Below are positions 1 through 58,361 of a DNA stretch of 58,361 nucleotides, piece after piece. The first letter of the stretch is position 1. Each line of letters starts with the position of its first letter. The stretch comes from a virus. A program made the translations under genes and the position numbers. Location: positions 1 through 58,361 of IMG/VR virus record IMGVR_UViG_3300005340_000042. One strand, 5' to 3'. The notes below the pieces were generated by a model. The model was given only the letters and a program-made list of their open reading frames with translations, had not been told where the DNA came from and did no database searches.

Positions 1-2343
1 CACCGAGGGGACCGCGCTGCCCATCCAATTCGGCATGTCGCCGGCGACGCCCTGCATCAGGGTGCGCAGGCTGCCGATCCTCTTGGTGATGCCGACCTCG
101 ACACCCTCCATCGTGCTCGCGCCGATGGGGATCATGACCTTGGACGGTGAGTTGATATTGAGGGCGTCGCGCGCCCAGCCCGGGATCAAGTTGCCAAGCC
201 CGGCGACCGCGCTGCGAACCCGGTCGTAGGCGCCGGTGATGCCGCTCACGAGGCCGTTCACGATCGAGGATCCCGCGCTGCGCAGCCACCCGGCCGCACC
301 CGAGAACGCGCTGGTGATCGCCGAACGGATGCGGTTGACCGCATCACGGGCACCGGCCACGCCACGCTCCCACAGCGACCTCGCGAACCCACCGATCAGC
401 TGCGCTCCGATGGAGATCAGCCGCCCGGCCGCCTGCAGCAGGCCCATCCCCAGGGCTGTGGTGATCCGGACCGCACCGCTGACCACCGAGGGCACGATCC
501 GGATGATCGCCTGGAACAGCAGGATCATGATCTTGCTCATCGCATCGCTGATCGCCGGCCCATTCTCGATCAGGGTGTCCACGATCGCGGGGATGATCTG
601 GTTCGAGACGATGTCGCTGATCTGCTCGATGTTGGCGACCATGCCCTCCACGAACGCCTCGAACGCCGCGATGCCCGACTCGATCAGGGCGGGCAGCTCG
701 TTGGTGATGGCGTTCTGCAGAGCGGGGAGCACCTGAGTCTGAAAGGCCTCGATCAGGCTCGGCAGCGACTCGGCGAAGCCCTGGACCAGGGCCAGCATGA
801 GCTGCGTTCCTGCCGACAGCAGCAGCGGCAGGGCGGTGATCAGCGCCTCGATCAGCTTCGGCACCGCCTCGATGGCCGCGGTGTAGAGCGTCGGCAGTGC
901 CTCGATCAGGCCCTGGACCAGGCCGGTGACCAGCTGGATGCCGGCATCGATCAGGGTCGGCAGCAGTTCGACGATCCCGGTCACGAGGGTCGTGATCAGG
1001 TTGAACGCCGCCGGGATCAGGATCGGCAGGGCGGCGACTAGGCCCTGCACGAGGCCGAGCACCAGCTGGCCGGCGGCGTCGATGATCAGCGGAGCGGACT
1101 GCACGAGCGCATCGACCAGGCCGGTGACCAGCTGGACGGCGCCCTCAGCGATGCGCGGGACGATCTCAGGCAGGGCTTCGGCGATGCCCGTCACCAGCTG
1201 CAGGATCACGTCGGTGACCTGCTGACGGAAGTCCAGGAAGGCGTCGATGATATTGGGCAGGTTGTCGATCAGGTACTGGAACCCGTTCGACACCACCTCT
1301 CGGATGTTGTCCACGAGGTTGTCGAAGAACGACTCCCCGCCGGACGGAGTCAGGAAGTCCCGGATCGCTTTGTACGCCCTGGCCGACCAGCTGATGAAGT
1401 TGCCGAGCCCGACGATGACGTTGCCGATGCCGCCGAGGAAATCCTTGAAAAAGATCCCCAGCTCAGGGCCGACATCGCCGATCGCCCGAAAGAACATGTC
1501 CAGGTCTTCGCCGAGCGTCCCGAGACCGTCTCCGAGCCCGGCCAGGATGGGCACCGCCCCCTCCATGAGGCGGTTGAATCCGGGCAGGGCGTTCTTCACC
1601 AGGTCGGCGAAGCCCTCGGTGAGCGGCTTGATCGCCGGCGCGATGTTGGCGAACGTCTCTTTGAACTGCGGCGCGAGTTCCTTCGTCAGATCCTTGAATC
1701 GATTCAGGGCACCTACCAGCGGTTCGAGCAGGGGCTGAGCCGCGTCCGTGAAGGTGGACTTCAGCGTGCCCATCAGGCTCTTGGCCGCCGACTTGAGCGA
1801 TCCCTCCTCGCGCAGCAGGAACGCACCCAGCCCGATCACACCGAGCCCGGCGCCCGCGGCGACTGCGGCACCGATCGCCGCCCCGAGGGCCGCAGCCAGA
1901 CCAGCCGCGATCGGAGCGGCCAGGGCGGCACCGGCCGCGATGGCGACCGGCGCGAGCAGGGAAGGGATCATGGCGATCGGGCCGAGTAGAGCCCGTCCGA
2001 GCAGGCGGCCGGCACCCTGCAGGCCACGGCCGAAGCTGTCCATGAACGACTTGCTACCAGCGAATCCTGCGCTGCTGCCGATCGCCTGGCCGGCAGCTTG
2101 CCCGGCCTTGACGAACCGGCCGCGCGCATCGCGCAGGCGACCATCTGCTCCGGTCGCGACACTCTCGGCCAGGGCTTCGCCGCCCTCGCGCCCCGCCCTG
2201 GCGAGCCCATCCTTGTCGATGGGGATCTTGACCGGGTCGGGCTTGACCTTTTTCAGGGCTGTGTTCAGATCGTTCTCGGTGTCGCGGGCGAAATCGCGCA
2301 CGTCACCAACGATCTTGACGCTCGCCTCACCCTCATTCGCCAC
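1..2343 (-). CDS. Tape measure protein, N-terminal 781 codons (gene continues at 58361)
   Basis: Sets siphophage tail length and is ejected with the DNA. The frame is open from a GTG at 2343 to base 1. About residues 1-110 are charged, about 115-185 form a long Ala/Gly/Leu-rich hydrophobic stretch, and about 365-535 hold tandem repeats of roughly 36 residues built on the pattern LPxLIxAxxxLVxGLVxAL. A SPSKVMIPIG motif near residue 729 is typical of actinophage tape measures. The gene lies directly downstream of the tail chaperones, as expected. The C-terminus lies at 58225-58361, and the frame joins correctly if the 5-base terminal overlap CACCG is collapsed. The start is uncertain because no strong Shine-Dalgarno is visible. 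Confidence 0.93.
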   Translation of the reverse strand, partial: MANEGEASVKIVGDVRDFARDTENDLNTALKKVKPDPVKIPIDKDGLARAGREGGEALAESVATGADGRLRDARGRFVKAGQAAGQAIGSSAGFAGSKSFMDSFGRGLQGAGRLLGRALLGPIAMIPSLLAPVAIAAGAALAAPIAAGLAAALGAAIGAAVAAGAGLGVIGLGAFLLREEGSLKSAAKSLMGTLKSTFTDAAQPLLEPLVGALNRFKDLTKELAPQFKETFANIAPAIKPLTEGFADLVKNALPGFNRLMEGAVPILAGLGDGLGTLGEDLDMFFRAIGDVGPELGIFFKDFLGGIGNVIVGLGNFISWSARAYKAIRDFLTPSGGESFFDNLVDNIREVVSNGFQYLIDNLPNIIDAFLDFRQQVTDVILQLVTGIAEALPEIVPRIAEGAVQLVTGLVDALVQSAPLIIDAAGQLVLGLVQGLVAALPILIPAAFNLITTLVTGIVELLPTLIDAGIQLVTGLVQGLIEALPTLYTAAIEAVPKLIEALITALPLLLSAGTQLMLALVQGFAESLPSLIEAFQTQVLPALQNAITNELPALIESGIAAFEAFVEGMVANIEQISDIVSNQIIPAIVDTLIENGPAISDAMSKIMILLFQAIIRIVPSVVSGAVRITTALGMGLLQAAGRLISIGAQLIGGFARSLWERGVAGARDAVNRIRSAITSAFSGAAGWLRSAGSSIVNGLVSGITGAYDRVRSAVAGLGNLIPGWARDALNINSPSKVMIPIGASTMEGVEVGITKRIGSLRTLMQGVAGDMPNWMGSAVPSV

Positions 2344-2416
2344 GTGACCAGCCTACGGGGCGCTTCAGTGTCACACCATCTCGGGAGGCCGGACACTTCG
2401 CGTAGCATGACACCTC

Positions 2417-2869
2417 ATGGACGTGAGCCGCGCGCAGCTGACGAACCTCGGTCATGAGGTCGTGCTGGAAGATCCCGATTCCGACGTGCGGGTGCGCGTG
2501 CGCATGTTCCCCGGCGCCGACCGCCCGGCCGTGCAGGCGCTGACGGTGGAGAGCAGGGGGAGTTCCGCGATCACCGCGGGCACGCTGGCACAGATCCCGG
2601 TCCGGCAGATCGCGGGCGTGGCGGCGAGCGCGCTCAACGGCGGCGGAGACGAGACGCAGTTCAGGATGTTGGCGAAGCCCCGGCCGGAGGGGGAGCGTTC
2701 CTGGCCGCCGGATCACTTCGCCCGGGTGTGGATGGTGGCGTCGTGGGCGCGCCGGACTGGCCGGGACGGCGGGGAGGCCGGGACGGTGTCCGAGTTCTGG
2801 AAGGTGTGCCCACGGACGGCGCGTCGCTGGATAGCTCAGGCGGCGCCGTTACACCGCCGGAGCGAGTAG
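2417..2869 (+). CDS. Small HTH regulator-like protein (150 aa)
   Basis: Plus-strand gene opposite the late operon. The N-terminal half is a compact beta-rich region of unknown function. The C-terminal half (about 99-142) reads DHFARVWMVASWARR then SEFWKVCPRTARRWI, the layout of a small helix-turn-helix domain common in actinophage and actinobacterial plasmid proteins. A TAGCAT box lies 14 nt before the ATG, so the mRNA may be nearly leaderless. Its last 209 bp overlap the 3' end of the convergent tail-chaperone gene. It may regulate, but no target is visible. Confidence 0.72.
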   Translation: MDVSRAQLTNLGHEVVLEDPDSDVRVRVRMFPGADRPAVQALTVESRGSSAITAGTLAQIPVRQIAGVAASALNGGGDETQFRMLAKPRPEGERSWPPDHFARVWMVASWARRTGRDGGEAGTVSEFWKVCPRTARRWIAQAAPLHRRSE

Positions 2870-3404
2870 GCCGCGGGCCGGCCATCGTCTCGAAATCAGA
2901 GATCGCCTGCTCGCTCACACGCGAGCCGGTGCCAGGGCGCGGGGCGTCCAGGGCGGCCAGGTACTCGTCCACCCAGCGCAGCCCGGTCTTCTCGTTCTTG
3001 CTCTCACCGAAGCGCTCCAGCAGCAACACGTGGATGGCGTCCAAGATCGCGCCGACCGGGAGCACGTCCCAGCGCACGCCGTCACGAACGAGCTGGCCGT
3101 TGATCGAGGCCCAGTGCTGATCGGCGATACCCGCGATCAGGTACGCCGCCGGGAACGATCGGCCGGTGACCGTCTCGATCGTCTCGATGACCGCTTCGGT
3201 GATCTCCTGCGTCTCGATCTCGCCCTGCCACAGGCGGTCCGTCAGGTCGGGGTCCTTGATCATGTCGAGCAGTGCCGCCCCGCTCGGCTCGGCCAGCAGA
3301 GGCCACCAGCTGACAGCAGGAGAGGCCGGGATGGTGTACTCCCGGCCTCCGAGGACGACCCCGATCGCCCAGCACCGCATCGAGGCGAGGGGGTCAGTCT
3401 TCAC
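2661..3404 (-). CDS. Tail assembly chaperone-like protein (247 aa)
   Basis: Probably the second protein of the tail assembly chaperone set, just upstream of the tape measure. GTG 3404 is chosen because it overlaps the preceding stop as GTGA. Residues about 1-178 form the conserved part, with GGREYTIPASPAVSW near the start and an acidic helical middle. The last 69 residues are Pro/Ser/Thr/Arg-rich and are read antisense to the convergent gene at 2417-2869. It is a separate cistron rather than an obvious frameshift product of the first chaperone. The functional call rests on position and general resemblance. Confidence 0.68.
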   Translation of the reverse strand: MKTDPLASMRCWAIGVVLGGREYTIPASPAVSWWPLLAEPSGAALLDMIKDPDLTDRLWQGEIETQEITEAVIETIETVTGRSFPAAYLIAGIADQHWASINGQLVRDGVRWDVLPVGAILDAIHVLLLERFGESKNEKTGLRWVDEYLAALDAPRPGTGSRVSEQAISDFETMAGPRPTRSGGVTAPPELSSDAPSVGTPSRTRTPSRPPRRPGQSGAPTTPPSTPGRSDPAARNAPPPAGASPTS

Positions 3405-3751
3405 GGCATACGGGGCTGGCCCGGCCCGAAGTTGCCGGTCGGGCGCGGGATCGATCCGGCGCGGCCGGTGACGTGCTTGATGCCGGCGCGCACGGCCGAG
3501 TCCTTGGCCTCGATCAGCTTGTTCAGGGCGGTCGTCAGTTCGGGGGAGTCGGTACCGACCTCTCCGATCAGATCGATCGCCGCGGTGTAGAACACCGAGC
3601 TGAAACGCTTCAGGTTGTCCGGCAGGTGCGCGAACGTCAGCCACTGCAGGGCATCACGTACGCCCTGGTCACGGCCCTGGGTGTAGTACGCGGCGTTCTC
3701 CGGCGTACCGAGGATGTGTTCGGGGTCGATACCCCGACCGAGGTGTTCCAT
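3401..3751 (-). CDS. Acb2/Tad1-like cyclic nucleotide sponge candidate (116 aa)
   Basis: Residues about 38-95 fit the small helical Acb2/Tad1 family of phage anti-CBASS/anti-Thoeris sponges. FAHLP (40-44) corresponds to the family F-x-H-x-P, and DSPELTTALNKLIEAKDSA (68-86) to its DSxExxxALxKLxEAxxxA helix. Known members form hexamers that bind cyclic di- or trinucleotides or gcADPR. A 36-residue N-terminal extension and a Gly/Pro-rich C-terminal tail are additional. ATG 3751 overlaps the first chaperone stop (TGATG), and the stop overlaps the next start (GTGA), so it is translationally coupled inside the chaperone operon. The family call is from pattern matching only. Confidence 0.6.
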   Translation of the reverse strand: MEHLGRGIDPEHILGTPENAAYYTQGRDQGVRDALQWLTFAHLPDNLKRFSSVFYTAAIDLIGEVGTDSPELTTALNKLIEAKDSAVRAGIKHVTGRAGSIPRPTGNFGPGQPRMP

Positions 3752-4122
3752 CAGGATGCCTTCCTGCGAGCGCGCTTCGCGGGTGCGGGCTTGGCGGGCG
3801 TGCCATCCTGGCCGCCGAACGCCGTGATCGTGTCGTGCAGGATCTGCGCGCGGTCGGTCAGCGTGAGACCTTCGTCCAGCGTGAGGTCGTCCAGCCACGT
3901 TCGGTCCGCCCGGTCCACGATCAGGGAGTCGATGATCCGGCCGGCGCGCATGTTGGCGCGCATCGCCTCTTCGCCGTCCCACTTGCCGGTGTCGGCCTGC
4001 TGCAACTCCTGCAGGGTGCGCTGCCAGACGAACAGCTGAGCATCGGTGGGGAGCCGGACCGCGATCTCCCGGCCCCGGAAGTTGATCAAGCGCTGTTCGC
4101 GCTTCTCGCTGGTGTCGGTCAC
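3751..4122 (-). CDS. Tail assembly chaperone (gpG-like, 123 aa)
   Basis: Probable first tail assembly chaperone, which coats the tape measure during tail assembly. GTG 4122 has a near-ideal Shine-Dalgarno GGAGG 5 nt upstream. The protein is small and mixed alpha/beta: LINFRGREIAVRLPTDAQL (13-31), then helices with LDDLTLDEGLTLTDR, ending in a basic KRARRKAS tail. A polar LPTDAQ-type N-terminus followed by helices is usual for actinophage chaperones. No canonical slippery heptamer precedes its stop, so the usual G/GT frameshift is not apparent here. Confidence 0.7.
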   Translation of the reverse strand: MTDTSEKREQRLINFRGREIAVRLPTDAQLFVWQRTLQELQQADTGKWDGEEAMRANMRAGRIIDSLIVDRADRTWLDDLTLDEGLTLTDRAQILHDTITAFGGQDGTPAKPAPAKRARRKAS

Positions 4123-4228
4123 GGGTCCTCCGGTTCGCGGTGAGCGGTAGTGAGGCGGGGCGCCGCCGACCGCGAAATCACCCTCGCCCCGCCTCACGTG
4201 TCACTGTAGCTCATCACGTGCGGACATC

Positions 4229-4666
4229 TCAGCGCCGCCCGGCACGTCGGTAGCGCATCCCCTCCTGTGCGGCGACCTCCCGCAGCGCGGTGGTCAGGAA
4301 CGGGCGGCCAGGGCGAGCCGGCTGGTGGACCACGCGGGTGTAGACCGTCCGGCCGCCGACCGTGAACTTGAGCTTCGGCCCGCCCGGCCGGCTGCGGATG
4401 GTCAGGGCGCGCCGGCCGTTGTGCACCGCGGCGGCGTATTCGGCGGTGTACTTCACCACGCCCGTGACCGTGCTCCCTGCCGACCTGACATCGCTCTGCC
4501 GGGACGCGCGTAGCAGCCCGGTGTCGACCGGCACCAGCGCCGCGCTGCGGTTGTCGGTCTTGCGGGTGGCCCGGGCCACGATCTTCCTGGCCGCAGCCAT
4601 GCCGGTTGCGTGCATGCGCGCCTGCGCGAGGTGAACTGCCACGACTTCAGCGTACGGGGTTGACAC
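4229..4666 (-). CDS. HK97 gp10-like tail completion / head-tail connector protein (145 aa)
   Basis: The pattern VPVDTGLLRAS (about 45-55), YAAAVHNGRRA (about 77-87) and RPFLTTALRE (about 120-129) is the signature of HK97-gp10/tail completion proteins that cap the tail end at the head. The C-terminus is basic. GTG 4666 is used; an in-frame GTG at 4645 is an alternative. The 5' end overlaps the plus-strand promoter at 4660-4688, so divergent transcription reads across its start. It lies upstream of the tail chaperones in the late order. Confidence 0.8.
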   Translation of the reverse strand: MSTPYAEVVAVHLAQARMHATGMAAARKIVARATRKTDNRSAALVPVDTGLLRASRQSDVRSAGSTVTGVVKYTAEYAAAVHNGRRALTIRSRPGGPKLKFTVGGRTVYTRVVHQPARPGRPFLTTALREVAAQEGMRYRRAGRR

Positions 4667-4688
4667 CTATCGGGCATGGCTGTAATGT
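4660..4688 (+). promoter_or_regulatory. Promoter of the GCATG family driving the 4.7-5.3 kb RNA
   Basis: Consensus -35 TTGACA (4660-4665), 17-nt spacer ending GGCATGGCTG, and -10 TAATGT (4683-4688). The start point would fall at about 4694, exactly on the ATG of a 30-codon ORF. The spacer matches the other copies of this promoter family (see 9679, 21360, 30562, 45337). Confidence 0.75.
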
Positions 4689-4693
4689 TCTCC

Positions 4694-4786
4694 ATGTCAG
4701 CAGCGGCCGGAGCTACTGACAGCGGCACTGCCGCCACCAATCCGGAAGTGACCGCCGAGCTTGCAGCAACCCACCAGCATCGCTAG
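4694..4786 (+). CDS. Leaderless 30-aa ORF heading the structured RNA
   Basis: ATG 4694 lies 6 nt after the -10 hexamer, so the transcript would start at or next to this codon. The 30-residue product is Ala/Thr-rich and hydrophilic with no recognised domain and stops with TAG at 4784. The structured region begins immediately after. It could be a leader peptide controlling the RNA or a chance ORF in its 5' part. Confidence 0.4.
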   Translation: MSAAAGATDSGTAATNPEVTAELAATHQHR

Positions 4787-5310
4787 TGGAACTGGGTAGC
4801 GGGTCGCGATGGAACATCGGGGGTGCACACCCGATCCTGACAGCCGGAAAGTTACGGCCCTGGCTCCGAGAAGTCCTCGTGGGAACTCGGCAGGTTGCAA
4901 GCACGAGGGGTGCCGACCTAGTGCGTCACGTAGATCCGGTTCGCCGGGAAGGACGCACAGGGGTTGCCGGTTCGATCCGGGCGGTGCGCGATTCGGAGAA
5001 GCCGGAGGCCCTGGATGGGGATAGGGCGGACCCGAATTTGGTTCGGGACAGCGCGTAGGCGCAGCCGGGGCGGAGGGGAATAGAGCGCCCTGTTGATGAC
5101 CGGAGCAGGCCTGCTCGGCCTGGTGGTGCAACTCCACTCCCGAATACGCAGCAACCGAGAGGCTGGAACACGTCGTCACTCGGGCCGGGCGGATAGGAAA
5201 CGAGCGTCGCCGGCACGCAGCAGCACAACCGAATACCGCACCTGAGCAGGCTGAACATTTCGTCAGTGCAGGTGCCAACAGGGGCTTGCGCGCAGGAAAG
5301 CGCTTGCCCC
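4787..5310 (+). ncRNA. Large, highly structured non-coding RNA candidate (about 520-620 nt)
   Basis: About 520 bp without a credible gene, downstream of a consensus promoter and dense in stable helices: ATCGGG/CCCGAT (4816-4835); a possible H-type pseudoknot from CCGAG/CTCGG (4866-4870/4886-4890) and CCTCGTG/CACGAGG (4875-4881/4902-4908); GTGCGTC/GACGCAC (4921-4927/4952-4958) capped by CCGG-TTCG-CCGG; AGGGCG/CGCCCT (5023-5028/5086-5091) enclosing CCCGAA/TTCGGG and GCGC-GTAG-GCGC; GAGCA/TGCTC (5103-5116); two repeated hairpins with the same loop (5155-5183, 5238-5275); and a final GGGGC..GCCCC hairpin (5281-5310). Size and complexity recall the phage-borne GOLLD and ROOL RNAs, but membership is not shown. 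The function is unknown. Confidence 0.65.
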
Positions 5311-5332
5311 TAAAAGATCTTGTCCAAATCCC

Positions 5333-5362
5333 TTGCCAACCTCCCATGCATGAATGTAAAGT
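5333..5362 (+). promoter_or_regulatory. Promoter of the GCATG family before the 88-aa gene
   Basis: TTGCCA (5333-5338), 18-nt spacer containing CCATGCATGAATG, and TAAAGT (5357-5362). It is nearly the same as the promoter at 9679. It starts just after the terminal hairpin of the structured RNA and drives the gene at 5399. Confidence 0.65.
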
Positions 5363-5398
5363 TGTTCTCACAAGGGCGAGGGAATGAGGGAGACGGAC

Positions 5399-5665
5399 AT
5401 GAACTGCGAACTGACGATCATCGAGAACGTGACCTACGTCAAGATCGCTGACGACACTGCGACCGGCACCGACGGCAGCACCTGGTTTCGGCACGCACAC
5501 GCTCCCCTGATCGAAACGGTGCGCATCGCACAGGCTCGGATGGATGCGGCTGTCGCGGCCGGCCTGACCGGGCTGGACAACGCCACGGCCTACATGGAGG
5601 CGCTGGAAGTCCGGAACGCCGCCGAGGAGGACATCGAGATCCTGACCACGCTCTGGACGTACTGA
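5399..5665 (+). CDS. Hypothetical protein (88 aa), plus-strand island
   Basis: Not recognised. A short beta-rich N-terminus (NCELTIIENVTYVKI) is followed by two amphipathic helices and an acidic end (EEDIEILTTLW). ATG 5399 is preferred because GGGAG lies 6 nt upstream; an in-frame ATG at 5384 would add five residues but has poorer spacing. The gene is bracketed by its own promoter and an intrinsic terminator, so it is an autonomous unit inside the opposing late region. Confidence 0.72.
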   Translation: MNCELTIIENVTYVKIADDTATGTDGSTWFRHAHAPLIETVRIAQARMDAAVAAGLTGLDNATAYMEALEVRNAAEEDIEILTTLWTY

Positions 5666-5671
5666 TCGATT

Positions 5672-5694
5672 GGCGGGGCTTCGGCCCCGCCTTT
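5672..5694 (+). terminator. Intrinsic terminator with a UUCG loop
   Basis: GGCGGGGC (5672-5679), loop TTCG, GCCCCGCC (5684-5691), then TTT. It lies 6 nt after the stop of the 88-aa gene. Confidence 0.85.
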
Positions 5695-5765
5695 CATCTC
5701 GTTCTCTTGATCAACTTCGCCCGGTAGATCCCTTATGTAACGTTTCAATCCGAGAGGCTGACCGC

Positions 5766-6026
5766 ATGCACTACAACATCCAGATCCACATCCAGCAGGT
5801 CCAGGAGCCGGAGCCGATCAACGACCCGGTACGCGGCCGGAGTCCGAGCCACACCGAGCGCAAAGTGACCTCGATCCTCGAACTCAAGGTCACCGCGGAC
5901 ACGGAGCCGGCCGCGTACGAGCGGGCGCTCAGGGTGCTGAGCATGAACGCACCCGAACCCCAGTCTCGGTACATGGCGACACGGGAAGAGGAGGCCGAGC
6001 AGAAGCTCCGGCACCTCGGACTCTAG
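5766..6026 (+). CDS. Hypothetical protein (86 aa), plus-strand island
   Basis: Not recognised. A beta strand (HYNIQIHIQQVQ) starts the protein, a polar loop follows, then a second strand (SILELKVTADTE) and a C-terminal helix (REEEAEQKLRHL). ATG 5766 has GAGAGG about 8 nt upstream. A weak promoter-like TGTAACGTT lies at 5736-5744. The gene ends before the strong hairpin at 6076-6112. Confidence 0.72.
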   Translation: MHYNIQIHIQQVQEPEPINDPVRGRSPSHTERKVTSILELKVTADTEPAAYERALRVLSMNAPEPQSRYMATREEEAEQKLRHLGL

Positions 6027-6075
6027 CCCTTGTGATCTTGGTCGATGGCCTACTAGCGTCGGTCGAATAGTTCGC

Positions 6076-6112
6076 GCAGCGCCCCCGCTGGTTCGATCCC
6101 CGGGGGCGCTGC
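6076..6112. terminator. Bidirectional terminator hairpin between convergent genes
   Basis: GCAGCGCCCCC (6076-6086) pairs with GGGGGCGCTGC (6102-6112). It separates the plus-strand 86-aa gene from the minus-strand connector gene ending at 6118. The loop contains a T-arm-like GGTTCGATCC, probably coincidental. Confidence 0.75.
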
Positions 6113-6117
6113 TGCTG

Positions 6118-6666
6118 TCATGATGTCGGACCGGCCTCAGCGCAGTCGCAGGCAGGTCCGCGAACGGTCACGGTCATCACACCCCCGGCGCATCCACCGG
6201 ACAAGTCCAGCGGCAGCCAGGGGCCCGGCAGCATGGACTTGATCCGGCCGCGCCCCTCCGGCAGCTCACCGAAGCAGCAGAGCGCTCGGCGCATCGCGGC
6301 GGCATCGTCCATCACGGCCTGCGTGACGGTGTCCCACTGATCGGCGGTCGGGATCTTCTGCGCCGGCGGCGTGGGCGCGCACCTGATCGCGCCGATCTCC
6401 AGCGTCACCGCCCACGCCTGCACGCCTTTCGGTGTGGGCACGTCGTCCTGCGCCGGGAACGCACTCGAACTGGGGAAGAACGTGACCGGCCGCACCCACG
6501 CCAGGCCGGAGCAGCACTCGTCCTCAGTCTCGCTGATCAGGTGGTCCACGACCGCGCCCGTGCGCAGCTGCACGTACTTCGGTGGCGAGTCCAGCTTCGC
6601 GACCTCCTGCTCAAGGCAGGCCAGCAGCTCACGCGCCACGGGCATCACCAGGGGGTCAGTTGCCAT
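6118..6666 (-). CDS. Head-tail connector / neck protein (182 aa)
   Basis: Probable head-closure or tail-terminator protein. ATG 6666 overlaps the upstream connector stop (TGATG). The N-terminus is helical (VARELLACLEQEVAK), followed by a beta-rich, Cys-containing body with CCSGLAWVRPVTFFPSS and AWAVTLEIGAIRC, and a DACDC-like Cys cluster near the C-terminus. Position after the adaptor and before the gp10-like protein supports a neck role. The exact family was not identified. Confidence 0.65.
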   Translation of the reverse strand: MATDPLVMPVARELLACLEQEVAKLDSPPKYVQLRTGAVVDHLISETEDECCSGLAWVRPVTFFPSSSAFPAQDDVPTPKGVQAWAVTLEIGAIRCAPTPPAQKIPTADQWDTVTQAVMDDAAAMRRALCCFGELPEGRGRIKSMLPGPWLPLDLSGGCAGGVMTVTVRGPACDCAEAGPTS

Positions 6667-8093
6667 CAGGCACCCCAAACGGTCTGGCGGTCGCAGGACT
6701 CCGGCAGGTCCGGCGAGAGGATCATGAACGGGGACTGGCGCCGGCCAGGGTTGAGCGTCGCGATCACGTCGTCCACCTGGCGCACGCCCGTGGTGCCGGT
6801 CGCGCCGTCCCCGGCGTCGACCTCGATCTCCACCCCCTGGCGCGACAGGCGGGTCATCCTGGCCGGGAGCGCACACGCCCCGCCGTCCAGGTGCTTCGCG
6901 TACTCACAGGCCAGCAGGGCGACCGCCACCTGCAACGCGATCGGCAGCGCCACACCGACGCCGTAGGTGACCTGGAAGTCATCCGGCTCGGCGCCGCAGC
7001 TCGGCCAGCACGGACCATCCGTGCGGACCAACAGGTAGGCGCCCTTGCTCAGATCGACCCGGTAAGCGCTTTCCTCCACCACCTCGCCCGCGACCACGAC
7101 CGAGGTCACCGAAGCGACCGGGCCGCGCAGCACGATCGCACACCCGCCGGAGTTGCAGCACGACCCGCATCCGCGATTGAACCAGCGACCCCCGAACAGA
7201 TACGGGCCGCTGACCGCCGGGTCCTGGCCAGGCCAGACGGGATAGTCCCGGTAGATCTCCGGCGAGAGCATGTTCTGCCGGGGCTGGATGGTCACCTCGC
7301 AGATGCCGAAGCGCCGGCCGGTCGCCGCCCAGAGGAACTGGCTCGCGAGCTGCAACGCGGCTGCGCGGGTGCCGTACGGGCGCGCCGCCCAGTCATCGCA
7401 GACACCCAGCTCGGCCGGGTCCACGTTCCAGCCGCAGACACCTGAGTCGATCGGGGTCTCCGAAGCGCCCGCGCTGGCCAGCGTCAGGTCCAGCGTGAAG
7501 GTGGCACTGCCCTGGCCGCCCGGAGTCTCGCCCGTGGCCGAGAGCACGATCTGCAGCGGGAAGTCAGCAGCGCCCTCTGCGCTCGGGACGGGCACCTCGA
7601 ACACCATGTCAGCGAAGTAGGCGCCGCCCTGGAAGGTGCCGTTGGGCACGCTGAGCGGGTCGCCACCGAACCGGCCGTTGGGGGTCGTCTCGGTGGCCGG
7701 CGCCGTGATCGGCCCGCTCGTGATGGCGTTGCCGGTGAACAGCCCAGCAGTGGCCACGTAGCGGTCGGGCGTACCGACCCACGCGATGACCCGGCGCGGG
7801 CCGGCGATGATCACGGGGCCCTCGATGCCCACACCGTCCAGCGGCTCCTGCACCCAGGCGCCGGCCACGGGCGCGGCGAACGTGTGCTCGGCCAGGGCTT
7901 CGGAGTTCGTCAGGTCGTACAGGTGCCAGGTCACCTGGCCGGACGGCAGCGTGGCCGGGAATCGCCAGCGCGCGTGCGTGACCATGCCGGTGACACCGGC
8001 CTCGATGTCGATCACCGTGCCGTACGAGCCGTCATTATCGGTCACGTCAGGGGAGGTCGGCGCGGTGTTGCCGAAGATCGTGTAGGCGGTCAT
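6666..8093 (-). CDS. Fusion of a DUF4082-like domain and a head-tail adaptor (475 aa)
   Basis: Residues about 1-175 resemble the DUF4082 beta-sandwich found in secreted actinobacterial carbohydrate-active proteins (TIFGNTAPTSPDVTDNDG, VTGMVTHARWRFP, TWHLYDL, and GGAYFADMVFEV at the end). Residues about 205-475 look like an actinophage head-tail adaptor: Cys-rich, with CDDWAARPYGTRAA and RPRQNM-like segments and LLACEYAKHLDG. The fusion would display the N-terminal domain at the neck. Start ATG 8093 has CGGGAG upstream, and the stop overlaps the next gene. The adaptor call rests on position and general resemblance; the domain boundary is approximate. Confidence 0.65.
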   Translation of the reverse strand: MTAYTIFGNTAPTSPDVTDNDGSYGTVIDIEAGVTGMVTHARWRFPATLPSGQVTWHLYDLTNSEALAEHTFAAPVAGAWVQEPLDGVGIEGPVIIAGPRRVIAWVGTPDRYVATAGLFTGNAITSGPITAPATETTPNGRFGGDPLSVPNGTFQGGAYFADMVFEVPVPSAEGAADFPLQIVLSATGETPGGQGSATFTLDLTLASAGASETPIDSGVCGWNVDPAELGVCDDWAARPYGTRAAALQLASQFLWAATGRRFGICEVTIQPRQNMLSPEIYRDYPVWPGQDPAVSGPYLFGGRWFNRGCGSCCNSGGCAIVLRGPVASVTSVVVAGEVVEESAYRVDLSKGAYLLVRTDGPCWPSCGAEPDDFQVTYGVGVALPIALQVAVALLACEYAKHLDGGACALPARMTRLSRQGVEIEVDAGDGATGTTGVRQVDDVIATLNPGRRQSPFMILSPDLPESCDRQTVWGA

Positions 8094-8105
8094 GGCGCTC
8101 CCGAG

Positions 8106-9275
8106 TCAGGCCGGCTCGGGGATGAGTTCCCCGTCCAGGTAGGAATTGTCGGTCCACTCGGTGACGGTCGCCTGCACGAAGTCCACCGGCCCGTAGACCG
8201 CGGTCCGGGTCCACCGGTTGCCGATGAACGTCACGCCCGTGACTCCGGCGCCGCCGCCGGCATCGCCGCGAACCTGCACCGCGTACCCGCCGTCATCGAA
8301 CGTGCTGTGCCGCACATCGATCGCCGTGACCGCGCCGTCCTCGGTGCCGACCCGCAGGGCGGCGTTCGCTCCGGCGCTGGCACCGGCCGAAAGCCAGCAA
8401 TGCCAGATCGTGAGGTGGCCGGTACCGGTGTTCTGCACGCCGTCGGAGTGCGGGTCGGGAAGATCCTCGTTCGTGCCGGCGATCAGGTTGGAATCGATCA
8501 GCACGCTGTACGCCGCACCCTGCAGGCCGTCCGACGCACCAGACGCCGGGGACGGCGTCACCATGCCCTCGATGTCACAGGCGATCACCCACGAGAAGTT
8601 GGCCGCCAGGCCGATGTTCGAGTTCCCCTCGCCCTGGAACGAGCAGTGATCGAACACCGCGAGCGGAGTCATCTGATCCAGGGCGCCGTTCGCCTGATCT
8701 ACCTCAACGGTCCACGCGGTCTCCGGAACCTCCCACCGGCAGTTGCGGAACAGGCGCGGCGCGTCCGGCGTGGTGGTCACGGTGAACGTGCTGGTGAAGC
8801 GGATGCCCTCCCAGACCTCGACATCGAGATCGGCGATCTCACCCGTGACCGGATGCGTGATGCGGTAGGTCTCCGTGCCGGTGGCCGCGCCGAGCGTGCT
8901 CCAGTCGGCCAGGGACACCCCGACGGGCACACCGACCTGCACGCCCGCGGTGAACGGCTGGACCGGCGCGGTGACCGTGCCATCGTTGCCGCCGACCTCG
9001 AATCCCGTCACGTTGAACGCGCCCGAGCTGCTGAACTGCGTATCGCCACCGAGCGCCACGAATCCGTAGAACGTCCCGCCCGACGCCGCCGAGAACAGCA
9101 GGAGGTAACCGCCCTGCGCCCCACCGGGGCCGGCGAAGGTCATGTTCTCGGCGACCGCGACCCGACCGGTGCTGATCTGGTCGGCGGCGGCCGGCCCGTC
9201 CCCGATCGCGGCGTACGCCAGCGCGGCACGCCCGGACGTGAGGACGGCCGTCAGGCCTGCGGTGTTGAGGCCCAT
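8106..9275 (-). CDS. Virion decoration protein with a right-handed beta-helix (389 aa)
   Basis: Residues 1-95 are homologous to the 112-aa protein encoded just upstream (GLNTAGLTAVL, AIGDGPAAADQIS, GGTFYG), apparently a virion-anchoring domain. About 165-380 read as parallel beta-helix coils with repeated short strands and turns (FRNCRWEV, FDHCSFQGEG, VIACDIEGM, IWHCWLSAG, RHSTFDDGG, FIGNRWTR) and a pectate-lyase-like DPHSDGVQ. Such modules bind or cleave polysaccharide in other phages, so a depolymerase or adhesin role is inferred. No catalytic residues can be assigned from sequence alone. Confidence 0.68.
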   Translation of the reverse strand: MGLNTAGLTAVLTSGRAALAYAAIGDGPAAADQISTGRVAVAENMTFAGPGGAQGGYLLLFSAASGGTFYGFVALGGDTQFSSSGAFNVTGFEVGGNDGTVTAPVQPFTAGVQVGVPVGVSLADWSTLGAATGTETYRITHPVTGEIADLDVEVWEGIRFTSTFTVTTTPDAPRLFRNCRWEVPETAWTVEVDQANGALDQMTPLAVFDHCSFQGEGNSNIGLAANFSWVIACDIEGMVTPSPASGASDGLQGAAYSVLIDSNLIAGTNEDLPDPHSDGVQNTGTGHLTIWHCWLSAGASAGANAALRVGTEDGAVTAIDVRHSTFDDGGYAVQVRGDAGGGAGVTGVTFIGNRWTRTAVYGPVDFVQATVTEWTDNSYLDGELIPEPA

Positions 9276-9276
9276 G

Positions 9277-9615
9277 TCAGGCGGGGCTCGAACCGGTGAT
9301 GGTCAGGCCGGTCAGCGCATACCCGCCGGAGGCCGAGAACGTCTCGTCCCCGGTCAGTTCGTCGTAGCCGTAGAACGTCCCGCCCGTGGCCGCGGAGAAC
9401 AGCAGCGCGTGCGTGGCGAGCGCGTTCGCGGTGCCGGTGAACTCGTACGGGACACCGGTCGCGGTGATCACCCCGCCGGACACGCCGCGGGTGACCTGCA
9501 CCCTGGCCGAGCTGACCTGATCGGCGGCGGCCGGCCCGTCCCCGATGCCGACGTACAGCGCCGCACCGCTGCCGTTCGCCAGCAGCGCATCGATCCCTGC
9601 GGTGTTGAGTCCCAC
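9277..9615 (-). CDS. Virion protein paralogous to the beta-helix protein N-terminus (112 aa)
   Basis: GTG 9615 has GGGAGG 8 nt upstream. The whole protein matches residues 1-95 of the next gene (GLNTAGIDALL, GIGDGPAAADQVSS, FSAATGGTFYGYDEL). This type occurs in many actinophages next to structural genes and is annotated variously as tail or head decoration. The pair suggests duplication followed by addition of a beta-helix to one copy. It is probably displayed on the virion. Confidence 0.68.
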   Translation of the reverse strand: MGLNTAGIDALLANGSGAALYVGIGDGPAAADQVSSARVQVTRGVSGGVITATGVPYEFTGTANALATHALLFSAATGGTFYGYDELTGDETFSASGGYALTGLTITGSSPA

Positions 9616-9678
9616 GGTGGGTGCCTCCCTGTCAGTCCTGCTCAGTGTAGGCGGACACGATTGCTCCCACCACACCCC

Positions 9679-9707
9679 TTGCAACCTCCCATGCATGGAT
9701 GTAAGGT
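9679..9707 (+). promoter_or_regulatory. Promoter of the GCATG family before the 168-aa gene
   Basis: TTGCAA (9679-9684), 17-nt spacer CCTCCCATGCATGGATG, TAAGGT (9702-9707). It drives the plus-strand gene at 9750. Confidence 0.8.
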
Positions 9708-9749
9708 TATGACTCATAAGGCAGCGAGGGGCAACCTGCGGAGGACACC

Positions 9750-10256
9750 ATGGCTCGCAAGATCACCTTCCTGAACGTCGGCATCGAGCAGGGTTCGCGA
9801 GTGTGGCGCAACCCGGAGACCGGCGTCGAGATCATCAAGGGCAAGAACTTCACGGAGGTCGGCCTCTACTACATCGCCCACCCGACGATCGACGCGCCTG
9901 GACGTGATGCGGTTGCCGCCGTTGCGACTCTCACCGAAGCTCGTAAGCTGGCCACCGTCCTGGCTGATGTCACGCGGACACGGATGGCCAAGGCGTACAC
10001 CGAGGCCTGCCTTGAGGACTCGGACCGCAACGGCGAGCACCTCATGGCCATCCGGAATGTCGTCGCGAACCGGGGCACGCTTAGCCAGATCCCCGGCGCA
10101 GTCCCCGGGGGCCTCTGCGTGCGTGACACCTTCGGGCGCGAGCACGTGACCATGCGCATCCCGGTTCAGTCAAGTCAGCGCGTGACCTTCACGTCGGGGG
10201 TAAGTCGGACGCGTGACGATGTCGCTGACTGGGTCGTTGTCGCAGCCTTTTCCTGA
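9750..10256 (+). CDS. Hypothetical protein in a plus-strand island (168 aa)
   Basis: Not recognised. It starts MARKITFLNVGIEQGSRVW, has a helical centre (AVATLTEARKLATVLADVT), then a beta-rich C-terminus with TMRIPVQ and a final DWVVVAAFS. Two histidines and no transmembrane segment are evident. ATG 9750 has GGAGG 6 nt upstream. It has a private promoter (9679) and strong terminator (10261) and sits opposite the tail-tube and decoration genes, so it behaves as a moron-like cassette. Confidence 0.78.
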   Translation: MARKITFLNVGIEQGSRVWRNPETGVEIIKGKNFTEVGLYYIAHPTIDAPGRDAVAAVATLTEARKLATVLADVTRTRMAKAYTEACLEDSDRNGEHLMAIRNVVANRGTLSQIPGAVPGGLCVRDTFGREHVTMRIPVQSSQRVTFTSGVSRTRDDVADWVVVAAFS

Positions 10257-10260
10257 CACA

Positions 10261-10293
10261 CAGCAGCCCCGACCGATTCGGTCGGGGCTGCTG
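10261..10293. terminator. Bidirectional terminator
   Basis: CAGCAGCCCCGACC (10261-10274), loop GATTC, GGTCGGGGCTGCTG (10280-10293). It lies between the plus-strand 168-aa gene and the minus-strand tail-tube gene ending at 10312. Confidence 0.85.
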
Positions 10294-10311
10294 CTCGTGC
10301 TGACCGGGCCG

Positions 10312-11004
10312 TCAGCTCGAAAGACCCTGCGTCCCGCAGACCGCTTCCGGCGGAGCCAGCTGCGTCCAGATCGGCAGGTGGTGGGTGTCGGTGTCGATCG
10401 GCGTGAACAGCGGCGCCGGCAGGTCGTTCACGTCCCGCACCACGTCGTACGGGCCGATCCCCCACGGGGTGCCGGTCCGCGTCCGCGCAACCACCGTGAA
10501 GGTGATCGCGGCGTTGGTGATGGCGATGTCCTCCATGAGGGCACCCTCCACCAGCCACGGCAGGAGGTTGTAGCCGAAGAACGGGTAGGGGTCGCCGGGG
10601 AGGCAGGCCTCCTCGGCGTTGCCCATCCAGGCCTCCAGGGCGAAGTTCGCGGTGGCGAACCGGCTCTTGGTGACCGGGAACCCGATCGTGCGACCCTGGT
10701 CGTCCAGGTACGGCGCCAGGCCCGTGATGATCGTGAACAGCTCCGGGTCCACCTCCTGGAACACCATGGTCACGGTGTACCAGCGCAGGTCCGGAAGGCC
10801 CCGCTCGTCGATCATCGCGCGACCGGCGGCGTTGCGGACGAAGAACGACTCGCCCTCCTCGACCTCCGGGGTCATGGTGATCGAGATGAAGCCGTCCGAG
10901 ACGCCGTACGCGTCATCGCCGTACTCCGGGTTGCCGCACTCGTCCAGCCGCGTGACGCGCATCGTCTCGCCCTGAAGCGGCTTGGCGCACACCAGATTTG
11001 CCAT
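10312..11004 (-). CDS. Major tail (tube) protein (230 aa)
   Basis: Likely tail tube subunit. ATG 11004 overlaps the upstream stop (TAATG). The N-terminus (MRVTRLDECGNPEYG) with a following ISITMTPEVEEGE strand pair, a DPELFTIITG segment and an alternating beta pattern match the general layout of actinophage major tail proteins. It sits upstream of the connector genes, unlike the usual connector-before-tube order, so the call relies on sequence flavour more than position. Confidence 0.62.
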   Translation of the reverse strand: MANLVCAKPLQGETMRVTRLDECGNPEYGDDAYGVSDGFISITMTPEVEEGESFFVRNAAGRAMIDERGLPDLRWYTVTMVFQEVDPELFTIITGLAPYLDDQGRTIGFPVTKSRFATANFALEAWMGNAEEACLPGDPYPFFGYNLLPWLVEGALMEDIAITNAAITFTVVARTRTGTPWGIGPYDVVRDVNDLPAPLFTPIDTDTHHLPIWTQLAPPEAVCGTQGLSS

Positions 11005-11822
11005 TAGGGACTCACCACTTCCAGGGGATCGTAGGTAGCGCGGCCGGCGAAGCAGTCGAACGACACGGCGTAGGGCCGCTCGGCCACGATGAGTTCCAGG
11101 TTGGTGATGCGGTCGAACGCGGTGGCCATGTCGACACCGACGCCACGCCACACCGTGGTCTGGCCGGTGACGATGATCTCGCCGGCCGGGTAGGCGCCGA
11201 ACGCCCAGACCGAACCGAGCGGGGTGATCTTGCGCGTGCTGCCCTGCTCGGCCAGGACGAGCCCCGCCTCCGTGGCGAACGCCGCCACCTCGATCGGGGC
11301 GTGGATGTAGGCCACTCCGCCGTACTGCTGCTCGGTGTAGGCGTAGCGCTCCAGCGCGCCCACGACCTCGGTGATCAGGCCGTCCTCGTACCCCGAAGGG
11401 ATCGGAACCGCCGTCTCGTCCAGGTTGCGGATTCCGAGGTCGTTGCCCTCGAAATCCAGCCCCGACCAAAGCGCCGTCTCGACCGCCGCCATCTCGCCGG
11501 ATTCCAGGCGCCGCAGCGCCTTGTTCTCCAGCTCTGCCTGGCCGTAGCCGACCAGCGTGCACTCCATCGTGCCGAGCACCGCGAAGACACCCGACTCGAT
11601 CTCTTCGTCATCGCCATCGATCGGCTTGGCCGGTGCCGCGCCGGGGGCGTAGCAGTCGATGCCGAGCGCGCGCACGCTGCCGCACCCGTTGGGCACGTAG
11701 CGGACGCCGCCGCCCTGGCCGTGGGTCGGCAGGTCCAGCGGGCCGATCGCCGCATCGAACAGGCCGTAACGCCGCCGGAGTGGTTCCGGTGCCGGGACCT
11801 GCATTCCGGGAATGATCGCCAT
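11004..11822 (-). CDS. Virion structural protein of unknown role (272 aa)
   Basis: Encoded directly downstream of the major capsid gene. It starts MAIIPGMQVPAP and is beta-rich with an internal helical stretch (YGQAELENKALRRLESGEM) and AYIHAPIEVAAFATEAGL. Such neighbours of actinophage capsid genes are virion components, but whether this is a minor capsid, cement or other protein cannot be told. A large two-tier hairpin (11836-11913) separates it from the capsid gene. Confidence 0.62.
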   Translation of the reverse strand: MAIIPGMQVPAPEPLRRRYGLFDAAIGPLDLPTHGQGGGVRYVPNGCGSVRALGIDCYAPGAAPAKPIDGDDEEIESGVFAVLGTMECTLVGYGQAELENKALRRLESGEMAAVETALWSGLDFEGNDLGIRNLDETAVPIPSGYEDGLITEVVGALERYAYTEQQYGGVAYIHAPIEVAAFATEAGLVLAEQGSTRKITPLGSVWAFGAYPAGEIIVTGQTTVWRGVGVDMATAFDRITNLELIVAERPYAVSFDCFAGRATYDPLEVVSP

Positions 11823-11835
11823 GTCAGTTCACCTC

Positions 11836-11913
11836 CGTTCGTGATCTTGGTACGTGACGCCCGAGCCGGGATCTTCGGTACTGGCTATACCGGCTCGGGC
11901 GAGATCACGAACG
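11836..11913 (-). terminator. Two-tier hairpin after the capsid gene (attenuator-like)
   Basis: Outer arms CGTTCGTGATCT (11836-11847) and AGATCACGAACG (11902-11913); inner arms GCCCGAGCCGG (11859-11869) and CCGGCTCGGGC (11890-11900). It directly abuts the capsid stop. There is no U-tract, so it is more likely a processing or attenuation element that raises capsid expression than a full terminator. Confidence 0.7.
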
Positions 11914-13611
11914 TTAGGCCGGCTGACCGGTGACACCGGCGACCGGGATCGGGGTGGTGTAGTACCGCGACTCGGCGCACATCTTCATGATGTTGAAGCC
12001 GTCCTCGGCGAAGAGGGCGGTGTACTGGTTCTGGGTGAGCATCGCGTTGTCGTAGACGGTGTCCAGCTGGACCACGTCACGGACGGGCTTCAGCCAGGTC
12101 CCGGCCGGGTAGATGATGAACTCCACGTTGGCCGGGAAGGTCAGGATCGGGGTCGCCGCACCCGGGCCGCCCGCGGTGCCGGAGAACGCGTCCTGGTAGT
12201 CGTACACGAAGTGCGGGACGACGTTGCGGATCCGGAACCAGGACAGGATCTCCGCGTCCGTGACGGCCAGCTCGGAGACGCCCGCCCGACGCGCCATCGC
12301 GGCACGGATCGGAGCCATCGCCCAGATCGGCAGGATGATCTCCAGCGTCTGGGTCGGCGCCATGCGGTGCCGGTAGCGCAGGTCCACGGCGGCCAGCTCG
12401 ACGGCCGAGAGCACCTGCGAGGCGCCGTCGGAGTTGTTCGCCGGGATGGCGATGGTGCCGCCGTTGGTGGACTGCGCCCGGATCCGCTGGATGACGGAGG
12501 CGTTGACCTTGTGGTCCAGGCCGATGAGCGCGTTCTGGGTGAACTGGTCGATCGCCTCCGGGTAGCCGCGCCGCTGCAGCAGGGCGCCGGTGAGGCAGAG
12601 GTAGGCGACGTCCATGCGGACCTCGACGAAGTCCGGGCACGGGATCTCGACGCAGACCTTGTCCACGCCGTTGATCACGTCGTACTCGGTGAGGATCACG
12701 TCCCCGTTGTCGCCGATCTCGTCGTACACCTCGGCGAACGAGATGCCGCCGTTCTCCGGGATGAAGAAACCACCGCGGGAGGCCTGGACCTCGGGCACGT
12801 CCAGGATGCCCTCACGGGTGGCCAGGGTGCACAGGTCGTAGATCGTCTCGCTCGGGGCGCACCAGCCGGCCGCGGCGGTCAGCGCGACGCCCTTGTTGAC
12901 CTGGTTCTCCATGGCGTTGAACAGGGAGCCGCCGGGCAGGCGGGACTGCTGGCGTGCGTACTCCAGCACCTCCATGGCCTTGTTGGCGTCGGTGATGCGC
13001 AGCTGGGAGTCGTACTCGCGGCGCACGTTGACCGCGCCGTGGCGGGTCAGCGACCGGCCGCCCATCTTGAACCGGGTGCCCTTGCCGCCGATCGGCGCCT
13101 TGTTCCCGGCCTTGCCGGTGCCGCCACCGTACGACGCCAGGCGCCGCTCGATGATCTGCGCGGCGTCCGCGAACGAGGCGATCTCCTGGCCAGCATTCGG
13201 CACGTCGGAGGAAGCGGTGAGGACGGCGCGCCGCGGGGTCTCGACCTCGGGCGGGAGTTCCAGGGTGCTGCGCGCGGCGGTCACGGCCTGCGGCGCCGGA
13301 ACGGGCTCGGGGGTCGGCTCGGGCTGGGGGACCGGAGTCGGCTCGGGCTGCGGGGCCGGGTCGGGGTGCACCGCGAAAGCGGCGTTCAGCTCGGCGCGTG
13401 CGGCCTGCGCGGCAGCGGCCTCTTCGTTGCGTCGGGTGCCCTCGGCGTGCGCGGCGGCGAACACGTTGCGGACCTCGATCAGGTGCGCGGCGGTCGTGCT
13501 CTCGTCCGCGGCGGCGCTCTGCGCGTAGGCCTCGACGGCGGTGCGGTAGGTGGCGAACTCTTCGGCGCTGAGAGCACCGAGGTCGGCCGGCACCTCGAAC
13601 GGGAACGGCAT
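11914..13611 (-). CDS. Major capsid protein with N-terminal scaffold-like region (565 aa)
   Basis: HK97-type shell protein. Residues about 1-85 are Ala/Glu-rich and helical, about 86-115 form a Pro/Glu/Gln linker, and the shell domain runs from about 140 (EIASFADAAQIIERRL) to the end, with RGGFFIPENGGI, YRHRMAPTQTLEIILP and FIIYPAGTWLKP segments seen in actinophage capsids. The leading part probably acts as a fused scaffold removed by the protease encoded upstream. ATG 13611 has GGGAG upstream. It is preceded by a terminator (13749) and followed by a two-tier hairpin. Confidence 0.88.
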   Translation of the reverse strand: MPFPFEVPADLGALSAEEFATYRTAVEAYAQSAAADESTTAAHLIEVRNVFAAAHAEGTRRNEEAAAAQAARAELNAAFAVHPDPAPQPEPTPVPQPEPTPEPVPAPQAVTAARSTLELPPEVETPRRAVLTASSDVPNAGQEIASFADAAQIIERRLASYGGGTGKAGNKAPIGGKGTRFKMGGRSLTRHGAVNVRREYDSQLRITDANKAMEVLEYARQQSRLPGGSLFNAMENQVNKGVALTAAAGWCAPSETIYDLCTLATREGILDVPEVQASRGGFFIPENGGISFAEVYDEIGDNGDVILTEYDVINGVDKVCVEIPCPDFVEVRMDVAYLCLTGALLQRRGYPEAIDQFTQNALIGLDHKVNASVIQRIRAQSTNGGTIAIPANNSDGASQVLSAVELAAVDLRYRHRMAPTQTLEIILPIWAMAPIRAAMARRAGVSELAVTDAEILSWFRIRNVVPHFVYDYQDAFSGTAGGPGAATPILTFPANVEFIIYPAGTWLKPVRDVVQLDTVYDNAMLTQNQYTALFAEDGFNIMKMCAESRYYTTPIPVAGVTGQPA

Positions 13612-13748
13612 GTCAACTCCCTCAGGGGGTCGGCTTGATCAGTGCTCCCGGCCGGTCCGAAACGCTGCACCAGGTGCGTACGGACGTGATCGTATCACCG
13701 ACCTGGCCATTCAACGCACAATGACCGTGTTGACAACCTCAACGCGAA

Positions 13749-13780
13749 GCGACCCCCGAGCAACGCTGCTCGGGGGTCGC
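13749..13780. terminator. Strong hairpin upstream of the capsid gene
   Basis: GCGACCCCCGAGC (13749-13761), 6-nt loop, GCTCGGGGGTCGC (13768-13780). It lies between the frameshift-type ORF ending at 13796 and the capsid gene. There is no U-tract on either strand. Confidence 0.75.
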
Positions 13781-13795
13781 CTGTCGTCAAGCGCC

Positions 13796-13951
13796 TCAGG
13801 GCTTGACGACCCGTGAGCCAGGGTGCTTGGCGGAGTACGCCAGCGCCGCAGCTTCGGAGTCCTTGGTGATCTTCAGGCCGTTCTTCAGCACCACCTGGAA
13901 GCGCTGGCGGTTCTTGTTCCCTTTCGAGCAGGCGCAAGCGATGACTACTGC
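13796..13951 (-). CDS. Start-less 51-codon ORF: candidate -1 frameshift extension of the protease
   Basis: In the -1 frame relative to the protease, a coding-looking frame (VVIACACSKGNKNRQRFQ, then KNGLKITKDSEAAALAY and HPGSRVVKP) begins across the protease stop and ends at 13796. It resembles small CxC zinc-ribbon proteins common in actinophages, but no ATG, GTG or TTG lies at or above its conserved part. The run C-GGGGGG-C just before the protease TAG could permit -1 slippage, giving a C-terminal extension. Alternatives are a non-AUG start or an indel. The first start in frame is an internal GTG that would delete the CxC part. Confidence 0.55.
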   Translation of the reverse strand, partial: AVVIACACSKGNKNRQRFQVVLKNGLKITKDSEAAALAYSAKHPGSRVVKP

Positions 13952-15333
13952 CCCCCGTTCAGCTCGGCCAGGAGGGCTTCCCGCACAGGGCGGGCCGCCT
14001 CCCGGATCGTCGTGGTCAGCTCGGCGGCGGCAATCTTCCGCGCCTGCCGTTCTTCCATCGCAGCCAGCAGGCGATCCTGCTGCTCATCACTCAAGATGAT
14101 CATCCCGGCCGGGGACAGCTCACGCTCCTCCGCCTCCGGCCCGAGTGCCGCCGTCAGCGCGACCTGTCGGCCGCCGCGGGAGAACGTCTCGATCGGGAAG
14201 CCCGGCTCAGAGTGCTGCCGGGGGCCCGGCGCGAGCGCCAGCACCTCGACCAGCGCCAGGCCGGCCGCCGTCTCCCGCCAGTCCCCGGACACCTTCCGGC
14301 GCGAGAGGATCGCGAGATCCCCCTCTTCCAGGTCGGGCTCCAGCGCGCCGGCGACCGCGATGCCGAACTCGTCCTGGTAGGCGCGCACGTAGCCGGCGAC
14401 CCGCTTATCGTCGTGCTCAGCGATGGCGCCGGCCGCGGTCGCGGACAGCGCAGCATGCCGGCCACCGACCGTGATCCGGCCCGCCCAGACCACGCCGTCC
14501 TGCGTCTCGATCGGGAAGCGGTTGAACGAGGCGTAGTCGCCGCCGGTCGGGTCCTTGGGCGCCGTCACGCACACGTCCGAGTAACCGACATGGCAGGTGC
14601 GCCAGGTGGCGATGTGGCCGAAGATCCTGCCGTTCTCGGTGTCGTAGGTGATCGGGGTCGGGCCGGTGAGCGCGGGGCCGTCGAACACACTGGCCGCCGG
14701 GCGCGCCTGCACACCGACCGAAGCGATCAGCGCGAGCGCCGGCGCGCCGGCCTCGTTCGGGATCAGCTCCAGCGGGCGGGTCGTCTCGGCGAACGCCGGG
14801 ATGGACACGAGCGTGGCGGCGCGGACCCGGCCGGAGGTGATCAACAGCTCCAGCTTCGGCTCCTCGCCGAACTGCGCGTAGTGCGACTCGAACATCTGTT
14901 CGGTCATCGGCTCACTGGAGCCGGCCATGACCGGCACGCCCTCGAACGTGTCGAGATCCACCGACGGGCCGAGCGTGCCCTTGCTCATCAGGTGCATGAC
15001 CTCGGCGACATCCTCCGCCAGACGCGGCATGGCGTCGCGGTCGATATCGTCGTACAGCTCGCCCTGGCCCCACACCGCGGTCATGTCGGCGCGCATGTTG
15101 CCCGCGGCCTCCGCGCTGATCCAGTCGTTCGCGATGGCCTCAGCGACCGTGCCGATGTGCGCCTGCTGGACGGCGCCGACCGCGACCGCGCCATCGTGGC
15201 CGCCCTCGCGCTGCCGGACCCACTCCATGCTGAATGGCAGGTCGGCCAGAGAGATACCCCCCTCGGCGAAGCGCCGGCCGTCCCCGGTCGGCAGACCGAT
15301 AGGGGCCAGCATCGTGCGGAACCTGGTTCCCAT
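13945..15333 (-). CDS. Capsid maturation protease (462 aa)
   Basis: Located between the MuF-like and capsid genes. Residues about 1-200 have LADLPFSMEWV, GTLGPSVDLDTFEGVPVM and RAATLVSIPAFAET, a layout seen in actinophage prohead proteases. A second region (about 235-340) has GRIFGHIATWRTCHVGYSD and GDYASFNRFPI, and the C-terminal 70 residues are helical and charged. ATG 15333 has GGAGAGG upstream. The gene ends LNGGQ-stop on a GGGGGG run, where a -1 shift would add about 51 residues. Confidence 0.72.
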   Translation of the reverse strand: MGTRFRTMLAPIGLPTGDGRRFAEGGISLADLPFSMEWVRQREGGHDGAVAVGAVQQAHIGTVAEAIANDWISAEAAGNMRADMTAVWGQGELYDDIDRDAMPRLAEDVAEVMHLMSKGTLGPSVDLDTFEGVPVMAGSSEPMTEQMFESHYAQFGEEPKLELLITSGRVRAATLVSIPAFAETTRPLELIPNEAGAPALALIASVGVQARPAASVFDGPALTGPTPITYDTENGRIFGHIATWRTCHVGYSDVCVTAPKDPTGGDYASFNRFPIETQDGVVWAGRITVGGRHAALSATAAGAIAEHDDKRVAGYVRAYQDEFGIAVAGALEPDLEEGDLAILSRRKVSGDWRETAAGLALVEVLALAPGPRQHSEPGFPIETFSRGGRQVALTAALGPEAEERELSPAGMIILSDEQQDRLLAAMEERQARKIAAAELTTTIREAARPVREALLAELNGGQ

Positions 15334-15393
15334 GCGTCACACCTCTCCGAAGCTTGCGGACATCTTAGCGCCAAGCCGTTTCGGTGCACCCTC

Positions 15394-15422
15394 TTGCAAC
15401 CTTGAATCCATGCAGTTAAGGT
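15394..15422 (+). promoter_or_regulatory. Promoter of the TTGCAA/TAAGGT family
   Basis: TTGCAA (15394-15399), 17-nt spacer with CCATGCAG, TAAGGT (15417-15422). It lies about 95 bp upstream of the first Bro-N gene and upstream of a second promoter-hairpin element. Confidence 0.7.
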
Positions 15423-15438
15423 CCTAGAGGGTGCTGTG

Positions 15439-15494
15439 TGGACTGGGGTCCAATCAGGTGATACGATGATGGCCTGCTCTGGCGGAAGCAGGCC
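15439..15494 (+). promoter_or_regulatory. Bro-N gene leader 1: promoter with a hairpin at the start site
   Basis: TGGACT (15439-15444), 17 nt, TACGAT (15462-15467); 3 nt later GGCCTGCT (15471-15478) begins an inverted repeat closed by AGCAGGCC (15487-15494). The same -10/3 nt/GGCC layout precedes the Bro-N genes at 24426 and 44232. Confidence 0.68.
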
Positions 15495-15514
15495 ATTTAT
15501 TCATCGGACCCTAG

Positions 15515-16189
15515 GTGGCAACCGTGTCCAGTACCGATCTTAAACCGTTCGTCTTCCACGACGTGGACATCAGAGTCCTGATCTTGGACGGCGAGCCCTG
15601 GTTCATCGCGTCAGACCTCTGCGCTGCCCTCACCCTTACGGACACCCGGCGCTCCGTGGAGCGAGTCGATGAAGCAGATCTTCGCCAGGTCCGCATCGAG
15701 TCCGGAGGACAAAACCGCTGGATGTACGCAGTTAACGAATCCGGCATGTATGAGCTGGTGATCCGCAGCGACAAGCCCGACGCTCGTAAGTTCCGGCGGT
15801 GGATCACCTCCGAGGTGCTGCCCACCCTCCGGACCACGGGGTCTTACCAGATCGTTCCCGTGCAGCCGCACGATGACCTTGCCGTCCTGGAAGGCATGAT
15901 CGCGGGCATCCGAGAGAGCAGAAACCAGATCGCGAACCTGAATCAGCGTCAGGCAGTACTGGAAGCCAAGGTGTCCGCGAGCGATGGTGAATTCGATGAG
16001 TTCACGGCGCTCGGATACGCCAAGCTCAACGGGCTTTCTACCGATCGCGTCTCCTGCCAGCGACACGGTCAGCGCGCCTCTCGGCTCATGAAACTCCGGG
16101 GACAAACTCCTCGGAAGCGGCAGGATGCCACATTCGGATCGGTCAACGTCTACCCTGCTGACGTGCTGGCCGAAACGGTCGAAAGCTGA
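15515..16189 (+). CDS. Bro-N domain antirepressor-like protein 1 (224 aa)
   Basis: N-terminal Bro-N fold (about 10-110): DGEPWFIASDLCAALTLTD, VNESGMYELVIRSDKPDAR and FRRWITSEVLPTLR. A helical linker with a heptad-like region (about 125-155) leads to a second DNA-binding-like domain (about 158-224: ALGYAKLNGLSTD, RHGQRASR, RKRQDATFGSVNVYP). Such proteins act as phage antirepressors or anti-host regulators. GTG 15515 is used; GTG 15524 is possible. It is strongly similar to the copy at 44232, less so to 24426. It is a plus-strand island between the protease and MuF genes. Confidence 0.85.
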   Translation: MATVSSTDLKPFVFHDVDIRVLILDGEPWFIASDLCAALTLTDTRRSVERVDEADLRQVRIESGGQNRWMYAVNESGMYELVIRSDKPDARKFRRWITSEVLPTLRTTGSYQIVPVQPHDDLAVLEGMIAGIRESRNQIANLNQRQAVLEAKVSASDGEFDEFTALGYAKLNGLSTDRVSCQRHGQRASRLMKLRGQTPRKRQDATFGSVNVYPADVLAETVES

Positions 16190-16247
16190 CCGGCGCTCAG
16201 CGGAGACCTGTTCGGCAATAGCTGCCATTCAGGTCGCTGAGCAGCGG

Positions 16248-16276
16248 AAACGCCCCTCGTCCATCGAGGGGCGTTT
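16248..16276. terminator. Bidirectional terminator
   Basis: AAACGCCCCTCG (16248-16259), loop TCCAT, CGAGGGGCGTTT (16265-16276), then CTATTTC. It separates the first Bro-N gene from the MuF-like gene ending at 16282. Confidence 0.88.
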
Positions 16277-16281
16277 CTATT

Positions 16282-17100
16282 TCATCGTCGGAACTGACGG
16301 TTGGAGAGATCCACGTTCTCGCCCGGCTCCAACAAGATCGATGTACAACGGCAATTTATGGTGAGGTGCGGGGGACCGGACGGGTCACCGGGGAACATCA
16401 GAGGGAATCCGCCCACGATGAACGGCTGACCGAGCGGCACACGCTGGCCGTCGGCCTCTTCGTGCTCCGGCCTGGTCCTGGCGTCCTCGGTTGACAACCA
16501 TGCGTGCTCGTACTGCTCGCCGGCCTCCTCGCCGAGAGCCGTGAACGCATCGTAACGCCCCGCATTGAGCGCGGAGATCGACTCGCTCCTGGCAACGGTG
16601 ACCGCCCGGTTCTGCCAGCGCGGGGTGGCGGTCGCCGACAACTGCTCGTCCACCCTGGCCGCCAGCTTCGGGATGGACTCCCCCAGGTTCACGCCCTGCG
16701 CGATCTGGCCGGAGATCAGGTCGTACACCTCGTCCGGCGTGCGGACCAGGCGGTTGCGGACCTCGGCGAGGTAGCGCGTCACGAAGATCCGCTGATCCCA
16801 CGGGTAGTCGTCCCCGAAGATCGCGGCGTATCCGCGGCGCATGGCCGGCTCGATCGAGCGTGCGATGACCAGGTCCACGGCCTCACGCCAGGACGGCTGC
16901 AGCGCCCAGATCGCATCCATGTCCGGCGGGCGCCCCTCGCCGCGCAGCACGCGCCGGGACAGCCGGACCAGCCAGTCCGACAGTGCCGCCCAGAACGTCT
17001 GCCGGATGTCCTGCTCAGTGGCCAGCACGTCCAGGCGCCGGTCGAGGCGCTGCGGCAGCCACGGGTCGCGCCCCTGCCCGTTCCATACCGGCTCGGTCAT
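16282..17100 (-). CDS. MuF-like head morphogenesis protein (272 aa)
   Basis: Minor head protein of the Mu gpF/SPP1 gp7 family. Helical N-terminal two thirds with LISGQIAQGVNLGESIPKL, then the diagnostic C-terminal stretch: ARSESISALNAGRYDAF (about 166-182), STEDARTRPEHEEADGQ (about 200-216), PGDPSGPPHLTINCRC (about 236-251). Position directly after the portal (with four tiny genes between) fits. ATG 17100 overlaps the upstream stop. Confidence 0.85.
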   Translation of the reverse strand: MTEPVWNGQGRDPWLPQRLDRRLDVLATEQDIRQTFWAALSDWLVRLSRRVLRGEGRPPDMDAIWALQPSWREAVDLVIARSIEPAMRRGYAAIFGDDYPWDQRIFVTRYLAEVRNRLVRTPDEVYDLISGQIAQGVNLGESIPKLAARVDEQLSATATPRWQNRAVTVARSESISALNAGRYDAFTALGEEAGEQYEHAWLSTEDARTRPEHEEADGQRVPLGQPFIVGGFPLMFPGDPSGPPHLTINCRCTSILLEPGENVDLSNRQFRR

Positions 17101-17285
17101 GCCGTCACCCGTCTCACGCGCTCGATACGCCGGTAGCCGATCTCCTCGGTCACCGCGCCGTTCTGGTCGTGCAGGGTGATGCGACCGGCGCCGGAGTCAC
17201 CGATCTGCCAGGTCACCCGATGTGCGGCCCACGTCTCGTTCTGCATCACGCCGTTGATCCGGTAGGCGACCTCGGCCGTCATCAT
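17097..17285 (-). CDS. Small hypothetical protein (62 aa)
   Basis: Short beta-rich protein: TAEVAYRINGVMQNETWAA, HRVTWQIGDSGAGRITLHD, then YRRIERVRRV. ATG 17285 overlaps the previous stop (ATGATG), and its own stop overlaps the MuF start. The function is unknown; it may be a small virion or assembly factor of the head module. Confidence 0.7.
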   Translation of the reverse strand: MMTAEVAYRINGVMQNETWAAHRVTWQIGDSGAGRITLHDQNGAVTEEIGYRRIERVRRVTA

Positions 17286-17380
17286 CCCGGCATCTGCCCG
17301 GTGGCGAGGTAGAGCCCGGCTGCCACACCGAGCACCACGAGCCCGAGCAGCAGAACCAGCAGCTCCACGCCCTCATTCAC
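17282..17380 (-). CDS. Micro membrane protein (32 aa)
   Basis: GTG 17380 overlaps the preceding stop (GTGA). After a short acidic start (NEGVE) the protein is one transmembrane helix, LLVLLLGLVVLGVAAGLYLA, then a short tail. It is the third of three consecutive single-span microproteins downstream of the portal gene. The function is unknown. Confidence 0.6.
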   Translation of the reverse strand: MNEGVELLVLLLGLVVLGVAAGLYLATGQMPG

Positions 17381-17466
17381 GACGCGACCGCCATCGTCAG
17401 GGCGGCGCTCCAGCCGGCCCAGAGCACGGCGTACGTGCCGACCCATGCCGCCACCTTCCAGGTCAT
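17377..17466 (-). CDS. Micro membrane protein (29 aa)
   Basis: ATG 17466 overlaps the previous stop (ATGA). The sequence is a single hydrophobic helix (VAAWVGTYAVLWAGWSAA) with a short polar end. It is the middle member of the microprotein trio between portal and MuF. Confidence 0.58.
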   Translation of the reverse strand: MTWKVAAWVGTYAVLWAGWSAALTMAVAS

Positions 17467-17543
17467 GAGATCACCACGTACAGCACGCACATGATCAGCC
17501 ACGCCGCACCGGCCAGGTAGGGGCCCACCCAGTGATCGCTCAT
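17463..17543 (-). CDS. Micro membrane protein (26 aa)
   Basis: ATG 17543 overlaps the portal stop (ATGA). A few polar residues (MSDHW) precede one transmembrane segment (LAGAAWLIMCVLYVVIS). First of the microprotein trio, it is translationally coupled to the portal. Confidence 0.58.
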   Translation of the reverse strand: MSDHWVGPYLAGAAWLIMCVLYVVIS

Positions 17544-19435
17544 GCGCTCACCAAGCCCCGGCCGCGATTGGCAATTTCCAAAGCGGCGAACAGCAGGTCA
17601 TCGTGGTGGCGCATGCCGCGGGTCAGCAGCTCGGTGACGTACCCCGAGAGCAGCTGCTCCAGCCGATCGGCCGGCACGCCGAAGTCCGTGGCGGTCGCCT
17701 CGATGTGCGCCCACGACCCACGGGTCACCGTCTCCGCCCGGCTCGGGCTGATCGGCCCGATCTGCGCGTGCAGTTCGTGGCGCGGGATGTCGCGCCACTT
17801 CCCGGCGCGCTCGGCGGGAGTGGCCAGGCGACCGCCCGCCAACTCCAGCGCGCGCAGCACGTGCAGTCGGCACGAGGTGTTGAACACCACCTGCGGCGCG
17901 GGCGGTGCCGCCTGCAACTCGGCGATGCGCCGATCGAGAATCGAGGCGGTCAGCGCCGGCGCGGTGCCGCCGTTGGGCGGGGAGTCGAGCACCCGCTCAT
18001 CGGGATCGTCCTGCGGGTCGCCGTCGATGTTCTGCTCGGCGGTCGGCGGCAGGCCGGCGCTCTCGACCTGAGGCAGCCCCAGCGCCGCCTGCACGGCAGG
18101 ATCCAGGATCAGGTCGGGCTGCGCCTGGATCAGCTTCAGCAGGATCTGCTGCGCCCGCTCCTTCACAGTAGGCATGACCTCGACAGGGAACGCCGCAGCC
18201 TTGACCATCTCCTTATCCGAGATCAGGAAACGGTCGTGCAGCTGCGCCGCCTCCTCGATGCGGTTGGGGCGGGCGGCCAGGGGGGACGTGTCGAACGCGA
18301 ACGCGTACCGGCCGATATCCGCCTCGCGGCCCATCGCCTTGAGCGCCAGTGCCAGGAAGCCACGGGTCAGCGCATCAGCGATCAGCGTCAGATACCCACC
18401 GATCCAGCGGGTTCCCTCATCGGAGATCAGCCACGCCGTCCAGTGGTTCGAGTTGCCGATACCCTCCAAGACCTCTTTCGGGATCTCGGCGGTGGTACCG
18501 AGCCGGCCGATGGCCTTGTCCTTCATGTCGCCGATCTGATCGCTCAGCTCGGACCAGAACGTGATCGGGCGGATCTTGTCCACGTCCGCCATCAGCTGAT
18601 CCGGGACCGAGAACACGATCGGAACCATGGCCGATGCGCTGGACTGGTCGATCATCGAGGCGGACATGGCCCGTTGCATGTAGGCCATGAAGCCGTCCAG
18701 GCCTGCGGCATCCTCGGGCTTGCGTGGGAAGTCCATCGACTCGGGCACGGGCATGATGCCGGCGCCGGTCAGCCGCGAGTCCAGCTCGGCGAACTCGCGC
18801 TTGGTCAGCAGCTCGATCTCCCGCAGTACCGGGATGGCGGAGCGGGTGAACGAGTCGGCCTGGTCGGTGTCGTTGGGGTGCGGCCGATGGCAGCGGATCA
18901 TCACGTCCACGCCGTCGGTCAGCTCCAGCCACCCGTCCCCGCGGTGCTTCGGGCGGCGCACCTTGACCTTGCCGCCCTCGTTCTTGAGCGCCGCGCCGGT
19001 GACCACGAACCACGCACCAGATGCCTCGTGCGCCCGCTGAGCGGCCCCCTCGCCGATGATCCAGCACTCGCCGGGTACCGCTAGGTCCAGACCCGCCAAA
19101 CGGAGGTTGTCGTCCCTCTGAGCGCCTTTTCCGAGTGGAACGGCGGCGAGCTGACGGATCACCTCGTCCTGAGTCTCGCCCGTCTCCTCGCCGGTCTCGT
19201 CCACCTCGGTCACGTACAGGCGCGCCTTGGCCACCGAGTCACCGATGCGCCCGGCCAGGAAGTGCAGCTCCGGCACGATGTCGTAGAGGCGCCAGGCCTC
19301 GACCTGCCAGTCCCGGTTGCCGAATTTGTACGTCTTCCAGCTGGAACCCACCGACAGATCGACCATCGCAGTCGCCGCCGTCAGCGCCGTACGGCTGAGG
19401 TCCCCGGTCTCGGCTTTCGGCCGGCGAAGCGCCAC
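17540..19435 (-). CDS. Portal protein (631 aa)
   Basis: Dodecameric DNA gate at the capsid vertex. Typical actinophage portal features are visible: NRDWQVEAWRLYDIVPELHF near residue 40, a beta-rich clip and wing region, SLTRSAIPVLREIELL-like helices at about 215-230, PIVFSVPDQLMADVDKI (about 275-291) and DSPLAARPNRIEEA-like positions near 385. The C-terminal 130 residues form a helical extension (barrel-like) with RELHAQIG-type segments. Size is at the large end of the usual 400-630. Confidence 0.85.
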   Translation of the reverse strand: MALRRPKAETGDLSRTALTAATAMVDLSVGSSWKTYKFGNRDWQVEAWRLYDIVPELHFLAGRIGDSVAKARLYVTEVDETGEETGETQDEVIRQLAAVPLGKGAQRDDNLRLAGLDLAVPGECWIIGEGAAQRAHEASGAWFVVTGAALKNEGGKVKVRRPKHRGDGWLELTDGVDVMIRCHRPHPNDTDQADSFTRSAIPVLREIELLTKREFAELDSRLTGAGIMPVPESMDFPRKPEDAAGLDGFMAYMQRAMSASMIDQSSASAMVPIVFSVPDQLMADVDKIRPITFWSELSDQIGDMKDKAIGRLGTTAEIPKEVLEGIGNSNHWTAWLISDEGTRWIGGYLTLIADALTRGFLALALKAMGREADIGRYAFAFDTSPLAARPNRIEEAAQLHDRFLISDKEMVKAAAFPVEVMPTVKERAQQILLKLIQAQPDLILDPAVQAALGLPQVESAGLPPTAEQNIDGDPQDDPDERVLDSPPNGGTAPALTASILDRRIAELQAAPPAPQVVFNTSCRLHVLRALELAGGRLATPAERAGKWRDIPRHELHAQIGPISPSRAETVTRGSWAHIEATATDFGVPADRLEQLLSGYVTELLTRGMRHHDDLLFAALEIANRGRGLVSA

Positions 19436-19438
19436 GTG

Positions 19439-19765
19439 CTACCTCCCGAGGTTGTGGATCATGCCGGCGATCTGACTGAACGCTGCGACCAGCGCCAATC
19501 CAATCATGACAGGCTCATCGCCCCACAGGAAGATAAGTGGAACAGCCGCTCCACTTAACCACAAACCAGAGCACCAAACGCAGCTGACCAGGGCAGCAAT
19601 GAAAGATCCGACCGTTTTCGGCCGGTCATCCAGCCATCCGATCAGCCCATCGCGCACCGGCTCGGTGATCGTGTCTTGCACGACCAGGCCCGTCAGCCGC
19701 GCCACGGCCAGAGCGTAGATCACCAGCAGCACCCACGCGGGCAGTTCGGCCAGGAGGTCAGTCAC
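19439..19765 (-). CDS. DUF1360-like membrane protein (108 aa)
   Basis: Three hydrophobic segments: about 10-30 (LPAWVLLVIYALAVARLTGL), about 50-72 containing the SCVWCSG motif, and about 75-98. The ALVSCVWCSGLWLS pattern matches the DUF1360 family found in many phages, function unknown. GTG 19765 overlaps the upstream stop (GTGA). It lies 3 nt before the portal gene. Confidence 0.72.
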   Translation of the reverse strand: MTDLLAELPAWVLLVIYALAVARLTGLVVQDTITEPVRDGLIGWLDDRPKTVGSFIAALVSCVWCSGLWLSGAAVPLIFLWGDEPVMIGLALVAAFSQIAGMIHNLGR

Positions 19766-20157
19766 GTGGTCATCCTACGGGACTTGCGGACAGGCCACTG
19801 ATCATCCACATGCCTGCCGCCCCAGAGCCACGTCTTGAGCGTGGCGGGCATCCAGCCCGGGTCCATCTCGGCGCCCTTCGTGGAGACGCGGTAGTGAGCC
19901 GTTCGGCGGGTCCGGCCCTTCGGCACCCGGTAGGTGACCTCCAGGATCCCGAGAGCGCGAGCGCGGGTCAGCAGGTTCAGCACCGTCCGGGGTGCCACGT
20001 CGCACACCTGCGTCACGTCATCGGCCAGGGTAAACCCATCGGTGTAGAAGTTCCGGCTGAGTCTGCGCCAGATGATGGACCACGCCGGGCCGATCTTCTC
20101 TCCGGCCAGGGGATAGCGCCCCCTGAAGTTCGGTGGTCTCGTCTCCATGTTGCCCAT
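19762..20157 (-). CDS. Winged-HTH-like protein (131 aa)
   Basis: Residues about 25-95 read as a winged helix: AWSIIWRRLSRNFYTD, FTLADDVTQVCDVAPRTVLNLLTRARALGILEV (split over two helices) and the wing RTAHYRVSTKG. The C-terminus is Trp-rich and basic. Two starts are possible (residues 1 and 4). Likely a DNA-binding regulator or small accessory to packaging; context gives no target. Confidence 0.7.
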   Translation of the reverse strand: MGNMETRPPNFRGRYPLAGEKIGPAWSIIWRRLSRNFYTDGFTLADDVTQVCDVAPRTVLNLLTRARALGILEVTYRVPKGRTRRTAHYRVSTKGAEMDPGWMPATLKTWLWGGRHVDDQWPVRKSRRMTT

Positions 20158-20629
20158 CCTAGGGCATGGAGATTCTGAGGTCTCACCCGGATCCGGTCGG
20201 CACTTCCCGCTTTCACATCCCCGAGGGCCTCGACGATCCCGCCCGCCCCTAACCCTCTCAGAGAGAGAGGGTTAGGGGGGGCGGGATGTCTCGGCTTGGC
20301 CCTGCGCTAGAAGTTGATCTTCGGATGTGATTCGGATGTCAGAGAAAGTGCAGGTCAGCGGCTCAGGAAGCCAACCGGGAGTGCGGGATGTCCGCCCGCG
20401 GGAAACCACTTGCCCCTAGTCACGGATCTTGACATCCCGAAGAGGCAAAAATCCCACCCAACGCGCTGACCTGCAGAAACTTAATTCCTACAATTCCACT
20501 TCCGGTACTTTCCGGTTTCAGACTCGGATGTCTCGTGACCAGCACAAACGCAAGATCATCACGAGAAAACCCCCCGCTCCAGTAGGAAATGCGAGGGGCT
20601 AACCGGAGCACCTGCTCCGCTTACGCTCA
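20158..20629. other. Intergenic region A: long inverted repeat and CTGACCTGCA sites
   Basis: 470 bp without a credible gene. It holds a 23-bp-stem hairpin (20236-20287), a 12-bp inverted repeat TGCAGGTCAGCG (20349-20360) and CGCTGACCTGCA (20464-20475), several CGGATGTC or GGGATGTC copies, a GATCTTGACATCCCG element near 20425 and CTTCCGG-type repeats near 20500-20517. The 12-bp repeat and CTTCCGG motifs recur at 41906-42192. Candidate replication origin or regulatory locus. Confidence 0.5.
20236..20287. terminator. Long hairpin, bidirectional terminator or structural element
   Basis: ATCCCGCCC (20236-20244), a bulged G, then CCCCTAACCCTCTC (20246-20259), a 5-nt loop, GAGAGGGTTAGGGG (20265-20278) and GGGCGGGAT (20279-20287): 23 base pairs. 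Confidence 0.75.
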
Positions 20630-20965
20630 TTACAGATTGAGGGCCATCCGAATACTCTGCGTAGGCGCATCGGGCAACGGCGTCCAGCCCTCGTGACGCT
20701 CGCAGAACCTCAGGTACGCCGCCAGGGCGCCGGCCTCCGGCCAGACCCTCCCGTCCAGGAGAAACCGCTGGATGACCGGGTCGTAGCGCACCAGCGCCAC
20801 ATCCCCGGCCGGTGTCTCCCACCACCCCGTGAACTGATCCTCCGCATCCCGAAAACGCCCCGCCTCCCCCGACACCGACCCGATCCCCGAGCCTGCCTCA
20901 GCGGCCCCGCCACCGCCCTGCGGGCCCCTCTCTCTGGCCGAGAACCACCGCCACAGCCACTTCAT
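20630..20965 (-). CDS. Hypothetical protein (111 aa)
   Basis: Not recognised. A basic N-terminus (MKWLWRWFSARERG) and Gly-rich linker are followed by a compact alpha/beta domain from about 40: FTGWWETPAGDVALVRYDP, VIQRFLLDGRVWPEAGALA and RFCERHEGWTPL. The 5' coding end includes one of three CCTCTCTCTGGCCG repeats (20927-20940). It lies alone between two non-coding regions. Confidence 0.65.
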   Translation of the reverse strand: MKWLWRWFSARERGPQGGGGAAEAGSGIGSVSGEAGRFRDAEDQFTGWWETPAGDVALVRYDPVIQRFLLDGRVWPEAGALAAYLRFCERHEGWTPLPDAPTQSIRMALNL

Positions 20966-21068
20966 CCCGCCACCCCCAAACCTAGTCGCATGTATATAGG
21001 CACGGATTTTGACATTCCGGGCCCCTGACCTGCACTTCCCCCACTTCCCGGAGCCACTTCCGGGACCG
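20966..21068. other. Intergenic region B: CTGACCTGCACTTCC repeat
   Basis: 100 bp with CCTGACCTGCACTTCCC (21024-21040) and CTTCCCGG or CTTCCGG repeats (21043-21062), preceded by GGATTTTGACATTCCGG (21004-21020), near identical to an element at 20425 in region A. Confidence 0.5.
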
Positions 21069-21272
21069 TCAGAACGCCGCGTCCATCAGCGCCTCAACCT
21101 CCCGGTTGCGCCGGATCCAGCCCCGCCGGGTCAGCCCCCGCGCCGGCCCGATCAGTCCGGCGGCCGTCAGCTCGGTCAGCACCTCGGGCGTGCCGCTGAC
21201 GATCCCACCCTCGCGGTTGGCGGAGGCGTCGATCAGGGCGGTCAGGGCCGGTGCGCTCAACGTGTTGTTCAT
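21069..21272 (-). CDS. Small winged-helix-like protein (67 aa)
   Basis: The pattern ALTALIDASANREGG, TPEVLTELTAAGLIG and GLTRRGWIRRNREVEALM resembles a minimal winged helix, with recognition-like helix and wing. ATG 21272 lies 6 nt after a TAGGTT box, so the mRNA is probably leaderless. Divergent from the plus-strand operon at 21440, it could act on the shared intergenic region, which is not shown. Confidence 0.65.
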   Translation of the reverse strand: MNNTLSAPALTALIDASANREGGIVSGTPEVLTELTAAGLIGPARGLTRRGWIRRNREVEALMDAAF

Positions 21273-21278
21273 GCCCCT

Positions 21279-21307
21279 AACCTATCACTCATGGATGCAA
21301 AGTTCAA
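21279..21307 (-). promoter_or_regulatory. Promoter, diverged member of the GCATG family
   Basis: On the minus strand: TTGAAC (21307-21302), 17-nt spacer with CATCCATGAGTGA, TAGGTT (21284-21279). The start codon ATG 21272 follows after 6 nt. Confidence 0.6.
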
Positions 21308-21359
21308 CAGGCAGCCCCCCTGGCCGATCATCGCCGCCCGCCTCACCCGTTCGGTTGAC

Positions 21360-21389
21360 TTGCACACTTCCCGAGCATGGCTGTAATGT
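21360..21389 (+). promoter_or_regulatory. Promoter of the GCATG family for the 21.4-22.6 kb operon
   Basis: TTGCAC (21360-21365; an overlapping TTGACT lies at 21355), 18-nt spacer ACTTCCCGAGCATGGCTG, TAATGT (21384-21389). The spacer is almost identical to that at 25668-25685. Confidence 0.72.
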
Positions 21390-21439
21390 TCATCCCAGCA
21401 ACACCGACCGACACGAACCACCCGAGGGGAAGACAGGAC

Positions 21440-21628
21440 ATGCGTCCGACCTACCGCAGCATGCTGACGGGCCGCTCCCGCATCGCCGCCCACGAGCAGC
21501 CCACCCGCCCCACCGACTACATCGGCCGCCACCGGGCGCCGCAGGACGTGCCCCCGCCGGCGCGCCCCGCCGTCCCGGCCGGCACCGAGCAGCCCGAGTT
21601 CACCTCGGCCCTGGCGCTGATCGCGTGA
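21440..21628 (+). CDS. Small hypothetical protein (62 aa)
   Basis: First gene of a five-gene plus-strand operon. The start ATG 21440 is chosen because the promoter -10 lies at 21384-21389, excluding the longer frame; AGGGGA is upstream. The product is polar and Pro/Arg-rich (RPTYRSMLTGRSRIAAHEQP, then PPPARPAVPAGTEQ), probably disordered. Its stop overlaps the next start as GTGA. The function is unknown. Confidence 0.6.
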   Translation: MRPTYRSMLTGRSRIAAHEQPTRPTDYIGRHRAPQDVPPPARPAVPAGTEQPEFTSALALIA

Positions 21629-21885
21629 GTCGCGAAGCTCACGGCGAGTCCGTGGCGGTCGCCCGCGCCGAGGTGGAAGCGCTCATGCACCGCCTGCAGG
21701 CGGCGTCCGAGAAGCAGACCGAAGCCATGGGCGCCATCGCGAACGCGGTCGGGGACGACCCGTCCACCGACTCGGGCAGGGCGGCGTTTGAGTACGTGGC
21801 CTCCCTGGCCGACCGCATCGATGAGCTGGTGCGCATCTGCGACAACGCGATGACCCTGCTCGACAACTACGTCAGCGGGTTCTGA
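21625..21885 (+). CDS. Helical protein, tandem paralogue 1 (86 aa)
   Basis: All-helical: SREAHGESVAVARAEVEAL, then HRLQAASEKQTEAMGAI, and C-terminal ELVRICDNAMTLLDNYVSGF. It is clearly paralogous to the next gene (shared HxESVxVAxA, DxxxxxxGxxAF and LDxYxxxF). ESAT/WXG-like in size but without a WXG motif. GTG 21625 overlaps the previous stop. The function is unknown. Confidence 0.68.
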   Translation: MSREAHGESVAVARAEVEALMHRLQAASEKQTEAMGAIANAVGDDPSTDSGRAAFEYVASLADRIDELVRICDNAMTLLDNYVSGF

Positions 21886-22145
21886 TGACCTGGCAGGCGC
21901 ACAGGGAGTCCGTCCAGGTCGCCAAGGCGGCGCTCGCGGACGTGCTGGAGAAGATCCAGCTCGCACTGACCGAGCAGGACGAGGCGCTGCGCCTGGTCGC
22001 GGAAGCGGTCGGAAGCCCGCCCGGCACCGAGCGCGGCCAGACCGCCTTCAACTCCACCGCCAGCATCGCCACCTGCCTGCAGCAGGGCCTGGCGGTGACG
22101 TACGAGGCGCGCAACGCCCTGGACGACTACACCGGTCAGTTCTGA
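21885..22145 (+). CDS. Helical protein, tandem paralogue 2 (86 aa)
   Basis: ATG 21885 overlaps the previous stop (TGATG). It is all-helical and paralogous to the preceding gene over its whole length: WQAHRESVQVAKAALADVL, TEQDEALRLVAEAVGSPPG and NALDDYTGQF. Likely to pair with its neighbour as a hetero-oligomer; this is inference. Confidence 0.68.
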   Translation: MTWQAHRESVQVAKAALADVLEKIQLALTEQDEALRLVAEAVGSPPGTERGQTAFNSTASIATCLQQGLAVTYEARNALDDYTGQF

Positions 22146-22185
22146 TCCACATCCCGGCACCTCGACGAAACGGAGCAACACGAAC

Positions 22186-22350
22186 ATGACGAAGAAGACG
22201 AAGCACCTCGGGCTGGAGTCCGGCAAGTCCTCCACCAAGTGGTTCACCCCGAACCCGCAGCCCCACGCCGGCAACGGCCAGACCGGGAGGCCGCTGCTCA
22301 AGGCGATCAGGATGATCTTCCGCGACCCCAGCGGCCGGAAGCAGAAGTAG
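22186..22350 (+). CDS. Small basic protein (54 aa)
   Basis: Starts TKKTKHLGLESGKSSTKWF and ends FRDPSGRKQK; basic, no domain recognised. CGGAG lies about 11 nt before ATG 22186. Fourth gene of the plus-strand operon. Confidence 0.62.
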   Translation: MTKKTKHLGLESGKSSTKWFTPNPQPHAGNGQTGRPLLKAIRMIFRDPSGRKQK

Positions 22351-22353
22351 GCC

Positions 22354-22560
22354 GTGCCGAAGAACTACGGGCCCCGCGGCAGGAAGCGTTACCTGGGGCC
22401 CAACCCCGGCCCGCGCCCCTGGCCGGTCGCCGGCCGCGCCCGTGGTCACCAGCCCGGCGGGTCGCACGATCCGAACGGGTGCGCCGCGGTGGTGCTCCTG
22501 TTTCTGGCCGTCGCCTTCAGCGGGCCCCCGGCCTTGCTCGCGGCGTACCTGTTGTACTAG
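22354..22560 (+). CDS. Small single-span membrane protein (68 aa)
   Basis: GTG 22354, 3 nt after the previous stop. The N-terminal 45 residues are Gly/Pro/Arg-rich (NYGPRGRKRYLGPNPGP); the C-terminus is one membrane helix (AAVVLLFLAVAFSGPPALLA). A strong hairpin follows 20 nt after the stop. The function is unknown. Confidence 0.6.
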   Translation: MPKNYGPRGRKRYLGPNPGPRPWPVAGRARGHQPGGSHDPNGCAAVVLLFLAVAFSGPPALLAAYLLY

Positions 22561-22580
22561 GCTGCAAAGTGTCGGTAAGA

Positions 22581-22613
22581 GGGGGTGCGGTTTCATGCCG
22601 CTACCGCACCCCC
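22581..22613 (+). terminator. Operon-end hairpin
   Basis: GGGGGTGCGGT (22581-22591), 11-nt loop, ACCGCACCCCC (22603-22613). Confidence 0.78.
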
Positions 22614-22689
22614 GCCGCCGGCCACATTCTTCCGGTCTTGCTCTGGGCAGGGAAGCGGCACGGGTGGGTGTCGTGACATGAGGTTGGTC

Positions 22690-22731
22690 CATCGGTGAGG
22701 CGCCGGGTAGCGATACCCGGTCGATCCGATG
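22690..22731. other. Two-tier hairpin with a GNRA loop
   Basis: CATCGG (22690-22695) pairs with CCGATG (22726-22731), enclosing CCGGGTA-GCGA-TACCCGG (22702-22719). It lies between the plus-strand operon end and the holin terminator. Possibly an RNA stability element for either transcript. Confidence 0.5.
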
Positions 22732-22732
22732 A

Positions 22733-22764
22733 AAGAGGGCGGGAGCTGATGCTCCCGCCCTCTT
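22733..22764. terminator. Bidirectional terminator after the holin
   Basis: AAGAGGGCGGGAGC (22733-22746), loop TGAT, GCTCCCGCCCTCTT (22751-22764). Confidence 0.9.
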
Positions 22765-22771
22765 CTGGTAC

Positions 22772-23098
22772 CTACGGCTTGGTGACCGGGCTGACCTGCG
22801 GCCGGACTCCGGCCAGGGCGAACGCCGCCAGAATCACCGCGGTCACCCCGCCGATGAACGCGTCCGACAGGTGCAGGCCGTACTCCGCGAACAGCGCGGC
22901 CACCGCCACGAACGCCGCCGTGAACAGCGCCGGCGCCACCGGCCGGGTCGTGACCGCGATCAGGATCCCGGACAGCGCCGCGATCAGCGCCGCCGCCTGC
23001 CCGGCGTTCAGGAAGTCCACGTTCATCGCGGCCAGGGTGGTCAGCACCGAACCCGCCAGGCCGATCCACAGTGAGGGCTCGCGCCCGAAGATCGTCAT
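22772..23098 (-). CDS. Holin-like membrane protein (108 aa)
   Basis: Likely holin that times lysis and is encoded immediately after the endolysin. Four hydrophobic segments: SLWIGLAGSVLTTLAAM, AAALIAALSGILIAVTT, PALFTAAFVAVAALFAEYGL and GGVTAVILAAFALAG. The second ATG (23098) is chosen because GGAGA lies 7 nt upstream; the first (23104) overlaps the endolysin stop but has no room for a ribosome site. Two close starts recall dual-start holin/antiholin control. Confidence 0.72.
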   Translation of the reverse strand: MTIFGREPSLWIGLAGSVLTTLAAMNVDFLNAGQAAALIAALSGILIAVTTRPVAPALFTAAFVAVAALFAEYGLHLSDAFIGGVTAVILAAFALAGVRPQVSPVTKP

Positions 23099-23100
23099 GA

Positions 23101-23958
23101 TCATTCTCCGTTCTGCGCCGCGCCACCGCGGGCGAGGCGATCCGACAGTTCCTGTGCCACCAGCGCGGCCTGCTCACGCGGCAGGCCGGCCAGCACCAGC
23201 GCCGCCACCTGCTTCGCGTCCAGGCCTTGCAGGGCAGCGATACGCTGCGCGATCAGGTTCTGCCCGGCCGCGAGCTGCTTCACCGCCTCGTTCACCACGA
23301 TGTCGGTGCGCCGGCGCGTCTCCACGTGCTGGCCGTCCAGCCACCCCAGCCACGTGCGCAGCTTCAGGAACCGGCCCTTGGTGGTGCCGTCCTCGATCTC
23401 GGAGTCCAGCACCGCCTTCGCGGTCGCCGCGGCGATCTTCGCGATCTCGGCATCGGTGATCGGCATGTCGTCCTCCCTGATCTCGGCGATGCCGAGTCGT
23501 CCCGTGCGGTTGTCCGCGGCCTGGCTCCAGCCCCCGGAGAAGTGCGCGTGCTTGTCGTGGATGTTCGACCCGGTGTAGACCCGGCTCGCCCATCCCGTGT
23601 TCACGTGCCAGATGTAGGTGACCGTGCTGCCGGCCGGCCGGTAGATGATGTAGCGGAACGGCGTGACCGGCCAGCGCCCCGCACGCATCCCGGTGATCAG
23701 CCACCGGATCAGCACCAGCATCCAGTCGACCTTGCTCCCCGGCACCAGGTCCCGGTCGATGTCCACGGCGCGGACCTCGTCCAGCGCGTCCCCGTCCTTG
23801 AACTCCGCCTTGCCGGTCCGGTCGGGGTTGTGTCCGCTGGTGCTGCCCTGATGGAGAGTGTTCCCGATCGATCCGTCGGTCGTCTTGTCCCGGCCGGGGA
23901 ACACCTCGTTGAGTTCCCCACGGAACGCGCTCAGCCCTGTCGTCAGTACCCAGGCCAC
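23101..23958 (-). CDS. Endolysin with an M15-type zinc peptidase domain (285 aa)
   Basis: Cell-wall peptidase for host lysis. Zinc-site pattern of the M15/VanY group: SGHNPD (41-46, H43), DEVRAVDID (60-68, D66) and HDKHAHFSG (134-142, H137/H139). The C-terminal part (about 155-285) is helical with DAEIAKIAAATAKAVL and QNLIAQRIAALQGLDAKQVA, probably a cell-wall-binding or multimerising region. No signal peptide; export would depend on the holin. GTG 23958 overlaps the previous stop by 1 nt. Confidence 0.8.
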   Translation of the reverse strand: MAWVLTTGLSAFRGELNEVFPGRDKTTDGSIGNTLHQGSTSGHNPDRTGKAEFKDGDALDEVRAVDIDRDLVPGSKVDWMLVLIRWLITGMRAGRWPVTPFRYIIYRPAGSTVTYIWHVNTGWASRVYTGSNIHDKHAHFSGGWSQAADNRTGRLGIAEIREDDMPITDAEIAKIAAATAKAVLDSEIEDGTTKGRFLKLRTWLGWLDGQHVETRRRTDIVVNEAVKQLAAGQNLIAQRIAALQGLDAKQVAALVLAGLPREQAALVAQELSDRLARGGAAQNGE

Positions 23959-24104
23959 TACCGACCACCCCCGGATTTGCCGAACCAGAGCGGCCAGTCA
24001 GGCGGCGCGCCCTGGTCATCCCACGGGTCGGGCACCTCCTGGCCGATGTGCAGCTCGGGGTCTTCGTCCGGCGCCGCCTCGTGTGGCTCCTTCAGATCCG
24101 TCAT
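23958..24104 (-). CDS. Small acidic protein before the endolysin (48 aa)
   Basis: TDLKEPHEAAPDEDPELH, then DPWDDQGAPPDWPLWFGK: acidic with several Trp, no domain recognised. ATG 24104; the stop overlaps the endolysin start. Translationally coupled to the lysis genes. Confidence 0.6.
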   Translation of the reverse strand: MTDLKEPHEAAPDEDPELHIGQEVPDPWDDQGAPPDWPLWFGKSGGGR

Positions 24105-24133
24105 GTCACCCCACCTTCCCCTCGGTGGACAGA

Positions 24134-24319
24134 CTACCGCCTGCTCCGCCTCGTGCGCGCTGCCTTGCGAGCCATGCGCGAGCGCTGCCCGTGCGTGACG
24201 CCCGCGTTCGCGATCCGCGCCGCCTTGCTCTTGCTCGCGCCCTTGCGCCGCAACGCTTTGTAAACGTTCTGCCGGCTCTTGCGGACGTACCCGTACCGCC
24301 CGCCCCTGTCGCTGACCAT
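24134..24319 (-). CDS. Small basic actinophage protein (61 aa)
   Basis: Contains YKALRRKGASKSKAARIANA, a pattern widespread in actinophage small proteins, and a very basic C-terminus (RMARKAARTRRSRR). ATG 24319 follows GGAGGTGA. Possibly nucleic-acid binding; function unknown. Confidence 0.75.
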   Translation of the reverse strand: MVSDRGGRYGYVRKSRQNVYKALRRKGASKSKAARIANAGVTHGQRSRMARKAARTRRSRR

Positions 24320-24333
24320 CACGTCACCTCCGG

Positions 24334-24391
24334 TTGACAGATACCCACTCAGGTATGATGAAGGCCCCGCGCAGTTGCTGCTGCCGGGGCC
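24334..24391 (+). promoter_or_regulatory. Bro-N gene leader 2: promoter with a hairpin at the start site
   Basis: TTGACA (24334-24339), TATGAT (24354-24359; only 14 nt between them, so the true -35 is uncertain), 3 nt, then GGCCCCG (24363-24369) ... CGGGGCC (24385-24391) with an inner GCAG/CTGC pairing. Confidence 0.62.
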
Positions 24392-24425
24392 GTTGAGCAC
24401 CACCCGAACCCTGAAGGGCAGCACT

Positions 24426-25139
24426 ATGTCTCAGCTTACTCCGTTCAACTTCAAGGGCGAGCCCGTGCGCGTCGTCGAGATCGATGGAGACGCCTGGCTT
24501 GTCATCTCAGACGTCTGCCGCGTTCTCGGCCACTCCAACCCGACCATGGCCATGGAAATGGTGGACGTCGATGATCGGCGACGTTTCCGCAGGTCGGAAG
24601 CCCTAAACTTTGCAGAGGTCTTCCCGGACAACCGCATCCAGTCAGTCAACCTGATCAATGAGTCCGGCCTCTACGCTCTCGTGTTCAGTAGCAAGCTGCC
24701 TTCAGCCCGCGACTTCCGGCGATGGGTGACCTCTGAGGTGCTGCCGCAGATCCGCAAGACCGGTCAGTACGCGCCGGCACCCATGTCCGCCCTGGATGCG
24801 CTCGCCGCGTCGGTCGCGCTGCTGCAGGAGCAAGAGCGCCGCACCGCAGCCATCGAGGCGCAGCAGGCGGAGATCGGCCAGCGTCAGAACGCGATCGAGA
24901 ACCGCGTTACCCAGCTGGACGCGAACTCCGGATGGGTGACCGCCATGGGCTGGTCGAACGTGAACGGCCTGGCCGTGACCGACAATGCCACGATGGCCCG
25001 ACTCGGACGCAAGGCCTCCGCCATGCTGCGCGGGATGGGGATCGAGCGCCGGACCACCACCAGCGAGGTGTTCGGCATCGTCAACATCTACCCCGACGGC
25101 GTGCTGGAACAGGCTGCCGAAGAACTCGGCCTGATCTGA
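24426..25139 (+). CDS. Bro-N domain antirepressor-like protein 2 (237 aa)
   Basis: Bro-N domain (about 5-105): FKGEPVRVVEIDGDAWLVI, SDVCRVLGHSNPTMA, NESGLYALVFSSKLPSAR and FRRWVTSEVLPQIRKTGQY. A coiled-coil linker (about 118-160, ALLQEQERRTAAIEAQQ) leads to a C-terminal domain (GWVTAMGWSNVNGLAV, ARLGRKASAMLRGM, FGIVNIYPDGVL). It is the most divergent of the three Bro-N copies. Plus-strand island between lysis and terminase genes, with its own promoter and terminator. Confidence 0.85.
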   Translation: MSQLTPFNFKGEPVRVVEIDGDAWLVISDVCRVLGHSNPTMAMEMVDVDDRRRFRRSEALNFAEVFPDNRIQSVNLINESGLYALVFSSKLPSARDFRRWVTSEVLPQIRKTGQYAPAPMSALDALAASVALLQEQERRTAAIEAQQAEIGQRQNAIENRVTQLDANSGWVTAMGWSNVNGLAVTDNATMARLGRKASAMLRGMGIERRTTTSEVFGIVNIYPDGVLEQAAEELGLI

Positions 25140-25151
25140 CCCTGGACACAG

Positions 25152-25182
25152 AGAAGCCCCTCACGCCCATCGTGAGGGGCTT
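25152..25182. terminator. Bidirectional terminator
   Basis: GAAGCCCCTCACG (25152-25164), loop CCCAT, CGTGAGGGGCTTC (25170-25182), between the second Bro-N gene and the minus-strand 66-aa gene. Confidence 0.9.
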
Positions 25183-25187
25183 CCGTC

Positions 25188-25388
25188 TCAGATGTCGCCG
25201 TACCAGATCCACATTCGTACCGCGCCCCGGGCACCGTCGCGGCAAGGGTAGAGCTTGCCGTCGCGCTTCAGTCGGCGGGCCCATCCGTACACCGGCACAT
25301 CGTTGCGCAGTGTCGCGCCCGCGTGGTCTGCTGCCAATCTGGCCGCAAGCTCCGAGTCCTCGGAGTCCGACAGGAACCACCAGCGCAT
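25188..25388 (-). CDS. Small hypothetical protein (66 aa)
   Basis: ATG overlaps the preceding stop (TGATG). The N-terminal part is acidic and helical (SDSEDSELAARLAADHAG); the C-terminal part is Trp/Tyr-rich (YGWARRL, RMWIWYGDI). The function is unknown. Confidence 0.65.
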   Translation of the reverse strand: MRWWFLSDSEDSELAARLAADHAGATLRNDVPVYGWARRLKRDGKLYPCRDGARGAVRMWIWYGDI

Positions 25389-25654
25389 CAGGCGTCACCC
25401 AGTTCCGCGTCCCGCTGCTCGGCCAGGCGGAGCAGGTTCAACAGGTCCACCACCCACAGTGTGGTGATGAGCAGCGCCAGAACTCCCCTGGACCAGCTCG
25501 GATCCATCGCGAACAGGATGGTGCTGGCGACCGCGGCGACCGCCGTAAATCCCAGGAACCACGACTGCGCGAGCACCGACCGGCGGGCGATGAAGTACCG
25601 GCCGACACTGAGCACCAGGGCCACCGCGGTTGCCCATTCCAGAATCTGCGTCAT
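25388..25654 (-). CDS. Membrane protein with three spans (88 aa)
   Basis: Hydrophobic segments at about 7-24 (WATAVALVLSVGRYFIA), 32-49 (WFLGFTAVAAVASTILFA) and 56-74 (GVLALLITTLWVVDLLNLL), then a charged tail. ATG 25654 lies 7 nt after a TAAGGT box, implying a leaderless mRNA. It and the 66-aa gene form a two-gene unit. Candidate second holin or superinfection-exclusion protein; no proof. Confidence 0.7.
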   Translation of the reverse strand: MTQILEWATAVALVLSVGRYFIARRSVLAQSWFLGFTAVAAVASTILFAMDPSWSRGVLALLITTLWVVDLLNLLRLAEQRDAELGDA

Positions 25655-25661
25655 GCCTGCA

Positions 25662-25691
25662 ACCTTACAGTCATGCTCGGGAAGTTGTCAA
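25662..25691 (-). promoter_or_regulatory. Promoter of the GCATG family
   Basis: Minus strand: TTGACA (25691-25686), 18-nt spacer ACTTCCCGAGCATGACTG, TAAGGT (25667-25662). The -35 overlaps the stop codon of the terminase gene. Confidence 0.82.
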
Positions 25692-28186
25692 CGTCCCGAA
25701 AACCCACCCAGCCCCGTCACCGGCATGTGGCCGACCGGCTCGGCGTACGGCGCGCCGGCAGCGTTGCGATGGCGGTCCGCCCAGAACGCCATCGCAACGC
25801 CGTCACCTCGGTCACTTGATCGACCGAGCTGCTTCACCACGTCGTCCTTGTTCGTGATCTTGATCTTCGGCGGCAGGCCCGAGGTGACCTCCCACTTCGG
25901 TGTGGTGAGATCGGAGATCATCAGGTCGTCCGGCGGCAGGGCGATGGTCGGACCGTTCGCGGGATCCAGCAACTGGCGCAGGTTCCAGTACGCCGCGCTG
26001 CGCGTGTTGACGAACCCGAACTTTCCCGACTCGTCGCGGGTGTGCGCCCGCTCCGCGCCCACGTACGCCAGGGGCCGCTCCTGCGCCTCCCTGAGGCGGT
26101 CGAACACGCCCGCCCCGACACCCATCGCGTCCACGATCGCGCGCTCCCCGAAGCCCTGCACGGCGCTGGCAACGGCCATCGTGTCGCGCACGCGGTTGCC
26201 CGACAGGTGCACCACCGGTCCGTCCCGATGGGCGAAGATCGTTTCGTCACCACCGCGGCCCACGTCCACTCCCGTCCAGCGGGGCCCGCCCATTCCTGGC
26301 CGCCCGGCCTTGTCCCACACCCACCACCGCTCGATCGCCTGCTCCAGCCAGGTCAGCGGGATGACCGAGTCCTCATCGCTGGCGTGGAACTCACCGAGCG
26401 CGCGGTTGTGGTAGATCGCCGAGTCGGCGCCCCACTGCAGGCGGCGCTGCTCCGCCCACTTGCGCGAGATACGCCCCGCCCTGATCGCCTCTTCCAGCGT
26501 GACGTGCTTGACCCACCAGTCCTCGTATCCCGGCGCCCGCCGGTGGATGTCATAGAAGCGGCCAGAGGGGGGGCCCGGCGTGCTCATGGCGAACGCGTAC
26601 GCATTGTCCCCGGTGTCGGGACCGGCATTGGAGAACGCACCCTCGATGGAGTCCCAGGTCTCCGGCTGGATGATCTTGGCCTCGTCCAGCAGGTACAGCA
26701 GCTCGCGGGCGTGCGCGCCCTCGATGCGCTCCGGCTGGTTCGAGGCCACCGGGGTCGCCGCCCCGTGCTGCAGCTTCAGGCGCAGGTCCAGCAGCTCGAC
26801 GTTCGGCTTGAACGCCGGCCGGCCGAGCATCTCGAAATCCAGCGCCCGCGCCCATTTCTTGATCTCCGGCCAGAGGTAGACCTCAAGGTGCCGCCAGGCG
26901 GATGCGGTGGTGATCACCTTCCAGTCAACGCCTGCTATGTCTCTGGTCGTTGAAAACCACAGGACAAGGATTGACCCGGTGAAACTGTTGTGGGTCGGGA
27001 TCATGTCCTGGCCGGTCAGGTAGAGATGCGAGGGACTGTCGACCTCGATGCACTGCGTGGGCCGGTCCTCGATGCGCCGGACGTCCACGATCGTGTGCTG
27101 CGTGTGCCTGCTGGCTTGCGCACCGCGCGGCGTCCAGTTGTAGCGCGTCAGGTGGTATGGGTTGAAATCGAAGCGGGCGGCAATCCGCCACTTCGGCCCG
27201 ATCAGGCGACCATCGATCTTCGCTTCGCCCTCACGAACGCGAACCACCAGACCCAGAGAGCGCAGCAGCTCGGACACCCCGTCAGCGAGCCGCTTGCACG
27301 TCAGGGTGATCTCGTCCGATCCGCCGGCCTGCCGGTACCCGTCGGAATCGAACAGGCCGCGGACCAGTTCGCGCCGCTGTTCGATCGAGGCACGCAGGTA
27401 GGCCATCGGGATGTGCTTGTCACCGAGCACCCCGAGGGCACGCAGAGCAGCACTCAAGCCGGGGACGCGGTACCCGACCACGTTCTCTTTTTCAGAGGAC
27501 GGCACGAAGTGACCGCCGGGCATCCGGGGGATCATCTCTCGCGAGTCGGCTCGATTCAACGACATCAGGCCTGTCGTAGTCGTCCCATCACCCAGCCACA
27601 CGCCGAGTAGGTACGGATCGATCGGCAATGAAGCGATCGGCAGCTCCAGCGGCCGGGCGCCCGGAGTGCGCCAGCGCAGCTGCCCCGAAGGGGTGCGCAG
27701 ATTCTCGGCCAGGAACGCCGTGGTCCGGGTGCGGGTCAGGGACCAGTGATCACGCCAGTCCGTGATCTTAAGTCCCTTCGGCCGGTTGTTCGTGTCGATG
27801 ACGTTCCACTCGTGCTCCCCGTGCACGACCTCGACGGCCCCGTTGGCGAACTCCACCTCGTAGGTAGGTCCGTTCCAAATCGGAGACTTGCCGACCACGC
27901 GACATGGCTTGCCGTGTTCATCGAACACCTCATCGCCGATCGCAAGATCACCGATCGAAGTCCAACCCCACGGTGTAGGTATCATGGTTTTAGTATACTG
28001 AGCTTTACCCAAACCATGGGGTCCACGAACGGCGACCCTGCGCTGTGTCGGCAAAGCGTCCATGATCTCGCGCTGGTAGCCGCTGAGCTTCACGTTCAAG
28101 CAATCGTCAGCCCAGTTGGCGGGCGAATCCCACCAGCGATCGAGCCGGCCGCGGCTGAGGATCTTGGAGGCGAGATCGATCTTCAT
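25688..28186 (-). CDS. terL: Terminase large subunit interrupted by an intein (832-aa precursor)
   Basis: ATPase-nuclease that packages DNA. Walker A is GPHGLGK (residues 55-61) plus Ser401, split by the intein at 62-400. After splicing the enzyme would be 493 aa, normal for the family. Walker B is LLYLLDEAK (about 496-504); the RNase H-like nuclease has GVDVGRGGDET (D641) and IVDAMGVG (D686). N-terminal WADDCLNVKLSGYQREIMDAL is typical of actinophage TerL. ATG 28186 overlaps the previous stop. The ATPase cannot work until the intein is removed. Confidence 0.92.
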   Translation of the reverse strand: MKIDLASKILSRGRLDRWWDSPANWADDCLNVKLSGYQREIMDALPTQRRVAVRGPHGLGKAQYTKTMIPTPWGWTSIGDLAIGDEVFDEHGKPCRVVGKSPIWNGPTYEVEFANGAVEVVHGEHEWNVIDTNNRPKGLKITDWRDHWSLTRTRTTAFLAENLRTPSGQLRWRTPGARPLELPIASLPIDPYLLGVWLGDGTTTTGLMSLNRADSREMIPRMPGGHFVPSSEKENVVGYRVPGLSAALRALGVLGDKHIPMAYLRASIEQRRELVRGLFDSDGYRQAGGSDEITLTCKRLADGVSELLRSLGLVVRVREGEAKIDGRLIGPKWRIAARFDFNPYHLTRYNWTPRGAQASRHTQHTIVDVRRIEDRPTQCIEVDSPSHLYLTGQDMIPTHNSFTGSILVLWFSTTRDIAGVDWKVITTASAWRHLEVYLWPEIKKWARALDFEMLGRPAFKPNVELLDLRLKLQHGAATPVASNQPERIEGAHARELLYLLDEAKIIQPETWDSIEGAFSNAGPDTGDNAYAFAMSTPGPPSGRFYDIHRRAPGYEDWWVKHVTLEEAIRAGRISRKWAEQRRLQWGADSAIYHNRALGEFHASDEDSVIPLTWLEQAIERWWVWDKAGRPGMGGPRWTGVDVGRGGDETIFAHRDGPVVHLSGNRVRDTMAVASAVQGFGERAIVDAMGVGAGVFDRLREAQERPLAYVGAERAHTRDESGKFGFVNTRSAAYWNLRQLLDPANGPTIALPPDDLMISDLTTPKWEVTSGLPPKIKITNKDDVVKQLGRSSDRGDGVAMAFWADRHRNAAGAPYAEPVGHMPVTGLGGFSGR
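26987..28003 (-). mobile_element. Intein with DOD-type homing endonuclease in TerL (339 aa)
   Basis: TerL residues 62-400. Starts AQYTKTMIPTPWGWTSIGD (Ala at position 1), block B is VVHGEHEW, endonuclease blocks C and E are YLLGVWLGDG (about residues 192-201) and ELVRGLFDSDGY (about 273-284), and the C-terminal block is IPTHN followed by Ser+1. Insertion falls between Lys and Ser of GKS. Ala1 means the usual first N-S/N-O shift is impossible, so splicing should proceed by direct attack of Ser+1 as in class 2 inteins. Base composition dips near the N-terminal junction. Confidence 0.88.
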
Positions 28187-28410
28187 CCGGTCACCCGGCG
28201 GGTCATCGCACGGCGGAACTCCGCCACCGCCTGCGCCGCCGCGATGCGCGCGTTCTCGGCATACTTGCGGTTGAGGCGCATGCGCACCGACTCCGGCCCG
28301 GCGTTGCGGGTACGGACCAGGGCGGGGCGCCAGTGCTCACACCCCACCACCCACGTCACATAGTCCCCGCACGCCCCGCACGGGCGGTATCCCTGGCCGA
28401 CCGGGTTCAC
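28183..28410 (-). CDS. Small zinc-ribbon-like protein (75 aa)
   Basis: CGACGDY (residues 12-18) and CEHW (24-27) suggest one zinc site; the C-terminal half is a basic helix (RKYAENARIAAAQAVAEF). GTG 28410 overlaps the TerS stop (GTGA), and its stop overlaps the TerL start. Encoded between the two terminase subunits, it may assist packaging. Confidence 0.68.
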   Translation of the reverse strand: MNPVGQGYRPCGACGDYVTWVVGCEHWRPALVRTRNAGPESVRMRLNRKYAENARIAAAQAVAEFRRAMTRRVTG

Positions 28411-29159
28411 AGGACTTCGCCGTCCACGGTGTTCATGTCGATCGAACCCAGGTAGCGCTCCACCAGCTGCGGAACCAATGCCTGCTGCTCGGGCGTGAGG
28501 CCGAGCTCATCGATCATGTTGGCGACACGCGTGGCGACCACACCCGACCAGCGCTCGGCCTGCTCGATCATGCGGTCGCTGATGCCCATGTCGTGGGCGA
28601 CCTTGGCGTACTTGACCACCCGATCGCGCTCGGTGCCTTCCAGCACGACCAGGGCCCTGATCGCCTCGCCGGTCGCGTAGATCGTGCCGTCCTTGCCGGC
28701 CGCCGCGTACTGGTGGCCGATCAGGCCCGCGGTACTCAGCTCGTTCAGATGCGCCACGGAGGTGCTGCTCGACTGCGGGCCGGCGGGGTTGGCGTAGGGA
28801 TCGGGGTTGTGCTGAGGCTCGCCGCGCTCGACCTGGCGCTGCAGCAGTTCGGCGTACGCCGCCGCGCGCAGCCAGGACATCTGCAACATGCCGAGCACCG
28901 CCCTGCCGGGATCGATGGTCGGCGCCCCCGACGCGATCGCACTCCACGCGTTCACGGTCGCCTCCCCGATCGTCCGCGCCATCTCCGTACTCATGCCGGG
29001 ATGCAGCTCGCACTTGCTCGTGCCGTTGATGGCGTTCTTGTGGCAGTCCCCGCCCTGGCGGCGCTGGCTCGTGCACTCCAGTCGCTGGTGCGTCTCACAC
29101 CAGCGGGCGCGGCCAGGGTTGAAGTCCTTGCTCAGGCCAAGCCTGACCGTCTCTTTCAT
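28407..29159 (-). CDS. terS: Terminase small subunit (250 aa)
   Basis: DNA-recognition subunit of the packaging motor. The N-terminal Cys/His cluster RWCETHQRLECTS ... GDCHKNAINGTSKCELHPG is typical of actinophage TerS. A helical body follows (EMARTIGEATVNAWSA, MLQMSWLRAAAYAELLQRQ) and an ATPase-interacting-like C-terminus (IDELGLTPEQQALVPQLV). ATG 29159 is preferred over GTG 29180, with GTAGAG upstream. First gene of the late operon. Confidence 0.8.
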   Translation of the reverse strand: MKETVRLGLSKDFNPGRARWCETHQRLECTSQRRQGGDCHKNAINGTSKCELHPGMSTEMARTIGEATVNAWSAIASGAPTIDPGRAVLGMLQMSWLRAAAYAELLQRQVERGEPQHNPDPYANPAGPQSSSTSVAHLNELSTAGLIGHQYAAAGKDGTIYATGEAIRALVVLEGTERDRVVKYAKVAHDMGISDRMIEQAERWSGVVATRVANMIDELGLTPEQQALVPQLVERYLGSIDMNTVDGEVL

Positions 29160-29213
29160 GATGTCCACTCTACCCAGCACACCAGGACATCACGAGCGCA
29201 GGGCGGACACGAA

Positions 29214-29245
29214 GCAGCCCCGCGGCCCGAAGACCGCGGGGCTGC
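29214..29245. terminator. Bidirectional terminator upstream of the terminase operon
   Basis: GCAGCCCCGCGG (29214-29225), loop CCCGAAGA, CCGCGGGGCTGC (29234-29245). Confidence 0.88.
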
Positions 29246-29305
29246 CCCACTGGGGGAAGAAAGGATCGGACGCGAACCGGACCCTCACCGGCCGATGCTA
29301 CTCGA

Positions 29306-29779
29306 TCAGACCCGCCTCAGGTGCGCGCGCTGCCCGGCGGTCAACGTCATCCGGTAGCGATTGACCGCCTCGTTCATCACGTTCGCGCCGGCCGAGTGCC
29401 GCAGACCGAGCTGGTGGCCCAGCTCGTGCACGAGCAGCCACGTCCGGTTCTTGCCCTTGCCGGCGCCGTACCAGCGTGCGTACTTCCTGGCCGCGCGCTG
29501 CGTGTCGATCGTGATCGTGGTCTGGCGTGAGCGCCCGATCGGGCCGGGCACCTCGCCGTCCTGGATCCGGATGCACCGGTAGGCGGTCGCCGAGCACTTG
29601 CGCGACACCACGCGCATCCTGCTGGCCGTGCGCTTGCCCATCCAGCGGACCGCGGCGCGCACGTTCCACGCCCCGTCCGGGATGGCGTCCACCACCTCGA
29701 TGACCCGGGTTTGGGCGATGGCCGGGCTCGGTACGGCGCCGGCCAGGCACACCACCAGCGCGACCACCAGCGTTCTCAT
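29306..29779 (-). CDS. Secreted metzincin zinc metalloprotease (157 aa)
   Basis: Signal peptide MRTLVVALVVCLAGAVPSPA with cleavage near residue 22. Zinc motif HELGHQLGLRH (118-128) is a perfect HExxHxxGxxH, and ANVMNE around Met135 is a plausible Met-turn, so it is a minimal matrixin-like metzincin. Two Cys (about 62 and 69) could form a disulfide. Its substrate is unknown; a host-envelope or secreted protein target is inferred. It is the last gene of the 30.6 kb promoter unit. Size is at the lower limit of the clan. Confidence 0.85.
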   Translation of the reverse strand: MRTLVVALVVCLAGAVPSPAIAQTRVIEVVDAIPDGAWNVRAAVRWMGKRTASRMRVVSRKCSATAYRCIRIQDGEVPGPIGRSRQTTITIDTQRAARKYARWYGAGKGKNRTWLLVHELGHQLGLRHSAGANVMNEAVNRYRMTLTAGQRAHLRRV

Positions 29780-30195
29780 TCGATCACCTCGAATCCGGCT
29801 GCGGCGAACGCCGCCACCAGTGCCTTCTCGATGTCCATGTGGGTGCCCTGACCAGCCCTGATTGCAGCCTCGACAATCTCCGGCGTCAGCTTGATCTGCG
29901 TGGCGACCTCGACGCAGTTACCGAGCGCCTTCAGGAACGGATGACCGTTCCCGATGCTGGACTGGTCAGCGGCACCGTCCCAGAACGCCTCACGCGCTCG
30001 CTGCCGCCGGTCGGAGATCTCCGTTTCGGTCGGGCGATCGGCGGGCGCCTTCAGGGTCTTGAGGCAGTCGTCGCAGTTCACGGCCTCGACGTTCAGTGCA
30101 GATCCCCAGTGCTCGCCGACCTTCCGGCCGCACGCCATGCGGTACTCATACGGGATCAGCAGGTGGATCCGGCCTTCCACGTCCTTCTCGCTCAT
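29776..30195 (-). CDS. Hypothetical zinc-binding protein (139 aa)
   Basis: N-terminal strand IHLLIPYEYRMACGRKV with C20 and a later CDDC pair (about 38-41) suggest a zinc ribbon. The C-terminal half is helical (RQRAREAFWDGAA, KLTPEIVEAAIRAG, IEKALVAAFAAAGFEVIE). ATG 30195 and the stop both overlap neighbours. The function is unknown. Confidence 0.68.
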   Translation of the reverse strand: MSEKDVEGRIHLLIPYEYRMACGRKVGEHWGSALNVEAVNCDDCLKTLKAPADRPTETEISDRRQRAREAFWDGAADQSSIGNGHPFLKALGNCVEVATQIKLTPEIVEAAIRAGQGTHMDIEKALVAAFAAAGFEVIE

Positions 30196-30554
30196 GCCGC
30201 GAGCCCCAGCGACCCGGCGAACAGCCAGAAGAACATGGCGATGGCGGGGGCGGTCATCACGTAGCCGAGCACCAGGCCGGCCACGGCCATGCCGCGCCCG
30301 TCCGCCCGGCCGTCGCGGGTCTGCGACATCCCGACATGACCGAGCAGGATGGCGGCGATGCACGGCAGGCCGAGGAAACACCAGCCAGCGAACACGCCCA
30401 TCACGCCGAGCACCAGCGAGGTGACCGCGGCCGAGCTGGACGGGCGCGGCGGCACGATGCCGTAGTACGTCGGCCCGTAGCTCATCCCGCACGGGCCGGG
30501 CACCAGCTGCTGCTGTACCGGAGCGGGTGCGGGTGGAGGTAGTGGTTGCGTCAT
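30192..30554 (-). CDS. DUF4190-like membrane protein (120 aa)
   Basis: Pro-rich N-terminus (about 1-40), then SSAAVTSLVLGVMGVFAGW ... AAILLGHVGMSQTRDGRAD and AVAGLVLGYVMTAPAIAMF, the two-helix DUF4190 pattern with the GHxxxxxxR segment between. ATG 30554 lies 7 nt after TAAGGT, so a leaderless mRNA is likely. First gene of the three-gene unit ending with the metzincin. Confidence 0.78.
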   Translation of the reverse strand: MTQPLPPPAPAPVQQQLVPGPCGMSYGPTYYGIVPPRPSSSAAVTSLVLGVMGVFAGWCFLGLPCIAAILLGHVGMSQTRDGRADGRGMAVAGLVLGYVMTAPAIAMFFWLFAGSLGLAA

Positions 30555-30561
30555 GAGCGGA

Positions 30562-30591
30562 ACCTTACAGTCATGCCCGACAGGTTGTCAA
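30562..30591 (-). promoter_or_regulatory. Promoter of the GCATG family
   Basis: Minus strand: TTGACA (30591-30586), 18-nt spacer ACCTGTCGGGCATGACTG, TAAGGT (30567-30562). The -35 is adjacent to the stop of the Excalibur gene. Confidence 0.82.
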
Positions 30592-31179
30592 TCAGTTGCC
30601 CACGACGGGTGGAACCTCAGGAGCGTCAGGACTCGGCGACTCTTCCGGATCCGGGCTCGGTGACGCCGGCCGGGCTGAGGTCGGGCTCGGAGCAGCGCTC
30701 GTCTTGATCGGGCCGCCGAAGTTCTCACACGCCCAGTTGTCCCGGTCGCGGTCGTGACGCAACTCGTACGCGGGGTGTCCGGCCGGCACGCCACCGGGGT
30801 GCATCTTGCGCAGCTCCGTGCAGTTCGCGAAGCGCTGCGGCGCCGGCGCCTTCGGCCGGGTCGGCGCTGGCAAGCGGGTCTTGATGCGCTTCGGGGTCGG
30901 CGCGAGGGTCTTCCTGGCCGGCGGGCGCTGCGCCCGTGCCGTAGTCACTGGAGCGACCCGGCCGGGTGCGGTGGTCGGCATCCTGAGCATGGACGGCTGG
31001 ATCTCGGCGGCACGCGCCTGCTTCGGCTGGTTGCGGGTGACATTCGCCGCCCAGACCAGCGTGCCGGAGAAGAACAGCAGCGCGGCCAGGAGGAACCCTC
31101 CCGCCCAGCGCTGTGCCGTTCGCGACCCCAGCCTGCTCGCACGTCGATGCGGCGCCGGGAACCTCTGCGTCCCGCTCAT
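30592..31179 (-). CDS. Excalibur-domain membrane-anchored protein (195 aa)
   Basis: One membrane anchor (about 27-46, GGFLLAALLFFSGTLVWAA), a Pro/Lys/Arg-rich spacer (about 55-115), then an Excalibur calcium-binding domain (about 117-153): FANCTELRKMHPGGV ... DRDRDNWACE. The C-terminus is Ser/Pro-rich. The domain would sit outside the membrane. The stop is adjacent to the next promoter. Role unknown; perhaps envelope modification during infection. Confidence 0.8.
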   Translation of the reverse strand: MSGTQRFPAPHRRASRLGSRTAQRWAGGFLLAALLFFSGTLVWAANVTRNQPKQARAAEIQPSMLRMPTTAPGRVAPVTTARAQRPPARKTLAPTPKRIKTRLPAPTRPKAPAPQRFANCTELRKMHPGGVPAGHPAYELRHDRDRDNWACENFGGPIKTSAAPSPTSARPASPSPDPEESPSPDAPEVPPVVGN

Positions 31180-31373
31180 GATCCGTCCTCCTGGTGTCCA
31201 TTCCGATCCGTGTCGTCGGACAGAATCGCACGGACCCGGTCGATCACGTCGCCCATGGCCGCCCTGTCTCCGGTGTTCTGCGCACGGAACGTGCCGGGAT
31301 CGTTAACCAGTCGCCCGATGCTCAGCAGCTTCGTCAGCTCGGCGGGATCCCCGATGTCACCCATCGCACCCAT
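31176..31373 (-). CDS. Small hypothetical protein (65 aa)
   Basis: MGAMGDIGDPAELTKLLSIG then DVIDRVRAILSDDTDRNG; helical and acidic. ATG 31373 is preferred because GGGAGG lies 9 nt upstream; a second ATG directly after that site is unlikely. The stop overlaps the Excalibur gene start. Confidence 0.6.
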   Translation of the reverse strand: MGAMGDIGDPAELTKLLSIGRLVNDPGTFRAQNTGDRAAMGDVIDRVRAILSDDTDRNGHQEDGS

Positions 31374-31412
31374 GACAAACATCCTCCCGGTCTCGATGTC
31401 ACGAAACGAAAG

Positions 31413-31440
31413 GGCCCCGGAAGCGGCAACTTCCGGGGTC
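31413..31440 (-). terminator. Terminator after the SSB-like gene
   Basis: On the minus strand, GACCCCGGAAG, loop TTGCCG, CTTCCGGGGCC then CTTTCGTTTC, a U-rich end. Confidence 0.85.
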
Positions 31441-31458
31441 CTGCTCACTGCGGGTGGA

Positions 31459-32154
31459 TCAGTTCTTCGGCGCGGTGCTCGGGTTGATCGGCTCCAGCTT
31501 GGAGCCGTGCTCGCGCCACCAGCCGATGGCGATCGCACGCTGCTCCGGTGTCGGGTCCACCATCACCCACGAGAACTTCGGCGCGTCGCCCTGCCGGTTG
31601 CGGCCGACCCAGTCCGAGTAGCGCTTCTCGATCTGCGCCATCGTCACGCCCTTGTCGCGGTCCGCCTTCTGCGGGCCACGGGCCGGGATCCCCAGGAACG
31701 GCCGGCCGTCACGGTGGGACTTCTTGATCTTGCCGATGATCGCGCCCTGCGGAATCCAGTGGTTCGCGTTGGTGTACGGGTTGGCGGCGGACACGTCGTC
31801 CACCACGAACTCCTTCACCTCGTCCTCGGTGCCTTTCTCGGCGTTGCCCTTCTCGGTGTAGTACCAGGACATCCGGCCGCCGGTCAGCACGGTCAGGTCC
31901 ACGGTGTAGCACTCGCGGGTCTTGCCGGGGTTGAGCGGGTCCTTGGCGTCCGGGTCGAACGACCGGGGGATGATCACGACCAGGCGACCGGCCAGGGCGT
32001 CCATGGTCGGACTCGGGGAGAAGTCGCCGCGGTAGTCCGAGCTGGTGGCGAACGGGTCGGCGCTGTCCGCGGCCCCGGTGAACGGGTCGGCGGCCGGAGC
32101 CGCCGTGCCGGCGGAGCCAGCGACCTGAGCAGCGGCGAACGGGTCGACAGTCAT
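31459..32154 (-). CDS. SSB-like DNA-binding protein (231 aa)
   Basis: Probably binds single-stranded DNA in replication or recombination. N-terminal disordered region with three DPF motifs (VDPFAAAQ, ADPFTGA, ADPFATS), then an OB-like beta region (LAGRLVVIIPRSFDP, CYTVDLTVLTGGRMSWYY, VKEFVVDDVSAANPY, QGAIIGKIKKS, PFLGIPARGP). This type recurs next to RecB-like nucleases in actinophages. ATG 32154 has GGAAGAGAG upstream. A 400-nt structured intergenic region precedes it. Confidence 0.65.
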   Translation of the reverse strand: MTVDPFAAAQVAGSAGTAAPAADPFTGAADSADPFATSSDYRGDFSPSPTMDALAGRLVVIIPRSFDPDAKDPLNPGKTRECYTVDLTVLTGGRMSWYYTEKGNAEKGTEDEVKEFVVDDVSAANPYTNANHWIPQGAIIGKIKKSHRDGRPFLGIPARGPQKADRDKGVTMAQIEKRYSDWVGRNRQGDAPKFSWVMVDPTPEQRAIAIGWWREHGSKLEPINPSTAPKN

Positions 32155-32551
32155 GCGGTTCTCTCTTCCTGCGGTTCTGATGATTCAACTGGGTGGTGCC
32201 GTAGGTGCCCGTCTCTCCGGGCTGTCACGGCCTCTGCCTTCCGTCCTCGGCGTACCAGTTTCCACGCGCCTGGTAGGGGATCGGCCATCGTGCACCGAGT
32301 GCTGCGACCTACGCGACTTGTTCCCGTACGTGGGGAGGCGAGGAGTCGAACCTCGCAAGTGCAGGGGGTGACACCCCTTGCGTCAGCGTCTACCTTTCCG
32401 CCACTCCCCCTGGTGCTACCCGAGCCGACCTCACTTCCGGGGTTGAGTCCGGTGAGCAACGGCTCGGGCAACCTGGCCACTATGCCAGGCTCGTCCGGTT
32501 CTACGTTTTCAGAGAGGGTAGTACCGGCAACCCCGCCCTCTGACCAGAACT
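32155..32551 (-). other. Structured intergenic region with tRNA-like element and hairpins
   Basis: About 400 bp without a gene. Hairpins include GCCGT/ACGGC enclosing GCCC/GGGC (32199-32231), a tRNA-like unit (32331-32409), CCCGAGCCG/CGGCTCGGG (about 32419-32468) enclosing CTCAC/GTGAG, CCTGGC/GCCAGG (about 32471-32488) and CAGAGaGGG/CCCTCTG (about 32510-32542). It is the leader of the SSB-like gene on the minus strand. Possibly a cluster of degenerate tRNAs or a regulatory leader. Confidence 0.5.
32331..32409 (-). tRNA. tRNA-like element, Leu-like body with an abnormal anticodon arm
   Basis: Minus strand: acceptor GGGGAG/CTCCCC, D arm GCG-GAAAGGTAGA-CGC as in tRNA-Leu, T arm CGAGG-TTCGACT-CCTCG, no encoded CCA. 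The best anticodon stem is TGACG/TGTCA with loop CAAGGGG, which lacks U33; an alternative hairpin GGGG-TGTCA-CCCC competes with it. Acceptor plus T stem pair as 6+6 rather than 7+5. Probably a degenerate or mimic tRNA rather than a standard one. Confidence 0.45.
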
Positions 32552-33751
32552 CTACCGCATGGCCAGTTCTGATTGCAACTGGCCGACACGTTCCTGCGCC
32601 AGCTCGATCAGCTCCGGCGCCTCGTGCACACCGGCCTTCACGATCTCCGACCAGAGTGCGCTGCCCTCGGCCAGGGAGGACACCGAACCGATCCGGCGGG
32701 CGTACGCCTCGACCACCGTGAGCACCGGCGCCGGCCGCAGCAGGCCCCAGGTCTGCGCCTTGCTCTTGGCCTCCGAGCGCATACGGTCCACTTGGTAACA
32801 CAGCTCCAGCGCCTCGCGGCCCTTGTCCAGGTCCACGTTAAAGAAGTCCACGCCGTCCGGGTCGCCCGTGCTGGTGGCCGCGTCCGCGTAGTGCAGACCG
32901 TTGACCGGCATCCACGCCACCACCGCGAAGTCCTGCGCGACCGGCGGCATCTCGACGTAGCACTGCCTCGCCCGGTCCCACATCGCATCAGCCATCGCAT
33001 ACGCGGCCAGCTGCGCGGAGATCTCCAGCCACGTCCAGAACCGCTTCTGGCTCTTGAGGTCACCGATCTTGTGATCAAAGTTCGCGTTATCCCACAAGAT
33101 CCGGTCGAGGGTGCCGGCGAGCCCGTACCGCAGCACGACCACCTTGCGCTCGATCATGTCCGGCAGGACCACCAGCCCCTGAGCATCCAGGCCCTCCCGG
33201 TAGTTGCGGATCTTGCCGTGCCATACCTTCCGGGCGAAGTGCATGAGCCCGAGGTCGTCGGCCTCCGTGAAGCCGTGGAACGCCGTTCCGAGATTCGCGC
33301 CCTCATCCGCGCCGACCGCGGCCAGCACCTTGCCCGCGATCGACTCCAGCCCCTGGCGCATCGCGCGGTCGTCCGAACGATCGGTGGTCGCCACCGTCGC
33401 GCAGGCCAGATCGTAGAGGTCGGGACGCTGCACGAACCCGAGCACGAGCAGTCGCTGATGCCAGAGGTCCAGTGCCCGTGCTTCGGCGATGGCCTTCACC
33501 ATCGTGGTGACCCGCTGCCACCCACCCTTGCGCGGGCCGCCGGTGCCGATCTGTAGCTGACCGTGGCACGTGTCGCACCACTCATTCCGTCCGACCGGGG
33601 CGCACGCGGGGCACTCGGTGACCATCAGATCCGGCAGGCGGTAGCGGCCGGCGGTGATCCGCTCCGGATCGTCTTCGCCGTCCTGGCCGAACAGCTGCGA
33701 TGGCACGACGAACGGATCCCCGTCCGCTCCCGCCCGGTGGTCAATCGGCAT
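32552..33751 (-). CDS. RecB/Cas4-type PD-(D/E)XK nuclease (399 aa)
   Basis: Exonuclease-like protein of phage recombination. N-terminal zinc site CPAC ... CDTCHG (about 48-63), a helical middle, then the nuclease core: YGLAGTLDRILWDNANFDH (about 209-227), IGDLKSQKRFWTWLEISAQL (about 229-248, the D-x-K pair of the PD-(D/E)XK fold with the QLAAYA helix). Located upstream of the SSB-like gene, as in many actinophage recombination modules. Confidence 0.82.
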   Translation of the reverse strand: MPIDHRAGADGDPFVVPSQLFGQDGEDDPERITAGRYRLPDLMVTECPACAPVGRNEWCDTCHGQLQIGTGGPRKGGWQRVTTMVKAIAEARALDLWHQRLLVLGFVQRPDLYDLACATVATTDRSDDRAMRQGLESIAGKVLAAVGADEGANLGTAFHGFTEADDLGLMHFARKVWHGKIRNYREGLDAQGLVVLPDMIERKVVVLRYGLAGTLDRILWDNANFDHKIGDLKSQKRFWTWLEISAQLAAYAMADAMWDRARQCYVEMPPVAQDFAVVAWMPVNGLHYADAATSTGDPDGVDFFNVDLDKGREALELCYQVDRMRSEAKSKAQTWGLLRPAPVLTVVEAYARRIGSVSSLAEGSALWSEIVKAGVHEAPELIELAQERVGQLQSELAMR

Positions 33752-33914
33752 GGCTCGCGTGCTCCCATTCCCCGTAACCGTCGGCCCTGATCAGGTCGCC
33801 GGCGCCGATGTCGTCCCCGCAGTCCGAGCACTGGCCGGCGAAAGCGGCCTCGAACGCACGAGGGACGTTAGCCTCACCGGGTGACAGAAACGGGTCGTCG
33901 CCTTCTGTCGTCAT
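33741..33914 (-). CDS. Small zinc-ribbon protein (57 aa)
   Basis: CSDCGDDIGAGDLIRADG with a following GEWEHASH gives a CxxC plus HxxxH-like zinc site. ATG 33914 overlaps the previous stop (TGATG), and the gene overlaps the nuclease start by 11 nt. Confidence 0.65.
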   Translation of the reverse strand: MTTEGDDPFLSPGEANVPRAFEAAFAGQCSDCGDDIGAGDLIRADGYGEWEHASHAD

Positions 33915-34336
33915 CACTTCCCCCTGTCGTCGTGCAGTTTCGCGATCGGGCCCTTGTGCGGCGAGCGCGGATTGACGCAGCGCTCCCGGCGCTTGGCGCC
34001 GCAGGTCGGGCACGGGTGCTGCAGGCGCTGGTCCCGTAGCGACACCGGCCCGCGGATCGCCGCCGCGGTCTTCGTCATCCGCGGCGACATCACGCCGTCC
34101 GGAGGCTGCCTGTTCCCCCACGCCGTGTCGTTGATCCCGCCACCACGGGTGCCGGAAATGCTCGGCATCCCCCGAGTGTGCCGGTGGAGCCCGGCGAGAA
34201 TGTTGTGGATCATCTTCAGGCTGACGCCGTACTCCGCGGCCAGCACGTTCATGCCCGCCCCGCCGTAGCCCTTGTTCGCGTACCGGCGCCGGATCTCCAG
34301 CGCCTGCTCTTTGCTCAGCGGACTGTCCCGGCTCAC
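33914..34336 (-). CDS. HTH and zinc-finger protein (140 aa)
   Basis: Residues about 8-48 form an HTH (LSKEQALEIRRRYANKGY, LAAEYGVSLKMIHNILAG), and the C-terminus (about 108-138) carries CPTCGAKRRERCVNPRSP followed by H and H/R residues, a zinc ribbon common in actinobacterial phage proteins. It probably binds DNA. GTG/ATG start overlaps the helicase stop. Confidence 0.72.
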   Translation of the reverse strand: MSRDSPLSKEQALEIRRRYANKGYGGAGMNVLAAEYGVSLKMIHNILAGLHRHTRGMPSISGTRGGGINDTAWGNRQPPDGVMSPRMTKTAAAIRGPVSLRDQRLQHPCPTCGAKRRERCVNPRSPHKGPIAKLHDDRGK

Positions 34337-36210
34337 GAGCGGGCCCCGGCCTTCACGAACGCCACCAGCGGGTCGATCACCCTGGCCGCCGTACCGGCGT
34401 CGATCGCCTCCGCCACTTGGCCCTTGGTGATCAGCTCACCGGCCGGTGTGAACGGGCGCGCCGGGATGGCCGCGACATTGATCACCGCGCCGGCAACCGA
34501 ATGAGTAGGCGGACCCTTGGGCTCACCACCACTCCACACCGCGTCCCGGAAGTGGCCGAAGCGCTGCGCCAGCGTCAGCGCCGCGGCGGTCGCCGGGTCC
34601 TTGCGCCAGCGCGCTTTCTTGGTGGTCAGGGTCTGCGTGCCGAACCCACCGCGCTCGCTCGCCTCCTCCTCGGCCCACGCCAGCGCCATCTCGAACGTGA
34701 GGCCGCGGTGCTCGGTCATCGCCGCGGTGGCATACCTCTGGCCGCGCTTGACCGCCTTGGCGCACCACACCACGTCGTAGGTGCCGGGATCGCCCTCGAT
34801 CGAGTCGGCCAGGAAGACGTACCCGTCCGTACCCGCGCTGAGCCAGTACGTTCCGTCCGGAGTCTTTCCCCAGGTCCGCTTACTGTCGGCGCCGAGTGGG
34901 TCGAAATCCCTGGTGTCGGCCGGGCCGAGATACCAGGCGGGCGCCTCCGGCGTGCCCGAGCCGATCTCCTCCTGATCCTCTTCCAGGATCAGGTCTTCCA
35001 GCTGCAGCAGCGACAGGTCTTCGCTGAGGTCGTCGCGATCGAGGTCGTCACGAGTGGACAGATCGACCAGTGACTGCAGGCCGTGCATCCGGCTCACACC
35101 GACCACGTCCAGGATCAGCGCGTGCCCACGGGCGTCGGACTTCAGCGACAGGTCGGGGCGCAGCACGCGCCCCACCATCTGCTGGTAGAGGCCGCTGCTC
35201 TTGGTCGGCCGTGCGATCACCGCGCAGCTGACGGTCGGTTCGTCGAACCCCTCGGTCAGCACCATGCAGTTGCTGACCACCTGCGTCTCACCCGACTTGA
35301 GCCGGGTCAGGATCCCGCGCCGCTCATCGCGCCCCAGCCCGCCGTGCACCACCTCGGTGACGATGCCCTGAGCGTTGAACGCCTCCGCGAACGCGTACGC
35401 GCTGTCCACGGTCGGGGCGAAGATCAGGCCCTTGCGGTCGATCGCGTGCTCGGTGTACGCCTTCGCCACGATCTCCGGCGCCATCGCCTCCACCAGCGCC
35501 TCGCCCAGCGCACCCTCCTGGTAGTCCCCGCCGGACTGCCGGACCTCTTTCAGGTTCAGGTCGGGGACCTCGACGCGCTTGCCCTTCACGTCCAGCAGGT
35601 AGCCGGCGCGGATCAGGAACGCGATCGAGACGCGAATGGCCACGCTCTGCCACACGTCGGAGAGCTTGCTCTTGTCCCCGCGCACGAGCGTGGCGGTGAA
35701 CCCCGCGGTAATCGGGTGTCCGTGCCACCCCGGCCGGCACGCGGTGCCGCAGGCGACCGGCTCACCATCGGCGTTGATCGCGCCGAAGTGCTGCAGGATC
35801 GTCTGGTAGGTGCGGGCGGTGGCGTGGTGGCATTCGTCAACCACGATCAACCCGACGTTGCGCAGCTTGTTCCGGCGGGAAATCGAGCGCAGGGACTGCA
35901 CACTGGCCGAGATGATCTCGGCGTGCACCTCGTTACGCTCGGCCTTGACGATGCCGATCCTGCGGTCGGGGTTGACCATCGACATCTTGTGAGCGGCCTG
36001 GTTCACCAGCTCATCGGTGTGCGACAGGATCAGCACCCGCTTGCCAGGGTTGGCGCGCAGGTACTCATCGGCCAGGTGAGAGAACACCACCGTCTTGCCC
36101 GCGCCGGTCGCCAGCACGGACGCCGGACGCCAGACACCGGCGTCCCACTGCTCGTGAATCGCCTTGATCGTCTTGGTCTGGTAGTCCCGGAGCTTCGCGA
36201 GCGCGCTCAT
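34333..36210 (-). CDS. SF2 DEAD/DEAH-type helicase (625 aa)
   Basis: ATP-dependent DNA helicase with clear motifs: LRDYQTKTIKAI (Q-like, 7-18), LATGAGKTVV (I, 33-42), VDECHHA (II, about 124), GFTATLVRGD (III), then domain 2 with GLIFAPTVDSAYAF (IV), NCMVLTEGFDEP (V) and QQMVGRVLRP (VI). The C-terminal 200 residues are an accessory region. ATG 36210 is chosen (ATGA overlap, GGAG 8 nt upstream) over GTG 36216. Likely works with the primase-helicase and the nuclease in replication and recombination. Confidence 0.88.
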   Translation of the reverse strand: MSALAKLRDYQTKTIKAIHEQWDAGVWRPASVLATGAGKTVVFSHLADEYLRANPGKRVLILSHTDELVNQAAHKMSMVNPDRRIGIVKAERNEVHAEIISASVQSLRSISRRNKLRNVGLIVVDECHHATARTYQTILQHFGAINADGEPVACGTACRPGWHGHPITAGFTATLVRGDKSKLSDVWQSVAIRVSIAFLIRAGYLLDVKGKRVEVPDLNLKEVRQSGGDYQEGALGEALVEAMAPEIVAKAYTEHAIDRKGLIFAPTVDSAYAFAEAFNAQGIVTEVVHGGLGRDERRGILTRLKSGETQVVSNCMVLTEGFDEPTVSCAVIARPTKSSGLYQQMVGRVLRPDLSLKSDARGHALILDVVGVSRMHGLQSLVDLSTRDDLDRDDLSEDLSLLQLEDLILEEDQEEIGSGTPEAPAWYLGPADTRDFDPLGADSKRTWGKTPDGTYWLSAGTDGYVFLADSIEGDPGTYDVVWCAKAVKRGQRYATAAMTEHRGLTFEMALAWAEEEASERGGFGTQTLTTKKARWRKDPATAAALTLAQRFGHFRDAVWSGGEPKGPPTHSVAGAVINVAAIPARPFTPAGELITKGQVAEAIDAGTAARVIDPLVAFVKAGARS

Positions 36211-36599
36211 TTCCACAGCTCCGTTACCGGTCCGGTCAGCTCGTCACGCCGCCAGTCAGCGCCGTTGCCACCCTGCAGCCAGTACACCCCGGCGCCGACT
36301 CGGCGGAACATGTCCCCGTCACCGTCGATCAGGAAGTCCGGATCGCCGCGCATTCCGGTTGCCGCCTGAAGCGCGCCCCGGTGCTCACGCACGCTCGCCA
36401 GCTCCCACTCCAGCTCGGCAACGCGCATCTCCGCGTCCGCCAGGCGGCGCAAGGTGCGCTTTCCGTTCGCGAAAGGCAAATTCGCCTGCCGCGACAGGAT
36501 CTCATCCGTGGCGCGCTCCAACTCCGGCGACAGATCGAGCCCGGCCGCCCATACGGGACGACCGGGCTCGCTGCCCTGCTCGTTCTTGTTCGCGGTCAT
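36207..36599 (-). CDS. Hypothetical coiled-coil protein (130 aa)
   Basis: Helical N-terminal two thirds: LSPELERATDEILSRQA, RTLRRLADAEMRVAELEWEL; the C-terminus has a beta-like GVYWLQGGNGADWRRDEL. ATG 36599 lies 7 nt after TACAAT, so it is probably leaderless. Its stop overlaps the helicase start. The function is unknown. Confidence 0.7.
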   Translation of the reverse strand: MTANKNEQGSEPGRPVWAAGLDLSPELERATDEILSRQANLPFANGKRTLRRLADAEMRVAELEWELASVREHRGALQAATGMRGDPDFLIDGDGDMFRRVGAGVYWLQGGNGADWRRDELTGPVTELWK

Positions 36600-36606
36600 G
36601 TGTCCT

Positions 36607-36634
36607 ATTGTACCAACACCAGTCGTGATGTCAA
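36607..36634 (-). promoter_or_regulatory. Consensus promoter for the helicase unit
   Basis: Minus strand: TTGACA (36634-36629), 16-nt spacer, TACAAT (36612-36607). It lacks the GCATG motif of the repeated promoter family. The -35 overlaps the stop of the upstream gene. Confidence 0.78.
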
Positions 36635-37047
36635 CTGACGCGAAGCGAGGCGTAAGGCTTCCAGAACCACATGCCGTCGCACTCGCGACTCGGCTCGGTC
36701 GCCGGCGGCCCGCAGTGCACCAGCACCCGTCTCTGGCCGAGCAGCACCGCGGTCGGGATAGGGGTGACCTCCGGCACGCTGGCGGTACGCAGGGAGGTCA
36801 GGTGCCAGTGCGGCTTGCGCGGGTTGCCGCTGTGCGGGCAGACGTACGGGTACATCGCCTTTTGCGCGCTGAATCCCGCCAGCGCCCGCCACATCTCGTC
36901 AGCGCAGTCCTGTGCCCGCTTACGCCCGTTGTACTTCCACTTGCCGCCGGCGCCCTCACACTTCGGGTCGCCGCTCTTGGCTGAGCGGGCGTACCGCGCG
37001 ATCACCTCATCGATGATCGCGCGTACCTTCTCGTCCACGGCGTTCAC
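36631..37047 (-). CDS. Hypothetical Cys/His-containing protein (138 aa)
   Basis: GTG 37047 overlaps the previous stop (GTGA). VDEKVRAIIDEVIARYARS is a helix, followed by CEGAGGKWKYNGRKRAQDC and YVCPHSGNPRKPHWHL, suggesting a zinc-stabilised fold. It ends GMWFWKPYASLRVS. The function is unknown. Confidence 0.68.
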   Translation of the reverse strand: MNAVDEKVRAIIDEVIARYARSAKSGDPKCEGAGGKWKYNGRKRAQDCADEMWRALAGFSAQKAMYPYVCPHSGNPRKPHWHLTSLRTASVPEVTPIPTAVLLGQRRVLVHCGPPATEPSRECDGMWFWKPYASLRVS

Positions 37048-37220
37048 GATGCGCTCGGGTTGTTGCGCCGGCACAGTACCGAGTGCGTGCCGTACCCGCC
37101 GTGACACATCCGGCAGCAGACCTTCCCGTGCTTGTTCACCTTCCGCCCGCACACGCACTTGCCCATCATGGCGTTGAGCACCGCCCGCCTGAACGCGCGT
37201 TGCCCCTCAGTCTCAGTCAC
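37044..37220 (-). CDS. Small zinc-finger protein (58 aa)
   Basis: MMGKCVCGRKVNKHGKVCCR then MCHGGYGTH: CxC, CC, CxH pattern consistent with a zinc ribbon. GTG 37220 and the stop both overlap neighbours (GTGA). Confidence 0.68.
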   Translation of the reverse strand: MTETEGQRAFRRAVLNAMMGKCVCGRKVNKHGKVCCRMCHGGYGTHSVLCRRNNPSAS

Positions 37221-37402
37221 GGTTCCACCCGAAGCGGGATGAAGTTAGTGACCATCAGAAATCCTCGGATTCCCTCGTCTTGGCGAAGCTGGGCTTCGAT
37301 CTTTCGCACGTCATCGATGTGCGAGATCGGAGCATCGAGAGCACTTTCGCAACTGGCAATCCCGTTCGAGTGCGAGAAGGTCACGAAGTAGACATGCCTC
37401 AT
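37217..37402 (-). CDS. Small hypothetical protein (61 aa)
   Basis: Begins RHVYFVTFSHSNGIASCESA and ends IRGFLMVTNFIPLRVEP, two strands around a helix (SHIDDVRKIEAQLRQ). Base use is less GC-rich than the neighbours. It overlaps both flanking genes by 4 nt. Confidence 0.65.
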   Translation of the reverse strand: MRHVYFVTFSHSNGIASCESALDAPISHIDDVRKIEAQLRQDEGIRGFLMVTNFIPLRVEP

Positions 37403-38043
37403 TGCCGCACCTCCATAACCTCGATCGGGCCGAGTCCGGCCGCTTCCAGGGTCGCCGCCGCATCTTGGACCCAGCTGGCCAGCACCTCGGCCGGGTCGAT
37501 GCCACCGGGCACACGCGACCGGTGGCCGTTGACCTCGTCCAGCGCCCGACCGGCCGGGCCCCGCAACGTCTCCACTTCACCGTCAGGCGGCATCTGGTAG
37601 ACCCGGTCGCGCCCTTCCAGTCGGACCTCCGTTACCGAGCGCTCCAGCGCCGGGCTCTCCCAGCCCCGCCCCCTGTGGCACGCGCCCCGGCACGTCCGAC
37701 ACGAGCCCTCTTCCGCGTCGTTGCCGGAGCCGGGATGCCAGCGCCTCATCTCCTCGCGGGTGTCCACGTGCCAGTGCTGCGTCACCGCCGAAGCGATGAC
37801 CGCCTCCACGCCACCCAGCTCGACCCGGTCGCCGGCCACCAGCTCACGCCAGCGCCGCGGCTCCCAACCCACGGCCACCTCGCCGCGAGCCTCCCGCTCG
37901 TACCGGTCTTCCAGCTCGGCCACCCACGCGGCCAGGGCGGTGCCATCCGGCCCGACCGCGCCCGCCGTGCGTGCCCACGCCCGCGCCGCCTCGATCAGGT
38001 GCAGCACGACCGCGCACCCGTCCACCGGTTGCAGCCCGCTCAT
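37399..38043 (-). CDS. Hypothetical protein with a Cys-rich centre (214 aa)
   Basis: Helical N-terminus (VVLHLIEAARAWARTAG, LAAWVAELEDRYEREARG), a beta-type DRVELGGVEAVIASAV, a zinc-like CRTCRGACH (about 118-126) and a helical C-terminus (VLASWVQDAAATLEAAG). The function is unknown. Part of the overlapping gene train. Confidence 0.65.
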   Translation of the reverse strand: MSGLQPVDGCAVVLHLIEAARAWARTAGAVGPDGTALAAWVAELEDRYEREARGEVAVGWEPRRWRELVAGDRVELGGVEAVIASAVTQHWHVDTREEMRRWHPGSGNDAEEGSCRTCRGACHRGRGWESPALERSVTEVRLEGRDRVYQMPPDGEVETLRGPAGRALDEVNGHRSRVPGGIDPAEVLASWVQDAAATLEAAGLGPIEVMEVRQ

Positions 38044-38321
38044 GCGACGTTCACCCGGTCTTCCCCTCGTGCGTTCAGGATGGCGTGGGACTTCGCGGCG
38101 CGCAGGGTGGACATCGTGAAGCCGATGCGCACCCAGAGCCGGAACAGGTCGTACGTGAAGGCGCGCGGCCCGGTCCCACCGCGGACGATCACGTAGTCAC
38201 CGCTGACCAGACCATCCGCGGTGCGCCGCCACTTCTCCGGCAGGCTCGCGGCCGGGACCGAGCGGAACAGGTGGCCGTCCACGCTGCGCCAGATCCGCGT
38301 GTCCATGTCGGCCGGCCTCAC
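38040..38321 (-). CDS. Hypothetical protein (93 aa)
   Basis: GTG 38321 overlaps the upstream stop (GTGA); ATG 38306 is an alternative. DTRIWRSVDGHLFRSVP and DYVIVRGGTGPRAFTYDLFR alternate strands and turns; the C-terminus is helical. The function is unknown. Confidence 0.62.
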   Translation of the reverse strand: MRPADMDTRIWRSVDGHLFRSVPAASLPEKWRRTADGLVSGDYVIVRGGTGPRAFTYDLFRLWVRIGFTMSTLRAAKSHAILNARGEDRVNVA

Positions 38322-38566
38322 GGCGTCACGTCCTTCACGAGCCGGTAGCCGTTGTGGATCGGGCGTATCCGATCGATGCGGATCGGGCGCACTGCGCGAG
38401 CACCCTGGATCCGGCCGCCGCGCGGCCAGCACTGCGAGGTGCTGACGAACTGCTCCCCGATCTTGTCGATGATCAGGTATCGGCCGGGATTCTGAAGACC
38501 CTCCCAGATCTGACCGGGCTTCAGCTCGATCGGTGGGACGCGGTACCACTTCGGCTTCTCGGTCAC
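38318..38566 (-). CDS. Small beta-rich protein, tandem paralogue 2 (82 aa)
   Basis: PGQIWEGLQNPGRYLIIDKI ... RPIRIDRIRPIHNGYRLVKD. It shares the PGRYLxIxxx pattern and the whole YRLVKDVTP end with the next gene upstream, and 25 bp of identical DNA near the 3' ends. Probably an SH3- or Sm-like small barrel; inference. Confidence 0.7.
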   Translation of the reverse strand: MTEKPKWYRVPPIELKPGQIWEGLQNPGRYLIIDKIGEQFVSTSQCWPRGGRIQGARAVRPIRIDRIRPIHNGYRLVKDVTP

Positions 38567-38811
38567 GGAGTCACGTCCTTCACGAGCCGGTAGCCAGTGT
38601 GGGTCGGGCGGAAGCGGCGCAACTTGATCGGACGCGGCGAGTACTTCCCCCAGAGCGCCCCGCCTCCGGAGTTCACCCGGGTCACGATCGCCACCCCGTC
38701 AGCCAGCACGACCTCTTTGATCTTGAGGTAGCGGCCGGGGGTGCGCACGTCGTTGTCCGCCCACACCTGGCCGACCTTCACCCCGTGCGGGTTGATCTCT
38801 TCGGGGGTCAT
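38563..38811 (-). CDS. Small beta-rich protein, tandem paralogue 1 (82 aa)
   Basis: VGQVWADNDVRTPGRYLKIK ... RPIKLRRFRPTHTGYRLVKD. Same length and ending as the downstream copy. ATG 38811 overlaps the previous stop (ATGA). Recent duplication is suggested by near-identical 3' DNA. Confidence 0.7.
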   Translation of the reverse strand: MTPEEINPHGVKVGQVWADNDVRTPGRYLKIKEVVLADGVAIVTRVNSGGGALWGKYSPRPIKLRRFRPTHTGYRLVKDVTP

Positions 38812-39161
38812 CGGGTCTCGTCCAGGACGGGGATGCCCAGGGCGGTCCCGAGCTTCGTGAAGATCTCGGCGTGCTCCCGGAACGACCAGCCGCACTGCTC
38901 GTAATCCATCCGGCCGACCCGCTTGCCGTTCACGCTGACGATCAGCTCACGCCGCCCGCCACCCGTGTCGCCGGAGAGCACGATCTTGCCGGCCCGGCTC
39001 GACGACCGCTCCCGCTCGGCCTGGATCTCCTCGATGATCTTGCTTTCGTCGCAACGCAACCCGGCCGGCGCTCCGCAGGCGTCCCGACTGCATCCGTACA
39101 GGTGCGCCAGTTCCACCGTCCCGACCAGCCTGCTGGTCAGTTCCCTCATCTTGTCGGTCAT
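38808..39161 (-). CDS. Hypothetical protein (117 aa)
   Basis: First gene of the overlapping minus-strand train. CSRDACGAPAGLRCDESK suggests a zinc site; a helix (SKIIEEIQAERERSS) follows, then RRELIVSVNGKRVGRMDYEQ and a helical end. Divergent from the RHH-like gene at 39222, sharing its operator region. Confidence 0.68.
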   Translation of the reverse strand: MTDKMRELTSRLVGTVELAHLYGCSRDACGAPAGLRCDESKIIEEIQAERERSSSRAGKIVLSGDTGGGRRELIVSVNGKRVGRMDYEQCGWSFREHAEIFTKLGTALGIPVLDETR

Positions 39162-39180
39162 GCCACGACCGTACGCCCTG

Positions 39181-39202
39181 ATCAGTTGTTATCGCAACTG
39201 AT
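39181..39202. promoter_or_regulatory. Palindromic operator candidate in a divergent promoter
   Basis: ATCAGTTG (39181-39188), TTATCG, CAACTGAT (39195-39202). The half ATCGCAACTGAT recurs at 42165-42176 before the 143-aa gene. TTGTTA and TAGGCT (39209-39214) could be the -35 and -10 of the 39222 gene, so a bound repressor would cover it. Confidence 0.62.
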
Positions 39203-39221
39203 GATCCCGTAGGCTGCCCAC

Positions 39222-39533
39222 ATGGCGAACAAGGTGCAGACACAACTACTGGTCAACCCCATCACTCGGCAGCGTGCCGATGCCCTGGCGGTGGTAATGG
39301 GTGAGCCGCGGGCCGAGATCCTGCGGCGGGCGCTGGAAGGCGGGGGGCTGCAGAAAATGGAACTGGAGTACACCTCGGAACTTGATGACCTCAGCCGCAT
39401 CGGCCGGGAGATCGCGGGCATGAAGCGTGGACGGATCGCGTTCCTGGAGTTCGCCGAGCGTGCGGCCAGGGACGGATTCACCCTGGCCGATCTCCGTGTG
39501 ATGGAGGCCTACCCGGCGGGCGAGCAGGGGTAG
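39222..39533 (+). CDS. Ribbon-helix-helix-like regulator (103 aa)
   Basis: The N-terminus ANKVQTQLLVNPITRQRADA then EPRAEILRRALEGG fits a short strand followed by two helices, as in RHH/CopG repressors. The rest is helical (IGREIAGMKRGRIAFLEFAE). It probably binds the palindrome in front of its own gene (39181-39202) and the matching half-site at 42165, an inference. ATG 39222. Confidence 0.68.
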   Translation: MANKVQTQLLVNPITRQRADALAVVMGEPRAEILRRALEGGGLQKMELEYTSELDDLSRIGREIAGMKRGRIAFLEFAERAARDGFTLADLRVMEAYPAGEQG

Positions 39534-39561
39534 GGTCAGCGGTCCGAGCCTGAAAAGAATC

Positions 39562-39590
39562 GAGCCCCGGCGCTGCGGGCGCCGAGGCTC
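39562..39590 (+). terminator. Hairpin between the RHH and primase-helicase genes
   Basis: GAGCC/GGCTC outer and GGCGC/GCGCC inner pairs with a short loop. It is not followed by a U-tract; partial terminator or processing site. Confidence 0.55.
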
Positions 39591-39628
39591 AAACCTGTCC
39601 CTTCACAAAGACACGCGGAGAATAACAC

Positions 39629-41905
39629 GTGACACCCGACAGTGATGTCCAGAAAGCCCTCGATGTGGCACGTGCCCTGATCAGGGCCGGTGTGCCAGTC
39701 TTCGCCGCCGAGCCCTGCACGGAGGGCTGCCCGCGCTCCACCGTGATCAACAGCAGGACGGGGGAGCGCAAGCCGCATGTCGGCGGGCCCGGCAAGTACC
39801 ACCTCCCGAAGCACTGGGAGCAGACCATCCCGTCGGAGAGCTGGCTGGACACCTCGGTCAACCCGAACGGGTGGCGCCCCGGCTACGCACTGGCCGCGGT
39901 CGGCGGGCATCGGGTGGACTTCCTGGACGGCGACCCGCGTAACGGCGGGGACGTGTCGCTGAAGCAGCTGGAAGACGAGGGGATCTTCCCCGTCACGTTC
40001 GGCCAGCAGAGGACCCCCTCCGGCGGGGATCACTGGATGCTTGCGCCGACCGGGCTGCGCAAGGCGACCGGAGAAACTGGCGGATTCCTCGCTGGCCTCG
40101 ATCTGCAGGCGGGCGCCGTGGACGGCAAGGGGCGGGGCTTCGTGTGGATCGCCCCGACCGTGCGCCGGAGCAAGGTGGACGGGGAGTTGCGGGCGTACGA
40201 GTGGATCGCCGAGCCGGACTTCGAGGCGCTGGACGCGGCGATCGAGGAGGACGACACCGGGATCGAGGGGATCGTCTCGCTGATCACCACCAACCGCGCC
40301 AAGCGTACCGAACCGAAGCCCCGCGAGAGCGCTCCCATCGCGCTGCACGACCCGGACGACCCATTCATGACGCCGTCGCAGCTCTTCGCCGGCAGCGGGT
40401 TCGGTGCCGAGCGGTCGTTCACCCTGGCCGAAGCTCAGGACTTCGTCCGGCCGTCGCTGTCGGCGCTCGCGGCGGCGCAGATCGGAGAGATCGAGGAGAG
40501 CGCGAACGTCGCCGCTGCCACCCTCTCGCACTTCGTGCCCGCCTTCTGGTCGGTCGATGAGGCGTTCGGTCTGCTGGAGTCGATGCTCGGGCACACCGCC
40601 TACGACCCGAACGGGCCGAGCGACTGGACGGCCGACAAGTTCCTCGGGGTGCTGGACGGGAGTCGGCCGCCGGCCGATCCGTGGACCGCCGAGCGCCGGC
40701 CCGAACCACCGACCGCGCCGGCCGTCGCCGTGGAGGCCGCACCCGGCGAGGAGCACATGACCACGCTGCAGCGGTTGCGCAACCGCCTGGTCAGCATGAA
40801 GGAACTCTCGCAGCGTGCCACCCCCGACCCGCTCGTGCACGGCCTGCTGAATCTCAACACCGAGTCGTGGCTGATCGGGGCGCCGGGATCGCTCAAGAGC
40901 TTCATCGCGCTGGACATCGCCGGCCACGTGGCGCTCGGCCAGGACTGGCAGGGCCACTCCGTGGTGCAGCGGCCGGTGCTCTACCTGGCCGCCGAAGGCG
41001 AGGGCGGCATGGTGCTGCGGACCCGGGCGTACATGAAGGTGCACGGCGAGGTGGAGGGCGTGACCTTCCTGCCGTACCCCGTCCAGGTCAAGAGCAACGA
41101 TGGTCAGTGGGCGGCGCTGGTGGAGATCGCCGCCGAGCTGAAGCCCGGCCTGATCGTGCTGGACACCCAGGCACGCATCTCGGTCGGGCTGGAAGAGAAC
41201 TCCGCGACCGACATGGGCGTACTGATCGCCGCGGTCGGCGCCCTCAAACGGGCCACAGGGGCGTGCGTTCTGGTCGTGCACCACACGGGCCGGGACGGCG
41301 GCAACGCGCGCGGCAGCAGCGCCCTGGACGGGGCGCAGGACACCGAGCTGAAAGTGACTCGCCCCGACAATCCCGCCGGCCGCGCATCGCTGGTCTGCAA
41401 GATCACCCAGGACAAGCAGAAGGACATGAGCGAGGGCGACGGGCGCGGCATCGAGTTGATCATGAAGATCGTGGACCTCGGGATCGATCCGAAGACCGGC
41501 AAGCCGATCAGCAGCCTGGTGGTCAACCCCGAGAACGACGCCGCCGACAAGGCCATGCGCGAGCTGGAAGGCTTCACGGTCGCCGAGACGGAGTCGTTCA
41601 AGGGTCGCAAGCCCGAGGGTTGGACGGCCACCGTGGAGGGCGTGCCGAGCAACGCGACTGTGAAGCGGCGCATCCTGCAGGTGCTGGCGGACCACGCGCA
41701 CGGGCGCGGCCTGACGGCGGCGCAGGCGCGGGCTGCGGTCATCGCCCGGTGGTACGAGAAGGGCAAGGCGCCCGACCACGACTCGTGGATCGACTCCTGG
41801 AACACGATCACCTCGCTGCCGATGGCATCCAACCTCGGCGGGGAGCGTTGGGCACTCGATCAGGCCGAGATCAACGGGCTACGCGCGGCCGACCCGTTCG
41901 CATAG
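39629..41905 (+). CDS. Bifunctional primase-polymerase / RepA-like helicase (758 aa)
   Basis: Central replication protein. The N-terminal Prim-Pol domain (about 10-210) has GYALAAVGGHRVDFLDGDPR with catalytic-type D residues, HWMLAPTGLRK and GRGFVWIAPTVRR. A linker (about 215-400) leads to an AAA_25/RepA-like ATPase: LIGAPGSLKSFIALDIAG (Walker A, about 416-433), LYLAAEGEGG, LIVLDTQARISVGLEEN (Walker B, about 508) and VLVVHHTGRD. A winged-helix-like C-terminus ends it. Region C, a possible origin, follows directly. Confidence 0.85.
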   Translation: MTPDSDVQKALDVARALIRAGVPVFAAEPCTEGCPRSTVINSRTGERKPHVGGPGKYHLPKHWEQTIPSESWLDTSVNPNGWRPGYALAAVGGHRVDFLDGDPRNGGDVSLKQLEDEGIFPVTFGQQRTPSGGDHWMLAPTGLRKATGETGGFLAGLDLQAGAVDGKGRGFVWIAPTVRRSKVDGELRAYEWIAEPDFEALDAAIEEDDTGIEGIVSLITTNRAKRTEPKPRESAPIALHDPDDPFMTPSQLFAGSGFGAERSFTLAEAQDFVRPSLSALAAAQIGEIEESANVAAATLSHFVPAFWSVDEAFGLLESMLGHTAYDPNGPSDWTADKFLGVLDGSRPPADPWTAERRPEPPTAPAVAVEAAPGEEHMTTLQRLRNRLVSMKELSQRATPDPLVHGLLNLNTESWLIGAPGSLKSFIALDIAGHVALGQDWQGHSVVQRPVLYLAAEGEGGMVLRTRAYMKVHGEVEGVTFLPYPVQVKSNDGQWAALVEIAAELKPGLIVLDTQARISVGLEENSATDMGVLIAAVGALKRATGACVLVVHHTGRDGGNARGSSALDGAQDTELKVTRPDNPAGRASLVCKITQDKQKDMSEGDGRGIELIMKIVDLGIDPKTGKPISSLVVNPENDAADKAMRELEGFTVAETESFKGRKPEGWTATVEGVPSNATVKRRILQVLADHAHGRGLTAAQARAAVIARWYEKGKAPDHDSWIDSWNTITSLPMASNLGGERWALDQAEINGLRAADPFA

Positions 41906-42192
41906 CAGGAGTTGCATAAGTGCAGGTCAGCGGACTTCCGGGACTTCCGGTCGCGCCAGGAAAGTAAAACCGGAAGTCAATGACGATCGGCGTCGATGTC
42001 CTACTCGGCCAGTAGACGGCACCTGACCTGCACTTTCCCGACTTTCCTTTCACATCCGGAAGACAATCCGAACCCACCGGAATCGACTTCCGGACTTCCG
42101 GACCCCCCTCTCTTAGGGGGTCCGGGAAGTACGGGAAGTTCCCAGCCCTCAGAAACAAGTACCGATCGCAACTGATGGGGTAGAGTGACGGC
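41906..42192. other. Intergenic region C: inverted repeat, CTTCCGG repeats and hairpin
   Basis: 287 bp without a credible gene. AGTGCAGGTCAG (41919-41930) and CTGACCTGCACT (42023-42034) form a 12-bp inverted repeat. Repeats of ACTTCCGG/CCGGAAGT occur near 41934-41972 and 42055-42105, and a GGACCCCC/GGGGGTCC hairpin extends to ACTTCC/GGAAGT (about 42093-42131). The same IR and CTTCCGG motifs occur in region A. Directly downstream of the primase-helicase, it is a candidate replication origin. Confidence 0.52.
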
Positions 42193-42624
42193 ATGACCGA
42201 TGTGATCGAGAAGTACGGGCTGACCCCCTCGATGGTCGCCCTCCTGGCCGCCACCCGGCCGGGCCACCCCGTGGAGCGCGGACCCGACCGCCAGACCCTG
42301 ATGCGCCGTGGGCTGGTGCACAGCCTGCAGGCCGGCCTGGCGGACGTCGGCAAGCTGACCGCGCTCGGCCGTGAGGTGCGCAGCGCCGTGCTGGTCGGCC
42401 CGGCCGCGATCGCCGAGATCAAGCGCCACCGGCTGACCGGCCAGATGGAGCGAGCCCTCCTCCTGGCCGATCCCGAGCAGGGTCACGTGCAGGCCGGCCC
42501 GACCCGTGCCGCCCTGATGCGCCGCGAGCTGGTCCATCGGTTCGGTAGCGGCAGCGGCGGCACGCTGACCGCCGAGGGGTGGGCGGTTCGCGCTCTCCTG
42601 ATCAAGCTGGGGCGGCGCTCGTGA
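42193..42624 (+). CDS. Protein with two winged-helix-like repeats (143 aa)
   Basis: Internally duplicated: repeat 1 (about 14-63) has DRQTLMRRGLVHSL ... LTALGREVR, and repeat 2 (about 79-137) has TRAALMRRELVHRF ... LTAEGWAVR. Each looks like a recognition helix and wing. The operator-like ATCGCAACTGAT ends 16 nt upstream of ATG 42193. The stop overlaps the RusA start (GTGA). Confidence 0.72.
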   Translation: MTDVIEKYGLTPSMVALLAATRPGHPVERGPDRQTLMRRGLVHSLQAGLADVGKLTALGREVRSAVLVGPAAIAEIKRHRLTGQMERALLLADPEQGHVQAGPTRAALMRRELVHRFGSGSGGTLTAEGWAVRALLIKLGRRS

Positions 42625-43193
42625 CCGGCTCGGGAGTGCTCGTGTCGGTCCGGGTCGGCGGCCGGCCCCGCACCAAGGGCAGCATGCTGCCGATCTGCAC
42701 CAGGGACGCCAAGCACACGGTCTACCTGGACGAGGACATCACCGGCTCCAAGCCCTGGCGCAAGCGGGTCGCGCGGGCCCTGCGGGAGGCCCAGCTGGCC
42801 GAGCACGGGAAGTTCCTGCAGTACGACGGGCCGGTGGAGGTGCGCCTGGTGATGTTCTTCCCGCAGACGCAGGCGGTCGCCGGCGGCCCCATCCCCACGC
42901 ACGCCACCGAGTGGCCGACCGATATCAAGATCGGGGACGCGGACAAGCTCGCGCGCAACATCCTGGACACGCTCAGCACCCCGAAGAAACGCTCCGAGAT
43001 GGAGGGCTGCAGCGCCCTGATCCTGGATGACTCGCAGGTCGTACTGCTGTCGGTGGCGAAGTTCTGGACGGCGGAGGGGTTCGAGCCGGGCGCCCAGATC
43101 CTCGTGCTCAAGGCCGACGACCCGATCCTGCAGCGCACGGTGCAGATGGGCTTGGCCGCCGCGCCATATGCACCGGAGGTGCGTCGTGACTGA
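42621..43193 (+). CDS. RusA-like Holliday junction resolvase (190 aa)
   Basis: Resolves branched DNA in replication or packaging. RPRTKGSMLPICTR near the N-terminus, VEVRLVMFFPQ, then the signature DIKIGDADKLARNILDTL (about 103-120, acidic residues of the active site) and ALILDDSQVVLLSVAKFW (about 131-148). GTG 42621 overlaps the previous stop. Confidence 0.85.
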   Translation: MTGSGVLVSVRVGGRPRTKGSMLPICTRDAKHTVYLDEDITGSKPWRKRVARALREAQLAEHGKFLQYDGPVEVRLVMFFPQTQAVAGGPIPTHATEWPTDIKIGDADKLARNILDTLSTPKKRSEMEGCSALILDDSQVVLLSVAKFWTAEGFEPGAQILVLKADDPILQRTVQMGLAAAPYAPEVRRD

Positions 43194-43320
43194 CTTCGAG
43201 TACGAGGACGACTGTTCCGACTGTGGCATCCCCAAGGCTGAGGACCCGTCCACGATGCCCGGCGATGACCTCTGCGGCGAGTGCCGAGAGAAGCATGAAA
43301 AGCGCGAGGTGCAGGCATGA
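43186..43320 (+). CDS. Small zinc-ribbon protein (44 aa)
   Basis: DDCSDCGIPKAED and DDLCGECREKHEKR: two CxxC knuckles in 44 residues. GTG 43186 has GGAGG upstream; it overlaps RusA by 8 nt and the next gene by 4 nt. Confidence 0.72.
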   Translation: MTDFEYEDDCSDCGIPKAEDPSTMPGDDLCGECREKHEKREVQA

Positions 43321-44120
43321 CCGACCTGGACGTTGAACCCGAGTTCCTGGCGCCCGGCGAGGATGACGACCGGCTCATCCCGATCTCGAACTCGCACCTG
43401 TCGGAGGGGCGCTGCGGGTGCGGGGCGGTCGCGCTGGTGGCGCCCGGCCAGCACCCGCGGTGCGGGGCGTGCCTGCGGTCGGATGCCGATGCGGGATCGG
43501 GTGTCGCGCCGGCGCCGGTCACCGGCCTGATCCCGCTCGGCCAGGGGCACCCACCGCGGCCTCTCTCTGGCCGAGCCGCCTACCCCGCGCCGGAGATGAC
43601 CTCCCGAGACGAGTGGGACGGCGCCGGCGCGCCGGCCGCCTTCACCGCGACCGCCGAGAAGATCGGCGCGTCCGGTTGGCGCGTGGCGGTGCAGCGGAGC
43701 AGGGGCTGCCCGCCTCATGGCGCGACAGGCGCTCCCATGGCGCCGCGTGACCTGTTCGCGCTGCGCGCCACGAACGGGCGGGCGAGTGCGTATGGGGTCC
43801 GTGACGCCAAGGGCTGGACTTCGATTATGGTGTGGAGCAGTACCACGCCCTGGTTCCCGAGCGCTTCGGTCTCCGATCTACTGGAGTTCGTCGCGGCCGG
43901 CGGCGATGTCCCACCTGGCTGGTTCGATGCCATCCGCACGCGCATCGCTGACCAGGAGGCTCGAGCTGAAGAACTGAAGGCCTGCAATGGCGGCCGCCAC
44001 GCGATGCGCTTCAGGTCGCAGGCCGGCGACACGATGACCTGCAGCAGGTGCGGGAACGGCTGGCTGGCAAAGGGTGACCCTTGGAAGAAACCGAAAGCGA
44101 AGAAGGACTCGGCGAACTGA
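43317..44120 (+). CDS. Hypothetical protein with terminal zinc sites (267 aa)
   Basis: GRCGCG ... HPRCGACLRS (about 31-54) is an N-terminal zinc ribbon, and MTCSRCGNGW near the C-terminus is a second. The middle has APAAFTATAEKIGASGWRV, DLFALRATNGRASAYGVRD and LLEFVAAGGDVPPGW, a pattern of an actinophage family without known function. It contains one CCTCTCTCTGGCCG repeat (43560). Confidence 0.7.
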   Translation: MTDLDVEPEFLAPGEDDDRLIPISNSHLSEGRCGCGAVALVAPGQHPRCGACLRSDADAGSGVAPAPVTGLIPLGQGHPPRPLSGRAAYPAPEMTSRDEWDGAGAPAAFTATAEKIGASGWRVAVQRSRGCPPHGATGAPMAPRDLFALRATNGRASAYGVRDAKGWTSIMVWSSTTPWFPSASVSDLLEFVAAGGDVPPGWFDAIRTRIADQEARAEELKACNGGRHAMRFRSQAGDTMTCSRCGNGWLAKGDPWKKPKAKKDSAN

Positions 44121-44141
44121 GTAGCAATGCTAAACGGACAT

Positions 44142-44202
44142 CGACCGCGAACGTCATATGAGGTACAGTAAAGGCCCCGGTCGGTAGGCGCCGCCGGGGC
44201 CG
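44142..44202 (+). promoter_or_regulatory. Bro-N gene leader 3: promoter with a hairpin at the start site
   Basis: TCGACC (44142-44147), 17 nt, TACAGT (44165-44170), 3 nt, then GGCCCCGG (44174-44181) ... CCGGGGCC (44195-44202) with inner CGG/CCG pairing. Same layout as 15439 and 24334. Confidence 0.68.
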
Positions 44203-44231
44203 TTCGCTATGCCCTACGTCAGGAGCTTCGC

Positions 44232-44888
44232 ATGTCCGATGTTACTCCGTACAACTTCGGCAACACCCCCGTTCGTGTCGTGATGCGAGAGGGCGAGCCC
44301 TGGATGGTCGCTCTCGACATCTGCGCCGCGCTGGATCTGAGCAACACCAAAGTGGCCGTGAGCAGGCTCGATGAGGATGATGTAAGTCAGGCAGACATCA
44401 TCGATTCGATGGGTCGGCGCCAGCGAACGACCATCGTGAACGAATCCGGCATGTACGAGATCGTGCTCCGCAGCGACAAGCCCGGGGCCCGCGCCTTCCG
44501 GAAGTGGATCACCTCCGAGGTGCTGCCGCAGATCCGCAAGACCGGCGCGTATCTTGGTCAGCCGAAAGACGACCTCGACATGATGGAGGACAACATCAGG
44601 GCGCTGCGCGCTCAGCGCGCCAGGATCTCCGCCGTCGAGGTGCGCCAGGAAGTGATGGAGTCTCACCTGGCCGGAGTGCTCGGGCAGTACGACGAGTACA
44701 CCACCCTCGCGTACGCGAAGCTGAACGGGCTGCCGACCGACCGGACAAGCTGCCAGCGCCACGGACAGCGCGCCTCGCGCCACATGCGCGATCGCGGCAA
44801 CATGCCCCGCAAGCGTCAGGACGCGACGTTCGGGCTGGTCAACGTCTACCCCGCCGAGGTGCTGGCGGCCACGGCCGAACAGGAGTGA
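44232..44888 (+). CDS. Bro-N domain antirepressor-like protein 3 (218 aa)
   Basis: Bro-N domain (about 5-105): VVMREGEPWMVALDICAAL, VNESGMYEIVLRSDKPGAR and FRKWITSEVLPQIRKTGAY. A helical linker with DDLDMMEDNIRALRAQRA, then a C-terminal domain nearly identical to copy 1: YAKLNGLPTDRTSCQRHGQR and PRKRQDATFGLVNVYP. Probable antirepressor or anti-host regulator; three copies may form a combinatorial set. Confidence 0.87.
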   Translation: MSDVTPYNFGNTPVRVVMREGEPWMVALDICAALDLSNTKVAVSRLDEDDVSQADIIDSMGRRQRTTIVNESGMYEIVLRSDKPGARAFRKWITSEVLPQIRKTGAYLGQPKDDLDMMEDNIRALRAQRARISAVEVRQEVMESHLAGVLGQYDEYTTLAYAKLNGLPTDRTSCQRHGQRASRHMRDRGNMPRKRQDATFGLVNVYPAEVLAATAEQE

Positions 44889-45022
44889 AGCGCCTGATCA
44901 GCCTGGCCTGGTTGCGGATGGAGAGGATCCCGATGCTCGGGTTCGAGCTGCTGCCCGGCGCACTGCTCGTGGTCGGCGGCGTGACCTTCATCAGTCTTGC
45001 GACCTGCCGTTCATCACTGTAA
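44885..45022 (+). CDS. Small membrane protein (45 aa)
   Basis: GTG 44885 overlaps the Bro-N stop (GTGA). One hydrophobic helix: LLPGALLVVGGVTFISLA. An internal ATG (44918 or 44933) is possible. The end overlaps the next promoter. Confidence 0.55.
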   Translation: MKRLISLAWLRMERIPMLGFELLPGALLVVGGVTFISLATCRSSL

Positions 45023-45025
45023 GGT
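44997..45025 (+). promoter_or_regulatory. Promoter of the TTGC/TAAGGT family
   Basis: TTGCGA (44997-45002), 17-nt spacer CCTGCCGTTCATCACTG, TAAGGT (45020-45025). ATG 45033 follows 7 nt later. Confidence 0.72.
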
Positions 45026-45032
45026 CGGGGAC

Positions 45033-45332
45033 ATGAGTGACACGACCGCACAGGCGCCCGCCGATCGGGAGTTCGTCGGCTACCGCCAGGCGGCCGAATA
45101 CCTCGGGATCGCCAAGAGCACCCTCAACGCGTACATGGGTCGGGGGTACGGTCCGCCGCACCGCGGGCGCCGGGTCGTCGGGCAGTACGTTCAGTACGTC
45201 TTCGCGCAGAGCGACCTGGACGAGTGGAAGCTGACCCGGCCCGGCCAGGGGGCGCGCACCGACCGGATGCACGCCGGTGCCGGCCGCGCCTGCCCGATCT
45301 GCACGGGGTTGTGCGAGCTGCCTGCGACATAG
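45033..45332 (+). CDS. Excisionase/AlpA-like HTH protein (99 aa)
   Basis: FVGYRQAAEYLGIAKSTLNA then GRGYGPPHRGRRVV ... FAQSDLDEWKL is the winged HTH of the AlpA/Xis/helix-turn-helix_17 group. The C-terminus has CPICTGLCEL, a possible zinc knot. Probably leaderless (7 nt from the -10 to ATG). No integrase is present in the window, so a transcriptional role is more likely than excision. Confidence 0.75.
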   Translation: MSDTTAQAPADREFVGYRQAAEYLGIAKSTLNAYMGRGYGPPHRGRRVVGQYVQYVFAQSDLDEWKLTRPGQGARTDRMHAGAGRACPICTGLCELPAT

Positions 45333-45336
45333 CCTC

Positions 45337-45365
45337 TTGCAACTTCCCTAGCATGACTGTAAGGT
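45337..45365 (+). promoter_or_regulatory. Promoter of the GCATG family
   Basis: TTGCAA (45337-45342), 17-nt spacer CTTCCCTAGCATGACTG, TAAGGT (45360-45365). An 80-nt leader precedes the gene at 45445. Confidence 0.8.
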
Positions 45366-45444
45366 TGAGGTCAGATCCGCAGAGGCAGGAACATGTCGTC
45401 ACGGGATTGAATCCACAACCTCATGTTGAGCAGGGAGAATGCAT

Positions 45445-45684
45445 ATGGCTTTCCCGGCGCGCAACGGCGCGACCTCCACCCGATACCACTTCCCGCAGCT
45501 CGGCGAGAGCGGCCTGTGCGGAAAGCTGATCAAGCCGAGCAAGGGCGGGAGCCAGAAGTCCTGCGGCCAGGGCAGGGACGGCGACCGTCACCTGTACTAC
45601 CGGTGCCGCAAGCTACGTAGCTGTGAGTTCCAGTCCTGGTCCATCGAACAGCGCCTAGACCACGAAAGCGAGGCTCACCGATGA
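45445..45684 (+). CDS. Small zinc-ribbon-like protein (79 aa)
   Basis: AFPARNGATSTRYHFPQLGE, GLCGK ... SCGQGRDGDRHLYYRCRKLR and a SCEFQSW end: four Cys spaced as a zinc ribbon. ATG 45445 has GGGAG 7 nt upstream. The stop overlaps the next start. Confidence 0.65.
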   Translation: MAFPARNGATSTRYHFPQLGESGLCGKLIKPSKGGSQKSCGQGRDGDRHLYYRCRKLRSCEFQSWSIEQRLDHESEAHR

Positions 45685-46037
45685 GGATCACGATCAACGT
45701 CAGCGACCTGACGCAGGAGCAGTACGCCTGGCTGCTGCGCAACACCGCCGAGGACTGGCAATTCCTGGACTCCGGCGAGACGCGAGCCTGCGTCGTGTTC
45801 GAGGGCAACCACGGCGAGCGTAGTCAGATCCACCGGGAGATCCCGGTCCGCGCGTGGATCGGACTGGTCGAGCACGTCAAGACGATCACGGCAGCCGATG
45901 AGAACGTGGTCGGGACGAACTCCGGCCACGGCTACGTCTGGGAGCGCCCCGACGGGCTACGCGCCCGGTGCGGCGGACCGGCGCTGTGCTGCGATTGCCG
46001 AAAGGATGCGGCCACCCTGCGTCTGTGGAACAGCTAG
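45681..46037 (+). CDS. Hypothetical protein (118 aa)
   Basis: RITINVSDLTQEQYAWLLRN (strand then helix), EDWQFLDSGETRACVVFEG, GYVWERPDGLRARCGGPALC and CDCRKDAATLRLW with several Cys in the last quarter. ATG 45681 overlaps the previous stop (ATGA). The function is unknown. Confidence 0.7.
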   Translation: MRITINVSDLTQEQYAWLLRNTAEDWQFLDSGETRACVVFEGNHGERSQIHREIPVRAWIGLVEHVKTITAADENVVGTNSGHGYVWERPDGLRARCGGPALCCDCRKDAATLRLWNS

Positions 46038-46047
46038 GCTCCGAGCC

Positions 46048-46137
46048 GATCCCGTAGCTCAACAGGTGAGAGCACCGCTGGGTTTCTGAGGGGATTTCCC
46101 CGGCGGAGGTACGCAGGTTCGAGACCTGCCGGGATCA
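46048..46137 (+). tRNA. tRNA-like element with an expanded anticodon arm
   Basis: Perfect acceptor GATCCCG/CGGGATC (46048-46054/46130-46136), D arm GCTC-AACAGGTGA-GAGC, T arm GCAGG-TTCGAGA-CCTGC, discriminator A, no encoded CCA. In place of a normal anticodon arm there is an 8-bp stem CCGCTGGG/CCCGGCGG with a 16-nt loop; the loop side can also fold GGGG-ATTT-CCCC. Total 90 nt. Not a standard tRNA as it stands; could be intron-bearing, degenerate or a tRNA mimic. Confidence 0.55.
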
Positions 46138-46140
46138 CCC

Positions 46141-46446
46141 TCAGCCGCACGGCTCCACATTCGGAGCGGGGTGTGCGGCACGTACCCGGTCGGTGTTCGC
46201 CCTGGCCGAGATTGCCGCCTGCCGCGCCTCCGGCGTCCCGTCACGCAGCAGGCGCAGGTCAGCGATCCGCTCGGCGTCGGTGGCGGCGGCGATGGCGCTG
46301 GTTCGGATGCGGACCTCGGCGTCCCGGTCGGCCAGGCAGCTGACCAGGTCGTACTGCTGGTACGTGACGAACATGGCCATGAGCAGGCTGATCACGGCCA
46401 TGCCGAGCGCGATGCTCCAGAGGTTCGAGGTCTGCCGAGCGGTCAT
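46141..46446 (-). CDS. Single-span membrane protein (101 aa)
   Basis: ATG 46446 with an AAAGG upstream. One transmembrane helix (IALGMAVISLLMAMFVTYQ), then a long extracytoplasmic-type helix (DAEVRIRTSAIAAATDAERI) with two Cys. A layout seen in phage spanin-like or lysis-accessory proteins, unproven. The stop directly abuts the tRNA-like element. Confidence 0.65.
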   Translation of the reverse strand: MTARQTSNLWSIALGMAVISLLMAMFVTYQQYDLVSCLADRDAEVRIRTSAIAAATDAERIADLRLLRDGTPEARQAAISARANTDRVRAAHPAPNVEPCG

Positions 46447-46559
46447 CGTGAGCGCCTTTCGTGTCGCCGCGTGTCCATGGTCTGTACCCCGCGGCGCAGC
46501 ACGAGGCCGATCGCCCCACATGCGGTGAGGCTTGCCAGCAACTGCAGTAGGAAGGTCAT
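46443..46559 (-). CDS. Small membrane protein (38 aa)
   Basis: TFLLQLLASLTACGAIGLVL then a basic tail RRGVQTMDTRRHERRSR. ATG 46559 overlaps the previous stop, and its stop overlaps the next start (ATGA both sides), supporting reality despite its size. Confidence 0.58.
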   Translation of the reverse strand: MTFLLQLLASLTACGAIGLVLRRGVQTMDTRRHERRSR

Positions 46560-46813
46560 GGTGCCCGCCGTTCCGGTTCGTCTGCCGGCTCGTCCTCGTT
46601 CTCGTCCCGCGCGCGGCCGATCCTAATCGGCGGCGCGAGAGCGATCACGAGGGCGGCCGGGATTCCCAGGACGGCAGCGTCCGGGGTCGCGCCACGCCAG
46701 AGCATGACCACCACGGTAAGTAACCACGCCCCTAGTCCAGTGATCATGACCAATGCCTTGAGCCATCCGGGCACCGTCTCCCCCTCCGTGAGTGATGACA
46801 GTGCCCATGACAT
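46556..46813 (-). CDS. Two-span membrane protein (85 aa)
   Basis: Segments WLKALVMITGLGAWLLTVVV and AAVLGIPAALVIALAPPI, then a charged tail RARDENEDEPADEPERR. ATG 46813 overlaps the glycosyltransferase stop (TAATG). Holin-like topology; role unknown. Confidence 0.65.
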   Translation of the reverse strand: MSWALSSLTEGETVPGWLKALVMITGLGAWLLTVVVMLWRGATPDAAVLGIPAALVIALAPPIRIGRARDENEDEPADEPERRAP

Positions 46814-47547
46814 TAGCCTTTACCTGCCTGTATAGGTGAATCCCTCCGTCTGGCCGAAGGGCCGGACCGTGACGCTCTGCGTCGGGTGAGCATCGTGTCC
46901 GTTATGACCGGTCCTGACCAGTCGATGGACATCGCGGACTCTGTGTGATGGCGGCGTGCGTACCGATCGTGAGCACGGTGTTTCGTCAGCGAGGGGACCT
47001 GCCGGTGATCGACCAGGCTCGGCCAGGTGTACCAGACATCGATCCCGTTCTTCTCCGCCCAGCCCGCTACCCGCATGTCATCGGGTACCCCCGCTCGGGT
47101 GTCCGCATGCTTGATCATGTCGGATATCAGCAGGGTCGGAATAGCGATGCTCACTCCCCACATCAGCTTCGATGTCCGGATCCACGCCGCGCCGCGGGCA
47201 TCGGCGGCGTCCGCCAGGGTCGCCCATCGGGTCGGCACGGTCCGCCCGTTGCCGAGGTAGGGCGATACCACAGCCGGACCCTGAACGTGCCGCAGCGCCT
47301 CGCTCATGCCCGCGGCGAAGTCTCGGCAGAGCACCGCGTCGTCCTGCAGCAGCACGTGCCAGTCCGCGTCCGGCTCGTGCAGCAGCCACGCCGCCCGCGC
47401 GTTGCGCCATACCCGGTCAGCGTTCCCGGACGGCGGGCCCTCGTTGTCGCTGGCGATCGGTACCTCGACATCGCCCATGGCGGCGAGGATCCGGTGGACG
47501 TGCTCCGCCCGGTCCGGATGCGCCATGATCGAGAACGAGACCTTCAC
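46813..47547 (-). CDS. Glycosyltransferase-like protein (244 aa)
   Basis: VSFSIMAHPDRAEHVHRILA, PSGNADRVWRNARAAW and WHVLLQDDAVLC (about 63-74, a DD pair as in DxD glycosyltransferases) match a small GT-A family found in actinophages. ADARGAAWIRTSKLMWG and DMRVAGWAEKNGIDVWY follow. GTG 47547 overlaps the 776-aa gene stop. It probably acts with the upstream glycosyltransferase-methyltransferase on a glycan. Confidence 0.75.
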   Translation of the reverse strand: MKVSFSIMAHPDRAEHVHRILAAMGDVEVPIASDNEGPPSGNADRVWRNARAAWLLHEPDADWHVLLQDDAVLCRDFAAGMSEALRHVQGPAVVSPYLGNGRTVPTRWATLADAADARGAAWIRTSKLMWGVSIAIPTLLISDMIKHADTRAGVPDDMRVAGWAEKNGIDVWYTWPSLVDHRQVPSLTKHRAHDRYARRHHTESAMSIDWSGPVITDTMLTRRRASRSGPSARRRDSPIQAGKG

Positions 47548-49874
47548 CGGCCGGCCTGCGCCGCGCGTGCCTCGCGGATCGCTGCGATGATCACGCTCTT
47601 GTTCGAGCCGGCCTTGAGGTGGATCTTCAGTCCGGCCGCGATCTCCCGTAGCTCGGCCGAGGTCTTGTCGTCCAGGTCGCTCGCTGCCTCCGGAGCGTCG
47701 ACAACATCAGCCGAAATGGCAGGTGATTCCTGGACTGAGCTGCGGGTTTCCCCGTCGACAGCAACCCCTTCGCTGGTGATCGCCGTGATCGGCGCGGTAC
47801 GCAGCTTCGTCACAGCGAGACGGTCGTGATAGATCTCCACCGGCTCAACCTGCCCGTTGTCCACAAGCTCATCCACAGCCTGCTTAACGCCGGGCCAGTC
47901 CGGGTGCCCGTAGTCGTCGAACGCGATCACCGCCCCATCCGCGAGGTGCGGTGCCCACGCCTCGAACGCCGCGTGCACGCCCTCCACCGAGTGGTCGTCG
48001 TCCACGAACAGCAGGCCGACCTTGTTCCAGTCGGGGTGCCAGATCGCGCCGAGGTTCGACGCGAAGCTGTGCACGAGACCGATCCGCTCGGAGTACCCGA
48101 GGTTGCGCACGTTGGAGTGCGCCGTCTCGCGGGTCGAGGGGTCGGTGAACGGGGGGTGGTAGGTGTTGTCAGGCAGGTCCCAGGCGTCCACCGCGGTCAC
48201 GTGCGCGCCGTTTCCCTGGCTCGCACCCCACGCCATGATCAGTGCGGTCCGGCCCTGGAAGACACCCAGCTCCAGGATCTCCTGATCGGCCGGCACGCCC
48301 GCGGCGAAGTCGGCCAGGGTGAACGCGATCTCGTCCGGCGTGGCGCCGACCACCCAGCGGAACTCCGGCGGGAACGGGAACTTGGACTTCGGCGGGGCAC
48401 TGAACCGGCTCGGTCCGGAGCGCTCGACCTTGCGGGGGCCTGATCCACGCACGTTGCGGGTCCTCTCTCTGGCCGGGCGGACCGGCACCACGGGCGCGAC
48501 CTCTCCCCGGAGCTTGCGGATGGTCTGGATCTGGTTCGGCAGGTCCAGCTTTTTCCAGTTCTGGTACGCCCTGCCGTCAGCGTTGTACTGCACGCGCGAG
48601 TTGACCTTGGCGTACTGCTCGTCCGGGTCGGCCTTGCCAGCAACCGGATGCATATGCTCGATCTGCACCTCGTCACCCATGTACCGCAGTGCACCGGCGC
48701 CGCCGAACAGGTCCATCATGGCGTTGTCGCAGTAGAGGTGATCAACCGACGCGGGCACCATCCGTCCCAGCTCGCGGACCACATCCGCGGTGATCGCCCA
48801 CTCGGTGCTGAGCTTCCGGCCCTGGTAGCCATCATCGCCGTACACCATCCCGGTCCGCATCTCCCAGAGCGCGGCCAGGTAGTACTGCGCCCACCCGATT
48901 GAGCGCGGCAGGTGGTCGTCGCCGGCGAACCCGATGGCGAAGTACTTGCGCGTCTCGGCCGCGGCGACCGCGGCTCGGTTGAGCTTCGGCACCATCGGTT
49001 GCCACTGATCGATCAGATAGGACGACACCTCCTGCCGACCCAGGATGATCAGCTGGTAGCCGACGCTCTCCGGGTCATCTGCGTCCACGGCCAGGATCAG
49101 GTCTGCCGACTCCCATGCGTCCGTGGCGTCCCAGGCGGCGATCACCTTGCGGATGTTCTCCGGTCGACCGCGGGTCGGCACGATGACCGCCAGGCGCAGC
49201 TGCTCCGGCGGGCGCTGGTCCAGGTACTCGAAATACGGGCTGCTCACCGGCACGCGCGCGAGCGGCCCGGCCTGGCGGATCCGGTCGGGAGTCTTCCAAC
49301 GCGACCCTCGCCGATCCCACCGGTACTCGTACATCACGCGATCCAGGTAGACCTCGGTCCGCAGCGAACCGGCGTCGCGGACCTGAGCGACCCACGGCCG
49401 GTCTTCTACCTGGCCGCGCTCGACCACCCGGAAGTCCGCGGCCTTGGCCACCTCGGAGCGCATCGGATTGATGTGCGAGATGTCGCGGATCAGCCGGTAG
49501 GGGTTCCGCTCCTCCGCCCATGTGCCGTGCCGCAGCGAGTGATCCACCTCGCCGCGGTCGCGGCCGTCGGCCAGGTAGCGCACCTTGAACCCGACGTAGT
49601 CGGGCCTCGACTCCAGCGCCGCCATGACCGAGCTGACGAAGTCCTCGGGCACCATGTCGTCATCGTCGATGAACGACAGGTAGTCGGTGTCGACCGCCTC
49701 CATGAGGCGCTGGCGGATCTCCGGCAGGCCGGGCTGCCCGTTGTTCCAGAACGCCAGCACCTTGACCCGGCCGACGAACGCGTCGACCTGTGGCATGAGC
49801 CGGTCGATCAGCGCGGTGAAGGAGCGCCCGCGTTCGCCGAGCGTCGGGATCAGGATCGTCCAGGTGGGTGTCAC
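47544..49874 (-). CDS. Glycosyltransferase - glycosyltransferase - methyltransferase fusion (776 aa)
   Basis: Domain 1 (about 1-215): GT2 type, TWTILIPTLGERGRSF and YLSFIDDDDMVPEDF with the DDD metal site. Domain 2 (about 225-455): second GT-like, LRLAVIVPTRGRPENIRKVI, LILAVDADDPES and FAIGFAGDDHLPRS. A basic linker (about 465-510), then an S-adenosylmethionine methyltransferase (about 515-690): ILELGVFQGRTALIMAWG, VTAVDAWDLP, LLFVDDDHSVEGVH and GAVIAFDDYGHPDW. The C-terminal 35 residues are an SAP/HeH-like helix pair (AELREIAAGLKIHL). It likely builds and caps a glycan on the virion or the host. Confidence 0.8.
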   Translation of the reverse strand: MTPTWTILIPTLGERGRSFTALIDRLMPQVDAFVGRVKVLAFWNNGQPGLPEIRQRLMEAVDTDYLSFIDDDDMVPEDFVSSVMAALESRPDYVGFKVRYLADGRDRGEVDHSLRHGTWAEERNPYRLIRDISHINPMRSEVAKAADFRVVERGQVEDRPWVAQVRDAGSLRTEVYLDRVMYEYRWDRRGSRWKTPDRIRQAGPLARVPVSSPYFEYLDQRPPEQLRLAVIVPTRGRPENIRKVIAAWDATDAWESADLILAVDADDPESVGYQLIILGRQEVSSYLIDQWQPMVPKLNRAAVAAAETRKYFAIGFAGDDHLPRSIGWAQYYLAALWEMRTGMVYGDDGYQGRKLSTEWAITADVVRELGRMVPASVDHLYCDNAMMDLFGGAGALRYMGDEVQIEHMHPVAGKADPDEQYAKVNSRVQYNADGRAYQNWKKLDLPNQIQTIRKLRGEVAPVVPVRPARERTRNVRGSGPRKVERSGPSRFSAPPKSKFPFPPEFRWVVGATPDEIAFTLADFAAGVPADQEILELGVFQGRTALIMAWGASQGNGAHVTAVDAWDLPDNTYHPPFTDPSTRETAHSNVRNLGYSERIGLVHSFASNLGAIWHPDWNKVGLLFVDDDHSVEGVHAAFEAWAPHLADGAVIAFDDYGHPDWPGVKQAVDELVDNGQVEPVEIYHDRLAVTKLRTAPITAITSEGVAVDGETRSSVQESPAISADVVDAPEAASDLDDKTSAELREIAAGLKIHLKAGSNKSVIIAAIREARAAQAGR

Positions 49875-49898
49875 CCGGTCAGCATACCGCCGGACATC

Positions 49899-50552
49899 TC
49901 ACGCGCCGATGCCCAGTACGTGGACCACGCCGAGCACGGATACGGCCAGGAGTGAGGCCGTGACGCGGATCGTGATCCCGGTGGTCGTCTTGGTGCCGGC
50001 GACCGGGGCGCAGGTGATTCGCCCGATCGTGCTGGCGTCGAACGCGTACGAGAGGTCATAGCTGGTGTTCGAGAAGGGTCGGTTCCAGACCACCGCGCGG
50101 TCGGCGGTGCCGAGCAGCAGCAGGATCGGCACCGAGATCGAGACGAGATCGACCTTGCCCAGCTTGCCGGCTGCTGCGGTTGCTGCGTTCCCGGCCGCCG
50201 TGCTGGCCGCCGAGGCGGCGCTGGCCGCTGCCGCTATCGCAGTGTCCTGCGTGGCCTGCGAGGCGTTCAGGGCGGCGACAGCGGCGTTGTTGTTGGTGTC
50301 CAGCAGTGCCGCATCTTTGGTGATGTGGCGCTGGCTGAACTCCGCCTGGAGCCAGGGTCGGTTGTCGGAGTCCTCGAAATAGTCCCCGGCGTTCAGGGTC
50401 CAGCCGATCCAGCCGCTCACCGGGTCGCCGAGGTTCAGCACCGAGCCGTTATCCGACACGATCCCGATCGCCGCGAACGCCGCCACTTCGGCGCCGTTCG
50501 AGCCGGTGTACTGGACGGCCTTGCGAATACGTACGTAATCCACAGCGGGCAT
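49899..50552 (-). CDS. Tail fibre protein with a coiled-coil stalk (217 aa)
   Basis: N-terminus PAVDYVRIRKAVQYTGSNGA is homologous to the 86-aa protein encoded upstream. About 85-130 is an Ala/Ser-rich trimeric-type stalk (AALNASQATQDTAIAAAAS), and the C-terminal 70 residues are a beta-rich tip (NTSYDLSYAFDASTIGR, GITIRVTASLLAV). It lies after the minor tail genes, as fibres do. Confidence 0.7.
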   Translation of the reverse strand: MPAVDYVRIRKAVQYTGSNGAEVAAFAAIGIVSDNGSVLNLGDPVSGWIGWTLNAGDYFEDSDNRPWLQAEFSQRHITKDAALLDTNNNAAVAALNASQATQDTAIAAAASAASAASTAAGNAATAAAGKLGKVDLVSISVPILLLLGTADRAVVWNRPFSNTSYDLSYAFDASTIGRITCAPVAGTKTTTGITIRVTASLLAVSVLGVVHVLGIGA

Positions 50553-50615
50553 CTCTCAACCCCTCACCGAGACATCGATGAGTATCAAGATACGGGAAGG
50601 GTGGCCCCGAAGGGA

Positions 50616-50876
50616 CTACTCCGGACGGCCGAGTGACACGGAACGAAATCCGCTCTCGAAGTCAGCGGCCGAAGAGAACCAGCCGTTGATCACATACCAA
50701 TCCCCCGTGTTCACGGTGATCGGATCACGAACACCGTCATTCACTTCCCACACTCCACCAGATTCGGTCACCGTAGGATCCGAACCGATCTCCGCGATGA
50801 TCTCGGCACTGTTCGTGCCGTCATAACGGATCGCCTTTTCGATGTGGACAAATTCCCCAATAGCCATGTTGATCAT
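50616..50876 (-). CDS. Small tail protein, paralogue of the fibre N-terminus (86 aa)
   Basis: EFVHIEKAIRYDGTNSAEII matches YVRIRKAVQYTGSNGAEVA of the fibre gene; DPITVNTGDWYVINGWFSS suggests a small beta domain. ATG 50876 overlaps the previous stop; an alternative ATG is 9 nt downstream. Base use is less GC-rich than its neighbours. Confidence 0.68.
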   Translation of the reverse strand: MINMAIGEFVHIEKAIRYDGTNSAEIIAEIGSDPTVTESGGVWEVNDGVRDPITVNTGDWYVINGWFSSAADFESGFRSVSLGRPE

Positions 50877-51538
50877 CTTACCCGTTCAAGCCATCCGGTA
50901 CCGGAACCGAAAGCCAGTGCGCCGCCGGAATTCTGATAGACGTTGAACCGGACGACATCTCCGGCGACCATGACCCGGCGGGTGACGCCAGCGCCCGGAG
51001 CCTGCCCGATCGAGTTCGACGGCACCGTCCAGTACATGTACTCGGCGCCGTTGACACTGATGCGACCCTGCCGGACGCCGTTCGCGTTGGTCACGAAGCG
51101 GCAGGCTATGCCCATCTCGTAGAGACCTCCCTGGCCGGTCGGGATCGTGAAAGCCGTGCCGCTAGTCCACATCCCTCCGACGTTCACGGGGACCGATGTC
51201 GGTGTCAGGTCCACCACGGTCGCGTTCGCGATCGAGGGGGTGCCGAAGTCTGCGAACGCGCTCGGGAATCCGGAGGTCGCACCCGAGCTGGCGGTTGGGC
51301 CGAGCACCAGGAACTGATCCTTGCTCACCAGGATGTTGACCACCTGGCCGGGAGTGAACACCACGGCCGTGCCGACCACGGGCTTGTTCGTCAGGGTCTG
51401 CCCGTCCGCCATGGTGACGTTGACCGTCCCGTTGCCGTTGACCGCGGCGATCGTGCCGGTGCGCAGCCGGACGGGGAACGGGCCGCTGATCTCCGGGACG
51501 ATCTTCTTTAGCGCCTGGGTGTAGTCGATCTCGGTCAT
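50873..51538 (-). CDS. Tail protein with OB-like and jelly-roll domains (221 aa)
   Basis: N-terminal region (about 20-82) is OB/gpV-like: VRLRTGTIAAVNGNGTVNV, VVFTPGQVVNILVSKDQFLVL. The C-terminal part (about 105-221) looks like a C1q/TNF-type jelly roll: GGLYEMGIACRFVTN, RQGRISVNGAEYMYW, RRVMVAGDVVRFNVYQN. Such domains bind receptors in phage tips. It follows the DUF5047 protein with a 4-nt overlap. Confidence 0.68.
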   Translation of the reverse strand: MTEIDYTQALKKIVPEISGPFPVRLRTGTIAAVNGNGTVNVTMADGQTLTNKPVVGTAVVFTPGQVVNILVSKDQFLVLGPTASSGATSGFPSAFADFGTPSIANATVVDLTPTSVPVNVGGMWTSGTAFTIPTGQGGLYEMGIACRFVTNANGVRQGRISVNGAEYMYWTVPSNSIGQAPGAGVTRRVMVAGDVVRFNVYQNSGGALAFGSGTGWLERVR

Positions 51539-52611
51539 CGGATCTCCCGCGCTTTCGCCGTCGTCTCTCCGGTGATGTCCACGGTCACACTGTCCAAGGC
51601 GTAGGTCGCGCCCTCGATGCTCACCACGTCCCCGGCGTCCACCGTCGGGTTGTACGGCCAGGTGATCGTGTACGTGGACCCGGCGCCGATCGACTGAGCC
51701 AGAAGGCCGTTCGCCACCGTCTGCGCCTGCACAACAGTGGTGATCGTGGAGGCGGTGAAGAAATCGGTCGTGCGACCGTATGGAGATCCGCCCGGCGCAG
51801 CGCCGGCGTAGGTCGGGCTACCCGGGTCGGTGTCCATCGCGATTGCCTGCACGGGCGCGACCCCGTCCTGCGTCTCGCCGCGGACCACCCAGACGTTGGC
51901 GGGCTGCGTGTCGAAATCGGCGGAGAGCGACACCGTGCCGGTCAGCGGATACGCGTCCTCGACATCGGGCGTCAGGCTGCCGACCTGCAGCAGACCGGAG
52001 CGGTCGTACCAGATCGACACGCCGTACGACTCGGCGATCTCCAGCAGCTCTTTCCAGGGACCCGTGCCGGTCTCCAGCCCGAACGTGTAGGGGTTCAGGA
52101 TGATCTCGCCGCCCGGCGGCAGGTTCGGGCTGATGCCGGTCCGGTTGATGAACACATCGTTGATCATGCGGGTGAACCAGATCCCGCCCAGCGTGGTGAA
52201 CGTGCGCTCGAACCGGTAGCGGTTGACTCGGTCACTGAGGTCGATCAGGGACACGCCGGTCGTCCGGACACCGGCCGCGGTATCGGTCTGCACCGCGGCC
52301 ACCTCGTACGTGCCGTACGTGACCGTGCTGATCGAGCCGTCCAGCAGTTCCAGCCCCAGCTCCACCGAACAGGTGGTGCCGAACGGAGTCAGCAGATCAC
52401 CCGGGCGGACCGGGAACTGGTCGGTGCCCACGAAGGACAGGCGCCCGTCCCACCTGGCCGAGCGGCGCGCGTCCTGCGCGAACGAACCGGCGACCGGCTC
52501 CAGCACGGCGCTCAGGCCGTTGCGGTTGAACGTGCACCGGATGACCCGCCGGTAGCCGGTCGCGGTCGTGACGGCCGCCTGGTGGCGGGCGGAGGAGAAA
52601 GGCGCGCTCAC
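51535..52611 (-). CDS. DUF5047-type minor tail protein (358 aa)
   Basis: Tail-tip hub-like protein. YRRVIRCTFNRNGLSAVLEP, RWDGRLSFVGTDQFPVRPGD and LIDLSDRVNRYRFE near the start, GPWKELLEIAESYGVSIWYD (about 185-204) and YTITWPYNPTVDAGDVVSIE near the end match the family seen in many actinophages after the distal-tail genes. It probably forms part of the baseplate hub. Confidence 0.82.
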   Translation of the reverse strand: MSAPFSSARHQAAVTTATGYRRVIRCTFNRNGLSAVLEPVAGSFAQDARRSARWDGRLSFVGTDQFPVRPGDLLTPFGTTCSVELGLELLDGSISTVTYGTYEVAAVQTDTAAGVRTTGVSLIDLSDRVNRYRFERTFTTLGGIWFTRMINDVFINRTGISPNLPPGGEIILNPYTFGLETGTGPWKELLEIAESYGVSIWYDRSGLLQVGSLTPDVEDAYPLTGTVSLSADFDTQPANVWVVRGETQDGVAPVQAIAMDTDPGSPTYAGAAPGGSPYGRTTDFFTASTITTVVQAQTVANGLLAQSIGAGSTYTITWPYNPTVDAGDVVSIEGATYALDSVTVDITGETTAKAREIR

Positions 52612-55418
52612 AGGTAGTCCTCGGGGTCCGGGGTGCTCGGCCAGGGCTGACGTACGGCGGTCACGGTCAGCACCTTCACGTCCGGCGCCGGCCCGGCAAC
52701 CGTCCAGGGGCCCGGCGCGAACCAGCCCGGGGTGCCTCCGAGCGGGGCCCAGTAGATCCGATCGGAGGCCATGATCTCCTCCAACGCGTCTATGTCCTGC
52801 TTCCCCAGCACTCCAATCGTCAACGTCAGGTCTTCGCCGGAGACGGTGTTCGAGACGGTGTGCCGGCCGCCCGTGACCGGAACCGAGTCCGTGCTCAGGC
52901 GCGGCAGGGCGTGCCCGCGCGTGGCGGCGACCGCCATCACCGCGGCCAGGGAACCGATCCGGTCCATCCCGTCGGTGTGCAGCAGCGCGGGGACCGTGAT
53001 CGAGGAGAACTCGCTGATCCGCAGCTCGGGCACCGGGAGGTCGCCGCCGGCCACGATGCCCTCCACCCGCACGAAGTGCACCTCGCGGTACGGCGGCAGC
53101 GAGGTCGCCGAGCCGGATGTACCCGACCCGCCCGCCGTGGCGGTCACCAGCGCGGCCTGCGTGTCGCTGGAGTTGTGGGTGTGCGTCTCGGTCGGCACGG
53201 TGCCCTGCGTGCCCGAGGTATCCCGGCCATAGTCGCGTCCCCCGGACTGGCCGATCGTGATCTCGTGGGTGTGCGAGGTGGCGGGGTGCACGTGCGAAGC
53301 AACAGTGTGGTTGTGGCTAGTGGCGCCGCCCGTGCTCCCCACCGATGCGGGACCGATATCGCGACAGAACCAGGTGCGCATGTCCGGCGTGCCGTTCGCG
53401 CCGTTGCACCAGGTCAACACGGGGTCCAGGTCCGCGATCGCGTCGGTGTAGAGACCGATGATGCGGGTCTGCGCGCCGTTTCCGGTGTTGCGCAGGGTGC
53501 GTAGGCGGCGGTTGACCGGCTCGTGGTCGCGGTCCCCGGTGGTGCCGCCCGTGGCCGAGGGCAGTGCGCCGGAGGTGTTGGCCACCACGTTGCCGGGGTG
53601 AGTGTGGCGCGCGAGCCAGCGCGGGTTGGTGCCGCCGGAGTTCGCCTCGTTCGCCGCCGCCGGCCCGCTCAGCCCGGTGGTGAAGTTCGGGTGGTCGTGC
53701 TGCGGCGTGGTGTGGGTGTGCGCGTTCACGGTGTGGCTGTGCCGGCTGGAGCCGTAGGTGGCACCGCCGTTGCCGGCGGCCGGGGCCCCGCGCAGGAAGC
53801 GGCCGGAGGAGGCGGTATCGGTCGTCCAGCCGGACACGCTCTGCGTGCTCCAGCCGAGCGCGCCGATCGGGTACACGGTGGCCGATCCGTCCGAGCGGAT
53901 CCAGATCACCTCGCGGGTCGGCGGCAGGTTGCTCGAACCGGTGGTCCCGGGCGCGGCCGCGGAGGTCTGCACGACGTTCGACCCGCCGGACAGCAGCGGC
54001 AGGGTGTGGTCGTGGGTGGTGGAGGTGACCGCGATCGGGTTGTTGTTCTTGCGCTCGGTGTTCGTGCCCGCGGAATTGCCGGTCGTGTCGGCGGGCATCA
54101 TGTGCTGGTGGGACGGGATCGAGTGGGTGTGGTTCGGCGTGGTGTGGGTGTGCGTGGCCGCGCCACCGGTTGCTGAGGGAACCCCGGTGGTCGTGGTGCC
54201 GCGCGGGTAGAAACCGTCCAGCGCGGTGACCCGCAGCCACCCGCTCGGGATGCTGCCCGCGGTGCCCGGCCAGCCCAGCACGAGGTCCACCGGGATCGAG
54301 TCGGGGATCTCGACGGTGGTCGAGACGTATCCCCAGTACCGCACCCGATAGGTGATCTCGCAGCCGTGCAGCTCCAGCGTGCAGACGCCGCCCACCAGCA
54401 CGTGCTCGGTGTCGATCTGCGGAATGGCCAGGTCGAGATATGAGCCCTCAAGGCCGTCCGGCACGACCGCGATGCGCTGCGACCCCGTGCAGTCGTCCCG
54501 CCAGACCTCGGCCACCACGTACCCGTCATCGAACGGCTGGCCGCCGGCAAAGCTCCACGTGAGCCGGTAGCCGTCGCCCTCCCGGTCGGTGGTGAGGTTG
54601 GGCGGGGACGGCGGGGGGATCGTGTTCTGGATCGCGAAGTTGAGCACTTCCACGCCAAAGAACTCATCCGTGCCACGGATGGTGCTGCTCACCCCGTACG
54701 TGGCGGTGTAGTTCCCGTCATCCAGCGGGATCGGCAGCGTGAAGGCGTTGGGTGGTTCGCCGGCGCCTTCGGTCTGGTAGACGATCGTGCCGGGCGACTT
54801 GACCAGCTCGAACGTCCAGCGGTTCGGCGGGAGCCCGTCGTAGCTGGCCGGCCCGAAGTAGACCTCCGGCTGGTTGGTGTCCGTGATCGTGCCGAGCCAC
54901 TGGTTCACCCCGGCGTTGTCGCGGATCTCCGGGCTGAACTGCGGCTCCAGCCGGGCATCCACGTCCAGGTAGAGCTCGGCGGTCAACGTCTGGTTCGCAC
55001 CGCCACTCGGCAGCGTGAGGTAGCCGCCGGTGATGTTCAGGTCGGACTTCGTCCCGGGGTCGTCCAGGTTGAGCAGACCGATACTGGTCCAGTTCCCGGC
55101 GTACTCCGTCATCACGTCGTTGATGAAGATCCGCGAGAACATCGCCGTGTCGTTGGTGCCGATGCTGACCCCGAGGTCTTCGCGGCCGACGCCCGCGTTG
55201 ACTCGCATGCGCGCGCGGGCGCGAACCTGGTGGCGCTCGTATCCGGCACCGAGGGGGTGCGGCTCGACACGCACCGACCATCGGCCCGCGCCCCCGGGCT
55301 GCAGGATGTAGGTGGCGTCGTTGTTGTCGGCGGTGACGGTGGCTAGGGTGCCTGACGGGACCGCGCTCGCGCCGCCCGCCGTGACCACCGCGGTCGGCCT
55401 CAACGTCGTGATGATCAC
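52608..55418 (-). CDS. Minor tail protein with collar-like HxH repeats (936 aa)
   Basis: N-terminal jelly-roll-like part (about 1-300), a Pro-rich FnIII-like stretch, then three tail-collar-like modules (about 395-790) rich in HxH pairs, for example THTHTTPNHTHSIPSHQH, HSHTVNAHTHTTPQHDH and SHNHTVASHVHPATSHTH. The C-terminal 130 residues (TSVPALLHTDGMDRIG-like, GGRHTVSNTVSGEDLTL) are a tail-anchoring domain shared with the 922-aa gene. HxH arrays bind iron or other metal in T4 and lambda-type fibres. Confidence 0.76.
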   Translation of the reverse strand: MIITTLRPTAVVTAGGASAVPSGTLATVTADNNDATYILQPGGAGRWSVRVEPHPLGAGYERHQVRARARMRVNAGVGREDLGVSIGTNDTAMFSRIFINDVMTEYAGNWTSIGLLNLDDPGTKSDLNITGGYLTLPSGGANQTLTAELYLDVDARLEPQFSPEIRDNAGVNQWLGTITDTNQPEVYFGPASYDGLPPNRWTFELVKSPGTIVYQTEGAGEPPNAFTLPIPLDDGNYTATYGVSSTIRGTDEFFGVEVLNFAIQNTIPPPSPPNLTTDREGDGYRLTWSFAGGQPFDDGYVVAEVWRDDCTGSQRIAVVPDGLEGSYLDLAIPQIDTEHVLVGGVCTLELHGCEITYRVRYWGYVSTTVEIPDSIPVDLVLGWPGTAGSIPSGWLRVTALDGFYPRGTTTTGVPSATGGAATHTHTTPNHTHSIPSHQHMMPADTTGNSAGTNTERKNNNPIAVTSTTHDHTLPLLSGGSNVVQTSAAAPGTTGSSNLPPTREVIWIRSDGSATVYPIGALGWSTQSVSGWTTDTASSGRFLRGAPAAGNGGATYGSSRHSHTVNAHTHTTPQHDHPNFTTGLSGPAAANEANSGGTNPRWLARHTHPGNVVANTSGALPSATGGTTGDRDHEPVNRRLRTLRNTGNGAQTRIIGLYTDAIADLDPVLTWCNGANGTPDMRTWFCRDIGPASVGSTGGATSHNHTVASHVHPATSHTHEITIGQSGGRDYGRDTSGTQGTVPTETHTHNSSDTQAALVTATAGGSGTSGSATSLPPYREVHFVRVEGIVAGGDLPVPELRISEFSSITVPALLHTDGMDRIGSLAAVMAVAATRGHALPRLSTDSVPVTGGRHTVSNTVSGEDLTLTIGVLGKQDIDALEEIMASDRIYWAPLGGTPGWFAPGPWTVAGPAPDVKVLTVTAVRQPWPSTPDPEDYL

Positions 55419-55453
55419 CCTGATGTCCCCCTGTTCCGGCTCACGTGGACATC

Positions 55454-58222
55454 CTAAACGTCAGCGACCTGCGGACCGGGTTGCGGGCCGGTCCCGATAA
55501 ATTCGGCGGTAACTCGCCGGCCGCGGCCGACCTTGACCACCGTGACAGAGCCGGCGACCGGCGCCGCCCATACCTCGGTGGAGTCCGATGGGCTGATCAA
55601 CACGAGCGGTCGCTGAAGCACCGCGAGCAGGTCGGCCAGATCGGCCTCCGACTCCACGCCTGCGGCCATGGTGTGGTTGCGCTCGCCGGGCGCGGCGTTC
55701 TCGGCGAAGCGCGTGCCGTTCACGCCCGTGGTGGCGGTGAGCGGCCGATCCACGTTCCAGGAGAACTTGCCGATCACCGGAGCCCACATCGCCCCGTCGG
55801 GCCCTTGCGTGCGGATCAGGTGCTCGGACTCCGGCCAGGTGAAGCACACTGCCTCCGGCTCGGGCTCCGGGGTCTGCGGTTCCACCAGCTGGACGAACGC
55901 CACCTCTTCGTACGCGGGCTCGCTGCCGACCGCGGCGAGGGTGCCCGAGGTGCCGGCGACCACCGTGGGGGTGGTGGAGTCGGTGGCCGAGCCGGTATGG
56001 GTGTGGGCCGAGGTGGCGACTGCGATCGTGCTGGACGCGAGCACGTTGCTACTGGCCGCCGCCGTGGTCCCGATGGTCATGGTGTGCGTGTGGCCGCTGG
56101 TGGTGTGCGTGTGACTCGGGCTGGTGTGGGTGTGCGTGGCCAGCGAACCACCCGTGGCGCCGATGGATGCGGTCGCGCCGCGCGGGTAGAGGCCGGTCAG
56201 GTTCGGGGTGCCGCCCGTGCCGTCGCAGAGCGCCCAGTGGTCGGGGATGGTGCCGAGCGATCCGCGCCACGCCCCGATCAGGCCGACCGGCAGGGATGCG
56301 CCACCGCTGGTGTTCTGCTTCACGCGCACGTTGCGGTAGGGCGGGTCCTCGGGCGCCGCGGCGGTACCGGAGTTCGCCGCCCCGCCGGACGCCAGCGCTG
56401 CCGTGTCGGCGGCCGCCACGGTGACCGGGTGGTTGTGGGTGGCGGCGTAGGTGGCGCTGACCGCGCCGGCCGTCAAGGTGAGGGAGCCGGCCACGTTACC
56501 AGTGTTCGGGCTGGTGTGGGTGTGCGAGGTGCCCGCGTGCGTGTGAGCGGCGATCGTGTGCACGTGGCCGTTCAGCCCGGACGCGGCGATCAGGCCACCG
56601 TCCCCGGCCGCCGGCGCGCCCTTCATGAACCGGTTGGTGGCGTTGCCGAAGTCCGTCCAGCCGGCCAGGGACACGTCCCCAGTGATGCCCAGCGCGTTGT
56701 TCGGCACGCCCGCCGGGGTGCCGTCGGACTCGATGTGGATGACTTCCAGCCGAGCCGGGTCGTTCGGGTGCGTGCCGATGGCGGGCTGCGTCACGCCCGA
56801 GAGCACCGTGGCGGAGTTGACTGCGGAGCGGGTGTGGGTGTGGGTCACCGGCACCGCGCTGGATCCGGCCGTGTTCGGGGTGGAGGTCACCTGGCCGACC
56901 GCTGCCGAGGTGTTGCCGGTCACCGTGTGCGCGTGCGTGACCTCGTGGTTGTGCCCGGCCGTGGTGTGCACGTGCGTGGCCGCGCCACCGCGCGCTCCGG
57001 GCTGGGTGGAGGCGGTGGCCACGCCCTTCGCGTACCGCCCGTCCAGCGCGGTCGTGCGCTTCCAGCCCGCGGGGATCCCGGCGTTGGTGCCCGGCCAGAG
57101 GAAGATCAGCCCCCGCGGGATGCCGGAGTCGCGCACGTCGGACCAAGCGCTGATCACGATGGCCCCGTTGACTCGGCCGATGGTCCGCGCCCGGTAGTAC
57201 GAGCAGCACTGCTCCGGGGTGTGCGTGCATGAGGCGCCGAGCCCGGTGCGCGGGATGGTGAAGTCCTGCCAGGTCGCGCATTCGTCGGTCTGCAGCGGGC
57301 CGAGCATGGCCAGCGTGACGCCGTTCTCGCTCTCGCTGCCCGCACAGTCCACCCGCTGCAGCTCGACGTGTCCGCGTCCGTCATCGAACTCGCTCACGTC
57401 CGGGGCACAGACCTGCACGGAGTAGAGCGGTGAGTCCGGGATGGGGGTGGCGATGGGGTCGTTCGGGATCGGCACGTCTCCGGTGCTGATCGTGAACGCG
57501 ATCGTCTGCACGGTGCTGGCGTAGGCGGTGTTGGCGCCGAGCGTGGTCCAGATCTGCAGGTTCGCGGTGTAGCTGCCGTTCGGCAGTGGGCTGGTTAGCT
57601 GGTCGGTGGGGTTGCCGGACAGGATCCCGGAGTCCCAGACGATCGTGCTGCCGCTGGTCACCCAGAACCGGTACTGCCGCAGCGCGAGCCCGTCGGGGTC
57701 GATCGCGGTGGCGCGCAGTCGCGGGGTGTTGGTGTCGGTGATGGTGACGTTGACCGCGCCGGCGCCGTCCAGCACCTGGCCGGTGAAAGTCGGCGCCTCT
57801 CGAGAGTCCATGTCGATGAAGATCTCGGTGATCTTCACACCGGAGGTCTGCCCGAGGATGTGCGCGGCCAGGGTGGTAGGCCCGTCGTGCGGGACACCGA
57901 AGCCCCACGATCCGTTCACTGTTCCAGGCGAGTCCGGAAAGGTTGCGGAGGCGCCACCGGTCAGCGCGCCGTTCTGCAGCCGCACCGCCCACCAGGCGCT
58001 GCCGTCCTCCCCGCGGGCGCGCACCCGCACCTGGTGGCGGCGCTCGCCTACGGGCGGCGAATCGACCGGGGTCTGCAGTACGAGCGGGGAGCCGGAGCCG
58101 GACCAGAGCGCATAGGTGGAGTCCAGGTCGTCCGAGGTGACACCGTTCAGCGTGCCGGCCGGTTGCGCGGTCCAGCCGGTGAACGAGGAGACGGCCGAGG
58201 GCCGGAGGGTCGTGATCGTCAT
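55454..58222 (-). CDS. Minor tail protein with collar-like HxH repeats, paralogue (922 aa)
   Basis: Starts TITTLRPSAVSSFTGWTAQP, matching the start of the 936-aa paralogue. About 170-260 is FnIII-like (VNVTITDTNTPRLRATAIDP). Three collar-like modules (about 390-770) have HVHTTAGHNHEVTHAHT, HVHTIAAHTHAGTSHTHT and THTHTSPSHTHTTSGHTHT, the last with GTIPDHWALCDGTGGTPNL. C-terminal tail-anchor domain about 790-922. First gene after the tape measure, a typical position for a distal tail protein. Confidence 0.78.
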   Translation of the reverse strand: MTITTLRPSAVSSFTGWTAQPAGTLNGVTSDDLDSTYALWSGSGSPLVLQTPVDSPPVGERRHQVRVRARGEDGSAWWAVRLQNGALTGGASATFPDSPGTVNGSWGFGVPHDGPTTLAAHILGQTSGVKITEIFIDMDSREAPTFTGQVLDGAGAVNVTITDTNTPRLRATAIDPDGLALRQYRFWVTSGSTIVWDSGILSGNPTDQLTSPLPNGSYTANLQIWTTLGANTAYASTVQTIAFTISTGDVPIPNDPIATPIPDSPLYSVQVCAPDVSEFDDGRGHVELQRVDCAGSESENGVTLAMLGPLQTDECATWQDFTIPRTGLGASCTHTPEQCCSYYRARTIGRVNGAIVISAWSDVRDSGIPRGLIFLWPGTNAGIPAGWKRTTALDGRYAKGVATASTQPGARGGAATHVHTTAGHNHEVTHAHTVTGNTSAAVGQVTSTPNTAGSSAVPVTHTHTRSAVNSATVLSGVTQPAIGTHPNDPARLEVIHIESDGTPAGVPNNALGITGDVSLAGWTDFGNATNRFMKGAPAAGDGGLIAASGLNGHVHTIAAHTHAGTSHTHTSPNTGNVAGSLTLTAGAVSATYAATHNHPVTVAAADTAALASGGAANSGTAAAPEDPPYRNVRVKQNTSGGASLPVGLIGAWRGSLGTIPDHWALCDGTGGTPNLTGLYPRGATASIGATGGSLATHTHTSPSHTHTTSGHTHTMTIGTTAAASSNVLASSTIAVATSAHTHTGSATDSTTPTVVAGTSGTLAAVGSEPAYEEVAFVQLVEPQTPEPEPEAVCFTWPESEHLIRTQGPDGAMWAPVIGKFSWNVDRPLTATTGVNGTRFAENAAPGERNHTMAAGVESEADLADLLAVLQRPLVLISPSDSTEVWAAPVAGSVTVVKVGRGRRVTAEFIGTGPQPGPQVADV

Positions 58223-58224
58223 GG

Positions 58225-58361
58225 TCAGCGCACCATCCCCGCCTGCGCCAGGCGCATCAGCACTGCCTCAGCAGCGGCGTTCCCGGCTCCCGCGCCGGAC
58301 CCGTTGATCACGATGGCTCCCGGCTCGATGGTGAAGGTGCTCGTGGTGTTGCCCGCCACCG
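58225..58361 (-). CDS. Tape measure protein, C-terminal fragment (3' end of the gene at 1-2343)
   Basis: An open frame enters from the window end and stops with TGA at 58227-58225. It encodes about 44 residues including FTIEPGAIVING and AAAEAVLMRLAQ, a C-terminal signature common in actinophage tape measures (family knowledge). The next tail gene starts 2 nt downstream at 58222. Joining this fragment to base 1 after collapsing the shared CACCG gives a continuous frame, so the two pieces are one gene split by linearising a circular map. Confidence 0.88.
   Translation of the reverse strand, partial: VAGNTTSTFTIEPGAIVINGSGAGAGNAAAEAVLMRLAQAGMVR

Follow-up and report, generated by a model that had tools for sequence, protein, structure and literature searches.

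A predicted modular structured RNA, very probably new, in an accessory cassette of phiAsp2-like actinophages

The window analyzed here is a stretch of viral DNA of 58,361 nt, and positions 4694-5311 of it very probably encode a new structured noncoding RNA. Comparison with related phages identified it, at the level of sequence, as a predicted stand-alone RNA from an accessory cassette that is headed by a promoter and lies between two late genes, and as a predicted mosaic of swappable folded modules (5' block, pseudoknot core, middle block and two R hairpins). The best explanation overall is that this modular structured RNA may act in trans as a tRNA-type decoy, to which a probability of about 0.4 was assigned.

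Genomic setting

The window is a tailed phage genome, and its structural genes are read from the minus strand:
4229-4666, minus strand, neck/tail-completion protein
6666-8093, minus strand, head-tail adaptor
10312-11562, minus strand, major tail protein
11914-13611, minus strand, major head protein
17540-19435, minus strand, portal

The nearest cultured relative was Actinoplanes phage phiAsp2 (head protein 61% over 77%); the window phage is a phiAsp2-like actinophage, that is to say a soil virus infecting actinobacteria. Nothing pointed to a prophage lifestyle, as a family search of the window phage and nine relatives returned no tyrosine integrase. For comparison, more than 100 loci were gathered by scanning with two queries, the head protein and an alignment of neck proteins, and the neck-protein scan of bacterial genomes gave three distant loci.

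The RNA gene is encoded on the plus strand and is flanked by the neck gene (4229-4666) and a late gene (6118-6876), both on the opposite strand. The RNA would thus be transcribed against the late operon, being a plus-strand gene amid minus-strand late genes. Among closer relatives the gap beside the neck gene ranged from 4 to 1728 nt, and it was 90 nt in phiAsp2, which has no such cassette. The site serves as a hot spot for accessory cassettes in general, as L013, L014, L015 and L016 carry other genes there (apparent secreted proteins and an HTH-like protein). Downstream of the RNA, two small accessory ORFs were seen on the plus strand (5384-5665 and 5766-6026), neither with a Pfam or PHROGs match; a relative of the first is seemingly present in L017. 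Where the next late gene ends, a short promoter (TTGTGA...) is followed immediately by a GC-rich hairpin (6031-6113, plus strand). This element was present at homologous sites in most relatives, including phages that lack a cassette, and might be a very small antisense RNA or a terminator working in both directions.

Convergent transcription, or the structure itself, might instead insulate or tune the late operon in cis. The cassette does run counter to the late genes, and phages without one retain the short promoter and hairpin; however, the site holds unrelated accessory genes or is empty (4-nt gap in L091 and L094), and the conservation of structure far exceeds what a promoter needs, so that a cis-acting role appears improbable.

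Promoter, gene limits and coding status

4660-4688, plus strand, promoter: -35 TTGACA (4660-4665), 17-nt spacer, -10 TAATGT (4683-4688), start at about 4694
4694-5311, plus strand, noncoding RNA gene of ~615 nt, from promoter to terminal hairpin, with no conserved frame
5280-5311, plus strand, terminal GC hairpin, a candidate terminator or 3'-end protector, also in L002 and L017

A consensus promoter had been proposed in a first-pass annotation made from the letters alone. The proposal was sustained: the -35 box is perfect, the -10 box fits only the loose actinobacterial TANNNT, and the promoter recurs in relatives. It was not listed by a strict sigma-70 scan, because the -10 has just three of the six consensus bases. 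It also stands at the head of cassettes at the corresponding site in L055, L056, L070, L075, L079, L084, L090, L097 and L100, and seven further promoters of similar type occur elsewhere in the window. The family reads TTG..A-N17-18-TAANGT with TG immediately before the -10 (plus strand 4660, 5333, 9679, 21360, 44997 and 45337; minus strand 25691 and 30591), and several members drive small plus-strand accessory genes within the minus-strand late region.

Transcription is predicted to start right at the ATG (4694) of a 30-codon ORF, as the annotation had remarked. Its view that the span holds no credible gene was also upheld, since all tested ORFs of at least 60 aa hit stops or frame-changing indels in L002/L017, and the 30-codon ORF loses its stop in L002 and is shifted out of frame in L001. 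When the homologues were checked for coding capacity, no reading frame was conserved. The RNA gene is homologous to that of L002 along its full length, except for one swapped block.

The terminal GC hairpin was confirmed as unusually stable (z -3.87, -22.1 kcal/mol) and has no U-tract. The description of the span as packed with helices did not hold up beyond chance, with z = 0.18 for the whole RNA and -0.6 to +1.4 for the modules vs. shuffles. As folding energy was no better than that of shuffled sequence, helix packing alone is no evidence, and folding-energy tests are uninformative in such GC-rich DNA. The support for the RNA is comparative, not energetic. That there is no RNA here, only intergenic sequence or an unrecognized coding gene, would agree with the folding energies and with the several mechanical ORFs, but is contradicted by the frame breaks and by the covariation described below, and is almost certainly wrong.

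Covariation in the pseudoknot core

4839-4990, plus strand, core (module P): GAAAGU hairpin, H-type pseudoknot, 5-bp acceptor-like stem (4910-4914/4983-4987), UUCG hairpin and T-arm-like hairpin
4859-4861/4892-4894, plus strand, S0 helix just outside the pseudoknot, CCT/AGG
4866-4908, plus strand, H-type pseudoknot: S1 CCGAG 4866-4870/CTCGG 4886-4890, S2 CCTCGTG 4875-4881/CACGAGG 4902-4908
4921-4958, plus strand, UUCG-capped stem: P2 4921-4927/4952-4958, P3 4936-4939/4944-4947
4966-4982, plus strand, T-arm-like hairpin GCCGG-TTCGATC-CGGGC, one mismatch

Homologues of the core were found in six other phages (L002, L017, L001, L057, L058 and L084), giving seven sequences with the window. Covariation was counted for the stated structure on an unedited MAFFT alignment, with 500 shuffles and with partners slid by 1-3 columns as controls. 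In total, 93.3% of cells were paired and 16 pairs were changed on both sides (24 cells). None of the 500 shuffles reached 16 double-changed pairs, and the slid-partner controls gave at most 4, with 51% of cells paired. Covariation beyond both controls, together with the lack of a conserved frame, identifies a structured noncoding RNA gene.

For counts helix by helix, both strands were read from each sequence. S1 was paired in 35/35 cells with four pair positions double-changed (CCGAG/CTCGG, CTCGG/CCGAG, CCGGA/UCCGG, CCAGG/CCUGG), and S2 in 48/49 cells with five (CCUCGUG/CACGAGG, CCUAGCG/CGCUAGG, UCUCACG/CGUGAGG, UCCACCG/CGGUGGA and others). S0 changes from CCU/AGG to CCC/GGG in relatives. The pseudoknot first suggested at 4866-4908 was therefore exact to the base, with many compensatory changes in S1 and S2, and its two interleaved helices, each with compensatory change, place it in the H-type class. 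Significant covariation had been named in advance as the finding that would support the RNA, and it is strong in the core, centered on this pseudoknot.

Other proposed elements fared less evenly. In the UUCG-capped stem the cap helix covaries (the P3 closing pair is G-C, C-G or U-G in relatives), whereas the outer helix varies by G-U only, in the four closest sequences. The stems of a second suggested pseudoknot (5179-5214) were unchanged in the homologues L002 and L017, and the proposal gained no support. A multibranch junction closed by AGGGCG/CGCCCT (5023-5091) was likewise not supported: the minimum-energy fold pairs GGCCCU and GGGGCG otherwise, comparative support was lacking, and the block is confined to the window phage and to contig L003, which is identical.

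When 50 related phage records were searched with a covariance model built on the core, the seven sequences were recovered and nothing else matched convincingly. When viral contigs were scanned for the core pattern, it was found in phages of this clade only, the remaining matches being without the structure, and it was absent from the genome contigs scanned.

Absence from known families

Rfam gave no family for the RNA at gathering threshold and nothing above chance at E up to 10. Searches by blastn returned nothing for the RNA locus against annotated phages and plasmids, and nothing for the L057 cassette against phages; the open-access literature searched described neither this RNA nor arrays of anticodon-less tRNA-like RNAs. 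The first-pass annotation had offered two readings, an actinophage RNA of the GOLLD or ROOL kind, or a new class. The former was not borne out, as neither Rfam model matched even at E = 10 and the locus, length (~615 nt) and modularity differ; the latter, a new class of large, structured RNA in actinophages, is supported by covariation across seven homologues and by the absence of an Rfam match.

An oligomeric particle like those of GOLLD and ROOL, in which a compact monomer of modules would assemble through its loops, could be proposed from the size and the pseudoknots, from the position of GOLLD and ROOL, which often lie near phage tRNA islands (PMC12286853), and from palindromic loops (UGAUCA, UGUACA) in tRNA-like RNAs of sister phages that could kiss. 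Against it stand the lack of similarity to either model and free module exchange, which is hard to square with a precise cage, and no such palindromic loop was noticed in the window RNA. Such assembly seems to us hardly probable.

Mosaic build of exchangeable modules

4695-4838, plus strand, module A (5' block): hairpins TGTCAG 4695-4700/CTGACA 4716-4721 and GCGGC 4722-4726/GCCGC 4730-4734
4991-5147, plus strand, module C (middle block): ends ATTCGG 4991-4996/CCGAAT 5140-5145, with a degenerate T-arm GTGG-TGCAACT-CCAC at 5123-5137
5155-5183, plus strand, R hairpin 1: cap AGGCTGGAACACGTCGTCA 5160-5178 on stem CCGAG/CTCGG
5239-5274, plus strand, R hairpin 2: cap AGGCTGAACATTTCGTCA 5248-5265 on stem CACCTGaGC/GTgCAGGTG

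In L001 the second hairpin of module A changes from GCGGC-ACT-GCCGC to CCGGG-ACT-CCCGG, which amounts to two compensatory pairs and shifts the frame of the 30-codon ORF; in L017 the whole 5' block is replaced by a different one. L002 is 90% identical to the window across the region, yet there 4991-5147 is swapped for an unrelated module B, which carries a canonical T-arm; L001 and L017 have module B too, and L056 and L070 a more distant version of it.

The R cap reads AGGC(U/A)G(G)A-C-A-YGUCGUCA (18-19 nt) and is conserved on unrelated stems. Three copies were found in L001 and two in L057, and it also occurs in L017; the loop closure of R hairpin 2 is GAA/UUC vs. GAA/GUC in relatives. R hairpins were undetected in L058 and L084, both of which have the core. 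A further copy stands at window 45383-45401, directly downstream of the promoter at 45337 and upstream of an ORF at 45445, and L002 has it at the corresponding position. Within window 45337-45684 (plus strand) this cap, AGGCAGGAACATGTCGTCA, belongs to the 5' leader of a small gene. A tRNA-like RNA (46048-46139) lies ~650 bp downstream, so that once more an R hairpin is accompanied by a tRNA-like RNA. Exact R-cap matches in viral contigs outside the clade were coding coincidences, one pattern matching a single gene family repeatedly, and the weak R2 matches in G014, G043, G049 and G050, where inspected, likewise seem to be chance matches in coding sequence.

The main rival to the decoy takes the repeated R hairpins as a sponge, which would titrate a protein or short RNA that binds the leader of the mRNA near 45366, the rest serving as scaffold. 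A cap conserved on unrelated stems, repeated two or three times per RNA and found again after a promoter and before ORF 45445 in the window and L002, fits this; but the L058 and L084 cores stand without detected R hairpins, and the mRNA-leader copy occurs in just two closely related phages. We regard the sponge as unlikely.

tRNA-like RNAs at the same site

Sister phages have tRNA-like RNAs where the window phage has its cassette. Perfect T-arms numbered 18 sense and 0 antisense in 38 kb of sister-phage cassettes, vs. 20 on both strands together in the remaining 1.18 Mb. Several cassette tRNA-like RNAs exceed the Rfam tRNA threshold, and tRNAs were called (tRNA model/ARAGORN) for units in the sister cassettes L055, L057, L075 and L079. 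tRNA-like RNAs of the type described next were seen in L211-L219, L055, L057, L074, L075, L079, L090 and L095.

The anticodon arm was tested (5-bp stem, 7-nt loop, U33, purine at 37) in 20 clade RNAs and in T4 tRNAs as controls. Only 1/20 clade RNAs had a canonical arm, against 6/8 T4 controls, the other two of which, genuine tRNAs, appear to have failed because the script misplaced the D arm; the 19/20 abnormal arms are not all independent, as they were drawn from related phages. Acceptor, D and T arms were intact in nearly all 20, and the anticodon arms were shortened, enlarged or branched. Both tRNA calls in the window, 46048-46139 (plus strand) and 32330-32410 (minus strand), have an abnormal anticodon arm. 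When examples were folded, 4/5 gave a cloverleaf with a branched structure replacing the anticodon arm, and L100 did not in its minimum-energy fold. The MAFFT alignment of the branched RNAs had too many gaps for pairs to be counted and was set aside. Terminal loops of the branched arms were NUGNNCA or similar (L100, L055, L095, L090, L074), with palindromes UGAUCA (three), UGUACA and CGCG; they may represent an anticodon-like loop that has C37, or else a site for dimerization by kissing loops. These anticodon-deviant RNAs possibly outweigh the window RNA in importance.

A decaying phage tRNA cluster, once of ordinary tRNAs, could have left such modules as remnants kept for processing or by drift, and tRNA-like units with abnormal anticodon arms are what it would leave. 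Yet only the anticodon arm deviates while the acceptor, D and T arms persist, a pattern unlike random decay, and the core pseudoknot covaries strongly; decay is quite unlikely.

The window RNA itself is tRNA-like only weakly, through its 5-bp acceptor-like stem, the mismatched T-arm and the degenerate T-arm at 5123-5137. The T-arm-like hairpin at 4966-4982 is kept in L001, L002, L017 and L057 and is missing from L058. Neither Rfam nor ARAGORN called a tRNA or tmRNA within 4694-5311.

Proposed function

In the decoy reading, the host polymerase would transcribe the RNA from the sigma-A-like promoter, and the RNA would act in trans. The tRNA-like parts may bind host factors that read the tRNA acceptor or elbow, such as anti-phage tRNA nucleases or tRNA-processing enzymes, and would compete with real tRNAs without being decoded. 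Such a decoy would show a tRNA body to host enzymes while offering no decodable or cleavable anticodon. The R hairpins may have another binding partner, in common with the phage mRNA whose start lies near 45366.

The idea is plausible because phages are known to evade tRNA-cutting defenses with tRNAs of their own (PMC10264068, PMC11555353). The pattern of intact arms and abnormal anticodon fits a decoy that has retained the elbow but dropped the loop where cleavage would occur. The weak tRNA-likeness of the window RNA, the absence of an Rfam tRNA match inside it and the missing T-arm of L058 count against the decoy. A specifically tRNA-directed function is put forward tentatively. A wider reading, in which the clade evolved a repertoire of tRNA-body decoys with no usable anticodon and with swappable modules at one accessory site, the window RNA being a composite example, is doubtful.

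Significance

An RNA family with no Rfam counterpart joins the small set of large phage RNAs, by covariation and not by folding energy, and suggests that large phage RNAs can evolve through module exchange. If the decoy holds, RNA mimics join the phage counter-defenses, and there is a testable reason why phages keep tRNA-like genes that are unable to decode; if the repertoire also holds, it would represent RNA-based counter-defenses against tRNA-cutting immunity.

Comparison with known systems

Sponge RNAs are of the CsrB/RsmY type, in which CsrB titrates CsrA. The R hairpins resemble them in that a hairpin cap is repeated within one RNA and present in an mRNA leader, but the cap does not follow the CsrA GGA motif pattern and has 2-3 copies only.

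The T4 species 1 and 2 stable RNAs (rnaC and rnaD) are likewise phage RNAs beside tRNA genes, by annotation, but are small (139 and 119 nt) and lie within a genuine tRNA operon whose tRNAs mostly have ordinary anticodon arms. We know of no function for either.

GOLLD is similarly a large structured noncoding phage RNA associated with tRNA-type genes (PMC12286853), but it often exceeds 800 nt against ~615 nt here, and the window RNA has interchangeable modules and belongs to another phage clade and locus. ROOL, known to form cage-like multimers, shares large size, pseudoknots and a position near tRNA islands (PMC12286853), but its Rfam model does not match the window RNA. The parallel to both is loose and comes from the cassette site, which holds tRNA-like RNAs in sister phages.

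Comparable in the proposed role are defense-evading phage tRNAs, whose anticodon loop departs from that of the host (PMC10264068, PMC11555353). Those tRNAs decode and carry point changes, whereas the clade RNAs depart across the entire anticodon arm, which is variously shortened, swollen or branched; the window RNA, for its part, is larger and a mosaic.
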